A stretch of 64,000 nucleotides of DNA from Panorpa germanica (taxonomy: Eukaryota; Arthropoda; Insecta; Mecoptera; Panorpidae). Location: NCBI GenBank assembly GCA_963678705.1, contig OY783208.1:23772207-23836206 (forward strand), in the 5' to 3' direction. The translations under genes and the position numbers were made by a program. Positions 1-64,000 of this stretch are shown one piece after another; positions within the stretch are counted from its first letter, which is position 1, and each line of letters starts with the position of its first letter. The notes beneath the pieces are model-generated. The model saw only the letters and a list, made by a program, of their open reading frames with translations, had not been told where the DNA came from and ran no database searches.

Positions 1-390
1 CTATAATTACTACATGATAAAATAACATTTAAAGAATACTTTGTAAAATTTTCATAAATAAATATCAAGAAATAAGCCATTGACAGCGAATCTCCGGTGA
101 CGTCACAAAAAAGTTACTCATAACTCATCACTGGATTATTTGAAATCAAAAAACCAAAATGATTTCATTAGTTGATAAGTTCCTGTAGGTCACTCTGTTA
201 AGTAACTCGACAGCGTTACCTCGGCATTTATGTAAAGAAAGAGTGTGCAAAATTTCAAAAGGATCGCTGCAGTAGATTTTGAGCTAGAGAGGTGAAGACT
301 TAAAACTCTATATCTCCGACAGTTTTACTCCAATCGACTTCAAATTTTCACACAATAAACTTAATATGTTGTACATTCATATCAATAAAT
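1..390 (+). repeat. R1 copy a (cut by window edge)
   Basis: R1 is a roughly 510-bp element seen ten times here. It runs from TATTTTCGATAATG through GTGACGTCACAAA to GTTGTACATTCATAT plus an AAAT-rich tail. No inverted termini are visible. This copy starts inside the element and lacks an internal stretch. Confidence 0.85.
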
Positions 391-1618
391 AACTAATTTA
401 ATATCTATATTTTAAATACCCATTCTCGTGTTTATAGATTATAAATTATGTTTTACAAATGTTATATAGTTAACGTAATTTTAAAACTAGTGCAACTACC
501 TAACTGATATTTATGAATTGACCACGTAAAAAATATATTTGAAGATATAATAATTCAGTGTTAATTAAATATTCGCATCCCTTTATGCGGGGGTGTAATC
601 TGCTTGGGGTGTCCATGTCACGACAAATGAACCTCTCCCCATCTCCCTCTTACCCCCACGCAGCTAATTTTCCCTTCACAATACGCCCTACACGTGTAAC
701 AAAAGACGGGCCCCCTTTTTTCCATATAGTGCATATGAATTCATCAACTTATGAAGAGTCTTCTCTTCCATTAGCGCGATTTGGAGTAACGAGAATTTTA
801 TCAAACGTACCCCCCCCCCCCCCCCCCCTTCTCCCACCTGTATCACATATGCCCTACTCTTTTTCCCAAAGTCCTCTTTAGTCTAGCTTAAGCCCCCCAA
901 ACTTCATTTGTTCTAGAAAACTAATTTAAAAAATAAATATTCTTCAAATATTTATAATTTGAATTTAAATTTTAATGTGAGTGTACTGTCTAATGAATGC
1001 AGCGATCCTATTGGTTGATTTTATTGTTTACATATTTGTACATCATGTATTTCCAAAACAACACCTGACTTTGCAAGCTTTAACTTGTTTCAAAATAAAT
1101 CTCATTTAAAATTTTTAGTGAATTAATTGTATTACTAGTTGTGCACTAGTGCAGCTGTGTTTTTAAAAACGAAGTCATCTCTTCGGTTTACTTCGGGAAT
1201 GTTCGTGTTCGTGACTACCGCTAACGTTGATCAGCGTGGTATACATAAGTACATATTACAAAAATCTGTTTTGTGATCTATAGAAAAATGAACCGAATCA
1301 TTTTGTACTTAATAGTTTAAGGCGAGGGCAAGCTTTAGTCCGGCTCTGGAAACATATCACCTTCATCACAAAATGACGATTAATTCATTTGTTTTTTTCT
1401 TTTGTTGCACGTGAGTCTTTAATCTTTGTCAACTTCCGAAATAATGTAAGTTAAAAATTAATTAAGTAATGTAAATTTTTATAAAATCAAGAAATGACTG
1501 TGTATGTGTATGTACGTGTATGTCGTGTAGATACTATTTACATGTAGTGAGAACAGTGAGACTGTACTTTCACAAAAGTTTTTAACGAGACTATTTGACA
1601 CTAACGTTTCAGCTACAT
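391..1618. other. Intergenic, no gene seen
   Basis: AT-rich with a pyrimidine-rich stretch (620-890) holding a C run near 810-828. The open frame across it has no recognisable content. Confidence 0.5.
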
Positions 1619-1630
1619 TATAATTTTAGG

Positions 1631-2397
1631 AGACGACACAGTGGGCGAGAGCATTGATGCTTGACGCCGACTGCTGTGTCTTCGATCACTGGGGTTAAGC
1701 ATCACAGTGGGCAGCCGCAGTTTGGACGGGTGTAGGACTGGCACCCAGTTCAAATTAGTGGTTGACGGTGACCGTTGTCGTGGTTCGACGTGCCGTTGCG
1801 TGCACGTCAGTTGAACCGCGGCGACGGGGGTATGCGTATGGGGTTTTCGTTGACATTGCACTTCCCTAGCCAATGGTGCGCAGTGTTCGGTGTCACCGCT
1901 TACACACCACGGTAGTATCATTACTACCATCCCAGGCGAACACACTTCAGTGATTAATATCTAATATAGGGGTATCTCCCCTTATCCATGGTACCTGACT
2001 TCCTATAACCGCCCGTGTTACACATGCAGACGTAATTTCTGTGCCATATTTGCGCGAGTTTATGGCCTCATAAGAGGCTGGTATCGCAAAGCTCCAGGAG
2101 TGGTGGAAGATTTATCTTAACCAAATCATACTATACCCAGTGTAGTATATTACTCGCACTCGACTGCTGTGTCTTCGGGTTCGATCCCCGGACCAGATAT
2201 ATATTTTCTGGGTTTGGTTATTATGAACTTATATTGATTATGGTCATACATAATCATACAGTTATTAGGCAGTGGTGTAGCCCACATATATGAGGCCACG
2301 ACACCATAAATACTGCCAACATTGAAGGAGGTCGTCGGTGATAGGACTCAGCATCGGAAATAGGCCGACGTTAAATAAAAAAAAAAAAAAAAAAATA
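1631..2397 (+). mobile_element. tRNA-type SINE, interrupted, with 12-bp target duplication
   Basis: The left part GACACAGTGGGCGAGAGC resembles a tRNA-derived head, the right part holds a pol III B-box (GGTTCGATCCC at 2178-2188), and the element ends in a long A tract. TATAATTTTAGG flanks it at 1619-1630 and 2398-2409 as a perfect target-site duplication. The head is split by a second insertion at 1685-2160. A short related head fragment occurs near 14607-14636. Confidence 0.8.
1685..2160 (+). mobile_element. Element nested in the SINE, 17-bp target duplication
   Basis: 476 bp bounded by a perfect direct repeat CGACTGCTGTGTCTTCG (1668-1684 and 2161-2177); removing it with one repeat copy restores the SINE head up to its B-box. 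Its first 50 bases (ATCACTGGGGTTAAGCA ... TTTGGACGGGTG) resemble the box A to box C region of 5S rRNA, as in 5S-derived SINE3 elements. The rest is unusually GC-rich for this window. The 5S resemblance is by eye and imperfect. Confidence 0.65.
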
Positions 2398-2409
2398 TAT
2401 AATTTTAGG

Positions 2410-3490
2410 TTGCTGAGTTATACTTTTGAGCATGACTATCACGATACAACTACCTTAAATCACGCGTCTGTAGTTAGTTGGATGGGTCACATACCGTTCA
2501 GGGGCAGTCAAAATTTATTTACAAATAAAATCAGTCCCATACATTTAAGGTTAATAAAAATAAAACTTGGCTTAATTATTCTTTAATTGAATACAAATCA
2601 TACGAGCGTAATTATTTTAAAAACGAACTCGGTTTATCTCGTGAATGTTCGGGATTACCGACACCGTTAGCTTGGTTAGACAATACTGTATTACATTATA
2701 ACCTCCAAAATGTGACAATCTGTCAAAACGCAGTAGGATTCATTTCTAAAAGAAGTTCAAGTTTGTCAGTAAAAACAATTTCTATTACTAATTGTTATTA
2801 AAAACAGCAATTTTAATTATTCCACATTCAATCGAACTGTCAAAATTTATATTACTAACGACGCATGCGCACAAACTGAATTATAAATAAATAAATGTAG
2901 AATAATGATAAAGTAAGGTACATGAATGTCTTAAAAGATATACGCAGTGATTCTAGTGGTTTTCTAAAGCACGAGGCGCGAGATTCAAATACATATATAG
3001 TAATTAATTGTTACAAAAAATGTAACTGACGTATTTTGTGTCGTTAAGCTACATTAAGGTCAACTGGAAAAACAAAAAGAAATTTGTAGTAGATGCAAGA
3101 TAATAATTTGGCACCCTTTATCTATCTTAGAACAATGTGAAATTAAATTACAGTGGGTCCGTTTTTATAGTTTGAAGCGTCCTTAATATTGGCGTCCGAT
3201 GCAACTGTATCTAAGGTTTATAATAAACCACAGTTAACTGAGTGATCACGCATTACATAAAGTTTTGTGTCATTATAATAACAGCCGTATTTAAACAGTT
3301 GCTTGGATCTTAACTTGTGAAATAACAACGCAATCCATGCAATCATTTCCAAATGTTTGCATTGAAGTTTTCATAATTTTAGAAACTCGTGTTGTTACAT
3401 GAATATGACATTTAAAGTTGTAATTATCTGTTGCATATTAATATAATGTTATTTATGTATATCTCCTTACTGGACCAAAAAGAATAAACC
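2410..3490. other. Intergenic between SINE and R2
   Basis: Contains R5 at 2700-2885; otherwise AT-rich sequence with no supported feature. Confidence 0.5.
2700..2885 (-). repeat. R5 copy
   Basis: R5: TTGGTGCGCATGCGTCGTTA through GACAGTTCGATTGAATGTGG to GACAGATTGTCACATTTTGG. Reverse here. Confidence 0.8.
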
Positions 3491-3499
3491 TATTTTAAT

Positions 3500-4195
3500 A
3501 AATAGTTACATGAAATTAAAGGATCTAATTATACAAAGAAATTCCAAATCTCCTATATGCTCTAATCCTTTTGAATCATTAATGGATATATATATGAACA
3601 CACAATTATTGTCAAAATCATTTAATGGTCCTATTAAATAATATATACAGATGCATTGGTCCATTGATTTAGAAAGAAATAAAGCAGGATTTGCTAAATA
3701 TGAACAAATACATTTATTATTTGATAAATTTAAATGAAATAACAAAGTTAGCTCTTATACTGGAGAACAATTAGCAATATTAAAAGCACTGGAAATTAAT
3801 GAAAATATCAACAATAATAAAATTATAATAATAACGGATTCTTTAAGTGTTTTAAAAAATTTAAATTCTAATGATAACAAATCAAATAATGATATTTTGA
3901 CACGCAAAATTAAGGGGGTGTATTTCAATTTAATAAATAAAAATAATACCATAAAATTAATGTGGATACCAGGACATTGTGGAATAAGAGGAAACGAAAT
4001 TGCGGATAAATTGGCAAAGGAATCAATAAATTTGGAAATTGAGATGAAAGTGAAATTACTTTTTAATATAATCAAAAAATGAAACTTCAATTTGAGAAAC
4101 CAAGATTTCATTAACAAAAGTCAGTTAAAAGGAAGAGATTATTATATGTTACATCCAAATTTAAGTAAGAAAAGAAAATTTAAGTAAATGCAACA
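3500..4195 (+). pseudogene. R2: non-LTR retrotransposon RNase H fragment
   Basis: Degenerate reading of an RNase H domain: AGFAKYEQ, then after a stop YTGEQLAILKALEINEN, IIITDSLSVL, and IKLMWIPGHCGIRGNEIADK, the last being the classic C-terminal RNase H motif of I/Jockey-like non-LTR elements. Stops in frame and loss of the downstream zinc-finger part show it is dead. Confidence 0.8.
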
Positions 4196-4679
4196 TGGAA
4201 TTATATTCTGCATAGTTCTTGATAATATAATCTGCAGACCGAAGTTTGGGAACCATTGTTCCAGCGCTAGCATTATTAAATTTTAAATAAAAGATTTTAT
4301 TCACTAATTAAGCTAATATATTTAGTGGAGGGGAGTGGGATTGATTTCGTTTCAACTTCAAAAGGTTTTGCAGAGTTGTGAGGAATATATTTTGGATGTT
4401 GCTTCATTAATGCAGGCCCTTTTTAATGGAAATTAACAGCAGGTAGTGGTTAATTTAATATTTTATTAAGGAGTTGCTTTTCAGCACTACCAATATTAAT
4501 AAAACGCTTGTAGTTTGTTGACATGACATACCAGTAAACATTTTGGAGTCACTTTGACATCATATTAAGATGCGTATAATTTTTTTGTCATGAAGAGATC
4601 AGTTTCTCACTTATCTCTCTATTTTATCGGCTAAAAATGACGAAACCACTCCACCTGTCGGAATGCAACTCTTTTTAAA

Positions 4680-5210
4680 TTTATTTATATGAATGTACAA
4701 CGTATTAAGTTTATTGTGTGAAAATTAGAAGTCGATTGGAGTAAAACTGTCGGAGATATAGAGTGTTAAGTCTTCACCTCTCTGGTCTGGTTTCGTCTTT
4801 CTTTGAAACTTTTAAACGCGTTTTTCTCACACTTAGCTTTTTCAGAGTCGGTGTCCTCTCTAGCTCAAAATCTACTGCACCGATCCGCAATGAAATTTTG
4901 CACACTCTTTCTTTACATAAATGCCGAGGTAACGCTGTCGAGTTACTCAACAGGGTGTCCTGCAGAAACTTATCAACTAATGAAATCATTTTGGTTTTTT
5001 GATTTCAAATAATCCAGTGATGAGTTATGAGGGACACCGCAATGAAACTTTTTTTTGTGACGTCACCGGAGATTCGCTGTCAATGGCTCATTTCTTGATA
5101 TTTATTTATGAAAATTTCACAAAGTATTCTTCAAATGTTATTTTATCATGTAGTAATTATAGAAATAAATATATATTAACTGTGTCGTCAAAAAACATTA
5201 TCGAAAATAT
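4680..5210 (-). repeat. R1 copy b
   Basis: Near full-length R1 in reverse orientation, TTATTTATATGAATGTACAA to TTATCGAAAATATG, with the TGACGTCA palindrome intact. Confidence 0.85.
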
Positions 5211-5904
5211 GCTTCCTTTTTATCCGCGTTGTAGAGGGTTCGAACATGATGGCTACATGGAGGCGGTGTTTTTGAAGCGTCATCGGTCAGGCTACACGAG
5301 GTGTAGGGCGTTGGGAAGGGGGGAAAGAGGAAGGAGAAGTGTGATGCTTTAATTGCTTGAAGTTATTTGCACAGTTGAGTGGCCAAACGAGAAACAATCC
5401 AACGAAACGTAGAAAAATGTCACGGAAAGAATTACAAGTTAAAACCTGCCTCGAAAAGAAAAGCTGAGAAAATAGAACGCGAGAAATCAAAAATTAAATA
5501 AATAACAAACACGCTGACTTCAAAGCAATCACATCACCCGAATATTCGCTTAAAACTGTTGACAGATTCGTTTAAATGAAATAAAAGTGAGGTTATGGCA
5601 GTGACGTGTTTGCTATAACATAAATACTGGACAATTTGGGTTAGTTTACTTGTTCAAGGACGCCACTGGTGATATGTAATAGGCACAGCGCCCTTTTTAG
5701 ATATGTGAGAACACAATATCCTCATATTTTATATTCCACATATTTTTAACCCCCTTTGTGTGAACATTCCAGAAAAAATTTAATAATCTAGAATTCTACG
5801 TTTTAACGAAAATAAAAAAACACATAAAATATAAAAATTAAACTCGGTGCTAGACTTATAAATGTTCATATTTAGTTTTATAAAAACTATACCATCATAT
5901 TCTA

Positions 5905-6115
5905 ACCTCCAAAATGTGACAACTATCAAAACGCAGTAGGATTTATTTTTAAAAGAAGTTCAATGTCAGTTTGTCAAAAATAAAGAAGTAAAAACAATTT
6001 CTATTACTAATTGTTATTAAAAACAGCAATTTTAATTATTCCACATTCAATCGAACTGTCAAAATTTATATTACTAACGACGCATGCGCACCAACTGAAT
6101 TAACTAACCTCAAAT
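5905..6115 (-). repeat. R5 copy
   Basis: Reverse R5 ending close to an R3 copy. Confidence 0.8.
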
Positions 6116-6129
6116 GGGCTTGTGTACTA

Positions 6130-7235
6130 GTTAGTGTATTGGATTGTCTATTTTATTAAATATCTAAATGTTGACGGAGATATAGTAATTAAAAATGAAT
6201 TGTAGTTTTAGCGCTAGAAATGGTCGGCCATATTTGTATGACGAGAAATGCATTTTAACGTCAGTTATTTGTTGATTCGGTCAGTGTTGTTGTAATGTTT
6301 TGTAGCTGCTGGTAGTCCTGTGTATCAAGTACGCAAAGAATAATAAGTTTTTATTTTATTTAACACTGTTATAGCAGACATAATATTGAAACTTTATTAT
6401 TCCTCGAAATAGCTGTAAATATTTTTTATAATAATTTGTTTATTTATTTGCCTTGACTTTCTTTCGTCATAGCCACCATCAAACATAATTCTATTTTACA
6501 AATTCCTAAATATTTAAATAATTCACTAATTAATTTTGAATCACTTAACAAAAGTTTAGTATTAACAGTAAAAGTTTTAATAACATCCAATATTTCACTA
6601 TTGAATTTAGATCTTTCTAAACTATAATTTATGCATTCAAATATAATATGATCCAAAGTTCCTTCTTCACCACATTGACATCTATCGTTGGATTTAATAT
6701 TAATTTTGTACAGGTGAGCTGGACAGGTGAGTTTTACAATGATTACTTTTGATTCTGATTATAGTTGATATCATTTTGCAGGGCTCATTTCTAAACCATC
6801 TCTTCTTACTTAAATTTGGATGTAACATATAATAATCTCTTCCTTTTAACTGACTTTTGTTAATGAAATCTTGGTTTCTCAAATTGAAGTTTAATTTTTT
6901 GATTATATTAAAAATTTCATATGAAGGTAATTTCTATTGTAATTTATATTGAAACTATATTGTTCCTTGAAATAGCTGTAAATAATATTTGATATTTTGA
7001 TATATAAATACATATAGCAGAGATTTATGAGCTGTAGGGTTGGCAGCGATTGTGATGTCACATGCATTTGGAATGTGTACAACGTTGAATCCCTTTAAGA
7101 ATTAAAGAAACAAAATGACTTTTTTAATTGTTAATATCTCTTAACATATAAGGAGTTATTAACAAATAATTGAACATTTGAGGTTCTAGTAACCCACTTT
7201 ATCAATATATAGTACACTTTTATAGAAATTAAGAC
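6130..7235 (+). repeat. R3 copy, split by an R2 insertion
   Basis: R3 runs from TTGGCGTGTCTATTTTATTA through a GATATATAAATACATATAGC stretch to TAGAAATTAAGACATA. This copy is interrupted at 6421-6944. Confidence 0.8.
6421..6944 (-). pseudogene. R2: non-LTR 3' end inserted in R3
   Basis: Minus strand reads RNQDFINKSQLKGRDYYMLH, then the Cys/His block CQCGEEGTLDHIIFEC and the end MTKESQGK, followed by a TAAA-type tail: the C-terminal end of a non-LTR ORF2. It splits an R3 element and is flanked by diverged 38-bp direct repeats (6383-6420 and 6945-6983). Confidence 0.8.
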
Positions 7236-7239
7236 ATAC

Positions 7240-7720
7240 AATTAAATATCAAAAGAGTGAGTGGGAATGCTGCAGGGCAAGCGTTGTCATAATCCAGGAA
7301 GTGAAGGAACACTTCGAGTCTTGTTAGAAGTCATGAACATATCGAGCAAATGACGTGATTATGGAAAAATACAAGAATCAACCATAAAACGATAGTGGGC
7401 GTACTTTAGGGGGAAGCTAGGGTGGTAACAACAGGGGGTGGCGAGACTATAATGCGGAACGGAGTCCGAAATACTAATATCAGAAACATAACAGTTAAAA
7501 GCAGTGTAGCCAACATGAACATGTCAATAAGTTTGAGGTTAGAATCTTGATCTTTGTATTTCGTCTAGTTGCTAAGGCTTCAGGTCCTGTAGTTCCTGAA
7601 ATCGGCTACTTGGACATGGCGCTAGTGAACCATGCTTTACTTTCGTGTTAAACTGCCATCTAACCTCACATTTTGGCAGCCAATTTGGAAATAAAGTTGT
7701 TATCAGTTTTCGTTGGTTAC
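7240..7720. other. Intergenic, no feature seen
   Basis: Somewhat GC-richer than its surroundings but without an open frame or a recognised repeat. Confidence 0.4.
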
Positions 7721-7973
7721 CTCCAAAACTATAACTCGCACAAAAATTCTGTTAACAGCTTTTTTGTAGATAGTAAAATTATCTACAACTTTTATTTATA
7801 AGTTTTTGTTGTAACTTTTATAACAAAAAAGTTATAAGCAAAAATATATCTTAAGTAGGTACAAAAAAAAAGGAGGCGATCCTTTTTCCCTTTCTAAGAC
7901 TGCTAGAAGATCGTCTTGAAACTTACATCAAAAATTAGCTGGTGAATTATCTTTTTGGTAACATGTAGTGGGA

Positions 7974-8428
7974 TAGGTCAGTGCTGTGGTAATGTTTTGT
8001 AGCTATTGGTAGTCTTGTGTATCTAGTACGCAAAGAATAATAAGTTTTTATTTTATTTAACCCTGCTAAGGCAGACATAATATTGGAATTTTATTGTTCC
8101 TTGACATAGCTGTAAATAATATTTGATATTTTGATATATAAATACATATAGCAGAGATTTATGAGCTGTAAGGTTGGTAACCTGTAAACTGTCATGGATA
8201 TGCTATCTCTTTTACGCTCTGTTGTATAAAAGAAATTGCAAAATAGTTTTGGAATGTTCTACAATGTTGAATCCCTTTAATAATTAAAGAGACAAAATTC
8301 CTTTTTAATTGTTAATATCTCCTAACATATAAGGAGTTATGTACAAGTAATTGGACATTTGAGGTCCTGGTAGCCAACTTTATCAATATGTAGTACACTT
8401 TTATAGAAATTAAGACATAGGACACAAA
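7974..8428 (+). repeat. R3 copy, left-truncated
   Basis: Begins at TAGGTCAGTGCTGTGGTAAT and ends TTAAGACATAGGACACAA. Confidence 0.8.
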
Positions 8429-8699
8429 CCCATTATAAAATTTCAAATGATTTGCTCAGCTGTGGAGCGAAATATTAATAATTATACTGCTTATATTTTA
8501 AGCCAAGAAAGTATAAAAAAGAGAGGCAACGTTTTAATATATATCTCCAGAACGGTTCTACAGATTAAAAAGCTAAAACTGTTTTAGTGTAGAGGAATAT
8601 TTAAGGAAAGTTTTGGCTATTTTTTAGATTGTTTGACCCGTTAGTTAAAAAGATATTACGGTTTTAAGTTGAATATTGACCCAACAGTATTTGAACTTT

Positions 8700-8850
8700 T
8701 GACAGATTCATTTAAATGAAATAAAAGTGAGGTTATGACAGTGATTTGTTCACTATAACATAAATACTTGACAAAAATTGTTAATGATGGGTAAAAAACG
8801 TTCTGAGCATTGTAGGTTATGTTTTAGTGTCATATTCGTCAACGCATGTG
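8700..8850 (+). repeat. R4 copy
   Basis: R4 unit: AAATAAAAGTGAGGTTATGA through GTTCTGAGCATTGTAGGTTA to GTCAACGCATG. Partial copy at 5567-5640. Confidence 0.75.
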
Positions 8851-9217
8851 AGTTCGGTACCCAGAACACGGTTCCAGCGCCGCCTTGACTATTAATTGGA
8901 ATTGAAACATTATCAGCACTTAGTAGACAATGCCTACACCGTTTTTATCAATGAATATCTGTTATTGTTATCAAAGGACGTCCATCTGGTTCCATCGCGA
9001 CGCCACCGTAGCACGGTAGCGAAGACAAACACTTGAACACGGTCATAAATAAAGCACTTCACTTCGATTGTCGTCGATTGATATTGCAATATGACATATT
9101 TGTTTGCCTTTTAATATATTATTGGCTGACGGTGATTAGAACCAATTAAAACTGTTGTTCACGCACGCATTTAACACAGGGTTTGAATAAAACTTTGCTG
9201 GATTATTCTTTGATTAA

Positions 9218-9425
9218 GATGAAACGATACTTGGCCATTTTTCTCGCGAAATATAGATGGCGATACTATACAGCAGGTTAAATATTATCAAATAAAATCA
9301 TGTTTTTGTATGTTTAAATCGTTTTATGTAAGTAACTATAAACGCGAATCAAAATCTAAAGCTGCAATTAGTTAGATGAATAACGTATCTACATTTTAAG
9401 CTTTCTTCTACTGACTTTCCGCTGA
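9218..9425 (+). mobile_element. R6 MITE copy, right-truncated
   Basis: Left terminus TGAAACGATACTTGGCCATT then CTCGCGAAATATAGATGG. The right half is missing. Confidence 0.7.
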
Positions 9426-9615
9426 TCTCATGTCGTTTTTTAATCTCAAAATAGAAATAATTTTTTTATTTATCAGAACTTTCTAACAAGAAGCTATTTA
9501 CTAATTAGCCGTATTTTTATACACCCTGCTGTGAGATGTTTGTCCTATTTGCAGATAATTTGGAGGAAACTGGACGCAAATATTTGCATACATACACTGT
9601 TAAAAATGGTATCAA

Positions 9616-9928
9616 TTTGCGCTATCAGTTGCGCTAGAGGTAGCTAAATCGAACAGTGACATATTTTTTATGAAACTTAATCTATATTCAACATTGTGTT
9701 AAAATATTAATTAGAAAGAATTATAATTATCGAAGTTACAGCATTTTAAAGTGGTAACACTTCGAGTGACGGGCGATATTTATTCTGCCGATTTATTTGC
9801 CTGATATTACCGCCCTGTCTAAACATAAATAATGAGCTACCTATATTTAATAAAAAACATCAGTTAATACCCCATTTTCCGTTAATTTTATTCCCACGCT
9901 TCATTTTCCATGTAGTTTTTCACGATCC
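9616..9928 (+). repeat. R14 left arm of inverted repeat
   Basis: About 310 bp (CGCTATCAGTTGCGCTAGAG to CATGTAGTTTTTCACG) whose reverse complement is 11218-11535. A diverged partial copy is near 34490-34640. Confidence 0.8.
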
Positions 9929-10169
9929 TAAAACATCCTCAATTTAAAATTTATTTTTCATATTTTCATGTTACCAATATCCGTATTTGAATATCATAAT
10001 AAAACGAATTATTTCTGTAAATATTTTTACGCGCTGGAACATATTTTTATATTGCCCCCTCTCCTTTCTCCTCTCTTTACCCTTATCCCCTAATTCCACC
10101 CTATCATGTTGTATCGAGTTCGAGGGTGATTTGAACCACTGACTAAGGATTGTCTAGATAAGCCCTTGC

Positions 10170-10682
10170 ATATTTTCGATAATGGTTTTTGATGACACAG
10201 TTAATATATAATTATTTCTATAATTACTACATGATAAAATAACATTTAAAGAATACTTTGGGAAATTTTCATAAATAAATATCAAGAAATGAGCCATTGA
10301 CAGCGAATCTCCGGTGACGTCACAAAAAAAAGTTTCATTGCGGTGTCCCTCATAACTCATCACTGGATTATTTGAAATCAAAAAACCAAAATGATTTCAT
10401 TAGTTGATAAGTTTCTGCAGGACACCCTGTTAAGTAACTCGACAGCGTTACCTCGGCATTTATGTAAAGAAAGAGTGTGCGAAATTTCATTGCGGATCGG
10501 TGCAGTAGATTTTGAGCTAGAGAGGACACCGACTCTGAAAAAGCTAAGTGTGAGAAAAACGCGTTTAAAAGTTTCAAAGCAAGACGAAACCAGACCAGAG
10601 AGGTGAAGACTTAAAACTCTATATCTCCGACAGTTTTACTCCAATCGACTTCAAATTTTCTCACAATAAACTTAGTACGTTC
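10170..10682 (+). repeat. R1 copy c
   Basis: Near full-length R1 lacking the usual AAAT tail. It sits between the two arms of the R14 inverted repeat. Confidence 0.85.
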
Positions 10683-11217
10683 ACCGATTTCTTGTTTCAC
10701 TGTAGGCATGACAAGATCGTGGTGCAGTCGTTTGTAATATACCACGGTGCATCTACAATCATGCGTAATGTCTTAGATGGGAATCTTAGTAAGATCTCTA
10801 TGCCTGAGTTACTTGATTCTGTTTCTATCAGAAGTGTTATCTAGGTATTTCCTGGTCTTAGTATCCCACTCCCGCTACGGATAAAACCACTTGATAAAAA
10901 GCAGTTGCTATCGACTGACTCTGTTATTTCAAAGTCCAATATTTTTGGACTAAATATGAATTATATTCAAAAAAAATGGTTTGGATATTTGTTTTGTGTC
11001 GTAATTTTATTTATGAGAGATCGAGTTGGCCGCTGCAAGGAACGGTCCAAATGGTATGAAGATGAATGCCTTATTGTTTTTGCGGGATTTAGAAACCACG
11101 GAAGATGAAATTGTATCTTGGAACTCATTTTTTATTAGATATCTAGATGTTCACGGAGATATAGCAATTAAAAATTTGAATTGTGTTGAAAAATCTTTTT
11201 TAAATTGGGGATATTTT

Positions 11218-11535
11218 AGAACGTGAAAAACTACATGGAAAATGAACCGTGGGAATAAAATTAACGGAAAATGGGGTATTAACTGATGTTTTTTATTAAA
11301 TATAGGTAGCTCATTATTTTATGTTTAAACAGGGCGGTAATATTAGGCCAAGAAATTGGCGGAATAAATAGTACCCGTCACTCGAAGTGTTACCACTTTA
11401 AAATGCTGTAACTTCAATAATTATAATTCTTTCTAATTAATATTTTAACACAATGTTGAATATAGATTAAGCTTCATGAAAAATATATCACTGTTCGATT
11501 TAGCGACCTCTAGCGCAACTGATGGCGCAAATTCT
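11218..11535 (-). repeat. R14 right arm of inverted repeat
   Basis: Reverse complement of 9616-9928 with scattered mismatches. The 1.3-kb spacer contains R1 copy c. Confidence 0.8.
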
Positions 11536-11674
11536 ATAAAATACGTTTACAAATTTAAGAAGAAATGAAGAAATACACATATTAGTCCACAAGTACGTAC
11601 ATTACAAGTAGTGAACAACAGGCTTGTGTCCTCATTTCTTAGTGGTCGATTTTTTAATTGTTGATTGAAATTGA

Positions 11675-12155
11675 TGTTAATAAATGTGTATTGGCGTGTC
11701 TATTTTATTAAATATCTAAATGTTGACGGAGATATAGCAATTAAAAGTTTGAATTGTAATTTTAGCGCCAGAAATGTCGGCCATATTTATGACGTAACAT
11801 GTAGTGGAATAGGTCAGTTATTTGTTGATTCGGTCAGCGGTAGTCCTGCGTATCTAGTACGCAAAGAATAATAAGTTTTCATTTTATTTAATCTTGTTAC
11901 GGCAGACATAATATTGAAACTTTATTGTTGTATAACTTGTCAGAGTTCTGTCATCTCTTTTACGCTCTAATGTATAAAAGAGTTGGAATGTGTATAACGT
12001 TGAATCCCTTTAATAATTAAAGAGACAAAATGACTTTTTTAATTGTTAATATCTCTTAACATATAAGGAGTTATTAACAAATAATTGAACATTTGAGGTT
12101 CTAGTAACCCACTTTATCAATATATAGTACACTTTTATAGAAATTAAGGCATGGT
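11675..12155 (+). repeat. R3 copy with internal deletion
   Basis: Left end complete (GATGTTAATAAATGTGTATT), middle missing the ATAAATACATATAGC part. Confidence 0.8.
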
Positions 12156-12809
12156 TCACAAACCCATTGTGAATTGCATTAGTTTAGCGGCGGTAAACTT
12201 GTTGGTACATAGAATTAAATATATTTAGAAAATAAACAGCAAAATCGTTCGGCCATATATCCCTGAAATGCAGTTTGATTTAACAGCGTTGTTCGATCAG
12301 TAACATTAAATCTTTGGCTGTAAAAGGAACGGATTGTGTTTGCAAATAAGATTATGCGAAAACGCTTCCCAAAGCAGGAACCGCAACTGTTGATTTCACA
12401 GGATACAGACTTGGGTTTTTTAATTTTTTTTCGAAATATTGGGTGATAAACGTATATTGGCGTTTTTTGTTAATATTATTTATTTTTAGTTTTTCTATTG
12501 AAACATTTTGGGTCGACGCAACAGCTGCTATAGCTTTGACGTTTAGTTCTGCATCTCTTTTGCACTTCTCTTGTTTAACAGTGATGGTAAATGGTAGTGG
12601 GGAAGAAGGTTTTATCCCTTTGACAATTTTTTTGAGCTGTTTTAACGGTTATTAATTCAGTTAAGTTTGAGAACCAGTGGTGTAGCCACCTATATTAGTT
12701 AGCTGGCGTATCGAAGAAAATCAACTTTATTTGTGCAATAAAATTTATTTATATTCGAGAAAAATTGCTGTTTACTTTTATTTGAATTATTCACTGATCT
12801 AAACTACTG

Positions 12810-12811
<2 letters not shown>

Positions 12812-12876
<65 letters not shown>
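12812..12876. repeat. TA dinucleotide microsatellite
   Basis: About 32 uninterrupted TA units, directly abutting R1 copy d. Confidence 0.95.
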
Positions 12877-12880
<4 letters not shown>

Positions 12881-12882
12881 TA

Positions 12883-13397
12883 AATGAATGTACAACATAT
12901 TAAGTTTATTGTGTGAAAATTCGAAGTCGATTGGAGTAAAACTGTCGGAGATATAGAGTTTTAAGTCTTCACCTCTCTGGTCTGGTTTCGTCTTTCTTTG
13001 AAACTTTTAAACGCGTTTTTCTCACACTTAGCTTTTTCAGAGTCGGTGCCCTCTCTAGCTCAAAATCTACTGCACCGATCCGCAATGAAATTTTGCACAC
13101 TTCTTTCTTTACATAAATGCCGAGGTAACGCTGTCGAGTTACTTAACAGGGTGTACTGCAGGAACTTATCAACTAATGAAATCATTTTGGTTTTTTGATT
13201 TCAGATAATCCAGTGATGAGTTATGAGGGACACCGCAATGAAACTTTTTTTTGTGACGTCACCGGAGATTCGCTGTCAATGGCTCATTTCTTGATATTTA
13301 TTTATGAAAAGTATTCTTTAAATGTTATTTTATCATGTAGTAATTATAGAAATAATTATATATTAACTGTGTCGTCAAAAAGCATTATCGAAAATAT
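12883..13397 (-). repeat. R1 copy d
   Basis: Near full-length R1 abutting a TA microsatellite and lying just upstream of the orcokinin promoter, with intact TGACGTCA about 450 bp from the predicted start. Confidence 0.85.
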
Positions 13398-13674
13398 GCT
13401 ACACAACTGTCGGTCTTACTACATACGCGCATGCGCACTTCCACTCTAGTAGTAACAGATTTGTCCAGAAGCAGCCACACCTCGTACAACTCAAAAAAAC
13501 TGTCCTTAACTCATAAAGCTCGCTTCCCCCACCACTGTCCACTTAAACACAGCACTTACACCACGTTTCCCCCACTCCTTGCGTAACTACATAACTATAC
13601 TTCACTCGTTCCCCCTCCACTTGACTGACGCCGTGGCGTATGCAACACGCATGACTCCGTGGCAGATGGTTTTG
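13398..13674. other. Unique upstream flank of orcokinin
   Basis: Non-repeat DNA between an R1 copy and the TATA box, notably C-rich on the plus strand and more GC-rich than its surroundings. It probably holds the proximal promoter. No coding frame is supported. Confidence 0.45.
13427..13436. promoter_or_regulatory. NRF1/Ewg-like palindrome upstream of orcokinin
   Basis: GCGCATGCGC is a perfect match to the consensus bound by the NRF1 / Erect wing family. It lies about 280 bp upstream of the predicted start, in the non-repeat GC-richer stretch 13400-13680. The same core occurs inside repeat R5, so the site may be incidental. Confidence 0.35.
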
Positions 13675-13711
13675 TATAAAAACTTTGAAATTTATGGAGA
13701 AAATTCATTCT
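13675..13711 (+). promoter_or_regulatory. Orcokinin core promoter: TATA box and initiator
   Basis: TATAAA at 13675-13680 and an arthropod-type initiator TTCATTC (A at 13707) about 32 bp downstream, which is the usual TATA-to-start spacing. The predicted 5' UTR is about 117 nt before ATG 13824. Inferred from spacing only. Confidence 0.6.
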
Positions 13712-13823
13712 GCGTTTAAAATTCAACACCAGTTGATCAACTAGAGGAAGACCAAGACCTTCAGGTAGTCACTCAGAGTGTTCAGTTCCTCCTCAAGAAT
13801 TCCACAAGAAGCACAGCTTGGAG

Positions 13824-13895
13824 ATGGTCCCCTTCATGGCTAAATTGTTTGTAGTTTCGCTGGCGATTGTTGGACTGCATTGTCAATCGAACAAG
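13824..13895 (+). CDS. Orcokinin exon 1: signal peptide
   Basis: Reads 24 codons from ATG 13824: a short start, a hydrophobic core (KLFVVSLAIVGLHC) and then QSNK, followed by the donor AAG|gtcagt. This is a classical secretory signal peptide with probable cleavage just after the HC pair. A second in-frame ATG is at 13836. An upstream ATG at 13694 lies before the predicted transcription start, so it should not interfere. The exon ends in phase 0 and joins the exon at 33085, also phase 0. It is too short to appear as an ordinary ORF. It was recognised from its position downstream of a TATA box, its hydrophobicity and the phase match to the orcokinin exons. Confidence 0.8.
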
Positions 13896-14034
13896 GTCAG
13901 TTAAAAAAATATTTCTAATTAAATTTTCTATTTATTTCATGTTGGTGTAGTTTCGAAGTTATGTTGTAGTTTTATGGGGTCATTCAATACTCAGATAACT
14001 CGTAAATGCAATTAGTTGTTTTAAAAGTGGTCTA

Positions 14035-14435
14035 TTATATTTTTGATTCGCGAAATATAGATGACGATACTATACAGCAGGTTAAATATTATCAAAAAAA
14101 CCATGTTTTTTTATGTTTAAATCGTTTTATGTAAGTAACTATAAACGCGAATCAAAATCTAAAGCTGCAATTAGTTAGATGAATAACGTATCTACATTTT
14201 AAGCTTTCTTCCACTGACTTTTAATGAGTTGGAACCGCAAAAATAAGTTTTGAAAATGAATATTGCTATATTTTCTAGTTAAATTCCAATTTTTATATGA
14301 CTGGTAACATTTCTAAGGGTTTGTTAACTTACCCTTAAGACTTAAAAATATATAGAGTATTCGATAATATCCCAGTTTTTTAGATAATATTTCGCGAGTC
14401 AAAAATGGCCAAGTATCGTTTCACTTTAAGACCTT
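14035..14435 (+). mobile_element. R6 MITE copy, both ends
   Basis: Left TTGATTCGCGAAATAT and right ATATTTCGCGAGTCAA are inverted matches, and the right end extends to AATGGCCAAGTATCGTTTCA, the complement of the left end at 9218. About 400 bp, AT-rich, no coding frame: a TIR-type MITE in orcokinin intron 1. Confidence 0.75.
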
Positions 14436-15154
14436 TAATGTAACGAAAAAACTGAAAATTGTAAAGAGATAGAAAGTTAAAATTTGGTTTTTATATTAAT
14501 TTTGTTATCGAATTTAAAATACGAATAAAAAATCATAAATTTTGTGAAATATGTTTATTAAATAAATAATTTTAATTCTTTGAATCCAATAAAATATTTT
14601 GACGTTTTGGCGACACAGTGGGCGAGAGTATTAGTTGATTTTCTTTCTGAAACCTAAATTATTGAACATGGTAGACATTTGAGAATATATTACATAAAAA
14701 ATCTAATGTGAAACCTATCTAAAATAAATTTTAGAACAAGGTATTGAGAAACTTTCCTTATTAATTTCCATAACATGCATTTTCTTTTCTTAATATTTAC
14801 TTGATATTAACTTTTGATAGTTATTAGCACTAGATACAATACATACATTTACAAACATTTATAAAACATAATTTAAAATCTATAAACACGAGTATGGGTG
14901 TTTAAAATAAAGAGATTAAATTAGATCCATTGATGAAGTCAATAAGGTGCTGGCAAATATCTGCTTGTAGTCTTTAGGCGCATTACAGTTTTGTCTGTGC
15001 GATGGAGCATTAAAGAATAATATGCTTTGGTTTGGTATAGACAAAAAATCATCTTGAAAAAGTTCTTAAATTTAATACGCAATTGTCTATTAAATTTGTG
15101 TTAATACTACTTGTAAGAATACTTTTAGCAGTATGGTTGTCGGCAGCATAGGGA

Positions 15155-15948
15155 TTGTGTCCTATGTCTTAATTTCTATAAAAGTGTACTACATATTGAT
15201 AAAGTGGGTTACTAGAACTCCTTATATGTTAGGAGAATTTTCACCGAATTTCGTTTGATTGCATTTATGAGTTATCTGAGTATTGAACTAGACACTCATT
15301 AGACAATCTTTTAGACACGATTGTTTTAAGAACATATTTTTGCGTTCGAAAAAGTCTTCCATCGGCTAGAATTTATGACAAAATAAAAAACGTAAAAGTA
15401 AATCTTATAAAATGGACCTTAAGCTATCTGGTCCATTATCTTATTTATCTCAAACTAAGCCCTATTCCACGATGCGTGAAGATTCAAAATGGCTTACATC
15501 TTCTTTCTAACTTGAGTTCGAACTTGAGACTTTAGGAGATATTAACAATTAAAAAAGTCATTTTGTCTCTTTAATTATTAAAGGGATTCAACATTGTACA
15601 CATTCCAAATGCATGTGACATCACAACCTGACAGCTCATAAATTTCTGCTATATGTATTTATATATCAAAATATCAAATATTATTTACAGCTATTTCAAG
15701 GAACAATAAAATTTCAATATTATGTCTGCCGTAACAGGGTTAAATAAAATAAAAACTTATTATTCTTTGCGTACTTGATACACAGGACTACCAACAGCTA
15801 CTGACCTATCCCACTACATATTACGTCATAAATATGGCCGACATTTCCAGCGCTAAAACTACAATTCAAATTTTTAATTGCTATATTTCTGTCAACATTT
15901 AGATATTTAATAAAATAAACACGCCAATACACATTTATTAACATCTAG
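15155..15948 (-). repeat. R3 copy with an insertion
   Basis: Reverse R3. The interval 15237-15531 is foreign and flanked by TTAGGAGA on both sides. Confidence 0.8.
15237..15531. mobile_element. 295-bp insertion with 8-bp duplication in R3
   Basis: TTAGGAGA occurs at 15229-15236 and 15532-15539, and the R3 sequence is continuous if the insert and one copy are removed. An 8-bp duplication is typical of hAT-type DNA elements, but no terminal inverted repeat is seen. Confidence 0.5.
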
Positions 15949-15949
15949 C

Positions 15950-16615
15950 TTCAGAGAAATACCCAAGATCACTGTAGTATACTTTCAAAAGCCATAAAAA
16001 ATATATTTTTCCAACAATTAACACTTTCTCAAAAGAACAAGTCTTATAAAGTAATAATAGTAAATTTCCCGAAAGTAAAACACTTCCAAAAAGTTTCTTT
16101 CTTAATAAAAATGACCAAGGTAACAATAACACCAAAGGAAAATGAAGAATCCGTTGAAAAACTGAAAAACATTATAATTGTTGAAAAGGAAAAGTCCTAG
16201 TGGCGCGTCGTTATATGCCACGCATCACTGACGCGGCTAAAAAGTTTCCAAATTCATTTAGTTAGATTTATTTTAACTGTCTACGAAGAGGGAGAAAGGG
16301 GGGAGGGAAGTAAATTGAGTTAAGGAGATTTTATTGAAGGGACCTGGATAATTCTTGCGGGTAACAGAAGGAAGTTGAAATCTGCAGGAATTTGAAGATA
16401 GATCCGTGCTGTTGAATAGAGAGTCCATGTAATTTAATTATTAAAAAGTCTTCATAATGTTAAAAACCATTTCTATAATACCGGTATCTTATAAATTAAT
16501 AAGAGATTGAGGTTATGTATTCGTAGATTGTATTTTTTAGACTCTGGCCTTTGAATTATATAAATTACTTAGCGAAAAAGCATGCTTACTAACTTCAAAT
16601 TTGGTGATTTTGGCA
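15950..16615. other. Orcokinin intron 1, no feature seen
   Basis: No repeat match within the window and no credible frame. Confidence 0.4.
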
Positions 16616-16619
16616 ACCA

Positions 16620-16800
16620 TCTTAAAATCAGTTTTCTTGCAATATCTCCTTACTAGTGCGTCCTATGATAAAAATAGTTATTATCAATTTTATAGAGGAC
16701 TAAATTTCCTAAAATTTCTGTATACAACATTTTCTTGTATGTCTGATAGATATTGAGCTACACCGCCATAAAGTCGACCACTTCACTGAAACCATTTTGT
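16620..16800 (+). repeat. R11 copy
   Basis: GCAATATCTCCTTACTAGTG to GACCACTTCACTGAAACC, the same order as 44780-44945. Confidence 0.75.
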
Positions 16801-17289
16801 TTCCACAACCGTTGCTATTTGCGATTCTCATTAAAATTTCAGTGTTGATTCTCGGAACTAAAAATGCTTTTAAAGTGAGGTTAGTTGTCAAGAATTTGTA
16901 GGTTATTTACATTCGTTGTTAGATATAAACGTCATTGTCGTTAAGCACGTCCTTATGTGTATTTAAAGATGCTTATAGTCAATCAATATCGTTTAAATAT
17001 TCACGAAGAAGTTTAACTTTCTTTTGAAGTCCAATTGACATAAGTAGTTTTTTGTCTCTTGTCTATCGTGGTGATGTTTTGTTTGGACAACGGCTCCCAG
17101 TGCTCCCGCCCCGTTCCATAGGACGTATAGTGTTTCTTTTCTTCTTTTGTTAGGTTTTCATGGAAAGTGGAAACTTAATAAACATGTATGTACAATTGGA
17201 AAGTAGGGGACTTTGATTGAAAAGTTTGTGGACTTTTATAACGCGGATATTTGTATGCGGTTTCACTATAACGCGGGTTCTGACAGTGC

Positions 17290-18041
17290 GAATTAAATAT
17301 TTTGATGGAACTTATCTTAAAAACTAAAATATATATATTTATATCTTCCCTTCTTCTTATATTATAATGTTCCAAGTGTATGTTTATAAGTTTACGGGAG
17401 TCGTATGGTGGCTCGAAAACGACTCCGCGCATTTTCCTGAAAATTATCTATTACGTAGAGTAATTTTTTTAAAGATTTTTAGCATCCCCGTATTTTCTCT
17501 GAATTTCCTGTAATTTTGGAAAAACTAAAAAAAACTTGAAATTTGGCATGTGTATTACGGTGCCCAATGCTAAAATTTTTTGAAAACTAGAAATTGAATA
17601 ATTGGCAAGGGGGGCGTTGAGAAAATTAGGGGGCGCGGTAGAAAACTCAAATTCTGGATTGTGTAATAATTGATTATGATATTAAAAGAAAAAAAAATCA
17701 AAATTCAAAAATTTTATTTGGGGCCACGGGGGCGGTTTTTGCCTAGGGTCAAAATTGTGCTAGAAAGTTGAAATTTTATATATAGGCTAACTTTGGTACC
17801 TAATTTAGGAATCGAAAAACAAAAATTCCAAATTTTGAAAAAAAGTTGCTCAAATAACGAATAAATTAAAAATATTTTATATTTTGTTGAAAAAAATATA
17901 TTTTTTTAGTCAGTTTTTTTATATGTAAAATTAATATAGAACGAGTTAAATATTTCAATTTAAAAATGGAATTAAAATTTGAAATGAAATTCAATTCACA
18001 CACAAAAGACAGTCGTCGCTTGCGACGGGGATAAACTCTAG
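17290..18041 (+). mobile_element. R7 Helitron-like element copy
   Basis: The right end has the hairpin GTCGCTTGCGAC, then 12 bases and CTAG, followed by host T (CTAG 18038-18041): the Helitron 3' signature. The body holds long T/A-rich text shared with other R7 copies. The 5' limit is uncertain. Confidence 0.6.
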
Positions 18042-18074
18042 TGTATTTATTAATGTTCTTTATACGTAGAAAAA

Positions 18075-18235
18075 CTTTCAATACTCATGCGGTACTACAT
18101 TTTAACATACGAACCCTACACTGACCTATGTTGAAACTCAAACGGACGTTTTGTGATATAACAATTGTCATTTTCTTACGATTCTTTGGGAATATGACAA
18201 ATATTGTCGTGAAAAGAAAACTACAGCAAGCGATA
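18075..18235 (+). repeat. R10 region: outer left arm
   Basis: Inverted match to 24172-24325 (shared GCGGTACTACATTTTAA in one arm and its complement in the other). Confidence 0.7.
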
Positions 18236-18469
18236 TTCGTTTCTTTTTGAAATATGTCAGATACTCAATGTTTCGATTATAACTTTTCTACTATAAAAGT
18301 TACAACAAAAAGTTACTAATAGAAATTGTATATAATTTAATCATCTACAAAAAAGTTTTTTACAAAATTTTTGTGCGACTTATAGTTTTCAAGTAAAATA
18401 GAGAAAACTTGGTACAAGATTTTGTTCAATACCGATTATTTGCTTCGGGCGTGTTCGAGGTACCGAACA

Positions 18470-18605
18470 CACATGGATTGACGACTATGACATCAAAACA
18501 TAACCTACAATGCTCAGAACGTTTATTACCGATCCTTAACAATTTTTGTCAAGTATTAATGTTATAGCAAACAAATCACTGTCATAACATCAATATGTCA
18601 AAATA
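18470..18605 (-). repeat. R4 copy
   Basis: Reverse R4 with the AACCTACAATGCTCAGAACG core. Confidence 0.75.
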
Positions 18606-18999
18606 TTTTTAGGTTATGTTTGTCGCTCTTCTTTTTGTTTCTAACTTAATATCACATTTGCATATTCCAACTGCTAGTAATTATTAATTACGTTTACTTA
18701 ATCAACTATTGAAGACATTACCTTAATAAAAATAATTAAAAAGCCGGTTTAAAAACAATATTAAATTAACATTCCAAAAGTATATGTAGTGATCAGTAGA
18801 GCACTCAGTTATCTTAGTTTATCTTCTAAACTATAACTTCCACAAAAAATTTGTAAAGAGCATTTTTGTAGACAATAAAATTATCTACAATTTTTATTAA
18901 CAACTTTTTATTGTAGCTTTTGTAATAAGAAAGTTATTAGCAAAATATATCTACAATGTATTTCAGTAAATAATATTTATATATTACTTCGGGCATGTT

Positions 19000-19135
19000 C
19001 GGGGTACCGAACGACTATGACATTAAAACACAACCTACAATGCTCAGAACGTTTTTTACCCATCATTAACAATTTTTGTCAAGTATTTATGTTATAGTGA
19101 ACAAATCACTGTCATAACCTCACTTTTATTTTATT
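19000..19135 (-). repeat. R4 copy
   Basis: Reverse R4; like the copy at 18470 it follows an R13 motif, so R13 plus R4 may travel together. Confidence 0.75.
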
Positions 19136-19633
19136 TAAACCTTGCCTAGCCCTTATCCTTTTTGCAACAAACTTAACAACGATGAAAACAAGTCACACAC
19201 AAAAAAGTTAGGTAAGGTAACAAGTTTTTTCAATGAATAGAAAACATATTATATGAAAACTTATACATAAAATGAAAATCAAGAAAATATATAAGTTTAT
19301 TTGGTTATAATGAAGTTGTACTTCGCGGTGGGGGGTGTGGCAAACGTAAGGAACAAGTTCCGGCGAAAGTGAGTGACTTGAGAAAGTTTGTTTAACTTTA
19401 TTATACCCAGAGTTCTGTGCGGTATGAAATAAGAACCTGAAGAATTGTTGCGTAATGATGTTAGACATTTTGAATGGGTTAGAAGTTGTCAAACCTTGCT
19501 CGTAATTAGATAAAGTTAGGTTAGGTTTGCATTTGACCGATACTAGCGCTGTTTCACGCTAGAACTACAGCTTTTAACATAGTCGCCATTTTCAATCAAG
19601 TTTCGGAATAATCTGCGCGCAGAATTGTGGTAA

Positions 19634-19840
19634 CCCAGTAAACATTTTGGAGTAAATTCTACTTAATTTCTATTACATATCATGAGTTTTTTGTCTGGAA
19701 CGTGTTCGTTTTCTATTCAGTCGTTCATAGGAAAGGCCCTTTTTATGAGCTACAGACATCGCAACGACGGTTCACTGCTGAATTAAAAGCGAGGTCGGTT
19801 TATGATTTATGACCGGAGTTATAAACTTGACACTAGCAGG
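19634..19840 (+). repeat. R10 arm with CCCAGTAAACA terminus
   Basis: CCCAGTAAACATTTTGGAGT at 19634-19653 starts a 200-bp stretch inverted at 23705-23911. A lone terminus is also at 4531-4549. Confidence 0.75.
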
Positions 19841-19849
19841 GGTATAAAA

Positions 19850-20975
19850 CTTAATGGAATTCTACTTTTTAGAGTCTACAAAATATAAATATTTAAATGA
19901 AGAAATAAATAGATGTAATCTTTAGTACGGATCGTGATTTTTTTAATGAATATTATTCATCTTCAACAATACTCGTTATATTAGTTTTTTACATTGTTTT
20001 GGTGATTCAAAAATTCACGATCGGCAGGTCTGCGTTAGGTTTAAAACCTCTGTCTTACCATCGCTGCTTAAAGTATTCGTTTAAACACATTATATTCGGA
20101 GATTGAGGGAGATAGCGTCTGTCTATTACCATTAAAGAAATATTTGTTGAAAAAGGATAGCATATACTTTAAACATACTGTACTGAACGAAATACTATAC
20201 AACCCAGTAAACAATTTGGTGAAGTGTCCTATTTAGTGACGTTCGAGTCACTCGTACAATTTTATTCTAACGCTTTACAAGTTCGAAGCAACAACACAGA
20301 AACCAATTTTAGTTAAAATTTATTCCCTACCTGTCAAGATTTTGTGAAATAAAATCTGATGTATGTAGTCTTAGCAAGTTCGTTAATAGTTCAAAAGTGG
20401 TACACAAAAGTCGCTTTTAGTTAAAATTCATTCTCTACTTGTCACAGATTTTTCATAATAATATTCTTTCTTTTTCCAACATCATTCATTAAGTATTTCT
20501 GTTCCTTTCACACATCGATATATTTTTTATAACTTCACATTCAGTTCATTTATTACAAAGTACAATTAAAGTGAGAGAGAAACGAGATGTGTTAGACAAG
20601 CAAAATATATTTTTCACCGTTACACTTGTATACTTATAAAGTATTTTGTTCAGAACAGTATGTATAAAGTATATGCTATCCTTTTTCAACAAATATTTCT
20701 TTAATGGTAATAGTCAGACGCTGTCTCCCTCCATCCCCAAATATCTATCCAGCGTTGTTAAGACAGAGCTTTTAAACCTAACGCAGAGCTGCCGATCGTA
20801 GATTTTTAAATCACCAGAACAATGTAAAAAACTAATATAACCAGAATTGTTAAAGATGAAAAATATTCATTAAAAAAATCACGATCCGTACTAAAGATTA
20901 CATCTATTTATTTCTTCATTTAAATATTTATATTTTGCAAAATCTAAAAGTAGAATCGATTAAGTTTTATACCCC
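19850..20975. repeat. R10 region: foldback, two 330-bp arms
   Basis: 19850-20190 is the reverse complement of 20645-20975 (shared AGTACGGATCGTGATTTTTT and its complement), with a spacer that begins CCCAGTAAACAATTTGG at 20203. Confidence 0.75.
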
Positions 20976-21744
20976 TGAAGTACAAGTAGCGCCAACTAGC
21001 GATAACAAATGCTCGTCCTAGCTATTATCTCTGGTCCTAGAGTCCTGTCAGTTACTAAGTTTCTTTGTGTAATATTTTGATAGTTTTGTGAAATAATATA
21101 TGTTTTAATTAGTCTTGATACTGCATTAAAAAAACAATAATATAAAATAGTGTTCAAAGAAATTATAAGTTTCTTAAATTAAATGTTTGGTAAGTACATA
21201 TTTACATATTTACATAATACATATATATTCAGTCGCCATTTTATGAAGCATCTTATATACGTTTCTTCATCTACATATATTTCAACATTTTTCATTCAGA
21301 AATTTGTTTTAATTTTTCTTTTATATTTCAGACACAAAATTAGACGGTACCCAAAAATTGTTGTAAGGAGAAATAAGAAGAACTTAATTACAAATCAAGA
21401 TTTGATCTACTGATTTGATTTGATTACTGGTAAATAAAATGGTACCCTTACAAGATATTATTTATAAGAGTTATTACTATATAAATATGTAAAGTACATT
21501 TAATTTCATTTTCAGAAACTGTCTCCTAGATAAAACTAAAGCTAAAGTTCAAGCCCAGTGTATATTCAAGTATATAGAATAGTTAGTGTATGATTATTTA
21601 ATGTTTAACAATGTAGACTAATGTTATATTGACAATTGATCAAAAATAATGCTGTAAATAAATTAAATTTAATAAAATATTAATAAAATCATATATTATA
21701 ATGTCCCAGGTGTTTGAATCTATTCTTATATGTTTATATGTTTA

Positions 21745-23570
21745 TATGTTTGGTACTGAATTTTGTATGGCAGCGCGAAAACGGCTCCATCAATGTTTTT
21801 GAAAATTTCCTATTTCGTAGAGAAAAAAATTCTAAGACTTTTAGCGTCCCCGGATTTTTCCCTGAATTTCCTGGAAACCCGTAATTTTGGAAAAACTGGA
21901 AAATTCGAAAAAATACTTTTGCAAATATCTGACGAACTAGAAAAGATTGAAAACTGAAATTTGGTGTGTGTATTGAGATTATAATTGTGCACATTTTCCA
22001 ATAGTTGGAAATTTGAAATTTGAGTTCAGTAGCGGCGCGAATTTTTGGGGGCAATGTTAGAATAGAGTTAGGACGTTCAAATTTAATATGTACGCTCGCT
22101 GTAGACAGTAATTAATGAAAAAAAATAAACAGCCCCAAATTTCCAGTGGCGGCGGGAGTTGAGACAATAAAAGCCAGAAATATTGAAAAAGAAGTATTAA
22201 AACTTTGGGTATGTATTAAGACACTAATTGTGCATGTTTGCCAATAATTGGATTACCAAAATTTTAATTCAGTAGCGGCGTGATTTTTTGGGGGCAATGT
22301 CGCAACAGAGCTAGAACGTTAAAATTTGGAACGGGGGCCATATATAAAGTGTCATTAAAGACACACTATAGAAATTTGCAACTTTCCAGAGGCGGCGGGC
22401 GCTGGGGGCCAAAAACCAGATATTTGAAATATATGGAGATGAAAGGCTATAGTTTAGAATATATATTCTTAGATACAAATAAAATAGATCCTCGTGCTAA
22501 AATTTGACAAACTTCTTCAGTAGCGGTGGTATGTGGGGGGTACTAATGCTAAAATTTAAATACAAAGCTGAAATTTAGTATGCAGATATAGATTGACATA
22601 TTTATTACGAAAATATAAAAAGAACTACATTTTCTTAAGTGCAACATTAAAGTGGGGGGTGATAAACCGAGTATAAGAACAATATAGAGGTACAACGATG
22701 ATATTTTGCATGTAGAATATTAAATAGAAGCTAAATAGTTCTCTATAAGTCAGATATTCAAATTACATTCAGTAGTAGAATTGGATTGATTTTTGGTGCG
22801 TTTGCTGTGCTGTGAAATCGAACAGGAGTGAGGGGTATAGGGGGAAATAGTTAACAGCCCCAAATATAAAAAAATAGAAAAAGTGAAAAAATAGAAACTA
22901 TGCATGTGCATATTTGCGAAAATAAATTTAACCTTAGTAGCGGCGTGAAATTGAGGAAGTGGGGGCGGGAAAAAGCTTTGCCAAAGAACTCAATTTTGAA
23001 ATTTCGATCATTTATAAAAGTAGGGGTAGATAAAGGTAGAGAGAGTTGCTACGAGCAAAATAGATTGCTATGCCTAAAATTTGACAATTTTATTTCAGGA
23101 GCGGGGATTAATGGGGAGACTAATATTATAACGTAAATATAAATACGAAATGTAGAATGTAAGATTACAGTACAGTTTTAATCATCTTATTAATAATAAA
23201 AAAAAATTCAAAATTTCAAAAATTTTATTGGGGGGCACGGGGCTGTATTTGCCGAGAGAAAAAATTGTGCTAGAAAGTTGAAATTTTGTATATAGGCTAA
23301 CCTTGGTAACTTATTTACGAATCAAAAAAAAATCCCAAATTTTGAAAAAAAGTTGGTCAAATAACGCATAAATTGAAAATATTTTTTATTTTGATAAAAA
23401 AAATATATTTTCTTAGCCAGTTTGTCTGAAAAATTAATTGTTATAATACGTATAAATAGTATGAGACGAGTTTATTTTTTATTTCAATTTAAAAATGGAA
23501 TTAAATTTTGACATGAAATTCAAGCCACACACAAAAAACAGACGTCGCTTGCGACGGGGGTAAAAGCTAG
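21745..23570 (+). mobile_element. R7 Helitron-like element, long copy with internal repeats
   Basis: 3' end GTCGCTTGCGACGGGGGTAA then GCTAG|T at 23567-23570. The interior repeats a diverged block centred on AGTAGCGGCG followed by a G run (near 22030, 22265, 22515, 22935, 23095). No replicase or helicase frame is seen, so it is non-autonomous. Confidence 0.6.
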
Positions 23571-23704
23571 TTCTTACATAAAGTTATTGTTTTTTTTCAT
23601 TATAAATTTGTTTTCTAATAAAAATCGATTTTATTTTTCAAAATAAATACTCTGTTTAAACTTCCCGCTTAATTTTAATGTAATTTCTCTGTCCAATCAC
23701 AGCA

Positions 23705-24325
23705 GGGTTTAAATTATAATTTATAACTCCGGTCATAAATCATAAACCGACTCCGCTTTTAATTCACCAGTGAACCGTCGTTGCAATGTCTGTAGCTCAT
23801 AAATAGGCCATTTCCTATGAACGAGTGAATAGAAAACGAACACGTTCCAGACAAAAAATTCATGATATGTAATCGAAATTAAGTAGAATTTACTCCAAAA
23901 TGTTTACTGGGAAGTATAACGGTGAAAAATATATTTTACTTGTCTAACCGCATCTCGTTTCTCTCTCACTTTGGAATGAAAATGAACTAAACAAATATAT
24001 ATCCTAGTGTGAAAGAAACAACTGCTACTTAATGAATGATGTTGGAAAAAGAAAGAATATTATTATGAAAAACTAACACAAAATCTGTGACATGTAGAGA
24101 ACTTGTAAAGCGTTAGAATAGAATTGTACGAGTGACTCGAACTTCACCAAATTGTTTACTGGGAATTTTCTTTGCACGATAATATTTGTCATATTCCCAA
24201 AGAATCGTAAGAAAATGACCATTGTTATATCACAAAACGTGCGTTTCCGTTTCAACATAGATCGGTGTCGATAAAAATACAAATCCTAACTTCAAAATCT
24301 TAAAATGTAGTACCGCAAGGAGTAT
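23705..24325 (-). repeat. R10 region: right arms
   Basis: 23705-23911 mirrors 19634-19840, 23912-24163 mirrors 20203-20640 in part, and 24172-24325 mirrors 18075-18235. Termini ACTCCAAAATGTTTACTGGG (23892-23911) and TTCACCAAATTGTTTACTGG (24143-24162) are the complements of the left ones. Confidence 0.7.
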
Positions 24326-24691
24326 TAAAACTATTTCAACGTATAAACGAGATTATCTTTTTGTCTCTATTTCAATAAAACAAAACCTTTGTTTCGTAAA
24401 AGCGTTACTATTTTTGTGAAATACTTTTTAATTTCCGTAACCCCGTATCTATTTTATTACCACTTAAATATTAAACTATTATTGGTAAAAGCATGAAAAA
24501 CAAAATGGCGGCCTTGTCATAAATATTTCGATGTCGACATCGCGTCTGATATTATAGGTTATGTTCAAGATTTGTTAATTTTTAATCACTTCAAGTAATT
24601 TTGATTACGCTGTTCAAACAATTATGAATTAATAATTGTGTTTAAGGGAATACTCGCAATCGGGACTTACGAAAATGATGTAACGTTTTAA

Positions 24692-25187
24692 TACGAATGT
24701 ACAACATATTAAGTTTATTGTGTGAAAATTTGAAGTCGATTGGAGTAAAACTGTCGGAGATATAGAGTTTTAAATCTTGACCTCTCTGGTCTGGTTTCGT
24801 CTTTCTTTGAAACTTTTAAACGCGTTTTTCTCACACTTAGCTTTTTCAGAGTCCAGCTCAAAATCTACTGCACCGATCCGCAATGAAATTTTGCACACTC
24901 TTTCTTTACATAGATGCCGAGGTAACGCTGACGAGTTACTTAACAGGGTGTCCTGCAGAAACTTATCAACTAATGAAATCATTTTGGTTTTTTGTTTTCA
25001 AATAATCCAGTGATGAGTTATGAGTTACTTTTTGTGACGTCACCGGAGATTCGCTGTCAATGGCTCATTTCTTGATATTTATTTATGAAAATTTCACAAA
25101 GTATTCTTTAAATGTTATTTTATCATGTAGTAATTATAGAAATAATTATATATTAACTGTGTCGTCAAAAAACATTTCTAAAAATAT
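24692..25187 (-). repeat. R1 copy e
   Basis: R1 with small internal deletions, paired in opposite orientation with copy f some 400 bp away. Confidence 0.85.
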
Positions 25188-25590
25188 CTATTTTTTACGC
25201 GCTTAAATTCTACGTCATATTTCAAGTGAATGTCGCTGTTATAGCGGCGGGTTGTGGAACTATTGTCTCAATAGCAATAAACCGTTTAATCATCAAGCTA
25301 CGGCCATAAATTTATAATGCGCGTTGCCTGGAAATGTCGTTGACGTAATATGATGGCATATCTTTGAGGTTAAGAACCAATAACCATTATTTGAGCCGCG
25401 GAATTATTTAGTTTGATTGACTACCTTTGCTGTGACGCAGAGTGGATTAATTTAGTAATGTGAGGCTTATCTTATAGAACACAGGTGTCCAAACTACGGT
25501 CTGGAGACTGTCAATATGCTGATAAAATTCTCATCAACTTTCAATAGTTTAGCACTTAAACAATATATACATTTGTAACCTATAAATCTT

Positions 25591-26080
25591 ACATATTTTC
25601 GATAATGTTTTTTGACGACACAGTTAATATATAATTATTTCTATAATTACTACATGATAAAATAACATTTAAAGAATACTTTGTGAAATTTTCATAAATA
25701 AATATCAAGAAATGAGCCATTGACAGCGAATCTCCGGTGACGTCACAAAAAAAAGTTTCATTGCGGTGTCCCTCACAACTCATCACTGGTTTATTTGAAA
25801 TCAAAAAACCAAAATGATTTCATTAGTTGATAAGTTTCTTCAGGACACCCTAACGAAAGAGTGTGCAAAATTTCATTGCGGATCGGTGCAGTAGATTTTG
25901 AGCTAGAGAGGACACCGACTCTGAAAAGCTAAGTGTGAGGAAAACGCATTTAAAAGTTTCAACCAAAAAGACGAAACCAGACCAGAGAGGTGAAGACTTA
26001 AAACTCTATATCTCCGACAGTTTTACTCCAATCGACTTCAAATTTTCACACAATAAACTTAATACGTTGTACATTCATAT
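25591..26080 (+). repeat. R1 copy f
   Basis: R1 missing part of the middle (the stretch with the GCGTTACC motif). Confidence 0.85.
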
Positions 26081-26139
26081 AAAATAATTTTGTTTTTCAA
26101 GTCTGAACATGTTATGATTGCTTCTTTAGCATAATTATC

Positions 26140-26275
26140 AACTTGTTTGACACTAAAACATAACCTACAATGCTTAGACCGTTTGTTACCCATCATTACC
26201 AATTTTTGTCCAGTATTTATGTTATAGTGAACAAGTCACTGTCATAACCTCACTTTTACTTCATGTAAATGGCCA
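26140..26275 (-). repeat. R4 copy
   Basis: Reverse R4 just past R1 copy f. Confidence 0.75.
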
Positions 26276-26869
26276 ATAGATGACTCACCTTGCAACAAAG
26301 TCAGGTGCTTTTTTATTTATTTCGATAAGTACCAGTGAATTTTGGTTCGTTAGCTACGGGATCGTCGTTACAGTCTGTCAGTTTCAACATCACTCTCACA
26401 GAAAACGAAAGAGTATCAATATCACCCTCTCCTCCTCTTCTCTTCCCCGCAGGAGTCTGTATAGCATTGTAATATGATGTGGAAGGATGAGATGGACCTA
26501 GAGAATATATTCGCAGCTTTCAAAACATCTAAAGAAAATACAATTACTAGAAAAAAGGATCATATCGCTATTCCACCATTCGTAGTTCGATTTACTTTAG
26601 ATAGATGGTGGTGGAGTCGCTGTAATTGAATGATGGTAATGTCTGTCAAAGGGTAATGTTAGAGCTGTGGTAATAGAGGGAGAGTTAACCCTCTCCCCCG
26701 CCCCTCGGCAACGTTTATAAGGAGTAGAAATGTGCATTTATTTGTTTTTAATTAAGTTTATTCAATATTTAACTTTGAGATGTTTTTAAATGACTTGCGG
26801 TGGTCTATTTGCATGTTTGTTGTTCTGTGTGGTGCTGGAAATCTTGAAGAGGTTCAACATCTTTACGAA

Positions 26870-27790
26870 AATGATGAAAACGTTGTGAAATTTGGAGGGT
26901 CGATACAAATAGTTAAAATACATGCTGTCTCTAAATTTTAGAGACCTAGGGTTCATAGTTTTCTTTTTATACATGATTAAAAATAGTCATTTTCCATACA
27001 AATCATAATTTTTAGCTCAATTTCACCACATAATATAACTTTTAACTATAAAAAAATGGTGACACGGCTTTCAAAAACTGGATGTATATAAAATAATCTT
27101 TTCTGTAACTATTGCAAAAAGAAAATTATCAAAAGGATACCTATTTACGAAAATATTTAAATAAAACCTTTAAGAAACAGTAAATGTAGGTTATAAGCCG
27201 GCAACGTTGCAAATGCCAATTTGAGCGGGAAATTCAAAATCGGAATAAATGTTATATAAAATATAACAATTTATTGGTCAAAGAACCAAATCACGCATGC
27301 GTTAACACACGTAAATTTACAGCGTTGCCAAATTTATTATTCCTTTTTTAAAATATTTAATTTGAATTTAAATTGAATGAATATAAATTTGATATTAATT
27401 ATAGGTAATTTTTAATTTACTAAACTATTATATGCATAAAGAATCATTTTAACAAGCAAAAAGCAGTTTAATAGGGAATTGAAAAATTCATTTTCGAAGG
27501 TACAGTCCTACAGTCATGTACTTCGTATTTTGCATTTCGTATTACCGAGAGATAAACTTTTAGTATTGACGGTACGTCCTGTACCTCCTTAAAAGAAGTT
27601 CAATGTCAGTTTGTCAAAAATAAAGAAGTAAAACCAATTTCTATTACTAATTGTTATTAAAAACATCAATTTTAATTATTCCACATTCAATCGAACTGTC
27701 AAAATTTATATTACTAACGACGCATGCGCACCAACTGAATTAACTAACCTCAAATCTAGATTAAAATATTCAATAAAAACGTAAATTTAA
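26870..27790. repeat. R9 composite, copy 1 (ends in R5)
   Basis: About 720 bp (AATTTGGAGGGTCGATACAA to GACGGTACGTCCTG) followed by a reverse R5 segment (27590-27752) and GTGAGTGGGAATG. The same order recurs at 53998-54935, so the composite moved or was duplicated as a unit. Confidence 0.8.
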
Positions 27791-28180
27791 TAACAAAACA
27801 GTGAGTGGGAATGGGGGTAAAAAGATGTCGAATAGCAGTGTTGACAAATAAAAGAATTATTAAGTAATATTGAAAGAGTTTGAAACTTCTCTCTTGGGAA
27901 ATCGTTACAGAAATAGTGCGAACATAAAATGGGGTATTGCCAACATTAAAAGTATGGAAGGACCAGACGTAATTCAATAAGTTACTACCCATGAAATCGT
28001 TGAGTGATTCCTAGGTAAGCCGGCAGCCAAATTAATAATCCGTCGAAGTTAACGACATCGTTAACAATGTCGTTAACTTCATATTAATAAATGTGTCGAT
28101 TCAGCAATAATCGTAAAATATTGCTAATAAAAAATGGCGAATATTTAATAAAACATTTACGATGAACAAAATTTTGTTAC
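27790..28180. other. Orcokinin intron 1, low-content stretch
   Basis: Only the hairpin at 28045-28080 stands out. Confidence 0.4.
28045..28080. repeat. Perfect hairpin, 14-bp stem
   Basis: GAAGTTAACGACAT (28045-28058) and ATGTCGTTAACTTC (28067-28080) are exact complements around an 8-base loop. Confidence 0.8.
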
Positions 28181-28960
28181 GTGTAGATTCCTGCTCAAAG
28201 AATTTACCGTTAAAATTTCAGGGTAGGTAACCGTTCATATTTTAAAGAAATTAATTGTTGAAAATTGACATAAAACACATTGCTCTTATGGAGAAATGGG
28301 TACATGTGATCATAAATCAATAAATATGAGTATGTTCTATATTGTGTCGTATAAAAAAAACCTATTCATTAGAAAGGTGACTATTGGCGTGACAGGTCAA
28401 TATTTTAAAAATACTATGTATCCGTTCATCCTGAAAAGAAAATTAGAAATGAAATTCAAATTATGATATTTAATAAATTATTTTTCGCTATTGGCAACGT
28501 CGCACTGCTATAATAAGCGCCACAACACGACAGCGGGAAAAACGGTAATTAAAGATTTAAATATAACCTCGTTCAGAACTGTCAAAATTACGTAAATATT
28601 ACGTGATAGTAACAGCTAAAATTAAATACAAAAATTAAGAAAATAGCACATATGGTAAATAGAATTAAAATATTTATAAACACTTTAATAATTTAATAAC
28701 ATAACCTAAAAATTATAATAGTAGTGATTCAAATTTATGTAGATACGTTTTTGAATTAATGACGACTTTATAATCATTTGTTTTTTTATTTTACTCTGTA
28801 AATTATTATCTATTTCTAGTGGTCGTTTTTTACAAAATAATCCTTGCTTGTTACGTTTTTGAGGTATATCCATCTTTACAAAACATTCAAATGTCACCGG
28901 GAAAAAACTAACCAAAAAAAGCGGTGTTGCCAAATGTAAAATTCACGTCACGTGATAATT
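28180..28960 (-). repeat. R8 copy 1
   Basis: Reverse R8. From its right end: CACGTGACGTGAATTTTACA, TTTGGCAACACCGC, a short frame starting MDIPQKRNKQGLFCKKRP, then AT-rich DNA to GAACGGTTACCTACCCTGAA. Confidence 0.75.
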
Positions 28961-29385
28961 TTCCTGACTTCCATGGAAATGTCCTTTTCCCGTCCTCCCA
29001 TAAAAGTAACAACAGATAATAATACCCTTTGTGAATAACACGCACAATGAGAAAGAAAGAGAAACAAAATATAAAAAACTAATGAAAGTAAAAGAGAAAC
29101 AAAATTGTTTGCTTTCTTTTTAAATAATTATTTTTAATAAATATATTTCTATGACTTTTGACCCAGAGGGGAGTGACACGGCAGGGGGAAGTGGTATAAA
29201 TCCATTATTTAATAACTGTTGTTACTTTGTCGTTGTCAGAAATGTACAATTTTGACAAAATATTGAACAGTGTAGTTGTTCTTTTAAATGAGCTCGTAAT
29301 ATCGGTGCAGCACGCAAATTTTTAGGTTATGACACTCCGTATTTACAGCGGCGTCAATTGGGTTGAGAACTATATCTGAATTTAT

Positions 29386-29690
29386 ATAAAAATGTTCTTT
29401 CTGCAACGCTCCGTGCGAATCTTCCATTGTTCGAAACAGTCTTCTTCTACCAGCTTTAAATCTTCTTCCTTTTAATGCTGATTTCATCTTAGGGGACAAA
29501 TAGAACCCGCACGGTGAATAAGGCGTAAGTAAAATTTGTCGTACCGATTCTTTATCAATTCCTACAGCTTCAGTAATCGCACGAATACCTAACCGACGGT
29601 CGAATAAAACCAGATTACCGATTACGTATTCTTGGCCATCTTGAAAATGCTTAATATCGCTCAAGTCAACAAAAAACCACATTTTCAATA
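29386..29690 (-). pseudogene. Mariner transposase remnant, core deleted
   Basis: Minus strand reads LFDRRLGIRAITEAVGIDKE and SVRQIL, the paired-like HTH of mariner transposases. It jumps directly to TPYSPCGFYLSPKMKSALKG, RRF and ALQKEHF, which is the region after the catalytic core. The D,D,D domain is missing. The open frame continues into R1 copy g by chance. Confidence 0.8.
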
Positions 29691-30160
29691 ACGTTTTTGA
29701 CGACACAGTTAATATATAATTATTTCTATAATTACTACATGATAAAATAACATTTAAAGAATACTTTGTGAAATTTTCATAAATAAATATCAAGAAATGA
29801 GCCATTGAGAGCGAATCTCCGGTGACGTCACAAAAAAAGTTTCATTGCGTTGTTCCTCATAACTCATCACTGGATTATTTGGAATCAAAAAATAAAAATG
29901 ATTTCATTAGTTGATAAGTTTCTGCAGGACACCCTGTTAAGTAACTCGACAGCGTTACCTCGGCATTTATGTAAAGAAAGAGTGTGCAAAATTTCATTGC
30001 GGATCGGTGCAGTAGATTTTGAGCTAGAGAGGACACCGACTCTGAAAAAGCTAAGAGAGAGGTGAAGACTTAAAACTATATATCTCCAACAGTTTTACTC
30101 CAATCGACTTCAAATTTTCACACAATAAACTTAATATGTTGTACATTCATATAAATAAAT
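29682..30160 (+). repeat. R1 copy g
   Basis: R1 with a deletion near AAGCTAAG and an ATAAATAAAT tail. Its left end abuts a mariner transposase remnant. Confidence 0.85.
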
Positions 30161-30840
30161 TGAAACTTTATCCTCCTCTTAAACCACTCAAAAACACGTG
30201 TACAATTTCTTTCATTAGAAAGAAAAGTTAGTCTCGTTAATGTTGCTTATCATAACCTCAAATATCCAATTATTTTTAATGAATTACCAGCAAATATAAG
30301 TCCCAATTACTAGCTTCCTAATAAATTAAAAAAACCTGAATTATTCCAATTAGTTTATACTTTATTAAAAGAACAAAACAATCACTTCCTATTGATACAC
30401 TTCAAAATTGTCATTTAAATTATTTCTTAACAAAACTAACTGCATACAGTATTTTCCTACTATTTAATTAATTGCCAACAAAAACAGCTTAAACAAACTT
30501 TAAACGTTTATACAGACGTGAAGTGAGCTAGAAGAGTTTAATAATTAGCCAGTCGTGCCAACACAAAAACCGTTGAATGGTTGATAAAAAGGAAAAGAAG
30601 CTTGCAGTGAAAATAAGGAATAATTCTTTGTTATTTTGTTTATTCAATCGTCTTCAAGAATATTTTCTTAGTAAACAGTGAGATGCTCAATCTTGGGAGA
30701 GGAGGGGGGGGGTAGTGTAAAGGGAGGTAGGCTGTCGACCGATCTGTCATTGACAGTACCTTGATTATATTATGTATAAATATGTTTAAAAAGACACGGT
30801 AAAGCTTCATTCCCACTCAGTTGTCAGAATACATTCGTCT
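30160..30840. other. Orcokinin intron 1, no feature seen
   Basis: AT-rich with a G tract near 30700. No repeat partner recognised here. Confidence 0.4.
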
Positions 30841-30844
30841 TTTA

Positions 30845-31055
30845 ATTTTGAGGTTAGTTAATTCAGTTGGTGCGCATGCGTCGTTAGTAATATAAATTTT
30901 GACAGTTCGATTGAATGTGGAATAATTAAAATTGCTGTTTTTAATAACAATCATTAATAGAAATTGTTTTCACTTGACAAAATGAAATTGAACTTCTTTT
31001 AGAAATAAATCCTACTACGTTTTGACAGATTGTCACATTTTGGAGGTTATACAAT
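30845..31055 (+). repeat. R5 copy
   Basis: Forward R5, near full length. Confidence 0.8.
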
Positions 31056-31434
31056 AATAGACTTTCGAATAGGGAAACATCCCTGGTCAAATAAACGCCT
31101 GAACACATACCGCATTTGTTACTGCGTTCTATTTTAGTCCTTTAATTGCAAAGTCAATATATTAATCAAGTTAAAAACATATAAAACAACAATATGGTTT
31201 CAAAAATCAAGTTTAAACCTGCAAGAGAATTTCTATTTTGTTTGTTTGATGTATTAATTCGATTTGAAGACCGGAAGTGCTGAGTTAGCAAATTGTAAAG
31301 TATACCATAATCCACAGGTGTGAGGAAGAGAGGTAGAAACAACTACACCAGGTGTTTAGAACATGTAATATACATTGATTTAAATTCGGTCGCCATCTTT
31401 AAAAAGAAAGTGCACTCAGTCTTTGTTGTTTATC

Positions 31435-31930
31435 TTGGAAACTATAACTCCCACAAAAATTTTGTAAAATAATTTTTTGTAGATAATCCCATTATTTACA
31501 ACTTTTATTAGTAACTTTTTGTTGTATCTTTTAAAATAAAGAAATTATAAACAAGAATATATCTTAAACAAATTAGTGTAATGAGAGACTGTACTACCAC
31601 TCTGTTCTTGTTGTTTATCTTGGAAAACATAACTCACACAAAAATTTTGTAATTACATTTCTTGTAGATAACAACATTATCTACTACTTTTACTAATAAT
31701 TTTTTATTATACCTTTTAAAATAAAGAAGTTATTAACAAAAATAATTCTTAAACTAATTGTTGTAATGACAGACTGTACCATCGCAACTATTATTGCTTA
31801 CAACTTTTTTGTTACAAAAGTTACAACAAAAAGTTGTTTAAAAAAGTTGTAGATACTACTATTACCTACAAAAAATGTATACCCTAAATTTTTATAGGTA
31901 TTATAGTTTTAAAGATATAGAGAAAATACT
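31435..31930. repeat. R13 tandem group of three
   Basis: Three roughly 140-bp units (31435-31575 and 31610-31750 forward, 31795-31930 reverse). Each has AACTATAACTCCCACAAAAA and a self-complementary core TTGTAGATAATAAAATTATC-type sequence. Single units at 7725-7860, 18275-18400 (reverse) and 18820-18960. Confidence 0.7.
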
Positions 31931-32381
31931 GATTTCAAATTCTTAACAAGCTATTATTTTCCAATTGTTCTAACATGTTCAGGTAAAACAGACTTATGCT
32001 AGATATTATGACGTTTCGTATAAAACCTGAAACATGCGTAATACTTTAAAAAGGTTAAATACACCTGCGTTAAGACTACAACGGTGCTTAGACCAGATTA
32101 GGGTGGCTTTCCACGTGACTCCAGATTTGTTCCACTTATTTTTTTGTTACTTACGACCTCTGTTCATCTAATTATAAGATAATCCCATTTAGCTATAGGA
32201 ATGATTTGTAGCAGCCGCCATTTTGAGTCATTTTAAACGTATAGCGGGAAAAAGCAATTAGATTTTTATTATTTCATAAACTCATTATTTAAGCGTTTTG
32301 CTCCGTCACAAAGCTAAGCTTATTTATATCTGTCATTTAGATTTAAATGTTTTTTGTATTTATATGCAAGGTTAAAACAGT

Positions 32382-32884
32382 ATATTTTCAATAATGTTTT
32401 TTGACGACACAGTTAATATATAATTATTTCTATAATTACTACATGATAAAATAACATTTAAAGAATACTTTGTGAAATTTTCATAAATAAATATCAAGAA
32501 ATGAGCCATTGACAGCGAATCTCCGGTGACCTCACAAAAAAAAAGTTACTCATAACTCATCACTGGATTATTTGAAATCAAAAAACCAAAATGATTTCAT
32601 TAGTTGATAAGTTTCTGCAGGACACCTTGTTAAGTAACTCGACAGCGTTACCTCGGCATTTATGTAAAGAAAGAGTGTGCAAAATTTCATTGCGGATCGG
32701 TGCAGTAGATTTTGAGCTAGAGAGGACACCGACTCTGAAAAAGATAAGTGTGAGAAAAACGCGTTTAAAAGTTTCAAAGAAAGATGTGAAGACTTAAAAC
32801 TCTATATCTCCGACAGTTTTACTCCAATCGACTTCAAATTTTCACACAATAAACTTAATATGTTGTACATTCATATAAATAAAT
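32382..32884 (+). repeat. R1 copy h
   Basis: R1 whose palindrome is mutated to TGACCTCA, the only such copy. Its AAAT tail runs straight into an R4 element. Confidence 0.85.
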
Positions 32885-33005
32885 AAAAGTGAGGTTATGA
32901 CATTGATTTGTTCACTATAACGTAAATACTGGACAAAAATTGTTAATGGTGGGGAATAAACGTTCTGAGTATTGTAGGTTGTGTTTTAGTGTCATAGTCG
33001 TCAAC
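32885..33005 (+). repeat. R4 copy
   Basis: R4 starting inside the tail of R1 copy h, about 80 bp before orcokinin exon 2. Other partial copies: 42485-42562 (minus) and a fragment near 62095 in a mannosidase gene 2 intron. Confidence 0.75.
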
Positions 33006-33084
33006 ACACCAATTCGGGATCGTTTCCCAAAATATTTATACTGATAATAAGCTTTTATGTAAATCTTGAATAATATGCTTTCAG

Positions 33085-33181
33085 GAGCAGCAGGACCTCG
33101 AGGCGCTGCTCTACAGGCTTCAAGGATCTCATCAGAATGGAGGCTCCTCCGGGGGAAGTACTGGCCGGTTCAACAATCTGG
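33085..33181 (+). CDS. Orcokinin exon 2: shared propeptide segment
   Basis: Acceptor ctttcag|GAG and donor CTG G|gtaaga bound 97 nt encoding EQQDLEALLYRLQG, then a Ser/Gly-rich stretch and RFNNL. The exon starts in phase 0 and ends in phase 1. The leftover G completes GAA with the B exon at 37204 or GGC with the A exon at 46132, so both splice choices stay in frame. The segment lies directly after the signal peptide and holds no orcokinin motif; it is presumably a spacer removed during processing. Local base composition is clearly more GC-rich than the flanking intron, which supports coding. Confidence 0.82.
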
Positions 33182-33696
33182 GTAAGAGCTTATACAGTCT
33201 TAAATATCCTTACATCTCATATTAAAAGATTATTTGCTTTGTAAATATATAACAAACAATGTTAATTATTATGCCTTTGTTCTCTCACTGTAAATATAAC
33301 AACACTTGTAAAACAGCAAATGTAAATAGTGTACAACGTGCTGCATTAATGATCTAGTAAGGGGTAAATGTCTGAAAATTACCGAGTGAGAGAATACATT
33401 GTTAAAACTCCATTAGGAACTCAAGTTTGTGTGCTGTTGGATAATTCATTACGTCTCCATCTTAAAATCTGTCTTTGTCATTCACGGCTTCTTAAACATA
33501 GACTTTATTCATTCAGTGCTAATTAAGGAGGTCCTAGTACCGCGTTTACTCATGCGGCGACTATCTGCGAAAGTGACGGATGATTGTGATGATATTTCTC
33601 ATGTCAATGTCAATTATTTTAGTGATTTCTTCGTTCCACATACTATTTGTATTATTTGAATCAAGAGCTTGATGTTTTTTAAACCATATTCAATTG

Positions 33697-34215
33697 AAAA
33701 GGCAAAGGAATCAATAAATTTGGAAATTGAGATGAAAGTGAAATTACCTTCATATGAAATTTTTAATAAAATCAAAAAATGAAACTTCAATTTGAGAAAC
33801 CAAGATTTCATTAACAAAAGTCAGTTAAAAGGAAGAGATTATTATATGTTACATCCAAATTTAAGTAAGAAGAAATGGTTTAGAAATGAGCCCCGCAAAA
33901 TGATATCAAAAGTAATCATTGTAAAACTCACCTGTCCAGCTCACCTGTACAAAATTAATATTAAATCCGACGATAGATGTCAATGTGGTGAAGAAGGAAC
34001 TTTGGATCATATTATATTTGAATGCATAAATTATAGTTTAGAAAGATCTAAATTCAATTAGATGTGAATAAAACTTTTACTGTTAATACTAAATTGTTGT
34101 TAAGTGATTCAAAATTAATTAGTGAATTATTGAAATATTTAGAAATTTGTAAAATAGAATTATGTTTGTTGGTGGCTATGACGAATAAAAGTCAAGGCAA
34201 ATAAATAAATAAATA
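33697..34215 (+). pseudogene. R2: non-LTR 3' end copy
   Basis: Same C-terminal segment on the plus strand (KESINLEIEMKV to CQCGEEGTLDHIIFEC and SQGK), with a frameshift near 34060, ending in an AATA-repeat tail. It lies in orcokinin intron 2. Confidence 0.8.
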
Positions 34216-34987
34216 ATAATAATTATGAATTTTTAACATACGAACCCGAATATGTCGGTATATTAAAACATACATATAATACTTTTGCAATGTACTGTAC
34301 ATTACTTTGCTTTTGTTGATATTTTCAGAGCATATAATTTGCAAATACGGGTTTAATTTACTTTAATTTAATTATATTTTAAAATGCTTATTCAAATAAT
34401 GGCGCCAAAACGAGAATTGGAATCCATACTATCATCTACTGCTGCCATCTATACGATTTTATATACAAATATTATTTGCCATCGATCCATATTACCAAAT
34501 CGAACAATGTCATATTTTTCATGAAGTTCAATCTATTTTTAACATCCTCTTAAAATATTAATTAAAAATATTCATATTTAATAAAAGTACAGCAGATTTA
34601 AATGTGGTAACACATCGAGTGACTGATTTTATATTTTTATTATTGTAACGCCTGATTTGACGCAACCCATAACACACTTCTAAAGTTCAAAACGATGTTA
34701 TTTACCGTATATATCAAATAGCTTGTTAAATATTTTACACGTGGAATAAGATCGTGTTATTTAGATAAGTATAGAAAAGGAAAAAAGCAAAATTGGATCT
34801 AACACGCCCTTATTTATAATGTTACAGGGATCGTTAGTTACTTCAACCTTCGAAAAAAATATTCTATTTGACAAAGTAGGGCTAGGTTTTCTTAAAATGA
34901 TATTCCCACTCACTGTTTTGATATTTAATTAACCGTTTATTCTATATTTTCGACCTTAGAGCATATATATAAGGAGAGAGAATGTTG

Positions 34988-35396
34988 GACCTGAAAGTGT
35001 GTCCAAAATATGTGCGAGAGAGAAAGGTATATGTTTCTATTTGTTCTCTATGCGTATGCGTCGAAAGTGACAGTTGTCAAGTCAGAGCTGTCTAGATATA
35101 ATACGTGACAGTTGTTAAATATGACATTATATTGATGTGGAATAATGTAGATATGTATAAATATAAATAAACTATATATAAATATAACTATAACTAAAAA
35201 TAAGTATATGTTTTCACTGAACGGTCACTGTTTTATCGACAGACGAGCTTTGTACCAACTAAAGAAATATAATTCCTTTACATATTTAATATTTATTATA
35301 TCTAGACAGCTGTCACTTTCGACGCTTGCGCATAGAGAACAAATACGACATATACCTTTCTTTGTCGCACACATTTAGGACACACTTTTAATCTAA
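34988..35396. mobile_element. TIR element (MITE), about 400 bp
   Basis: Arms of roughly 110 bp, AAGTGTGTCCAAAATATGTG at the left and CGCACACATTTAGGACACAC at the right, with TCTATGCGTATGCGTCGAAA mirrored by TTTCGACGCTTGCGCATAGA. The centre is AT-rich and non-coding. Confidence 0.75.
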
Positions 35397-35397
35397 G

Positions 35398-35590
35398 GTT
35401 CGCATGCGTCGTTAGTAATATAAATTTTAACAGTTCGATTGAATGTGGAATAATTAAAATTGCTGTTTTTAATAACAATTAGTAATAGAAATTGTTTTTA
35501 CTTCTTTATTTTTGACAAACTGACATTGAACTTCTTTTAAAAATAAATCCTACTGCGTTTTGACAGATTGTCACATTTTGGAGGTTATAG
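35398..35590 (+). repeat. R5 copy
   Basis: Forward R5 abutting the right end of the TIR element at 34988-35396. Confidence 0.8.
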
Positions 35591-35781
35591 TTATAGTTTT
35601 GCTAAATTTAGTAACACTGGACCTTGTAAGGTTCTACAAACCACCTGTATATACCTGTGTTAGTACATATAATGAAATTGTTATACTGCTCTCTCTCTCT
35701 CTTCTACAACATAAATTATGTATTATAAATTGTGTAAATAAACTGGTTGTATATAATTTTCATGTGTTTATGCCAATGCTG

Positions 35782-35892
35782 GGCGCACACTACAGACAAG
35801 ACTGTCTTCTTTTGTATTGACATCGCTAATTCATGTTATGTCATTTTCTACGACAAAGGCAGATCTAGTTAAAGACAGTGTTGTCTCTAGTA
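35782..35892. mobile_element. Short TIR element
   Basis: GCGCACACTACAGACAAGAC at the left mirrors GTTGTCTCTAGTATGCGC at the right, 110 bp overall. Ends are imperfect. Confidence 0.45.
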
Positions 35893-37203
35893 TGCGCTTA
35901 GACTAAAATTAGCTGTGATTCAAACCGAAATGGATTACATCTCTCCAAGTTATCAACCAAACTGTAAATATATTTAACTTTATTAATAATTTTGTGTATG
36001 TGTTGTTATTCTGTATATATTAAAATTAATCTTTAAATGTCTTTTAAGGGGGTTTTACATGATCCGATTTCGATTCCGACGAACAGTCCGATTATCGTAC
36101 GTGTAAACACTCAAAATATGACAGTGTAATCGCAAAGGAGTATGAGAAGACCATACTGTTCGATTCGATATTGTGCGAACTGTTTGAAATTACCGCCATT
36201 AAATCAACGACGCTAGTCAGAACTAGGACTGTTGATTCATGACTTGACTTGCACAATTTGACCAACGTAGTCAATACGTTTGTCACTGCACATGCAAAAT
36301 ACACGTGACGTCACAGCTGATTACAGCCGTAACATTATCTTTGACAACAACTGCTACAACACAAGACTCCATTATTTTTAATTACAATTGAAATAATGAC
36401 TGTAATAAGGCAGACAAAATATACTGATAAGACTAATAGCTTTAAATGAAATAATGTAAAAATTAATATGAATTTGATGATTTTAGTAGTGATGATTAGT
36501 TAATATGAAATAATGTAATGTAAGTGCTTCCACTAGCTGAAAATCTTAATGCGGCACTTAATCTTTCATTACGATTTATTCCCTCCTTGATGTTAGTGTC
36601 CTTTTTTGTATTGGAGGAGTCACAAGTCTTGATAATTCCAGATACAGCTCCTCATTTATTCTTAAAAAAGTTTTGAGTATAGAACAAACGCCATTAAACG
36701 CAGAAAAAAGCAGAACTGTCAAGACAAAAAGTTAACCTAAAAATTATTTTAAGAAATTTAGTCAGTCGCATGGTTTTAATCTAATTTCTTTCATTAAATT
36801 CACATGTGATAAAGATTCTCTTAAGACACCATGATTTCATCCATTTACTTCTTGACTTATTTAGCATCAAAGCTAAACCTAGTGCAATTAGAGAGTCGTC
36901 ATCCATATTTACACCGTACACTTAATGTCAAACACCAGGACTCTTTGACATCGCAACTCAGATCAACAAGACAGACATCTTATGTGCAATGTGAAACACA
37001 AACAAGTAATATTCTACTTTTCTTAAACAGACTATTAATCGGAGTCAGAACTGATCATGTAAAACCCTCTTTAGATAATTGGTCAACTGCTTCCATTCAC
37101 CTGTTTACCAAATTAAGCACCTTGCACGATTCATCTTTTCTTAATGCACTTATTCCGCCATCTTGAATTACCTATTCCAGTAACAGAATTTTGTTTTCCA
37201 TAG
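35893..37203. other. Orcokinin intron before the B exon, mostly unique
   Basis: No repeat partner in this window. A 111-codon open frame at 36831-37166 has no recognisable domain and ends before the acceptor at 37202-37203. Confidence 0.45.
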
Positions 37204-38498
37204 AACAACAATCTCCAATGGAAATCGACGTCATGGGAAATTCTAAAGTTACCCAGAAAGCAAAATTTCTGGATGCCAGTTATCCAACAGATGGGAGGAC
37301 AAATAGCGAGGAGAGGAAGGGTCCATCGGATGGGTTCAGAGCAAGTCTGCTAAGGAAATTGTACAGCGATAAGAACGGGAAAGATTTGGATGTTAATAAC
37401 TTCCTGCAAAATGTAGATGGCAGGAGAAGTGACAATTTGAACAGAAATTTGGTGAAGAACGAAAATTACTGGCGGAGAAATTTAGATAGCATTGGTGGGG
37501 GTAACTTAATTCGAAATTTAGATAGCATAGGAGGAGGTAATTTGATTCGAAATTTAGATAGCATTGGAGGAGGTAATTTGATCCGCAATTTAGATAGCAT
37601 AGGAGGAGGTAATTTGATTCGAAATTTAGATAGCATAGGAGGAGGTAATTTGATCCGCAATTTAGATGGCATTGGTGGAGGAGGCCACATACTTCGTAAT
37701 TTAGATAGCATAGGAGGAGGTCACATAATTCGAAATTTAGACAGCATTGGAGGAGGTAATTTGATCCGCAATTTAGATGGCATCGGAGGAGGGCACATCA
37801 TTCGAAACTTAGATGGCATTGGGGGAGGTAATTTAATTAGAAATTTAGACAGCATAGGAGGAGGTAATTTGATCCGTAATTTAGATGGCATCGGTGGAGG
37901 AGGCCATATAATTCGTAATTTAGATAGCATTGGAGGAGGTCACATAATTCGTAATTTAGACAGCATAGGAGGAGGTAATTTGATCCGTAATTTAGATGGC
38001 ATCGGTGGAGGAGGCCATATAATTCGTAATTTAGATAGCATTGGAGGAGGTAATTTGATCCGCAATTTAGACGGCATAGGAGGAGGGCACATCATTCGAA
38101 ATTTAGATAGCATTGGAGGAGGTAATTTGATCCGTAATTTAGACAGCATTGGAGGAGGTAATTTGATCCGTAATTTAGACAGCATTGGAGGAGGTAATTT
38201 GATCCGTAATTTAGACAGCATTGGAGGAGGTAATTTGATACGTAATGTCTACGACACAGAACCGACTTGGAGATTCGTTGATTCAATCGCAGGAGGTGGG
38301 CCACTTAGGAACTTGGATGGAATCGGAGAAGGAGGTCCACTTAGGAATTTGGATGGAATCGCAGGAGGAGGTCCACTTAGGAACTTAGATGGAATCGGAG
38401 GAGGAGGACCCCTTAAACGGGATTTGGCTGCAAATAGAAACTTAGATCCCATCGGAGGAGGCGGTCCTCTTCTTCGAAACTTACAAAGGAGTAGATGA
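37204..38498 (+). CDS. Orcokinin B terminal exon with 26-unit peptide array
   Basis: Acceptor ttttccatag|AA, stop TGA at 38496-38498. About 91 residues of propeptide precede a tandem array (37479-38243) of 21 units, mainly NLDSIGGGNLIR with variants NLDGIGGGHIIR and NLDGIGGGGHIIR. Then come a spacer (NVYDTEPTWR) and five diverged units ending in GGPLR-like tails, from FVDSIAGGGPLR to NLDPIGGGGPLLR. The NLDxIGGG core is the orcokinin B signature. Units are separated by single arginines, so maturation should use monobasic cleavage followed by carboxypeptidase trimming. Joined to exons 1 and 2 the precursor is 487 aa. The 36-bp DNA unit is highly homogeneous, as in a recently amplified coding minisatellite. 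Long open frames on the other strand here are shadows of the repeat. Confidence 0.93.
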
Positions 38499-39288
38499 GA
38501 ATTAGATGTTGCTGAGGAGATCATTGCTTTACCCTGATTCTGTTCTCCACAAAACTTTGCTGCTGAAATCGATCCGGAAGTTCTTTTAAAGTGATACACT
38601 TCGATTTTTCCTCGCCCAGACTTCGATTTCCTACACTATTTCTATGGGACATCGATGGTCCAGTTCATTAGTCAAACATATCTTAACGAGCTACTAACAT
38701 TTCGACGGTATTCGACAAGTTTAATTGCGTTTTTTTGTTTGATTGCTTTTACACGTTTTCTGAAAGACTCTGAATTCAAATTTCGATTCTCTAGAAGTCA
38801 GATTCTACTACCTGACAAAAAGACAAGATTTTTTATATGTTTCTATCCCGTTTAAACAAAAAAATATGGCGATGGGCCTTTTGTTGGTTTCTTTTTGAAA
38901 TCGTTGTCAAAACTACACCGTTCAATATTTTTCAATAATTGTTGGTGCACTTAAAAGAGTACACCGCCCGATTTATTTATGAAAAATAATTTCAGTTAAA
39001 TGACTTTCGGAAATGGCTCAATTTCTTAACACAACTCGTTATAATGGTGCTATCTCTCTCTTTCACTGTAAACATGTTTGACTCGACTACTTTCGGCACA
39101 ATTCGGTTGACATCGGCTCGAGAGATCTGGAATAGAGTTCAATTTGAACTAACTGGGCGAGAAAAATCGACATAAAGAAATTTCTTATGGATTTCAACAG
39201 CAGAAAAGTTTTGAGGAGAAGAAAATATTTAATTTGTGTTTTCAATTTTACAGTATTAAAACAATGGCCAAGGTCATGTAATTTAGAC

Positions 39289-39294
39289 AATAAA
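39289..39294 (+). other. Candidate poly(A) signal for orcokinin B
   Basis: First AATAAA seen after the B stop codon, about 790 bp downstream. A second is at 39408-39413, followed by a T-rich stretch. Either could end the B transcript. Confidence 0.35.
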
Positions 39295-39534
39295 TATTAT
39301 ATGTGTTAAATATAGAAATCTGCGTTTCTTTTTCTAAAGGTATGTACCCACTGAAAACCATTGCTAATGAAACAATATAGTCCAGTCAGGTTTTGTTTTC
39401 ACCTCGGAATAAAAGTAAGGCAGCTGTATTTTTGCAGAGAGCTTTATTTTGACGTATTGAAGGTTGGCAAAAAAGTGTCAGATAGTCTTGACTCCGCGAG
39501 TCAAGATATTTGAGGAAGAAGGTCACAAACATCT

Positions 39535-39690
39535 CTTTTTCTAAAATATCTCGTTTTCTATGCGTGTTATGTCATTAATGGCTATAATAAAACTTGCAGA
39601 GCATAAAATTATCTACAAATTTGATTCTATATAATTTTTCGTAGCATTAACCGTTCCTAAGATATAGCGTAAAGAGTGAAATTATTAATA
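39535..39690 (+). repeat. R12 copy
   Basis: AATATCTCGTTTTCTATGCG through TATGTAATTTTT-like DNA to GAGATATAGCGTAAA. The diverged second copy is at 48060-48215. Confidence 0.6.
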
Positions 39691-39789
39691 ATCAATAAAA
39701 ATTATAATAGTTTAACACATTACAATATGTAAAGTATTAGTTTTATCAAAAATATGTTTAAATAAAAGTTGTAGAACGTTAAAACACCT

Positions 39790-40060
39790 TTAAAATGGTG
39801 GCTGATAAGTTTAGATACTGTAACGGGTTTAGGAGATATGAGTGAAATTGTAAGCGCATGCACTCGAAATGAAGTGGTCTACTTTACAGCGGTGTAGCAC
39901 AATATCTATCAGACATACAGAAAAATAATGTAAGCACAAATTGTAGGAAATTGAGTACTCTATCAAATTGATAATAACTATTTTTACCGTAGGACTCACT
40001 AGAAAGGAGTTATTGCAATAAAACTGTTTTTAGCCACCATTTTTAAAGATGGAAGTTTGA
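39790..40060 (-). repeat. R11 copy
   Basis: Shares ATCTATCAGACATACAGAAA and GATAATAACTATTTTTACCG with two reverse copies at 16620-16800 and 44755-45030. Confidence 0.75.
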
Positions 40061-41275
40061 ATCATCATAATTAAGTCTAATAAATATGATATACAGAGCT
40101 TTTACACTCAAATACTTTTTTTGTCATTCAGCAAGAGCTACTAGTTTAAATTTCGCGCCTTTTTTGAACTGTCAACTTGTATTAAAATAAAAATATCACC
40201 ACTTTTCACTAAAATATTCTCTATTCTGATTTAAAATGACAGCTCTTTTTGACCCACTTCTAAAATAATTATCCTGCGGTGCACGTTTTCCTTTATTATT
40301 ACCTCTAGAACTTTCTTAAAGAATTGCGATCGTCTTTTCTCCTGAGACTCACCCAGTTTCATATCCACGCGCCTTGCTAATACAAAAATACCACCCAACT
40401 AACACCGGGGCGAGGGTAGGATCATTAAAATTATGTTAAACCGCAAAATATCATTAATTTTAATTTATGTATTCAAATTTATTCTGAAATAATATCTTTT
40501 AAAGTGAACAAAGTAAATTAAAAAATCTAACCCTTTGAGAATTTGAATTTTTAGGGTTGTTTGACAAATTTCGTGAAATTAAAATGGCGGTATTACGTGT
40601 GCGGGATATTTTTACAGTATAACTTGTGTTATTTGTTATAAAATAGACACCCCCCTATAACGATAAAGCGTTCCCCCGAGCAACAACACACTGTAAAAAC
40701 ATTTACAACATCTTTAAGTAAGACAGTCGAAATTTAAGCACAAAAGTTAAGTACATTCCATTTAAGACAGTATTTTATTTCAATTGGAGACTTCGAAGGT
40801 TTTATAAGACATATACAGACTAAATACAATCACACTGTTGAGAAATATGTCAACGCAACGAGCGCACAACGCTTACAATATTTAAAAAAATATATCAACT
40901 TTAAACCTCTATATCTTTTTTAAAAACCGGTCAAACAATCTGAAAAATAGTCAAAACCTTACAAATTTATTTCTCTACAACATATTATTTTCTATTTTTA
41001 AATCTGCAGAACCGTTCTTGAGAAATACGTTAAAACGTTGCCGCCCTTTTTTATATTCCATAGGCTTCAAATATGAGCACTTTAATTACTAATATCTCGC
41101 TTCACAGCTGGTCAAAACTTATGAAACTTTGCCATTTAATTAAGGACGCTTATATGAACATCATATTCAAATTTCATCAAATTCTGTTAAAAAATGTGGA
41201 TTTGCTAGTGAAATACCTTAAGAAATATAAAAAAAAGTTTTATGATTATAATAAAGTCACATAAAATCTATAAAT
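40060..41275. other. Orcokinin intron, no gene seen
   Basis: AT-rich. Fragments resembling TATATCTC-type repeat text near 40900-41050, otherwise nothing supported. Confidence 0.4.
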
Positions 41276-41279
41276 GCGT

Positions 41280-42065
41280 AAATATTTTTATGCGTGAATT
41301 TTACATTTGGCAACACCGCTTTTTTTGGTTAGTTTTTTCCCGGTGACATTTGAATGTTTTGTAAAGATGGATATACCTCAAAAACGTAACAAGCAAGGAT
41401 TATTTTGTAAAAACGACCACTAGAAATAGATAATAATTAACATAGTAAAATAAAAAAACAAATGATTATAAAGTCGTCATTAATTCAAAAACGTATCTAC
41501 ATAAATTTGAATCACTACTATTATAATTTTTAGGTTATGTTATTAAATTATTAAAGTGTTTATAAATATTTTAATTCTATATACCATATGTGCTATTTTC
41601 TTAATTTTTGTACTTAATTTTAGCTGTTACTATCACGTAATATTTACGTAATTTTGACAGTTCTGAACTAGGTTATATTTAAATCTTTACCGTTTTTCCC
41701 GCTGTCGTGTTGTGGCGCTTATTATAGTAGTGCGACGTTGCCAATGTCGAAAAATAATTTATTAAATATCATAATTTGAATTTCATTTCTAATTTTCTTT
41801 TCAGGATGAACGGATACATAGTATTTTTAAAATATTTACCTGTCACGCCAATATTCACCTTTCTAATGAATAGTTTTTTTTATACGACACAATATAGAAC
41901 ATACTCATATTTATTGATTTATGATCACATGTACCCATTTCTCCATAAGAGCAATGTATTTTATGTCAATTTTCAACAATTAATTTCTTTAAAATATGAA
42001 CGGTTACCTACCCTGAAATTTTAACAGTAAATTCTTTGAGCAGGAATCTACACGTAAAAAATTTT
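41280..42065 (+). repeat. R8 copy 2
   Basis: Forward R8. The short frame starts intact, but a one-base deletion relative to copy 1 (near 41410) shifts it after KK. Confidence 0.75.
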
Positions 42066-42583
42066 GAGTGCTTAAATCGAAAATTATTTTCTCGCTCATA
42101 TATCCTTAAACTTGTAGCGGACAAATCTACATTAAAAATGCTCCAAAATATCTTTTAAAAAAAGAATGACGCTTACTCACTCAAATATTTTAGGTTATGT
42201 TGAAATTAATTCATGTTCAATAAAATATTCAATAACAATATAAAACTCAACGTTATAATTGAATTATCACTGGCAAATAATTAAATTTGACACAAATAAT
42301 GACGAAATAAAATTATGGTAATTAACCAGTGTTTTAATGTAATGAAAACATATTCAAATATAATTAGCAATCAGAACCGGCGCGTGGCTAGCAGCGGTTG
42401 CAAACTGTGTTCCACATACAACCCATGAAGTTAGCAACCAAATGTGACAGCAACAGCCGCCATTTTGTTTTGTAATTGATTTCACACTTAACAATTTTTG
42501 TCAAGTATTCTTGTTATAGTAAACAAATCACTGTCATAACTACACTTTTATTTTATTTAAGTAGAGGATAAGAATTAATTTTT

Positions 42584-43074
42584 ATTTATTTATATGAATG
42601 TACAACATATTAAGTTTATTGTGTGAAAATTTGAAGTCGATTGGAGTAAAACTGTCGGAGATATAGAGTTTTAAGTCTTCACCTCTTTCTTTGAAACTTT
42701 TAAACGCGTTTTTCTCACACTTAGCTTTTTCAGAGTCTAGCTCAAAATCTACTGCACCGATCCGCAATGAAATTTTGCACACCCTTTCTTTACATAAATG
42801 CCGAGGTAACGCTGTCGAGTTACTTATCAGGGTGTCCTGCAGGAACTTATCAACTAATGAAATCATTATGGTTTTTTGAATTCAAATAATCCAGTGATGA
42901 GTTACGAGTTACTTTTTTTGTGACGTCACCGGAGATTCGCTGTCAATGGCTCATTTCTTGATATTTATTTATGAAAATTTCACAAAGTATTCTTTAAATG
43001 TTATTTTATCATGTAGTAATTATAGAAATAATTTTATATTAACTGTGTCGTCAAAAAACATTATCGAAAATATG
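42584..43074 (-). repeat. R1 copy i
   Basis: R1 with an AAAT-type tail and intact TGACGTCA. Confidence 0.85.
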
Positions 43075-43764
43075 ATTTTTTTATCGTTTTGACTTTACCC
43101 CGTCCCCCTTTAAGCGAATGTTTTTGTATATATTTTGTTATCAAATTAGCCAGCATCAAATTCCGTTATTCCCAAACACTATAACTTCTAGTTTCAACTC
43201 CCAAAACGCCCGTTTGTTTCAATCGTTTCGCAGTCGCAGGTGGTAGATACTTCTGTTTATTTTCTTCGCCCATTCTTGATCTATACGCAGCTCAAATAAT
43301 GTAACGACAGATTAAACTGAACGTAGCCATTTGTTAGGATCAAAACATCTTAAAAGAGCGGACATTTGCTTTGAGACAATTTTCTTTATTGTTGTAAATG
43401 CTATTCGACTGTTTAAACATTCATTGTTTTATCTCATTTTGATTGTTCGAAAATAGAAGCTTTCCTTTTCGTAGATTGAATTGTTTTAGAAAGTGATAGT
43501 TATTTAAAGATGTTCAATTGTTTCGTAAGAATAGAATGAGGACTGAAATAGCAAGAGGGGCATTTAAATGGTCTTAAAGAGGTCCTTGTGTTGCTGAACT
43601 TTGTAAATTTGTTCTACGATAGTCAATAATTAATAAAACAATTTAATAAGGGTAGGTTTCCGAAACTTTTAAGAAAATAATTAGTTTTAAAAACTAATTT
43701 CATTAACTTGTGCATTTGATTGAACATTTCATGTATGTATCTAATGGAGAAAATTATTATTTCA

Positions 43765-44635
43765 ATTGACAACTGACCACTTTGGCCACGACGCCTGGTG
43801 GGCAAAAGAAGTACTAGTTCTGGTGTGCACTTGATACACAATTTTGATTGGTTTAGTATAAATTTTTTAACCGTACGGAAAAAATGCAAGTTAGATAAAT
43901 TGTAGAGAATTTAAATGCGCATCTAGCCGTACTATTTTAAAAATTTAAAAAAAATATTTTACCATAGTTTTTGTGTTTTTCTGTTTTTGACCTCACGTTT
44001 TTTGACCATAACTAGGCGACAAAATCAAAAAGTCCACGTTGTTTGTTCTACAAGTTGTAAAACTTATTGTTTTAAACATATTTATACATTAGAAAAAAAA
44101 ACACTTTTCATATAATTTTATGAAAAAAACGTGAAAAAACGTTTCGTAAATGTTGAAAATTAATTTTTGTTGGTCCACGTTTTTTCACGTTTTTTCATAA
44201 AATTATATGAAAAGTGTTTTTTTTTCTAATGTATAAATATGTTTAAAACAATAAGTTTTACAACTTACAACTATAAATAGTACGGCTAGATGCGCATTTA
44301 AATTCTCTACAATTTATCTAACTTGCATTTTTTCCGTACGGTTAAAAAATTTATACTAAACCATATACTTGTGTATCACAACGTCACTGTTTGGATTATC
44401 ATTATTTTTACCACATTTTATCAAATGTCCAGCTTGCAGAATTTTTTCTGCATTTCTAACAATTTTCTGAGCTGGATTTGATCCAACCCAGTGAAAAAGT
44501 TGGTTTAAAAAAAACATAAATAATTAAAATTCATGACACTAATTCAATGTAAACTTATGGTTAATTCTTTGGTTGCACACCAGAAGTAGCCATGTTTTTT
44601 AAGCCCCGCCTACTGGTCCGTTGTCAATTGAATAT
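43765..44635. mobile_element. Foldback element, about 870 bp
   Basis: The outer ends TTCAATTGACAACTGACCA and TGGTCCGTTGTCAATTGAA are inverted. The inner arms (about 43850-44110 and 44165-44367) are almost perfect complements, for example GCATCTAGCCGTACTATTT and its reverse, closing on a loop near 44130-44165. No coding frame. Confidence 0.8.
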
Positions 44636-44754
44636 GGTTCAGAAAACATCAAGCTTTCGATTCAAATAATGCAAATAGTATGTGGAACGAAGAAATAACT
44701 AAAATCATTGACATTTTATTTATTAGCCTTAATTATGATAATTCAGACCTTTTT

Positions 44755-45030
44755 TAAGAACGGTGGCTAAAAACTGTTTATTTGCAATATCTCGTTACCA
44801 GTACGTTCTACGATAAAAATAGTTATTATAAATTTGATAGAGGACTGAATTTCCTACAATTTGTGCATACATTACTTTTCTGTATGTCTGATAGATATTG
44901 AGCTACACCGCTGTAAAGTAGACCACTTCACTGAAAGTGCATGCGCTTACAATATTGCCTATATCTCCTAAACCCGTTACAGTATCTAAACTTATCATAC
45001 ATCATTTTAAAGGGGCTTTAACGTGCTACA
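44755..45030 (+). repeat. R11 copy
   Basis: Longest R11 copy, extending to CTAAACCCGTTACAGTATCT as in the complement of 39800-39840. Confidence 0.75.
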
Positions 45031-45528
45031 ACTTTTATCTAAACATTTTGTTCATAAAATTAATACTTTACGTATAAACTCACTATTAAAGTAACTAGTT
45101 ATATTCACTTACTTTTAGGTTATGTTTTACTGTCAACGTTTGCAAGTTTCATATCTTGCATAAAACTATTTATGCAGGTGCAGCTAACGTAATAACAATA
45201 ACAGCTGAATAATTCATAGCCCTCCATGAAGAAATATAATGCATTGTAAAAGTTATAAATTATTTATCTCAAATAATATAAAAATATATTAAATGAAATT
45301 TCATAGCAAGTGACACATTTAATACAAAACCGTGTAGTTCCGTTATGAACCGCAAGCAACGCTAGTAGCAGCACCAGCGCCACTAGGCATAAAACATAAC
45401 CATTTAAAAGTTTTGTATTACAAAAGAAATGTATTGTGTAGAAGTTAGTATTAATGTTGTGCTCGAAAATGATTTTAATAGTACTTGTAGCAACGACTTG
45501 TTCTTTAGGAATCGATACATAAAAAGCA

Positions 45529-46038
45529 TATTTTCGATAATGTTTTTCGACGACACTGTTAATATATAATTATTTCTATAATTACTACATGATAAAATAA
45601 CATTTAAAGAATACTTTGTGAAATTTTCATAAATAAATATCAAGAAATGAGCCATTGACAGCGAATCTCCGGTGACGTCACAAAAAAAAGTTTCATTTCG
45701 GTGTCCCTCATAACTCATCACTGGATTATTTGAAATCAAAAAACCAAAATGATTTCATTAGTTAATAAGTTTCTGCAGGACACCCTGTTAAGTAACTCGA
45801 CAGCGTTACCTCGGCATTTATGTAAAGAAAGAGTGTGCAAAATTTCATTGCGGATCGGTGCAGTAGATTTTGAGCTAGAGAGGACACCGACTCTGAAAAA
45901 GCTAAGTGTGAGAAAAACGCGTTTAAAAGTTTCAAAGAAAGACGAAACCAGACCAGAGAGGTGAAGACTTAAAACTCTATATCTCCGACAATTTTACTCG
46001 AATCGACTTCTAATTTTCACACAATAAACTTGTACATT
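45529..46038 (+). repeat. R1 copy j
   Basis: R1 about 100 bp upstream of the orcokinin A exon at 46132, intact TGACGTCA. Confidence 0.85.
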
Positions 46039-46131
46039 AATTGAAACCTTATTAATTTTTAAGTAACAATAACGAGAAAATATTATTTTGTTTTCGTAAA
46101 TGACTTCATAGATTGTAATAATACTTTACAG

Positions 46132-46249
46132 GCAATTCTCTGCGTAATCTGGATTCCTTGGGTGGGGGACACTTGTTGCGGCAGACCAGGGGCATAGACT
46201 CCCTCTCCGGCATCTCCCTAGGGGGGCAGAAACGTTTTGACTCCATGAG
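46132..46249 (+). CDS. Orcokinin A exon a
   Basis: Acceptor actttacag|GC and donor ATGAG|gtatgt bound 118 nt. Using the phase-1 G from exon 2 it reads GNSLRNLDSLGGGHLLR, then GIDSLSGISLGGQKR and FDSM. It therefore encodes one orcokinin B-like peptide (NLDSLGGGHLL) and one GIDSLSG-type peptide with KR processing, as seen in the N-terminal half of insect orcokinin A precursors. It ends in phase 2, and the AG joins C at 47362 to make Ser, giving [14 protein letters not shown] across the junction. GC content is far above the surrounding intron. Confidence 0.88.
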
Positions 46250-46645
46250 GTATGTACAGTATAACGCATATGTACAAGGCATAAACATCTATTTACAGAA
46301 TTAGACTGAATAAGTGTTGCATAACGTTAAAATGCTCCTATTTTGAAACGAACGAAATGTAGAATTCTTTATTGTTTATGAAACTGCCAAATAGCTATAT
46401 ATAAATTCACATTTTAAATAGCAATATCTCGATAACGACGTGGTCAATAATGTTCATTTTTCTTTATGAGGTCTGTGACTACGATTTTTAGAACACATCA
46501 AATTTTCATGAAGTTCCTGCATTACGTTTGGAATTTAAACCAACAAATGTGTATTCTCCATAAGAGCCCGTGTTCTAATTACTCAATTTTAATTTCGCTT
46601 TTTCTTCTGTCCTCATTTTTTAGTGGTCGATTTTTCAATTACTGA

Positions 46646-47219
46646 TTGAAATTGATGTTAATAAATGTGTATTGGCGTGTCTATTTTATTAAATATCTAA
46701 ATGTTGACGGAGATATAGCAATTCAAAATTTGAATTGTAGTTTTAGCGCTAGAAATGTCGGCCATATTTGTGTGACGTGAAATGCATTTTAACGTCAGTT
46801 ATTTGTTGAGTAGGTCAGTGCTGTGGTAATGTTTTGTAACTGTTGGTAGTCGAAATAATCAAGTCAAATCAAAGAATAATAAGTTTTTATTTTATTTAAC
46901 CCTGCTAAGGCAGACATAATATTGGAATTTGATTGTTCCTTGAAATAGCTGTAAATAATATTTGATATTTTGATATATAAATACATATAGCAGAGATTTA
47001 TGAGCTGTAAGGTTGACAGCGGTTGTGATGTCACATGCATTGGGAATGTGTACAACGTTGAATCTTTTTAATAATTAAAGAGACAAAATGACTTTTTTAA
47101 TTGTTAATATCTTCTAACATATAAGGAGTTATTAACAAATAATTGAACATTTGAGGTTCTAGTAACCCACTTTATCAATATATAGTACACTTTTATAGAA
47201 ATTAAGACATAGGACACAA
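46646..47219 (+). repeat. R3 copy, near full length
   Basis: Complete R3 in the orcokinin A 1.1-kb intron. A reversed R3 left-end fragment follows at 47220-47277. Confidence 0.8.
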
Positions 47220-47361
47220 CCTCATTGCTATATCTCTGTCAACATTTAGATATTTAATAAAATAGAAACGCCTAATAGCTATGCAACACTTTTTACGTCT
47301 ACTTCTATATGCATATATTTTATTACACAGACGCCAACATAAAAATGCTTTTATTTCACAG

Positions 47362-47659
47362 CGGGATGACATTTGGCGGCCACAAACGCAGTTTCGATGT
47401 TGGAGAAAATAACGAACATCAAAGAAACTTAGGAAAATATCTGTTTCAATTACCACTTGTAGATAATAATGATAAATATATTGACGCCATCGACAAAAAG
47501 AATTTCGACGAAATTGATCGTTCTGGATTTGACAGTTTCGTTAAAAAGAATTTCGACGAAATAGACCGAGCTGGTTTTCGTACATTTGTCAAGAAGAACG
47601 AGTACCTGCCATTTGCATTGAGTCGGTATTATTCTGACAATGCTGACAGATATGTTTAA
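47362..47659 (+). CDS. Orcokinin A terminal exon
   Basis: Acceptor ttatttcacag|C, stop TAA 47657-47659. It encodes the rest of [14 protein letters not shown] and [12 protein letters not shown], then a linker ending KYIDAIDKK. Two orcokinin A peptides follow, [14 protein letters not shown] and [14 protein letters not shown], each bounded by KK, and a C-terminal tail. The first matches the canonical arthropod orcokinin pattern [10 protein letters not shown]. With exons 1, 2 and 46132-46249 the precursor is 194 aa. No AATAAA is seen close downstream; the first seen is at about 48317. Only two A-type peptides are made, against 26 B-type units from the alternative exon. Confidence 0.93.
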
Positions 47660-49119
47660 AGTATTATTTAACACTAAATTGTGTTTTTAATTGTGAATTA
47701 ATTGCTGTAATAATTATTTTTGTGTGTAGCAGATCCATTATTTTGTATTTTTTGTGCGTGTGTTTTTAACAAGCGGTGAAAAAATAACATAACCTTGTTA
47801 ATTACGTTTTTCATTTAGTTTGTACGGAATAATATTCGTGTGTGTGTGTATTTTAAATTACAAAGGAAAGTTAAGCAGGATATTGCTTTATATATCAAAG
47901 GATTTATCATTAATAACTGAGTACGTGATTAAAACTGTACGAAATAATTATTTTGAGGTTAGAATACACATAGAACATATTATGTAAGGTAAATAATCAG
48001 ACGAAATAACGATTTATCCTCAAAAATATGTTTAAAGGTTACACAAATCCGTTCTTATGCAAATATCTCGTTTTCCACGCGTTATACGTCATAAGAGGTT
48101 ATTACAAAAATTGTAGAGCACAAAATTCTCTACAAATTCAATCTTATGTAATTTTTGCGTCTGACAAACCGCTACCGAGATATAGCGCAAATAACAGCGC
48201 AAATTTTTGATTATTTTATAAAACTGCTTTTATCTTATAAACGTTTAATTTTTTCAAAAAATGTTATTCTTTATAAATTTTGCGTAATTTATTCAGCTTT
48301 CATTTGCCGTAAAAATAATAAAAATCGGTTAAGCGGTTTCTTAGATATCGCATTTATTCCGTCGTAGTGTCCGCCATTTTGAATACATTATAAATCAGCA
48401 AAATGGAGGAAATTAAGGTGGATCTATATCTTAAAATTATCTACTTATTAAACTCTTTCACTGAACCAAAGTGCAGTGTGCACCTGCGTGTTAGCATCGC
48501 GTTTTGCATTATCCTAGAAATGGATGCGCGCCTCCCACTCTGCGCGCTATATCTCGGGGACGGTTCACCACACGAAAAAATGCTTAAGAACAAATTTGTA
48601 GAGAATTTTATCCTCTACAATTTCTCTTTTAACTTTAATTGTCATTTAAGCCATAGGAAAGAAGATATCTACAAAAAACCGGTGTTTGAACTGGAATATA
48701 TGAGTTGTACGTATAATTTTTCGTCTAATAAAAATATTTGCTAAAACAAGTCTAATGTTAGGTTATGTTAGTAAGTAAGTTGCAGAAAGTTGGTGAGGCG
48801 CCAAGAAACAATGTTTAATTATTTATGGATCTGTTACACTACACACAATTTTATTACAGAATTAAAATATAAAAATAAAACTTATTTATTAAAGAAAATA
48901 ATAATATTGTAATAATATATTTAACTTATAAATTATATTTTAGTTTTTTCCTAAAAAAAAAAATGTTTGAAAATAAAAATATCTTGCAAAAATAATTTTA
49001 CAAAAATATTGACAAAAACTGACAAATTTTTATTGAATTTAAATAAATAAATGTCCTAGAATTATAATAAAGAATAAAACTTAAAAATAAATAAATTTAT
49101 CTCAAGATAGCACACTTCT
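47660..49119. other. Convergent intergenic gap
   Basis: Separates the 3' ends of orcokinin (plus) and mannosidase gene 1 (minus). Holds R12 and a 113-codon frame (48403-48744) without recognisable content. AATAAA at 48317 is the first seen for orcokinin A. Confidence 0.5.
48060..48215 (+). repeat. R12 copy
   Basis: Diverged from 39535-39690 but in the same order (AAATATCTCGTTTTCCACGC ... GAGATATAGCGCAAA). Confidence 0.6.
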
Positions 49120-49125
49120 TTTATT
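49120..49125 (-). other. Candidate poly(A) signal, mannosidase gene 1
   Basis: AATAAA on the minus strand about 30 bp past the stop codon. Confidence 0.55.
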
Positions 49126-49153
49126 TTGTAAAACCTTCACAATGTTCTCCCCA

Positions 49154-51916
49154 TCACTTGAATAGAACTTCCAATGTTTGCAAGTCCATGGGCTTCAATT
49201 CTACGGCGGACATGTTGGAGATGGTGTCCTTCCTGTAGGTCCCAGTGATGCTGGTCAAATGCAAATCCTCGATTTCAACATCCTTAAACAAAGGACTCGC
49301 TTCGAAAGGATAATTCGAGAGACAACTGCTTCCAAACTCTTTTCCAGTAGCACAACTCTGTCCTTGCCGATGCAGGACCATCAGCGCCGTCCCCGAAGGA
49401 AGATCGGGTGACATCGGATTCGTCACCGTTCGTAAATTCACGAGATGCACGTCACAGGGGAGCTGATGCGTCATCAACTCCACGATTCCCGTTGAATTCC
49501 GATCCCCCGCTTCGTAGTTGTTCGCGTAGAAGATGCTAACAGGATAATTCATCGAGTTGCTCAACTGGTTCACGGAGTCGCTCGGCAGATGGTAGTCCTT
49601 ATCGTGCTTGTAACTGCTTTCCTTGTAAGATCTCTTCTTGGCGGAGTCCACTGATTCCAGAACCAGCCAAAACTTGTGCGTCGTTGGTTTGTTATCGACG
49701 ATGCCTTCGCTAAGTCCCTTGTTGTCATGCGTCATGGCCCTCCTATCCAGCATAACTTCCAAGCGTCCTGGAATCCAACTGGATACTCCCAGGGAATGCG
49801 CAGTTAACAAGGTGAAACGCAACGTCGAGTCTTGCAGGAAGGTCATCGTCGTTATGGGGTAGCAGTTGCCCTCAAGACCAATTTGGGGCACCTTCACTCG
49901 CTTCTGATACAGGAAACCGTTGGAATCCGTGTAGAACACTGGGGGGTCGCCATTTTGGATATCCGTATCGAATCTCATAAAGAATTCGTTGTCATTTTCT
50001 CTGAGGTGCAGAGAACTCTCTAAATACACCACGCGGGAGAGAATGTTATCAATCGTGTGGAAGATTCGTGCGGTGTACTTCAAGAACTTGCTGAAGTAGA
50101 CTGTGACGTCACTGGAAATTCTCCCAGAGGTCACAACGATCGCCGGGTTTGCAGTGATCCAGGGCGTCTCTTTCTTCTTTCGCAGTTTGAAAACATAGGC
50201 CCCGGAGAAGCTGCTGTTGTAAGACGCGAAGGTAAGGTTCACGTTGATTCTCTTGGACGCTGAAACTTTCAAGATGGATGTAAGGAGTCCTGTCGTCCCG
50301 TTGAACACCAGCTCCTGGAACCCGTTCTCCAGGCGGAGCAATTGGTCTCTCGTAGGAGCTATTGGTTTTATTTTGAAGATGTTATCACCACCTTGGCAAT
50401 GTCTGCACCACACGTTGGTTGGGGATGCGTGTCCTTCGGGAACCGCGCTTAAGTAGAAAGGAGACAAGCTTAGTGGTGGTAAAGTCACTATAAATGAAAC
50501 TTCGTATTCCCCTTTCTTCATTTTTAACTTGTCCTTGGAACCTGCCTGATAAATCCAGACGGGAGCAGCCTGATTTGGTACTTCCTTGTTATCCCAATCA
50601 ACAATCCGGACGCTGGGAGAGTTGACACGGAGTTTTATGACTTCACTTCTCGTACGCGCTAACGAATTAAACAGGATCATCATCGTCGGTTTGTCCTTGG
50701 TCAACGAAATGACTTTGCCTTCGTTTTGCTTGTCTCCCTCGCTGCCGTATACATACTGCTGGAGATGACTGCCATTTCGTCCTGGGGATGACAACAGCAT
50801 CTTCACGGAGTACTGCTGCAACAACATGGTGTTCAACATCCCCCTCAGTAAATACTTGCTCAAGTCTTCCATGACAAACGTTTTGGAAGTCCCGGTGATG
50901 GCATCGTGGTGCTGGAACATTCCCAAATTTCTCCTAGCAGCCACCAGGAGGTGGTACTTACGTTCTAGAAACTTGACAACCTGTTTCTGTTGCTGTTGCC
51001 GCGCCTTATTAAGCACCAGGGTAAACAAAATTTCGGTATTTCTTAAATTATGCTCCAAATTTCGGCTGGAAATCTTCAAAAACGGTCTCGTGGTATAAAA
51101 CCCTGACCAATAGTCTGGTGTGCGTCTGTACTCATGGAACTTGTCGGAGTAAACGAAGAAATCGCCGACCAAAGTTGGGAAATCGTCGCTCCGGCGGAGC
51201 ACCTCTTCGAAATAGGTTCTCGGAGTTCCGAATTCTATTTTCGTGTGAAACACATTGTGGTTGTGGTTTATATACTCCATAATGACCGTCCAGTTGTTGT
51301 AGTTTTCGTCCAAGTCGTCTCCGCGAACATACGAGAAGTCAGAGCCCAGGAGGAGCATCACCACCCCGTGCTGGGTCAGCGAGGCCGTCCTGGACACCTG
51401 TTGCATCAGCATGTTGGCTCTGCGTTTAATGTTGAAGCTGTAGATCGACTGGCCATGCCGGAAGTCGTACTGCTCGCAGATGTAGCTCTTCGGCCCACAC
51501 GAAGATATGTCGTACGTTTCGAAAGGCAAGTGGTGGGTCAGCAGGCTTCCAGGGGCCTTTGGGGCGTGGTACCTAGACTCACTTTGTACGTACTTCGATG
51601 AGGACCATCCTGGACTCCAGTAGAAGTCGGACACCTTGGCCATGGCCAACCAACGCTTCCAGGCGTAGTGTACCCTGTTGATGACCGTCGCTTTGAAGTT
51701 TGCGTTGGCCAGGAGGTAGGGCATGGTGGGGCCGTACCCGAAGGCGTCAATGGACCACCCGATGGTTGGTCTTGTGTTCAGATTCGCCTGCAGCCATTGA
51801 TGCCCTTCGATCAACTGGTCCAGCATTGCGAACACGTGTGTTGTGGCTTCGTCGACCATCACCCAGCCTCCAGTCGTTATCTCCAAACGTCCAGACTCCA
51901 GTAAGTCCAATAAGTC
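49154..51916 (-). CDS. Golgi alpha-mannosidase II-like (GH38), gene 1, exon 5
   Basis: A single 2763-nt exon (acceptor ttttag|GAC, stop TGA at 49156-49154) encodes 920 of the 1107 predicted residues. It carries TGGWVMVDEA, the nucleophile motif GWSIDAFGYGPTMPY (Asp at about 244), INRVHY, the acid/base region LGSDF (Asp at about 380) and FQHHDAITGTSK. The Cys-Gly-Pro after PFETYD and the order of motifs match Golgi-type class II mannosidases, which trim GlcNAcMan5GlcNAc2 in N-glycan maturation, rather than lysosomal ones. The zinc ligands (His and Asp of HTD in exon 4, Asp 244, His of QHHD) are all present. Departures from the fly enzyme are Ser for the first Asp of GDDF and Val for Pro in WVMPDEA. 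The assembled length fits fly Golgi mannosidase II (about 1108 aa). AATAAA on the minus strand lies at 49125-49120. Confidence 0.93.
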   Translation of the reverse strand, partial: DLLDLLESGRLEITTGGWVMVDEATTHVFAMLDQLIEGHQWLQANLNTRPTIGWSIDAFGYGPTMPYLLANANFKATVINRVHYAWKRWLAMAKVSDFYWSPGWSSSKYVQSESRYHAPKAPGSLLTHHLPFETYDISSCGPKSYICEQYDFRHGQSIYSFNIKRRANMLMQQVSRTASLTQHGVVMLLLGSDFSYVRGDDLDENYNNWTVIMEYINHNHNVFHTKIEFGTPRTYFEEVLRRSDDFPTLVGDFFVYSDKFHEYRRTPDYWSGFYTTRPFLKISSRNLEHNLRNTEILFTLVLNKARQQQQKQVVKFLERKYHLLVAARRNLGMFQHHDAITGTSKTFVMEDLSKYLLRGMLNTMLLQQYSVKMLLSSPGRNGSHLQQYVYGSEGDKQNEGKVISLTKDKPTMMILFNSLARTRSEVIKLRVNSPSVRIVDWDNKEVPNQAAPVWIYQAGSKDKLKMKKGEYEVSFIVTLPPLSLSPFYLSAVPEGHASPTNVWCRHCQGGDNIFKIKPIAPTRDQLLRLENGFQELVFNGTTGLLTSILKVSASKRINVNLTFASYNSSFSGAYVFKLRKKKETPWITANPAIVVTSGRISSDVTVYFSKFLKYTARIFHTIDNILSRVVYLESSLHLRENDNEFFMRFDTDIQNGDPPVFYTDSNGFLYQKRVKVPQIGLEGNCYPITTMTFLQDSTLRFTLLTAHSLGVSSWIPGRLEVMLDRRAMTHDNKGLSEGIVDNKPTTHKFWLVLESVDSAKKRSYKESSYKHDKDYHLPSDSVNQLSNSMNYPVSIFYANNYEAGDRNSTGIVELMTHQLPCDVHLVNLRTVTNPMSPDLPSGTALMVLHRQGQSCATGKEFGSSCLSNYPFEASPLFKDVEIEDLHLTSITGTYRKDTISNMSAVELKPMDLQTLEVLFK

Positions 51917-51957
51917 CTAAAATCAAACAAAATTCTGATGCAGATAAACTTTTTTTA

Positions 51958-52375
51958 AGGTGAAACGATACTTGGCCATTATTTCTACCGAAGAACCATG
52001 TTTTTTTATGTTTAAATCGTTTTATGTAAGTAACTATAAACGCGAATCAAAATCTAAAGCTGCAATTAGTTAGATGAATAACGTATCTACATTTTAAGCT
52101 TTCTTCCACTGACTTTTAATGAGTTGGAACCGCAAAAATAAGTTTGGAAAATGAATATTGATATATTTTATAGTTACATTCCACTTTTTATATGACTGGT
52201 AACATATCTAAGGGTTTGTCATAAATTTTCTTTATCAAACTTACGCTTAAGATTTAAAAATATATAGAGTATTCGTTAAATTAGAATTGAACTATAAAAT
52301 ATAGCAATATTCATTTTCAAAAGTTATTTTTGCGGTTCCAACTCATTAAAATACAGTGGAAGATACTTTCTAGCT
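51958..52375 (+). mobile_element. R6 MITE copy in mannosidase gene 1 intron 4
   Basis: Starts TGAAACGATACTTGGCCATT and continues with the R6 body (TAAACGCGAATCAAAATCTA), with the inverted half up to AACTCATTAAAAT. Confidence 0.75.
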
Positions 52376-52389
52376 CTATTTTTACCCTC

Positions 52390-52789
52390 GGCAAAAAATC
52401 GCCCACGTGCCACCTAATAATTTTTTTCTTCTTAATAACATATTTCATTATTATGTAATCCAAAATTTGAGTTTTCTCTAAAGTTTCTTACCGGGCCTCC
52501 TAATTTTCTTCAACGCCCCTTTTTCCAATATTTCAATTTCTAATTTTCAAAAAATGTCAGCATTGAACACCGTAAGACACATGCCAAATTTCAACTTTCT
52601 ATCTTTTACGAATTAAAAGTTAGTTCTTTTTTAGTTTTTCCAAAATTATGGGTTTCCAGGAAACTCAGGGGAAAATCCGAGGACGCAAAAGGTCTTAGAA
52701 TATTTTTCTCTACGAAATAGGCAATTTTCAGGAAAATGCGCTGAGCCGTTTTCGAGCTACCATACAAATCGCGTAAACATATAAACAAA
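52390..52789 (-). repeat. R7 body fragment in mannosidase gene 1 intron 4
   Basis: Minus strand carries the R7 left part (TTTGTATGGTAGCTCGAAAA onward) immediately after the CTAG of the Helitron at 52790-53123. Confidence 0.6.
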
Positions 52790-53123
52790 CTAGCTGTCCC
52801 GGCCACGCGTTGCTGTGCCTAACGTAGCGCCATCTATTGAATATTTACTCAATCTAGTCAACAGATTTCGATTTACTCAACAGAATATTTACTCAATCTA
52901 GTCAACAGATGTCGCCATCATCGTCGCCCGATGTCATATGTCATATACAGATAATTAATAGACAAATAATTAGCAATAAGATAAATAAATTGAGATGTAA
53001 GCTATCCTATCTTTCAAGTTGGGTCAAACTGCACACGGTGTACAAATTTCATTAAAATCGGTTAAGTAGTTTAGGAGTCCATGGCGGAGGAACACCGTGA
53101 CACGTAATTTATATATATTAAGA
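52790..53123 (-). mobile_element. Non-autonomous Helitron
   Basis: Minus strand begins TCTTAATATATATAAATT after a host A (53124) and ends GCCGGGACAG plus CTAG before a host T. An ACGCGT-centred short palindrome lies near the 3' end. A|TC...CTAG|T termini with no target duplication and 334 bp length fit a small Helitron of a type widespread in insects. It sits in the intron between mannosidase gene 1 exons 4 and 5. Confidence 0.7.
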
Positions 53124-53246
53124 TAAATATACACCTGGAACATTATAATACAGGATGTTAGAAAGTGAGCTACCACAACTGCTCCTTGAGAGTATCCTAA
53201 AGCTACATAAGCCTACTACGGTTCATTTACCATCTGAATTTCGTAC

Positions 53247-53441
53247 CTGTCGCATTGTTCCATTGGTCCTATCCCACCATTTCTGCAGGAAGCTAATTTC
53301 GTTCCACACAAAAGTTAAGTTAGGATTCTTCTTCAGCTTCGTCACTATGTTGCTGATGATGATCTTCACCTTGGTGTGGAAATACTCTTCAAACGTTTCT
53401 GTCCAAGCAATGTCTGTATGCGAATGAGGCACCAGGTAAAC
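53247..53441 (-). CDS. Golgi alpha-mannosidase II-like gene 1, exon 4 (zinc-site exon)
   Basis: Acceptor cttctag|GTT and donor CGACAG|gtacga bound 65 codons in phase 0, reading VYLVPHSHTDIAW, TFEEYF and TFVWNEISFLQKWW. PHSHxD holds the first two zinc ligands of GH38 and both are intact here. The usual NDPGW is TDIAW. The 65-codon exon has exactly the same length and borders as its counterpart in the downstream paralogue (62225-62419). Confidence 0.9.
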
Positions 53442-53506
53442 CTAGAAGTTAAAAAAATCTTATATTCAAAGAATAGAGTAAGATCTAGTTGGTCTGTTGA
53501 AGCTAC

Positions 53507-53599
53507 CTGCGTTGATACAGTTTTCTCGCACAACTCCTGCAGCTTGTGGCGCTTCTCGAGGTAGGAGTTCCAAACAATAGACTCCGAGTTATTTTCATT
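53507..53599 (-). CDS. Golgi alpha-mannosidase II-like gene 1, exon 3
   Basis: Reads 31 codons (NENNSESIVWNSYLEKRHK to CEKTVSTQ) between acceptor cttttaag and donor CAG|gtagct, phase 0 at both ends. It occupies the stem-to-catalytic linker just before VYLVPHSH, where Golgi mannosidases carry a variable GVW-containing segment. It is identified by phase, splice sites and position more than by similarity. Confidence 0.7.
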
Positions 53600-53644
53600 C
53601 TTAAAAGTAATTAATAAAAACGTTTAAACGTCTAAACGTTTCAC

Positions 53645-53790
53645 AAATTCATTTAAATGAAATAAAAGCCAGGTTATGACAGTGACTTGTTCACTATAAC
53701 ATAAATACTTGACAAAAATTGGTAATGATGGGAAATAAACGTTCTGAGCATTGTAGGTTATGTTTTAGTGTCATAGTCGTCAACGCATGC
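53645..53790 (+). repeat. R4 copy in mannosidase gene 1 intron 2
   Basis: Full R4 lying between exons 53507-53599 and 53810-53951. Confidence 0.75.
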
Positions 53791-53809
53791 GCAATATTTA
53801 ACTTCTAAC

Positions 53810-53951
53810 CTTAAAATTTAGGCGAGCATATTGAGTGACAGTATATATGTTTGCTGCAGATGTAGAAACTTGAGGACACAGCTGAAAACTTCGAGTAGTT
53901 CTATTTAATGCCGTCTCATTGGTGTCGTTTATGTCGCTAGTATCAAGAGAC
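53810..53951 (-). CDS. Golgi alpha-mannosidase II-like gene 1, exon 2 (stem)
   Basis: Acceptor catttgcag|G and donor TTTAAG|gttaga bound 142 nt. With the AG carried from exon 1 this gives 48 codons: R SLDTSDINDTNETALNRT, then CPQVSTSAANIYTVTQYARL and NFK. Two or more N-glycosylation sequons (NDT, NET, NRT) and the Cys-x-x-Val ... LNF pattern resemble the lumenal stem of Golgi mannosidase II just before the catalytic domain. Confidence 0.75.
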
Positions 53952-53997
53952 CTGCAAATGAACGTTTTTATATATTTAAGGAGGTACAAGACGTTAA

Positions 53998-54935
53998 CGT
54001 AAATGATGAAAACGTCGTCAAATTTGGAGGGTCGATACAAATAGTTAAAATACATGCTGTCTCAAAATTTTAGAGACCTAGGGTTCATAGTTGTCTTTTT
54101 ATACATGATTAAAAATAGTCATTTTCCAGACAAATCATAATTTTTAGCTCAATTTCACCACATAATATAACTTTTAACTATAAAAAAATGGTGACACGGC
54201 TTTCAAAAACTAGGTGTATATAAAAGAATCTTTTCTGTAACTATTGCAAAAAGAAAATTATCAAAAGGATACCTATTTACGAAAATATTTAAATAAAACC
54301 TTTAAGAAACAGTAAGTGTAGGTTATAAGCCGGCAACGTTGCAAATAAAATGGGAAATTCAAAATCGGAATAAATGTTACATAAAATAATAATTTATTGG
54401 TGAAAGAACCAAATCACGCATGCGTTAACACACGTTAATTTACATCGTTGCCAAATTTTTTATTAATTTTTCAAAATATTTGATATTAATTATAGGTAAT
54501 TTTTAATTTATTTAACTATTATATGCATAAAAAAAATCATTATAACAAGCAAAACGCAGTTTAATAGGGAATTGAAAAATTCATTTTCAAAGATACAGTC
54601 CCAATATTTGCTCGTCCCTCATGTACTTCGTATTTTGCATTTCGTATTACCGAGAGATAAACTTTTTGCATTGACGGTACGTCCTGGACCTCCTTAAAAG
54701 AAGTTCAATGTCATTTTGTCAGTAAAAACAATTTCTGTTACTAATTGTTATTAAAAACAGTAATTTTAATTATTCCACATTCAATCGAACTGTCAAAATT
54801 TATATTACTAACGACGCATGCGCACCAACTGAATTAACTAACCTCAAATTAAACACGAATGGTTAACTTAAAATCTAGATTAAAATATTAAATAAAAACG
54901 TAAAGTAAATATCAAAACAGTGAGTGGGAATGAAG
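53998..54935. repeat. R9 composite, copy 2 (in mannosidase gene 1 intron 1)
   Basis: Second copy of the R9 plus R5 composite, collinear with 26870-27790 over nearly its whole length with small indels. Confidence 0.8.
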
Positions 54936-55634
54936 CTTGAGAACATATCAAATTTTCATGCAGTTCCTGCATTACGTTTGGAATTTAAGCCAACAAATGT
55001 GTATTCTCCATAAGAGCCCGTGTTCTAATTACTCAATTTTGATTTCGTTTCCAATAAAAACGTATTTAAGCAAAGAATAATTAAGCAAAGTTTTATTCAA
55101 ATCCTACTTTAAATCCATTCAGTGAACAACTACCTTAATTTGAATTGATAAACTCAATTTCTTGATGTTCTATTACTCAAATATATTGTCAAATTCTTGT
55201 TTACACAAGAGAATTTACTAATGTGTATATATAGTTGCATATATATCAGGCGTTGAAAAACTAAAAACTAGTAGTGCTATCTGTGAAACACATATTTAAC
55301 TGTATCAATCTACTGTTAAACAGATGGCGCATTCCTAGTTCAACTGATTGTCAAATAAATGGTTTTTAAACATAAATCAGTAGTGTTCTTATAGAATTGA
55401 ATTGAAAAAGAAAAAATTAATTATTATAAAAAATTAAGAAGTTATAATTATCTTTTATTAGAATAAATTGAAAATGTTTGTGTATTCGGTTATGATATTG
55501 TTTTTGCAAAGCAGCACAAGGTGTTGCCTAATATTTAGGCGTATCACACATCAGTGTTTCTTTTTAATATGTATTAATTCTTCACTTTATGATTATTTTA
55601 AATAAAATTCGTTATTTGAAATTAGTCTTAAGTG

Positions 55635-55975
55635 ATATTGATAAAGTTGATTACAAAAACCGTATATGTTAGGAGATATTAACAATTAAAAAAGTCATTT
55701 TGTCTCTTTAATTATTAAAGGGATTCAACGTTGTACACATTCCAAATGCATGTGACATGACAATCCTTGTGTAAGGTTACCAACTTTACAGCTCATAAAT
55801 CTCTGCTATATGTATTTATATATCAAAATATCAAATATTATTTACAGCTATTTCAAGGAACAATAAAATTTCAATATTATGTCTGCCGTAACAGGGTTAA
55901 ATAAAATAAAAAGTTATTATTCTAACAGATACAAAACATTACTACAGCACTGACCTATCCCACTACATGTTGATC
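55635..55975 (-). repeat. R3 copy
   Basis: Reverse R3, right half, just downstream (gene-wise) of mannosidase gene 1 exon 1. Confidence 0.8.
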
Positions 55976-56003
55976 TCTCTTTGACATTCGAATCTTTCTT
56001 TAC

Positions 56004-56134
56004 CTGTGAGTCTCAAGTGAAGACGTGGAACAAGCTTCTAATTTTGCAAACGCAGAAAATCGTTGTTGCCAAGGAAGAATTACCAGCAGTCCTAAACACC
56101 ACCGCCAGAGAACTGCCTTCTTCTCAAGTATCAT
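56004..56134 (-). CDS. Golgi alpha-mannosidase II-like gene 1, exon 1 (membrane anchor)
   Basis: Minus-strand ATG at 56134-56132 with A at -3 opens 43 codons, MILEKKAVLWRWCLGLLVIL and onward to ETH, then AG|gtaaag. The two leftover bases AG join the single G that starts the exon at 53951 to make Arg, so the phase fits exactly. A short charged N-terminus followed by a hydrophobic stretch (about residues 7-22) is what a type II Golgi membrane anchor needs. An in-frame TAA lies upstream of this ATG. The surrounding 55990-56300 stretch is unique and GC-richer than the repeats on both sides, consistent with exon 1 plus 5' UTR. Total predicted protein: 43+48+31+65+920 = 1107 aa. Confidence 0.72.
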
Positions 56135-56351
56135 TCTTAAGAAGATTGCAACACAACGTCCTGGGAATTACGTTCACTCCAGTTACCAACAGGTTCTTTG
56201 GAACTGTCAACTTGCTCGGCTCACTGCTCAAAACATTCTATCCATTGTCTTTAGCAGAATTCTTGTAATGGGAAGGACAATAGGGATGGACTCAGAAAGA
56301 CGGCTATAATTATTTTATTTAACCATTAGAATTGACGCACTATCAACCTAA

Positions 56352-56650
56352 CTAGAGTGTACCCCCGTCGCAAGCGACGCTGTCTTTTGTATGTGAATTG
56401 AATTTCATTTTAAATTTTAATTCCATTTTTAAATTGAAATATTTAACTCGTTCTATATTAATTTTACATATAATAACTAATAATTTTTCATATAAACTGA
56501 CTAACAAAATATATTTGTTTCACCAAAGTTGCCCCAAAATAAAATTTTTGAATTTTGATTTTTTCTTTTTTAATATGATATTCAATTATTACAAAATCCT
56601 AAATTTTAGCTTTTTCCAAAGTTTTCTACCGCGCCCTAACTTCTAAATAA
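56352..56650 (-). mobile_element. R7 Helitron-like 3' end, reverse
   Basis: Minus strand: hairpin GCGTCGCTTGCGACG, GGGTACACT, CTAG at 56355-56352, then T. Opposed tail to tail with the next copy. Confidence 0.6.
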
Positions 56651-56659
56651 TTCTGAATT

Positions 56660-57262
56660 TTTCTTATTTTTGTATGGTAGCTCGAAAGCAGCTACAATGC
56701 TTTTGAAAATATATTATTTCGTAGAGAAAAAAATTCTAAAACTTTTGGCGTCCTCGGATTTTTCCCTAAAATACCTGGAAACCCATAATTTTGGAAAAAG
56801 TGAAAAAAATGGACTATTTTTTACTGTATAACTTTGTATTTGTAAAAGATAGAAATGTGAAATTTTGCTATTAAACGCGAACATTTTTCACAATTTAGAA
56901 ATTCAAAATTTTATAAAAGGGCCCGTAGAAAACTATGGAAAAAGCTCAAATTTGGATTGTGTAATAATTGAATATCATATTAAAAAAAAAATCAAAATTC
57001 AAAAATTTTATTTGGGGGCACGAGTGCGGTTTTTGTCGAGAGTGAAAATTGTGCTAGAAAGTTGAAATTTTGTATATAGGCTGACTTTGGTGAAACAAAT
57101 ATATATTGTTCGTCAGTTTATATGAAAAATTATTTGTTGTTATATGTAAAATAAATATAGAACGAGTTAAATATTTCAATTTAAAAAAGGAATTAAAATT
57201 TGAATTGAAATTCAATTCACACACAAAATACAGTCATCGCTTGTGACGGGGGTAAACTCTAG
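56660..57262 (+). mobile_element. R7 Helitron-like copy, forward
   Basis: Body as in 21745 (TTTGTATGGTAGCTCGAAA onward). The hairpin has decayed (ATCGCTTGTGAC) but CTAG|T is kept at 57259-57262. Confidence 0.6.
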
Positions 57263-57264
57263 TT

Positions 57265-58240
57265 TATATATATATCTAACTCTTGAGAAGTGTGAACACA
57301 CTTTTAAATTGAAATTCCTCAATTCGCATTTTATCAAGAATATCATATTAACAACCAACCTCATATTTTCTTGCGACAAAAAAATTTTCGAAATGTTTTC
57401 TATGGAAAGAATCAAATTTCAAGAAATGCATTTATAATAAAATGCAGGAATGTGCTGGAGTACTTTCCACGGAGTCACTAGCATGGCTTGGTCGACGGTG
57501 TTAGGTTCAGGTCAAGTCAGAGGCGAACTAGGTTCCGTATAAAATTTCATTCGTATCCACTGTTTTTATTTTATGTATTAAGGGCCATATATTACGTCAC
57601 AACCCATTACAGTAAAGCATATTATTCTTCAATGCTCCATCGCACAGACAAAACTGTAATGCGCCTGAAGACTACAAGCAGATATTTGCCAGCACCTTAT
57701 TGACTTTATCAATGGAACTAATTTAATCTCTTTATTTTAAACACCTATACTCGTGTTTATAGATTATAAATTATGTATTAAAAATGTTTATAAATTTATA
57801 TATTGTTTTTAGTGCTAATAACTACCGAAAGTTGATGAACTCAAATAAATTTTAAAGTCTAGGATCATTCATGGGAAAAATTAAAGGGACTTTTAAAGAG
57901 AGAAAAATTTTAGAATCCATTTTGTGATACATCATTTAATGTCAAACATTTTTAAATAAGCATAAGACAATATCTCCAGTTTTATTAGGAGTTGTACATT
58001 TTTAAACAAACTTATGTGTTGCTTCTGAAATCAAAGACTATAATTTTAGTAATTCACATACTCTTTATAATAAACACATTGTTTAACTTAAATAATACTA
58101 TCTTACTTGAAATCAAAGAATCGACATTTAAAGTTTATTATTTAATTTGTCAATTCCAAATATCATCTTTGTTGGCCGTTTCTTAAAAATCTAAGGTATA
58201 ACTAATATACACCGTTAGCTCATCTGACCAAAATGCAATG
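57265..58240. other. Intergenic between mannosidase genes 1 and 2
   Basis: No coding frame or clear repeat. Part of the 5' flank of gene 1 and 3' flank of gene 2, together with the R3/R5 cluster to its right. Confidence 0.4.
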
Positions 58241-58242
58241 GG

Positions 58243-58745
58243 CTTGTCTTAATTTCTATAAAAGTGTACTACATATTGATAAAGTTGGTTACTAGAACTC
58301 TTTATATGTTAAGAGATATTAACAAATAAAAAAGTCATTTTGTCTCTTTAATTATTAAAGGGATTCAACGTTGTACACATTCCAAATGCATGTGACCTCA
58401 CAACCGCTGCCAACCTTACAGCTCATAAATCTCTGCTATATGTATTTATATATCAAAATATCAAATATAATTATTTACAGCTATTTCAAGGAACAATCAA
58501 ATTTCAATATTACGTCTGCCTTAGCAGGGTTAAATAAAATAAAAACTTATTATTCTTTGACTTGACTTGATTATTTCGACTACCAACAGCTACAAAATAT
58601 TACCACAGCACTGACCTACTCAACAAATAACGGGCCGACATTTCTGGCGCTAAAACTACAATTCAAATTTTTAATTGCTATATCTCCGTCAACATTTAGA
58701 TATTTCATAAAATAGACACGCTAATACACATTTATTAACATCAGG
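58243..58745 (-). repeat. R3 copy, with small fragment 59205-59275
   Basis: Near full-length reverse R3 directly abutting an R5 copy. A 70-bp R3 end (CTATATCTCCGTCAAC ...) recurs at 59205-59275 next to gene 2's 3' end. Confidence 0.8.
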
Positions 58746-58962
58746 TTTGAGATTAGTTAATTTAATTGGTGCGCATGCGTCGTTAGTAATATAAATTTTG
58801 ACAGTTCAATTGAATGTGGAATAATTAAAATTGCTGTTATTAATAACAATTAGTAATAGAAATTGTTTTTACTTCTTTATTTTTGACAAACTGACATTGA
58901 ACTTCTTTTAAAAATAAATCCTACTGCGTTTTGACAGGTTGTCACATTTTGGAGGTTACAAT
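58745..58962 (+). repeat. R5 copy
   Basis: Forward R5 abutting the reverse R3 copy. Confidence 0.8.
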
Positions 58963-59140
58963 ATCATATAGTTTTCTTAATTTAGGAACATTGGTAAATT
59001 AAATTCTAAATTAAAGAAGATACTTATTGGTACAACGGTCTTTCGCTGAGTTTGTACTTTGGATTAAAGTGAAATCTTTTTCAATGCATATTTCCACAAT
59101 TATTAAAATTAAAAGTCAATGAACATGTGGTTAAGTTATT

Positions 59141-59146
59141 TTTATT
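59141..59146 (-). other. Candidate poly(A) signal, mannosidase gene 2
   Basis: AATAAA on the minus strand about 175 bp past the stop codon. Confidence 0.4.
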
Positions 59147-59318
59147 TAAAACATGAAAAAGAACAAACGTGACAACCTATAAAGTTGTTATACAATGTTG
59201 TGATATATTAATAGCTATATCTCCGTCAACTTTAGGATATTTAATAAAATAGACACGCCAATACTCATTAATTAACCTATATCTGAATAAAGAATTAACA
59301 AATCGACTCTTAACGTTA

Positions 59319-62069
59319 TTATTTTTTGAATATGATTTTAACAGTTTGAATATCCATTGGCCCAAGCTTCATCTTCTTCATGCTCGACATGGGGCCCTTG
59401 GGGTGGAGCCCTGTGAGTGACGTGAATTGCATTTCCTCCACGTCAGCCACTTTAAACAACGGCGCAGCAGAGAATCCAACCCTGTGAGTACAGTTCTGGG
59501 GAACCTCTTTACCGATGGAACAACTGTATCCCTGTCGATGCAAGATAAGAAGCGCTTCATTCGAAGGGGACTCCTCCGAGGTCGAACTCGTGCGTGACCG
59601 GAGATTCACGAGGTGTACGTCACATGGGAAGGGATTCGTCAGCAACTTCACGTTCTTCACAACAGTCTGGTCGTGCTGATTAACAAAGAAGAAGATCGTT
59701 ACAGGATAGTTCAAGGAGTTGCCGAGGTGTTGCACGAAGTTGCTCGGAAGACGGTAGAACTTGTCCACGTCGGGGAGCTTCGGCTTGCGTTTGATGCCCC
59801 CCGCGATGGACTCCAGCACCAACGAGAACTTAAACGTCGTGAGTTTGTTGTCCATGACTCCCTCCCCGAGCCCTTTGTTGTCATCGTTCAGAGTATTCCT
59901 GTCCAGCATGACCTCGAGCCGACCCTGTTCCAGGCTGGATGCACCCAGAGCGTGGCCTGTCAATAGCGTCAGGCGATTTTCCGCGTCCTGCAGGAACGCC
60001 ATGCTCGTCACAGGATAATAATTCCCCTCGATCCCGATCCCCGATACCGTCTTCCTCTTTTGGAAGGAAAACCCATTGGAGTCCGTGTAGAACACAGGAG
60101 GTTTTCCATTCTTAATGTTGGTTTCCAGGCGCATGAACATCTCCGCGTTGTGGACGGCCAGTCTCGAGGTCACCTCCAGATAAATGGCGTGTGAGAGGGA
60201 GCTGTTCTCCGTGTGGTAGATGCGAGCCGTGTGTTTGAAGTCCCCGCCCAGGAAGACAGTAACTTCGCTGCTGATCCCGCCAGAGCTTACCACGATCTGT
60301 GGATGCATGGAGAACTCCTTCAGGATGCTCAACTCCGGGTGTGTTTCGTTGGCTGGTTTGAACACGTACGCCCCTGATTCCAAGCTGTGGTACGCTGCAA
60401 ACCACTGGTTGATCTTAACCTCCTTCTTCGTCACATTCTTCCTGATCGTGTTCAACATTCCGGAAGTGCCATCGAACATGAGTTGCATGAACGCGTTTTG
60501 CAGGCGGATGTCGCCAACAGGATTCCGTTTAACTTTAAATACCTTCGTCATCTGTTGGCAACTTATGCAGTAGGTTTCTGCGAGGTTCTCTGCTTTGACT
60601 TCCGGGACTTGATTCACGAAGAATATCGACAGACTGAGCGGAGGCAACGCTGCTATGAATATTACTTCAAACTCTCCTTCCACTAGCAAGAGAGTATTCT
60701 CTAGAGATCCCGTCAATTTCCAAATGGGATTTATTTGGATTTGCAATTCATTGTTCTTTGCGTCAGTCACCTGGACTTTCGTTGTATTTGTCCTGATCCT
60801 GACTACCTCACTCCTGCTGTGAGGCAAAGAGTTGAAGAGGATTATCTTCCTGTTTAAGATTTTCTCTTTCTTTGGAAGTTGGTCGAAAGCAGGACGATCA
60901 GTTTCAGCCTGGATTATTTCGTGGGCGTCCATCTTGTTCTTCGGCGACGATATTAACGACTCGATGGTGTACTGCTGGATCTTCAAGGTGTGTTGAATGC
61001 CCTTCAGCAACGACTTCGCATAGTCCTCCACAACTACCGCCTTGGACGTTCCAGTTATTCCTTCATTGTGCTGGAACAAAGCCAGGTTCCGCCTAGCGAC
61101 GGTTAGCAATTTGTACTTCTCCTCCAGGGCTGCCACAGAGATGTTGTCCTCCTTTTGGCGCGCTTTGTTGATGGTCAACGTGAACAACATCTCCGCGTTC
61201 CTCAAGTTGTGCTCTAATTCCCGCCCTAGAATCTTCATGAAGGGTCTCGTCGTGTAGTATCCCGTCCAGTAATCCGGCCTCCCATTAGTGAACACCTCTC
61301 CGTACGGTAGGAAGTCACCAGACATGGTCGGGTAGTTGTCATAGCGCTGGAAGATCTCGTTGAAGTATTCTTTAGGCGTTCCAAACGCAATCTTCGTCTG
61401 ATAGACGTCAAAATGTTTGTTGATGTAGTCGATAATCGTCTTGTAGTTCGAGAATTGATGGTCCAGTTGTTCCTCCAGGTTGTATTTGAAATCACCGCCC
61501 AAAAATATCATCAAAACCTTGTGAGTGACAAGGGATCCAGCCTTATGAAACTGCTCCAGCAGAATTTCAGCCTTTCTTTTGACGTTCTCGCTGGTAACTA
61601 CCTGTTTCTTGTGGAAGTCATAGTCCTTGCAGATGTCGCGGTTAGGTCCGCAAGAATTGATGGTGTAGAGGTCGAACGGCATGTGATGGGTTAGTAGGCT
61701 CCCAGGCTGCAGTGCGTCTACCTTCGCTCTAGAACGACGTCGCTCGTTCATAGATTCCCAACCTGGTGTCCAGTAGAAATCAGAAATCATGGAGAAGGCG
61801 AACCAGCGCTTCCAGGCGTAGTGGACTCTTTGGATGATGTTTGCCTTTAGATTGGAGCGAGATAGAAGATAGGGGAGGGTCGCCCCGTGACCGTAGACGT
61901 TGATGGACCATCCATATTCGGGCGTGGTGTTTAGGTTCTCGCGAAGCCATTGGTGGCCTTCGATTAGTTGATCCAGCAGCGCGTACAAATGCGTGGTGGC
62001 TTCATCCGGCATGACCCAGCCCCCAGTTGTTATCTCCAGGCGTTCCGTCTTGATGAGTTCTTGGAAATC
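59319..62069 (-). CDS. Golgi alpha-mannosidase II paralogue (gene 2), last exon: predicted pseudoenzyme
   Basis: One 2751-nt exon (acceptor tttccag|GAT, stop TAA 59321-59319) encodes 916 residues, collinear with exon 5 of gene 1 from DFQELIK and TGGWVMPDEA to the C-terminus. The fold-defining motifs are kept: IQRVHYAWKRW, PFDLY, LGGDF, ARRNLALFQH, EGITGTSK. Catalytic residues are not. The nucleophile/zinc ligand Asp of GWSID is Asn (GWSINVYGHGATLPY), and the zinc ligand His of QHHD is Asn (FQHNEG), with the following Asp changed to Glu. The long frame is free of stops, so purifying selection on a non-hydrolytic role, or a young loss, are both possible. It is a tandem duplicate of the 49-56 kb gene, same strand. 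A minus-strand AATAAA lies at 59146-59141. Confidence 0.92.
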   Translation of the reverse strand, partial: DFQELIKTERLEITTGGWVMPDEATTHLYALLDQLIEGHQWLRENLNTTPEYGWSINVYGHGATLPYLLSRSNLKANIIQRVHYAWKRWFAFSMISDFYWTPGWESMNERRRSRAKVDALQPGSLLTHHMPFDLYTINSCGPNRDICKDYDFHKKQVVTSENVKRKAEILLEQFHKAGSLVTHKVLMIFLGGDFKYNLEEQLDHQFSNYKTIIDYINKHFDVYQTKIAFGTPKEYFNEIFQRYDNYPTMSGDFLPYGEVFTNGRPDYWTGYYTTRPFMKILGRELEHNLRNAEMLFTLTINKARQKEDNISVAALEEKYKLLTVARRNLALFQHNEGITGTSKAVVVEDYAKSLLKGIQHTLKIQQYTIESLISSPKNKMDAHEIIQAETDRPAFDQLPKKEKILNRKIILFNSLPHSRSEVVRIRTNTTKVQVTDAKNNELQIQINPIWKLTGSLENTLLLVEGEFEVIFIAALPPLSLSIFFVNQVPEVKAENLAETYCISCQQMTKVFKVKRNPVGDIRLQNAFMQLMFDGTSGMLNTIRKNVTKKEVKINQWFAAYHSLESGAYVFKPANETHPELSILKEFSMHPQIVVSSGGISSEVTVFLGGDFKHTARIYHTENSSLSHAIYLEVTSRLAVHNAEMFMRLETNIKNGKPPVFYTDSNGFSFQKRKTVSGIGIEGNYYPVTSMAFLQDAENRLTLLTGHALGASSLEQGRLEVMLDRNTLNDDNKGLGEGVMDNKLTTFKFSLVLESIAGGIKRKPKLPDVDKFYRLPSNFVQHLGNSLNYPVTIFFFVNQHDQTVVKNVKLLTNPFPCDVHLVNLRSRTSSTSEESPSNEALLILHRQGYSCSIGKEVPQNCTHRVGFSAAPLFKVADVEEMQFTSLTGLHPKGPMSSMKKMKLGPMDIQTVKIIFKK

Positions 62070-62224
62070 CTGGAAACAGGAAACAGATGTCTATGACACT
62101 AAAACATAACCTACAATGTGAGACTTTTTAGCCAGCCTCCTGAACGTTAAAATAAAGGCCCCCGAAAAAGTGCAACTATGTTACTTTTATTTCGAGGTCA
62201 AATACTTGTTGATTGCGAGCTTAC

Positions 62225-62419
62225 CCTTTTGGCGGCGCTGCTGGCCGTCTTCCACCATTTATGAAGGAACGCCATTTCGTTCCAAACAAAAGTCAATGTC
62301 TTATATAGCTTCATCTTCTTGATCATTACTTCGATGACCTGTTTAGTGGTATCGAAAAAGTACTGCTTGAAGGTTCGCAGCCATCCTGCTCTGTTGTGTG
62401 AATGTGGAACTAAATACAC
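62225..62419 (-). CDS. Golgi alpha-mannosidase II paralogue (gene 2), zinc-site exon
   Basis: Acceptor atccgcag|GTG and donor AAAAGG|gtaagc bound 65 codons, phase 0, the same size and borders as the matching exon of gene 1. It reads VYLVPHSHNRAGW, then TLTFVWNEMAFLHKWW. In GH38 the HND motif supplies two zinc ligands; here the Asp is Arg (HNR), which would place a positive charge in the metal site. Earlier exons (membrane anchor, stem) are not found in 62420-64000 and must lie beyond the window, so the gene is partial here. Confidence 0.9.
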
Positions 62420-62559
62420 CTGCGGATGGATTACAAATATAATGAGATCGTCTCCATGAAAGCAAAGTCCACTTGTGTGTTGTCTAAACGAAGAAGTTAC
62501 ATTTCGTGTTAGTTTTGTCACATAACGTTCAGGGGCAGAAGATTTTTGTTTGATTTAAA

Positions 62560-62955
62560 GTGAAAAATCGCGGAATATAGATGGCGATACTATACAGCAG
62601 GTTAAATATTATCAAAAAAAACATGTTTTTTTTATGTTTAAATCGTTTTATGTAAGTAACTATAAACGCGAATCAAAATCTAAAGCTGCAATTAGTTAGA
62701 TGAATAACGTATTTACATTTTAAGCTTTCTTCCACTGACTTTTCACTGATTTTGATATGACTGGGATATTATCGAATACTCTATATATTTTTAAGTCTTA
62801 AGGGTAAGTTTGAGAACCGTAATAAGGGTTATAAAATTTAAGACAAACCCTTAGAAATGTTACCAGTCATATAAAAATTGGAATTGAATTAGAAAATATA
62901 GCAATATTCATTTACAAAACTTATTTTTGCGGTTCCAACTCATTAAAATTGTTTA
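62560..62955 (+). mobile_element. R6 MITE copy upstream of mannosidase gene 2 zinc-site exon
   Basis: R6 body with its rearranged inverted half, in the intron before 62225-62419. Confidence 0.75.
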
Positions 62956-63194
62956 AAGTTATGCCAGGAATTTAAAAAAAATAAAAATAATTAAAATAAC
63001 GTTTACAAATAAAATAAATATTTCAAATAACTGCAGTTTAACCCCGCGATTCATTATACAGGAGCTAAATAGTGCGCGGTTGGAGCCCCCAATAATTAGG
63101 GCCCTCAGAAAGGTCTTAAGGATGTATGAGTGAGTGCGTGGTGTAATAGTGAATTTTGATGGGTGGGATACGCTTGAGCATTTGCGAGGTGAAG

Positions 63195-63800
63195 TGAAGA
63201 AAATTATCACGTGACGTGAATTTTACATTTGGCAACACCGCTTTTTTTGGTTAGTTTTCTCCCGGTGACATTTGAATGTTTTGTAAAGATGGATATACCT
63301 CAAAAACGTAACAAGCAAGGATTATTTTGTAAAAAACGACCACTAGAAATAGATAATAATTAACATAGTAAAATAAAAAAACAAATGATTATAAAGTCAT
63401 TAAATTTGAATCACTACTATTATAATTTTTAGGTTATGTTATTAAATTATTAAAGTGTTTATAAATATTTTAATTCTATATACCATATGTGCTATTTTCT
63501 TAATTTTTGTACTTAATTTTAGCTGTTACTATCACGTAATATTTACGTAATTTTGACAGTTCTGAACGAGGTTATATTTAAATCTTTAATTACCGTTTTT
63601 CCCGCTGTCGTGTTGTGGCGCTTATTATAGCAGTGCGACGTTACCAATGGCGAAAAATAATTTATTAAATATCATAATTTGAATTTCATTTCTAATTTTC
63701 TTTTCAGGATGAACGGATACATAGTATTTTTAAAATATTGACCTGTCACGCCAATATTCACCTTTCTAATGAATAGTTTTTTTTTATACGACACAATATA
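63195..63800 (+). repeat. R8 copy 3
   Basis: Forward R8 with the CACGTGACGTGAATTTTACA terminus and the MDIPQKRNKQ frame, ending early at a stop after EIDNN. Confidence 0.75.
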
Positions 63801-64000
63801 GTATAAGTATGTCATATCTTTTACTCCCCATTGTGTAACAGAGATGGCAGTTGTATAAACCAATTTACGAGAAAATGATTTTTTACATGGATGTACATCT
63901 GCAAACTAATAGCTATTAGCGATTAAACAGTACAGGGTGTCCAACAGTTAACGACTACTTTAATTAAATAAAGTAAATGCACAAAGACCGTGAACAATAA

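Follow-up and report, generated by a model that had tools for sequence, protein, structure and literature searches.

Two genes related to the alpha-mannosidases of glycoside hydrolase family 38 (GH38) lie on the minus strand of the 64,000-nucleotide stretch of the Panorpa germanica genome analysed here (the window), and are called gene 1 and gene 2 below. The locus raises the question whether gene 2, in which zinc-binding residues and the nucleophile are replaced, is an enzyme gene in decay or a gene that is kept for something other than catalysis. Domain-based annotation would label it an alpha-mannosidase, as each of its three GH38 domains scores above the cut-off. Pseudoenzymes are common, and a search of the open-licence literature did not show a GH38 example: among the matches listed, judged by title and the start of the abstract, none describes an inactive GH38 protein, and an earlier report elsewhere is possible. 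The combination of 'mannosidase' and 'pseudoenzyme' in open-licence full text gave a sole match, on plant glycoengineering, which was judged unrelated by the same parts of the article. The word 'mannosidase' is likewise absent from the text that accompanies a list of 313 Drosophila pseudoenzyme genes (PMC12869072) and from the text on testis-specific carbohydrate-metabolism paralogues of Drosophila, most of which are predicted to be inactive (PMC11836677). If shared across species, the pair at this locus would offer a natural experiment on why the N-glycan-trimming fold is retained apart from catalysis, and, with one active and one inactive member, a way to study how a metal-dependent glycosidase turns into a binder or regulator.

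Gene organization and family assignment

The part of gene 2 that could be delineated consists of two exons on the minus strand (62419-62225 and 62069-59319) with GT/AG splice borders and an intron of phase 0, which together give 65 + 916 = 981 codons with zero stops, ending in TAA. The first-pass annotation had described a 981-residue open frame, and its coordinates, the two exons and the GT/AG borders proved exact. It had further claimed that exon lengths and splice borders match those of the neighbouring copy, which is also the case (195/195 nt and 2751/2763 nt, with a common phase 0). The two genes comprise the following features, the evidence for each being given in brackets.

62225..62419, minus strand: gene 2 exon B, start of the GH38 N-terminal domain, 65 codons, 195 nt, VYLVPHSHNRAGW (splice borders and frame; Pfam PF01074, E 1.5e-12)
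62070..62224, minus strand: intron of gene 2, of 155 nt and phase 0, with GT...AG borders (splice borders)
59319..62069, minus strand: gene 2 exon C, 916 codons and TAA, 2751 nt, GH38 N-terminal, middle and C-terminal domains (frame, Pfam, PDB match)
53810..53951, minus strand: likely gene 1 exon A0, 142 nt, stem region (splice borders by eye; last 9 residues within the fly GMII alignment)
53507..53599, minus strand: likely exon A of gene 1, with 31 codons of the stem region (aligned weakly with fly GMII)
53247..53441, minus strand: gene 1 exon B, 65 codons, 195 nt, HTD motif, catalytic residues intact (Pfam, splice borders, alignment)
49154..51916, minus strand: gene 1 exon C, 920 codons and TGA, 2763 nt (Pfam, PDB match, alignment)

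In exon C of gene 2, the Pfam families PF01074, PF09261 and PF07748 all score above their cut-offs, the N-terminal domain being matched in exon B as well, and the top match of this exon in the PDB is the Drosophila Golgi alpha-mannosidase II (fly GMII; E 7.7e-109). Since three domains and a PDB match of this significance coincide, the GH38 match of gene 2 is not a chance one, and the gene is, judged by its sequence, a GH38 member by descent in which three GH38 domains are present. The same three domains are found in exon C of gene 1, whose exon B matches the N-terminal domain and whose top PDB relative is again fly GMII. NCBIfam gave zero matches at E 0.01 for either gene. A tblastn search of the window with both proteins yielded elsewhere chance-level matches alone (E 5 or worse) and no third copy, and searches of viral, prokaryotic and plasmid contigs returned no relatives. 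An AlphaFold2 prediction for gene 2 exon C, for which gene 1 was the sole other row of the alignment, had a mean pLDDT of 27.3, too low for the model to be of use.

Among characterized enzymes, fly GMII (PDB 1hty, 1qwn) has three GH38 domains as gene 2 does and has His90, Asp341, Arg228, Tyr269, Trp95 and Tyr727 in common with it, whereas D92, D204, H471, D472 and F206 are replaced in gene 2 and the anchor is missing; 264 of 751 ungapped positions are identical. The lysosomal-type alpha-mannosidases (bovine, 1o7d; jack bean, 6b9o/6b9p) possess the GH38 fold by sequence and retain an HDD motif in the exon B region, but are more distant (best score 161 bits, for jack bean, versus 368 for fly GMII); like both copies, they are without the GMII anchor. 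This anchor site is formed by Tyr267, Pro298 and Trp299 and is absent from lysosomal mannosidase (PMC13204073). At these GlcNAc-anchor positions, residue 267 is Glu in gene 1 and Asp in gene 2, and 298 and 299 are gapped in both. The 'Golgi mannosidase II' label of the first-pass annotation can therefore not be upheld: with the anchor residues missing in both copies, the genes form a divergent GMII-like pair rather than canonical GMII. Insect Golgi mannosidase III and ManIIb need no prior addition of GlcNAc (PMC11697051), and SfManIII and Drosophila ManIIb, known here by description and not by sequence, are active Co(II)-dependent insect GH38 enzymes. Set beside them by description, the missing anchor of gene 1 would fit a GlcNAc independence of the ManIII/ManIIb type.

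The 981 codons of gene 2 probably fall short of the whole gene. Translation of the two likely upstream exons of gene 1 weakly extends its alignment with fly GMII to residue 47, and an N-terminal membrane anchor of the kind that would place the protein in the Golgi was not identified in these two stem-like exons. Their counterparts were sought without success in the 1.58 kb that separate gene 2 from the window end on its upstream side: in a peptide search for them, 163/200 and 119/200 shuffles scored at least equally, and a donor scan upstream of gene 2 was negative with a narrow pattern that also missed the donor of the likely gene 1 exon A. With 5' exons not located in this 1.58 kb, a full gene 2 product is unproven, which is the main weakness of reading gene 2 as a maintained gene.

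Active-site residues of gene 2

Residues were called from a three-way alignment of gene 1, gene 2 and fly GMII and are given in fly GMII numbering. In the fly enzyme, Asp204 is the nucleophile and Asp341 the acid/base, and Trp95, Arg228, Tyr269 and Tyr727 are named among the residues of the site (PMC13204073). The zinc site of the H/D/D/H type is also present in a Streptococcus GH38 enzyme (PMC2815779) and is described as invariant in a paper on the fission yeast enzyme (PMC7609781). Gene 1 keeps six catalytic residues, i.e. His90, Asp92, Asp204, Asp341, His471 and Asp472, and with them four of the four zinc ligands. Gene 2 keeps one of the four, His90, the others being replaced (D92R, D204N and H471N), so that the earlier reading of a zinc site with three of its four ligands gone is borne out on the fly GMII alignment. 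The replacement at 204 also turns the nucleophile into Asn; the acid/base Asp341 is retained. Two further replacements, D472E and F206Y, differ from both fly GMII and gene 1, and at the position of Arg92 the jack bean and bovine enzymes carry Asp in the exon B stretch. The codons concerned, assigned by the fly GMII alignment, are these.

62390..62392, minus strand: codon AGA, Arg in place of zinc ligand Asp92
61899..61901, minus strand: codon AAC, Asn in place of Asp204, the nucleophile and a zinc ligand
61491..61493, minus strand: codon GAT, Asp retained at the position of acid/base Asp341
61065..61067, minus strand: codon AAT, Asn in place of zinc ligand His471
61062..61064, minus strand: codon GAA, Glu in place of Asp472, which binds substrate

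Other parts of the site are present in gene 2, namely Trp95, Arg228, Tyr269, Tyr727 and Trp415, the last of which we take to be a subsite residue. The substrate-contact Arg and Tyr that had been reported as retained are R228 and Y269. Both copies depart from the fly enzyme at position 340, where Asp is replaced by Ser in gene 1 and by Gly in gene 2, and at Arg343 of the holding site, for which gene 1 has Ser and gene 2 has Lys. Because the nucleophile is Asn and three of the four zinc ligands are lost, no hydrolysis of mannosides is predicted for gene 2; from known GH38 chemistry it is near certain that its product would be incapable of mannosidase activity via the GH38 retaining mechanism.

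Age and selective constraint

Gene 1 and gene 2 are identical at 480/961 positions (49.9%), and synonymous sites are saturated between them, NG86 returning no dS and the GY94 likelihood fit a dS of about 8. The GY94 fit gives an omega of about 0.05 and rejects omega = 1 (2 delta lnL 413), with omega 0.02 and 0.08 inside and 0.1 outside the cut of 3.84 in 2 delta lnL, yet this pairwise value is a mix of both branches at saturated dS. The branches were separated with the fly sequence as outgroup. Over 751 positions there were 69 gene-2-only versus 56 gene-1-only changes (p 0.28), i.e. no detectable speed-up of the amino-acid rate of gene 2 over gene 1, and the branch lengths were 0.49 for gene 2 and 0.43 for gene 1. 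Split by domain, the gene-2-only versus gene-1-only changes numbered 33 and 20 in the N domain (p 0.098, not significant), 6 and 9 in the middle domain and 30 and 27 in the C-terminal domain. Over the whole alignment, 277 positions are common to fly and gene 1, of which 208 are retained in gene 2; 264 are common to fly and gene 2, of which 208 are retained in gene 1. Each of the seven cysteines in gene 2 has a counterpart in gene 1. GC3 amounts to 65.9% for gene 2 and 64.5% for gene 1, against 27-37% GC in the 2-kb bins outside both exons C.

The six catalytic codons of gene 2 (18 sites) carry at least six nucleotide changes, D92R alone accounting for three. Under neutral drift after a first loss, the joint probability of the five remaining changes and of 2943 nt free of stops does not exceed 1.1e-5, even if the divergence is set to the value that favours it most; with only three changes counted, it is 6.8e-4. 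The site could have changed under continued constraint on the remainder of the gene, or its changes could themselves have been selected, and both possibilities speak for a working product. Gene 2 is accordingly, on one genome's worth of sequence evidence, an old tandem duplicate under long-term purifying selection.

Taken with the replaced site, this makes it likely that gene 2 encodes a maintained GH38 pseudoenzyme. The gene would have arisen long ago by tandem duplication of a GMII-like alpha-mannosidase gene and would have lost its zinc site and nucleophile while the fold remained under purifying selection. The first-pass annotation had proposed a conserved non-catalytic GH38 protein derived by tandem duplication of Golgi mannosidase II; its non-catalytic and constrained character and its position beside a copy with an intact site stand, the Golgi mannosidase II name does not, and the lectin-like or regulatory function that it suggested is a candidate one.

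Distribution of the replacements around the active site

We then asked how specific the loss is, using a catalytic set picked from the literature (positions 90, 92, 95, 204, 206, 341, 471 and 472) and alignment windows whose sizes were our own choice. Windows reaching 5 residues to either side of the zinc ligands and the acid contain 24 positions common to fly and gene 1, of which gene 2 lost 5/8 that are catalytic or belong to the -1 subsite versus 0/16 others (Fisher p 0.0013). The outcome was 5/8 versus 0/13 with 3-residue windows (p 0.0028) and 5/8 versus 4/30 with 8-residue windows (p 0.010). N91, G94, H208 and G473 are retained by gene 2 and lost by gene 1. Measured against the overall loss rate, the loss of at least three of the four metal ligands reaches p 0.049 only, and the active-site windows show no excess of gene-2-only changes (5 versus 6 gene-1-only). 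Near the active site, the losses of gene 2 are concentrated on catalytic positions, as judged from the alignment. Of the five changes in the pocket, only D92R is radical; the other four (D to N, F to Y, H to N, D to E) preserve the size and shape of the side chain approximately.

Possible roles of gene 2 and alternative explanations

Such near-isosteric changes could let the pocket of gene 2 stay folded, and Arg at 92 would place a positive charge near the former zinc spot, which might leave the pocket charge-balanced without a metal. Our leading guess for the job of gene 2, provided that it is a maintained pseudoenzyme, is a lectin-like, metal-free recognition of mannose or N-glycans in the secretory pathway, a role to which we give somewhat less than an even chance. 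A dead GH38 site can still hold a glycan, because the D204A form of the fly enzyme served to solve a complex with intact substrate (PMC13204073). The direct contact of zinc with the sugar in GMII (PMC13204073) counts against this guess, and so do beetle polygalacturonase (GH28) pseudoenzymes, which matter for digestion yet do not bind substrate (PMC8213348). The full picture of a GH38 fold turned into a metal-free glycan binder, with Arg in place of zinc, a near-isosteric pocket and retention beside an active sister gene, is more doubtful still and should be regarded as tentative.

On the same premise, partner, regulator and structural roles taken together are about an even bet. The maintained pseudoenzyme could serve as a partner, stabiliser or regulator of gene 1, or as a structural or abundant secreted protein, with no glycan binding; we consider this a serious candidate that falls a little short of probable, and being another role within the main reading it does not compete with that reading's likelihood. 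It is consistent with a fold that is kept outside the site, as seen in the balanced changes of the middle and C-terminal domains, and it has precedents in the inactive sperm aminopeptidases and the beetle polygalacturonases (PMC3078892, PMC8213348). In the inactive cluster of the Drosophila S-LAPs, metal and catalytic residues are lost while the proteins are kept, and a structural role has been proposed (PMC3078892). Like gene 2 they are duplicated insect metalloenzymes that lost such residues; unlike gene 2, they belong to an unrelated family and their expression and abundance are known. The beetle GH28 proteins resemble gene 2 as inactive glycoside hydrolase duplicates beside active ones and differ in belonging to an unrelated family and in having been tested biochemically. 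The flanks of the active site in gene 2, kept at 16/16 positions, would be unneeded in a purely structural protein.

Gene 2 might instead be a recently dead gene that encoded an active enzyme through most of its history, lost catalysis lately and is starting to decay, perhaps with its 5' exons gone. The failure to find 5' exons in the upstream 1.58 kb would suit such a history, as would the small surplus of gene-2-only changes in the N domain, which is not significant, and the constraint that we measured averages over the entire branch. Recent death is nonetheless improbable in our view: at least six changes in catalytic codons accumulated without a stop, for which the drift probabilities given above are low, and the flanks of the active site are all retained. 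Still less probable is a changed chemistry, in which gene 2 would remain an enzyme with another metal, nucleophile or reaction. With Asp341, Arg228, Tyr269 and Glu at 472 its pocket is not chemically empty, but the nucleophile is missing at 204 and an Arg occupies the metal site, and the occurrence of the H/D/D/H site in Streptococcus and its description as invariant in the fission yeast paper (PMC2815779, PMC7609781) speak against it. The idea that gene 2 is an error of assembly or sequencing, or gene 1 as present on another haplotype, found no support in the single assembly examined and was rejected as next to impossible in view of the 50% identity, the 981-codon open frame and the multi-nucleotide codon differences at the site.

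Other features of the window

Scans with Rfam (gathering scores) and for tRNAs gave zero matches in the window. In keeping with an insect genome, its plus strand carries peptide repeats, matched by no Pfam family, which we take to be orcokinin-like.

The mannosidase genes and their surroundings

The Golgi mannosidase II (GMII)-like gene 1 (49154–53441, minus strand) is, as judged from its sequence, unusual in its own right, since its zinc motif reads HTD in place of HND, the position of Asp340 (fly GMII numbering) is occupied by serine and the GlcNAc anchor residues are missing. Several further elements lie in and around gene 1 and its duplicate, gene 2:

52001–52117, 117-nt repeat copy inside the gene 1 B–C intron
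62627–62743, 117-nt repeat copy immediately upstream of gene 2 exon B
62962–63054, minus strand, MNRGVKLQLFEIFILFVNVILIIFIFFKFLA, a short ORF on the 5′ side of gene 2

The ORF MNRGVKLQLFEIFILFVNVILIIFIFFKFLA looks like a signal anchor, a likeness that may be a chance product because the surrounding DNA is so AT-rich, and its connection to gene 2 exon B is putative. The two 117-nt copies are 99% identical and probably represent a recent mobile element. Between both mannosidase genes, the blocks 55663–55923 and 58303–58556, spaced by ~2.63 kb, share pieces of 63–101 nt in conserved order with 94–97% identity.

Other features of the window

37167–38498, plus strand, presumed orcokinin-like neuropeptide exon
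47279–47659, plus strand, presumed orcokinin-like neuropeptide exon
3738–4082, plus strand, RNase H-like ORF (PF00075, E 3.3e-12)

Together, the two presumed orcokinin-like exons carry numerous repeats of the NLDSIGGGNLIR type plus two 16-residue peptides, and neither matched any Pfam family. The RNase H-like ORF is probably a retrotransposon remnant.
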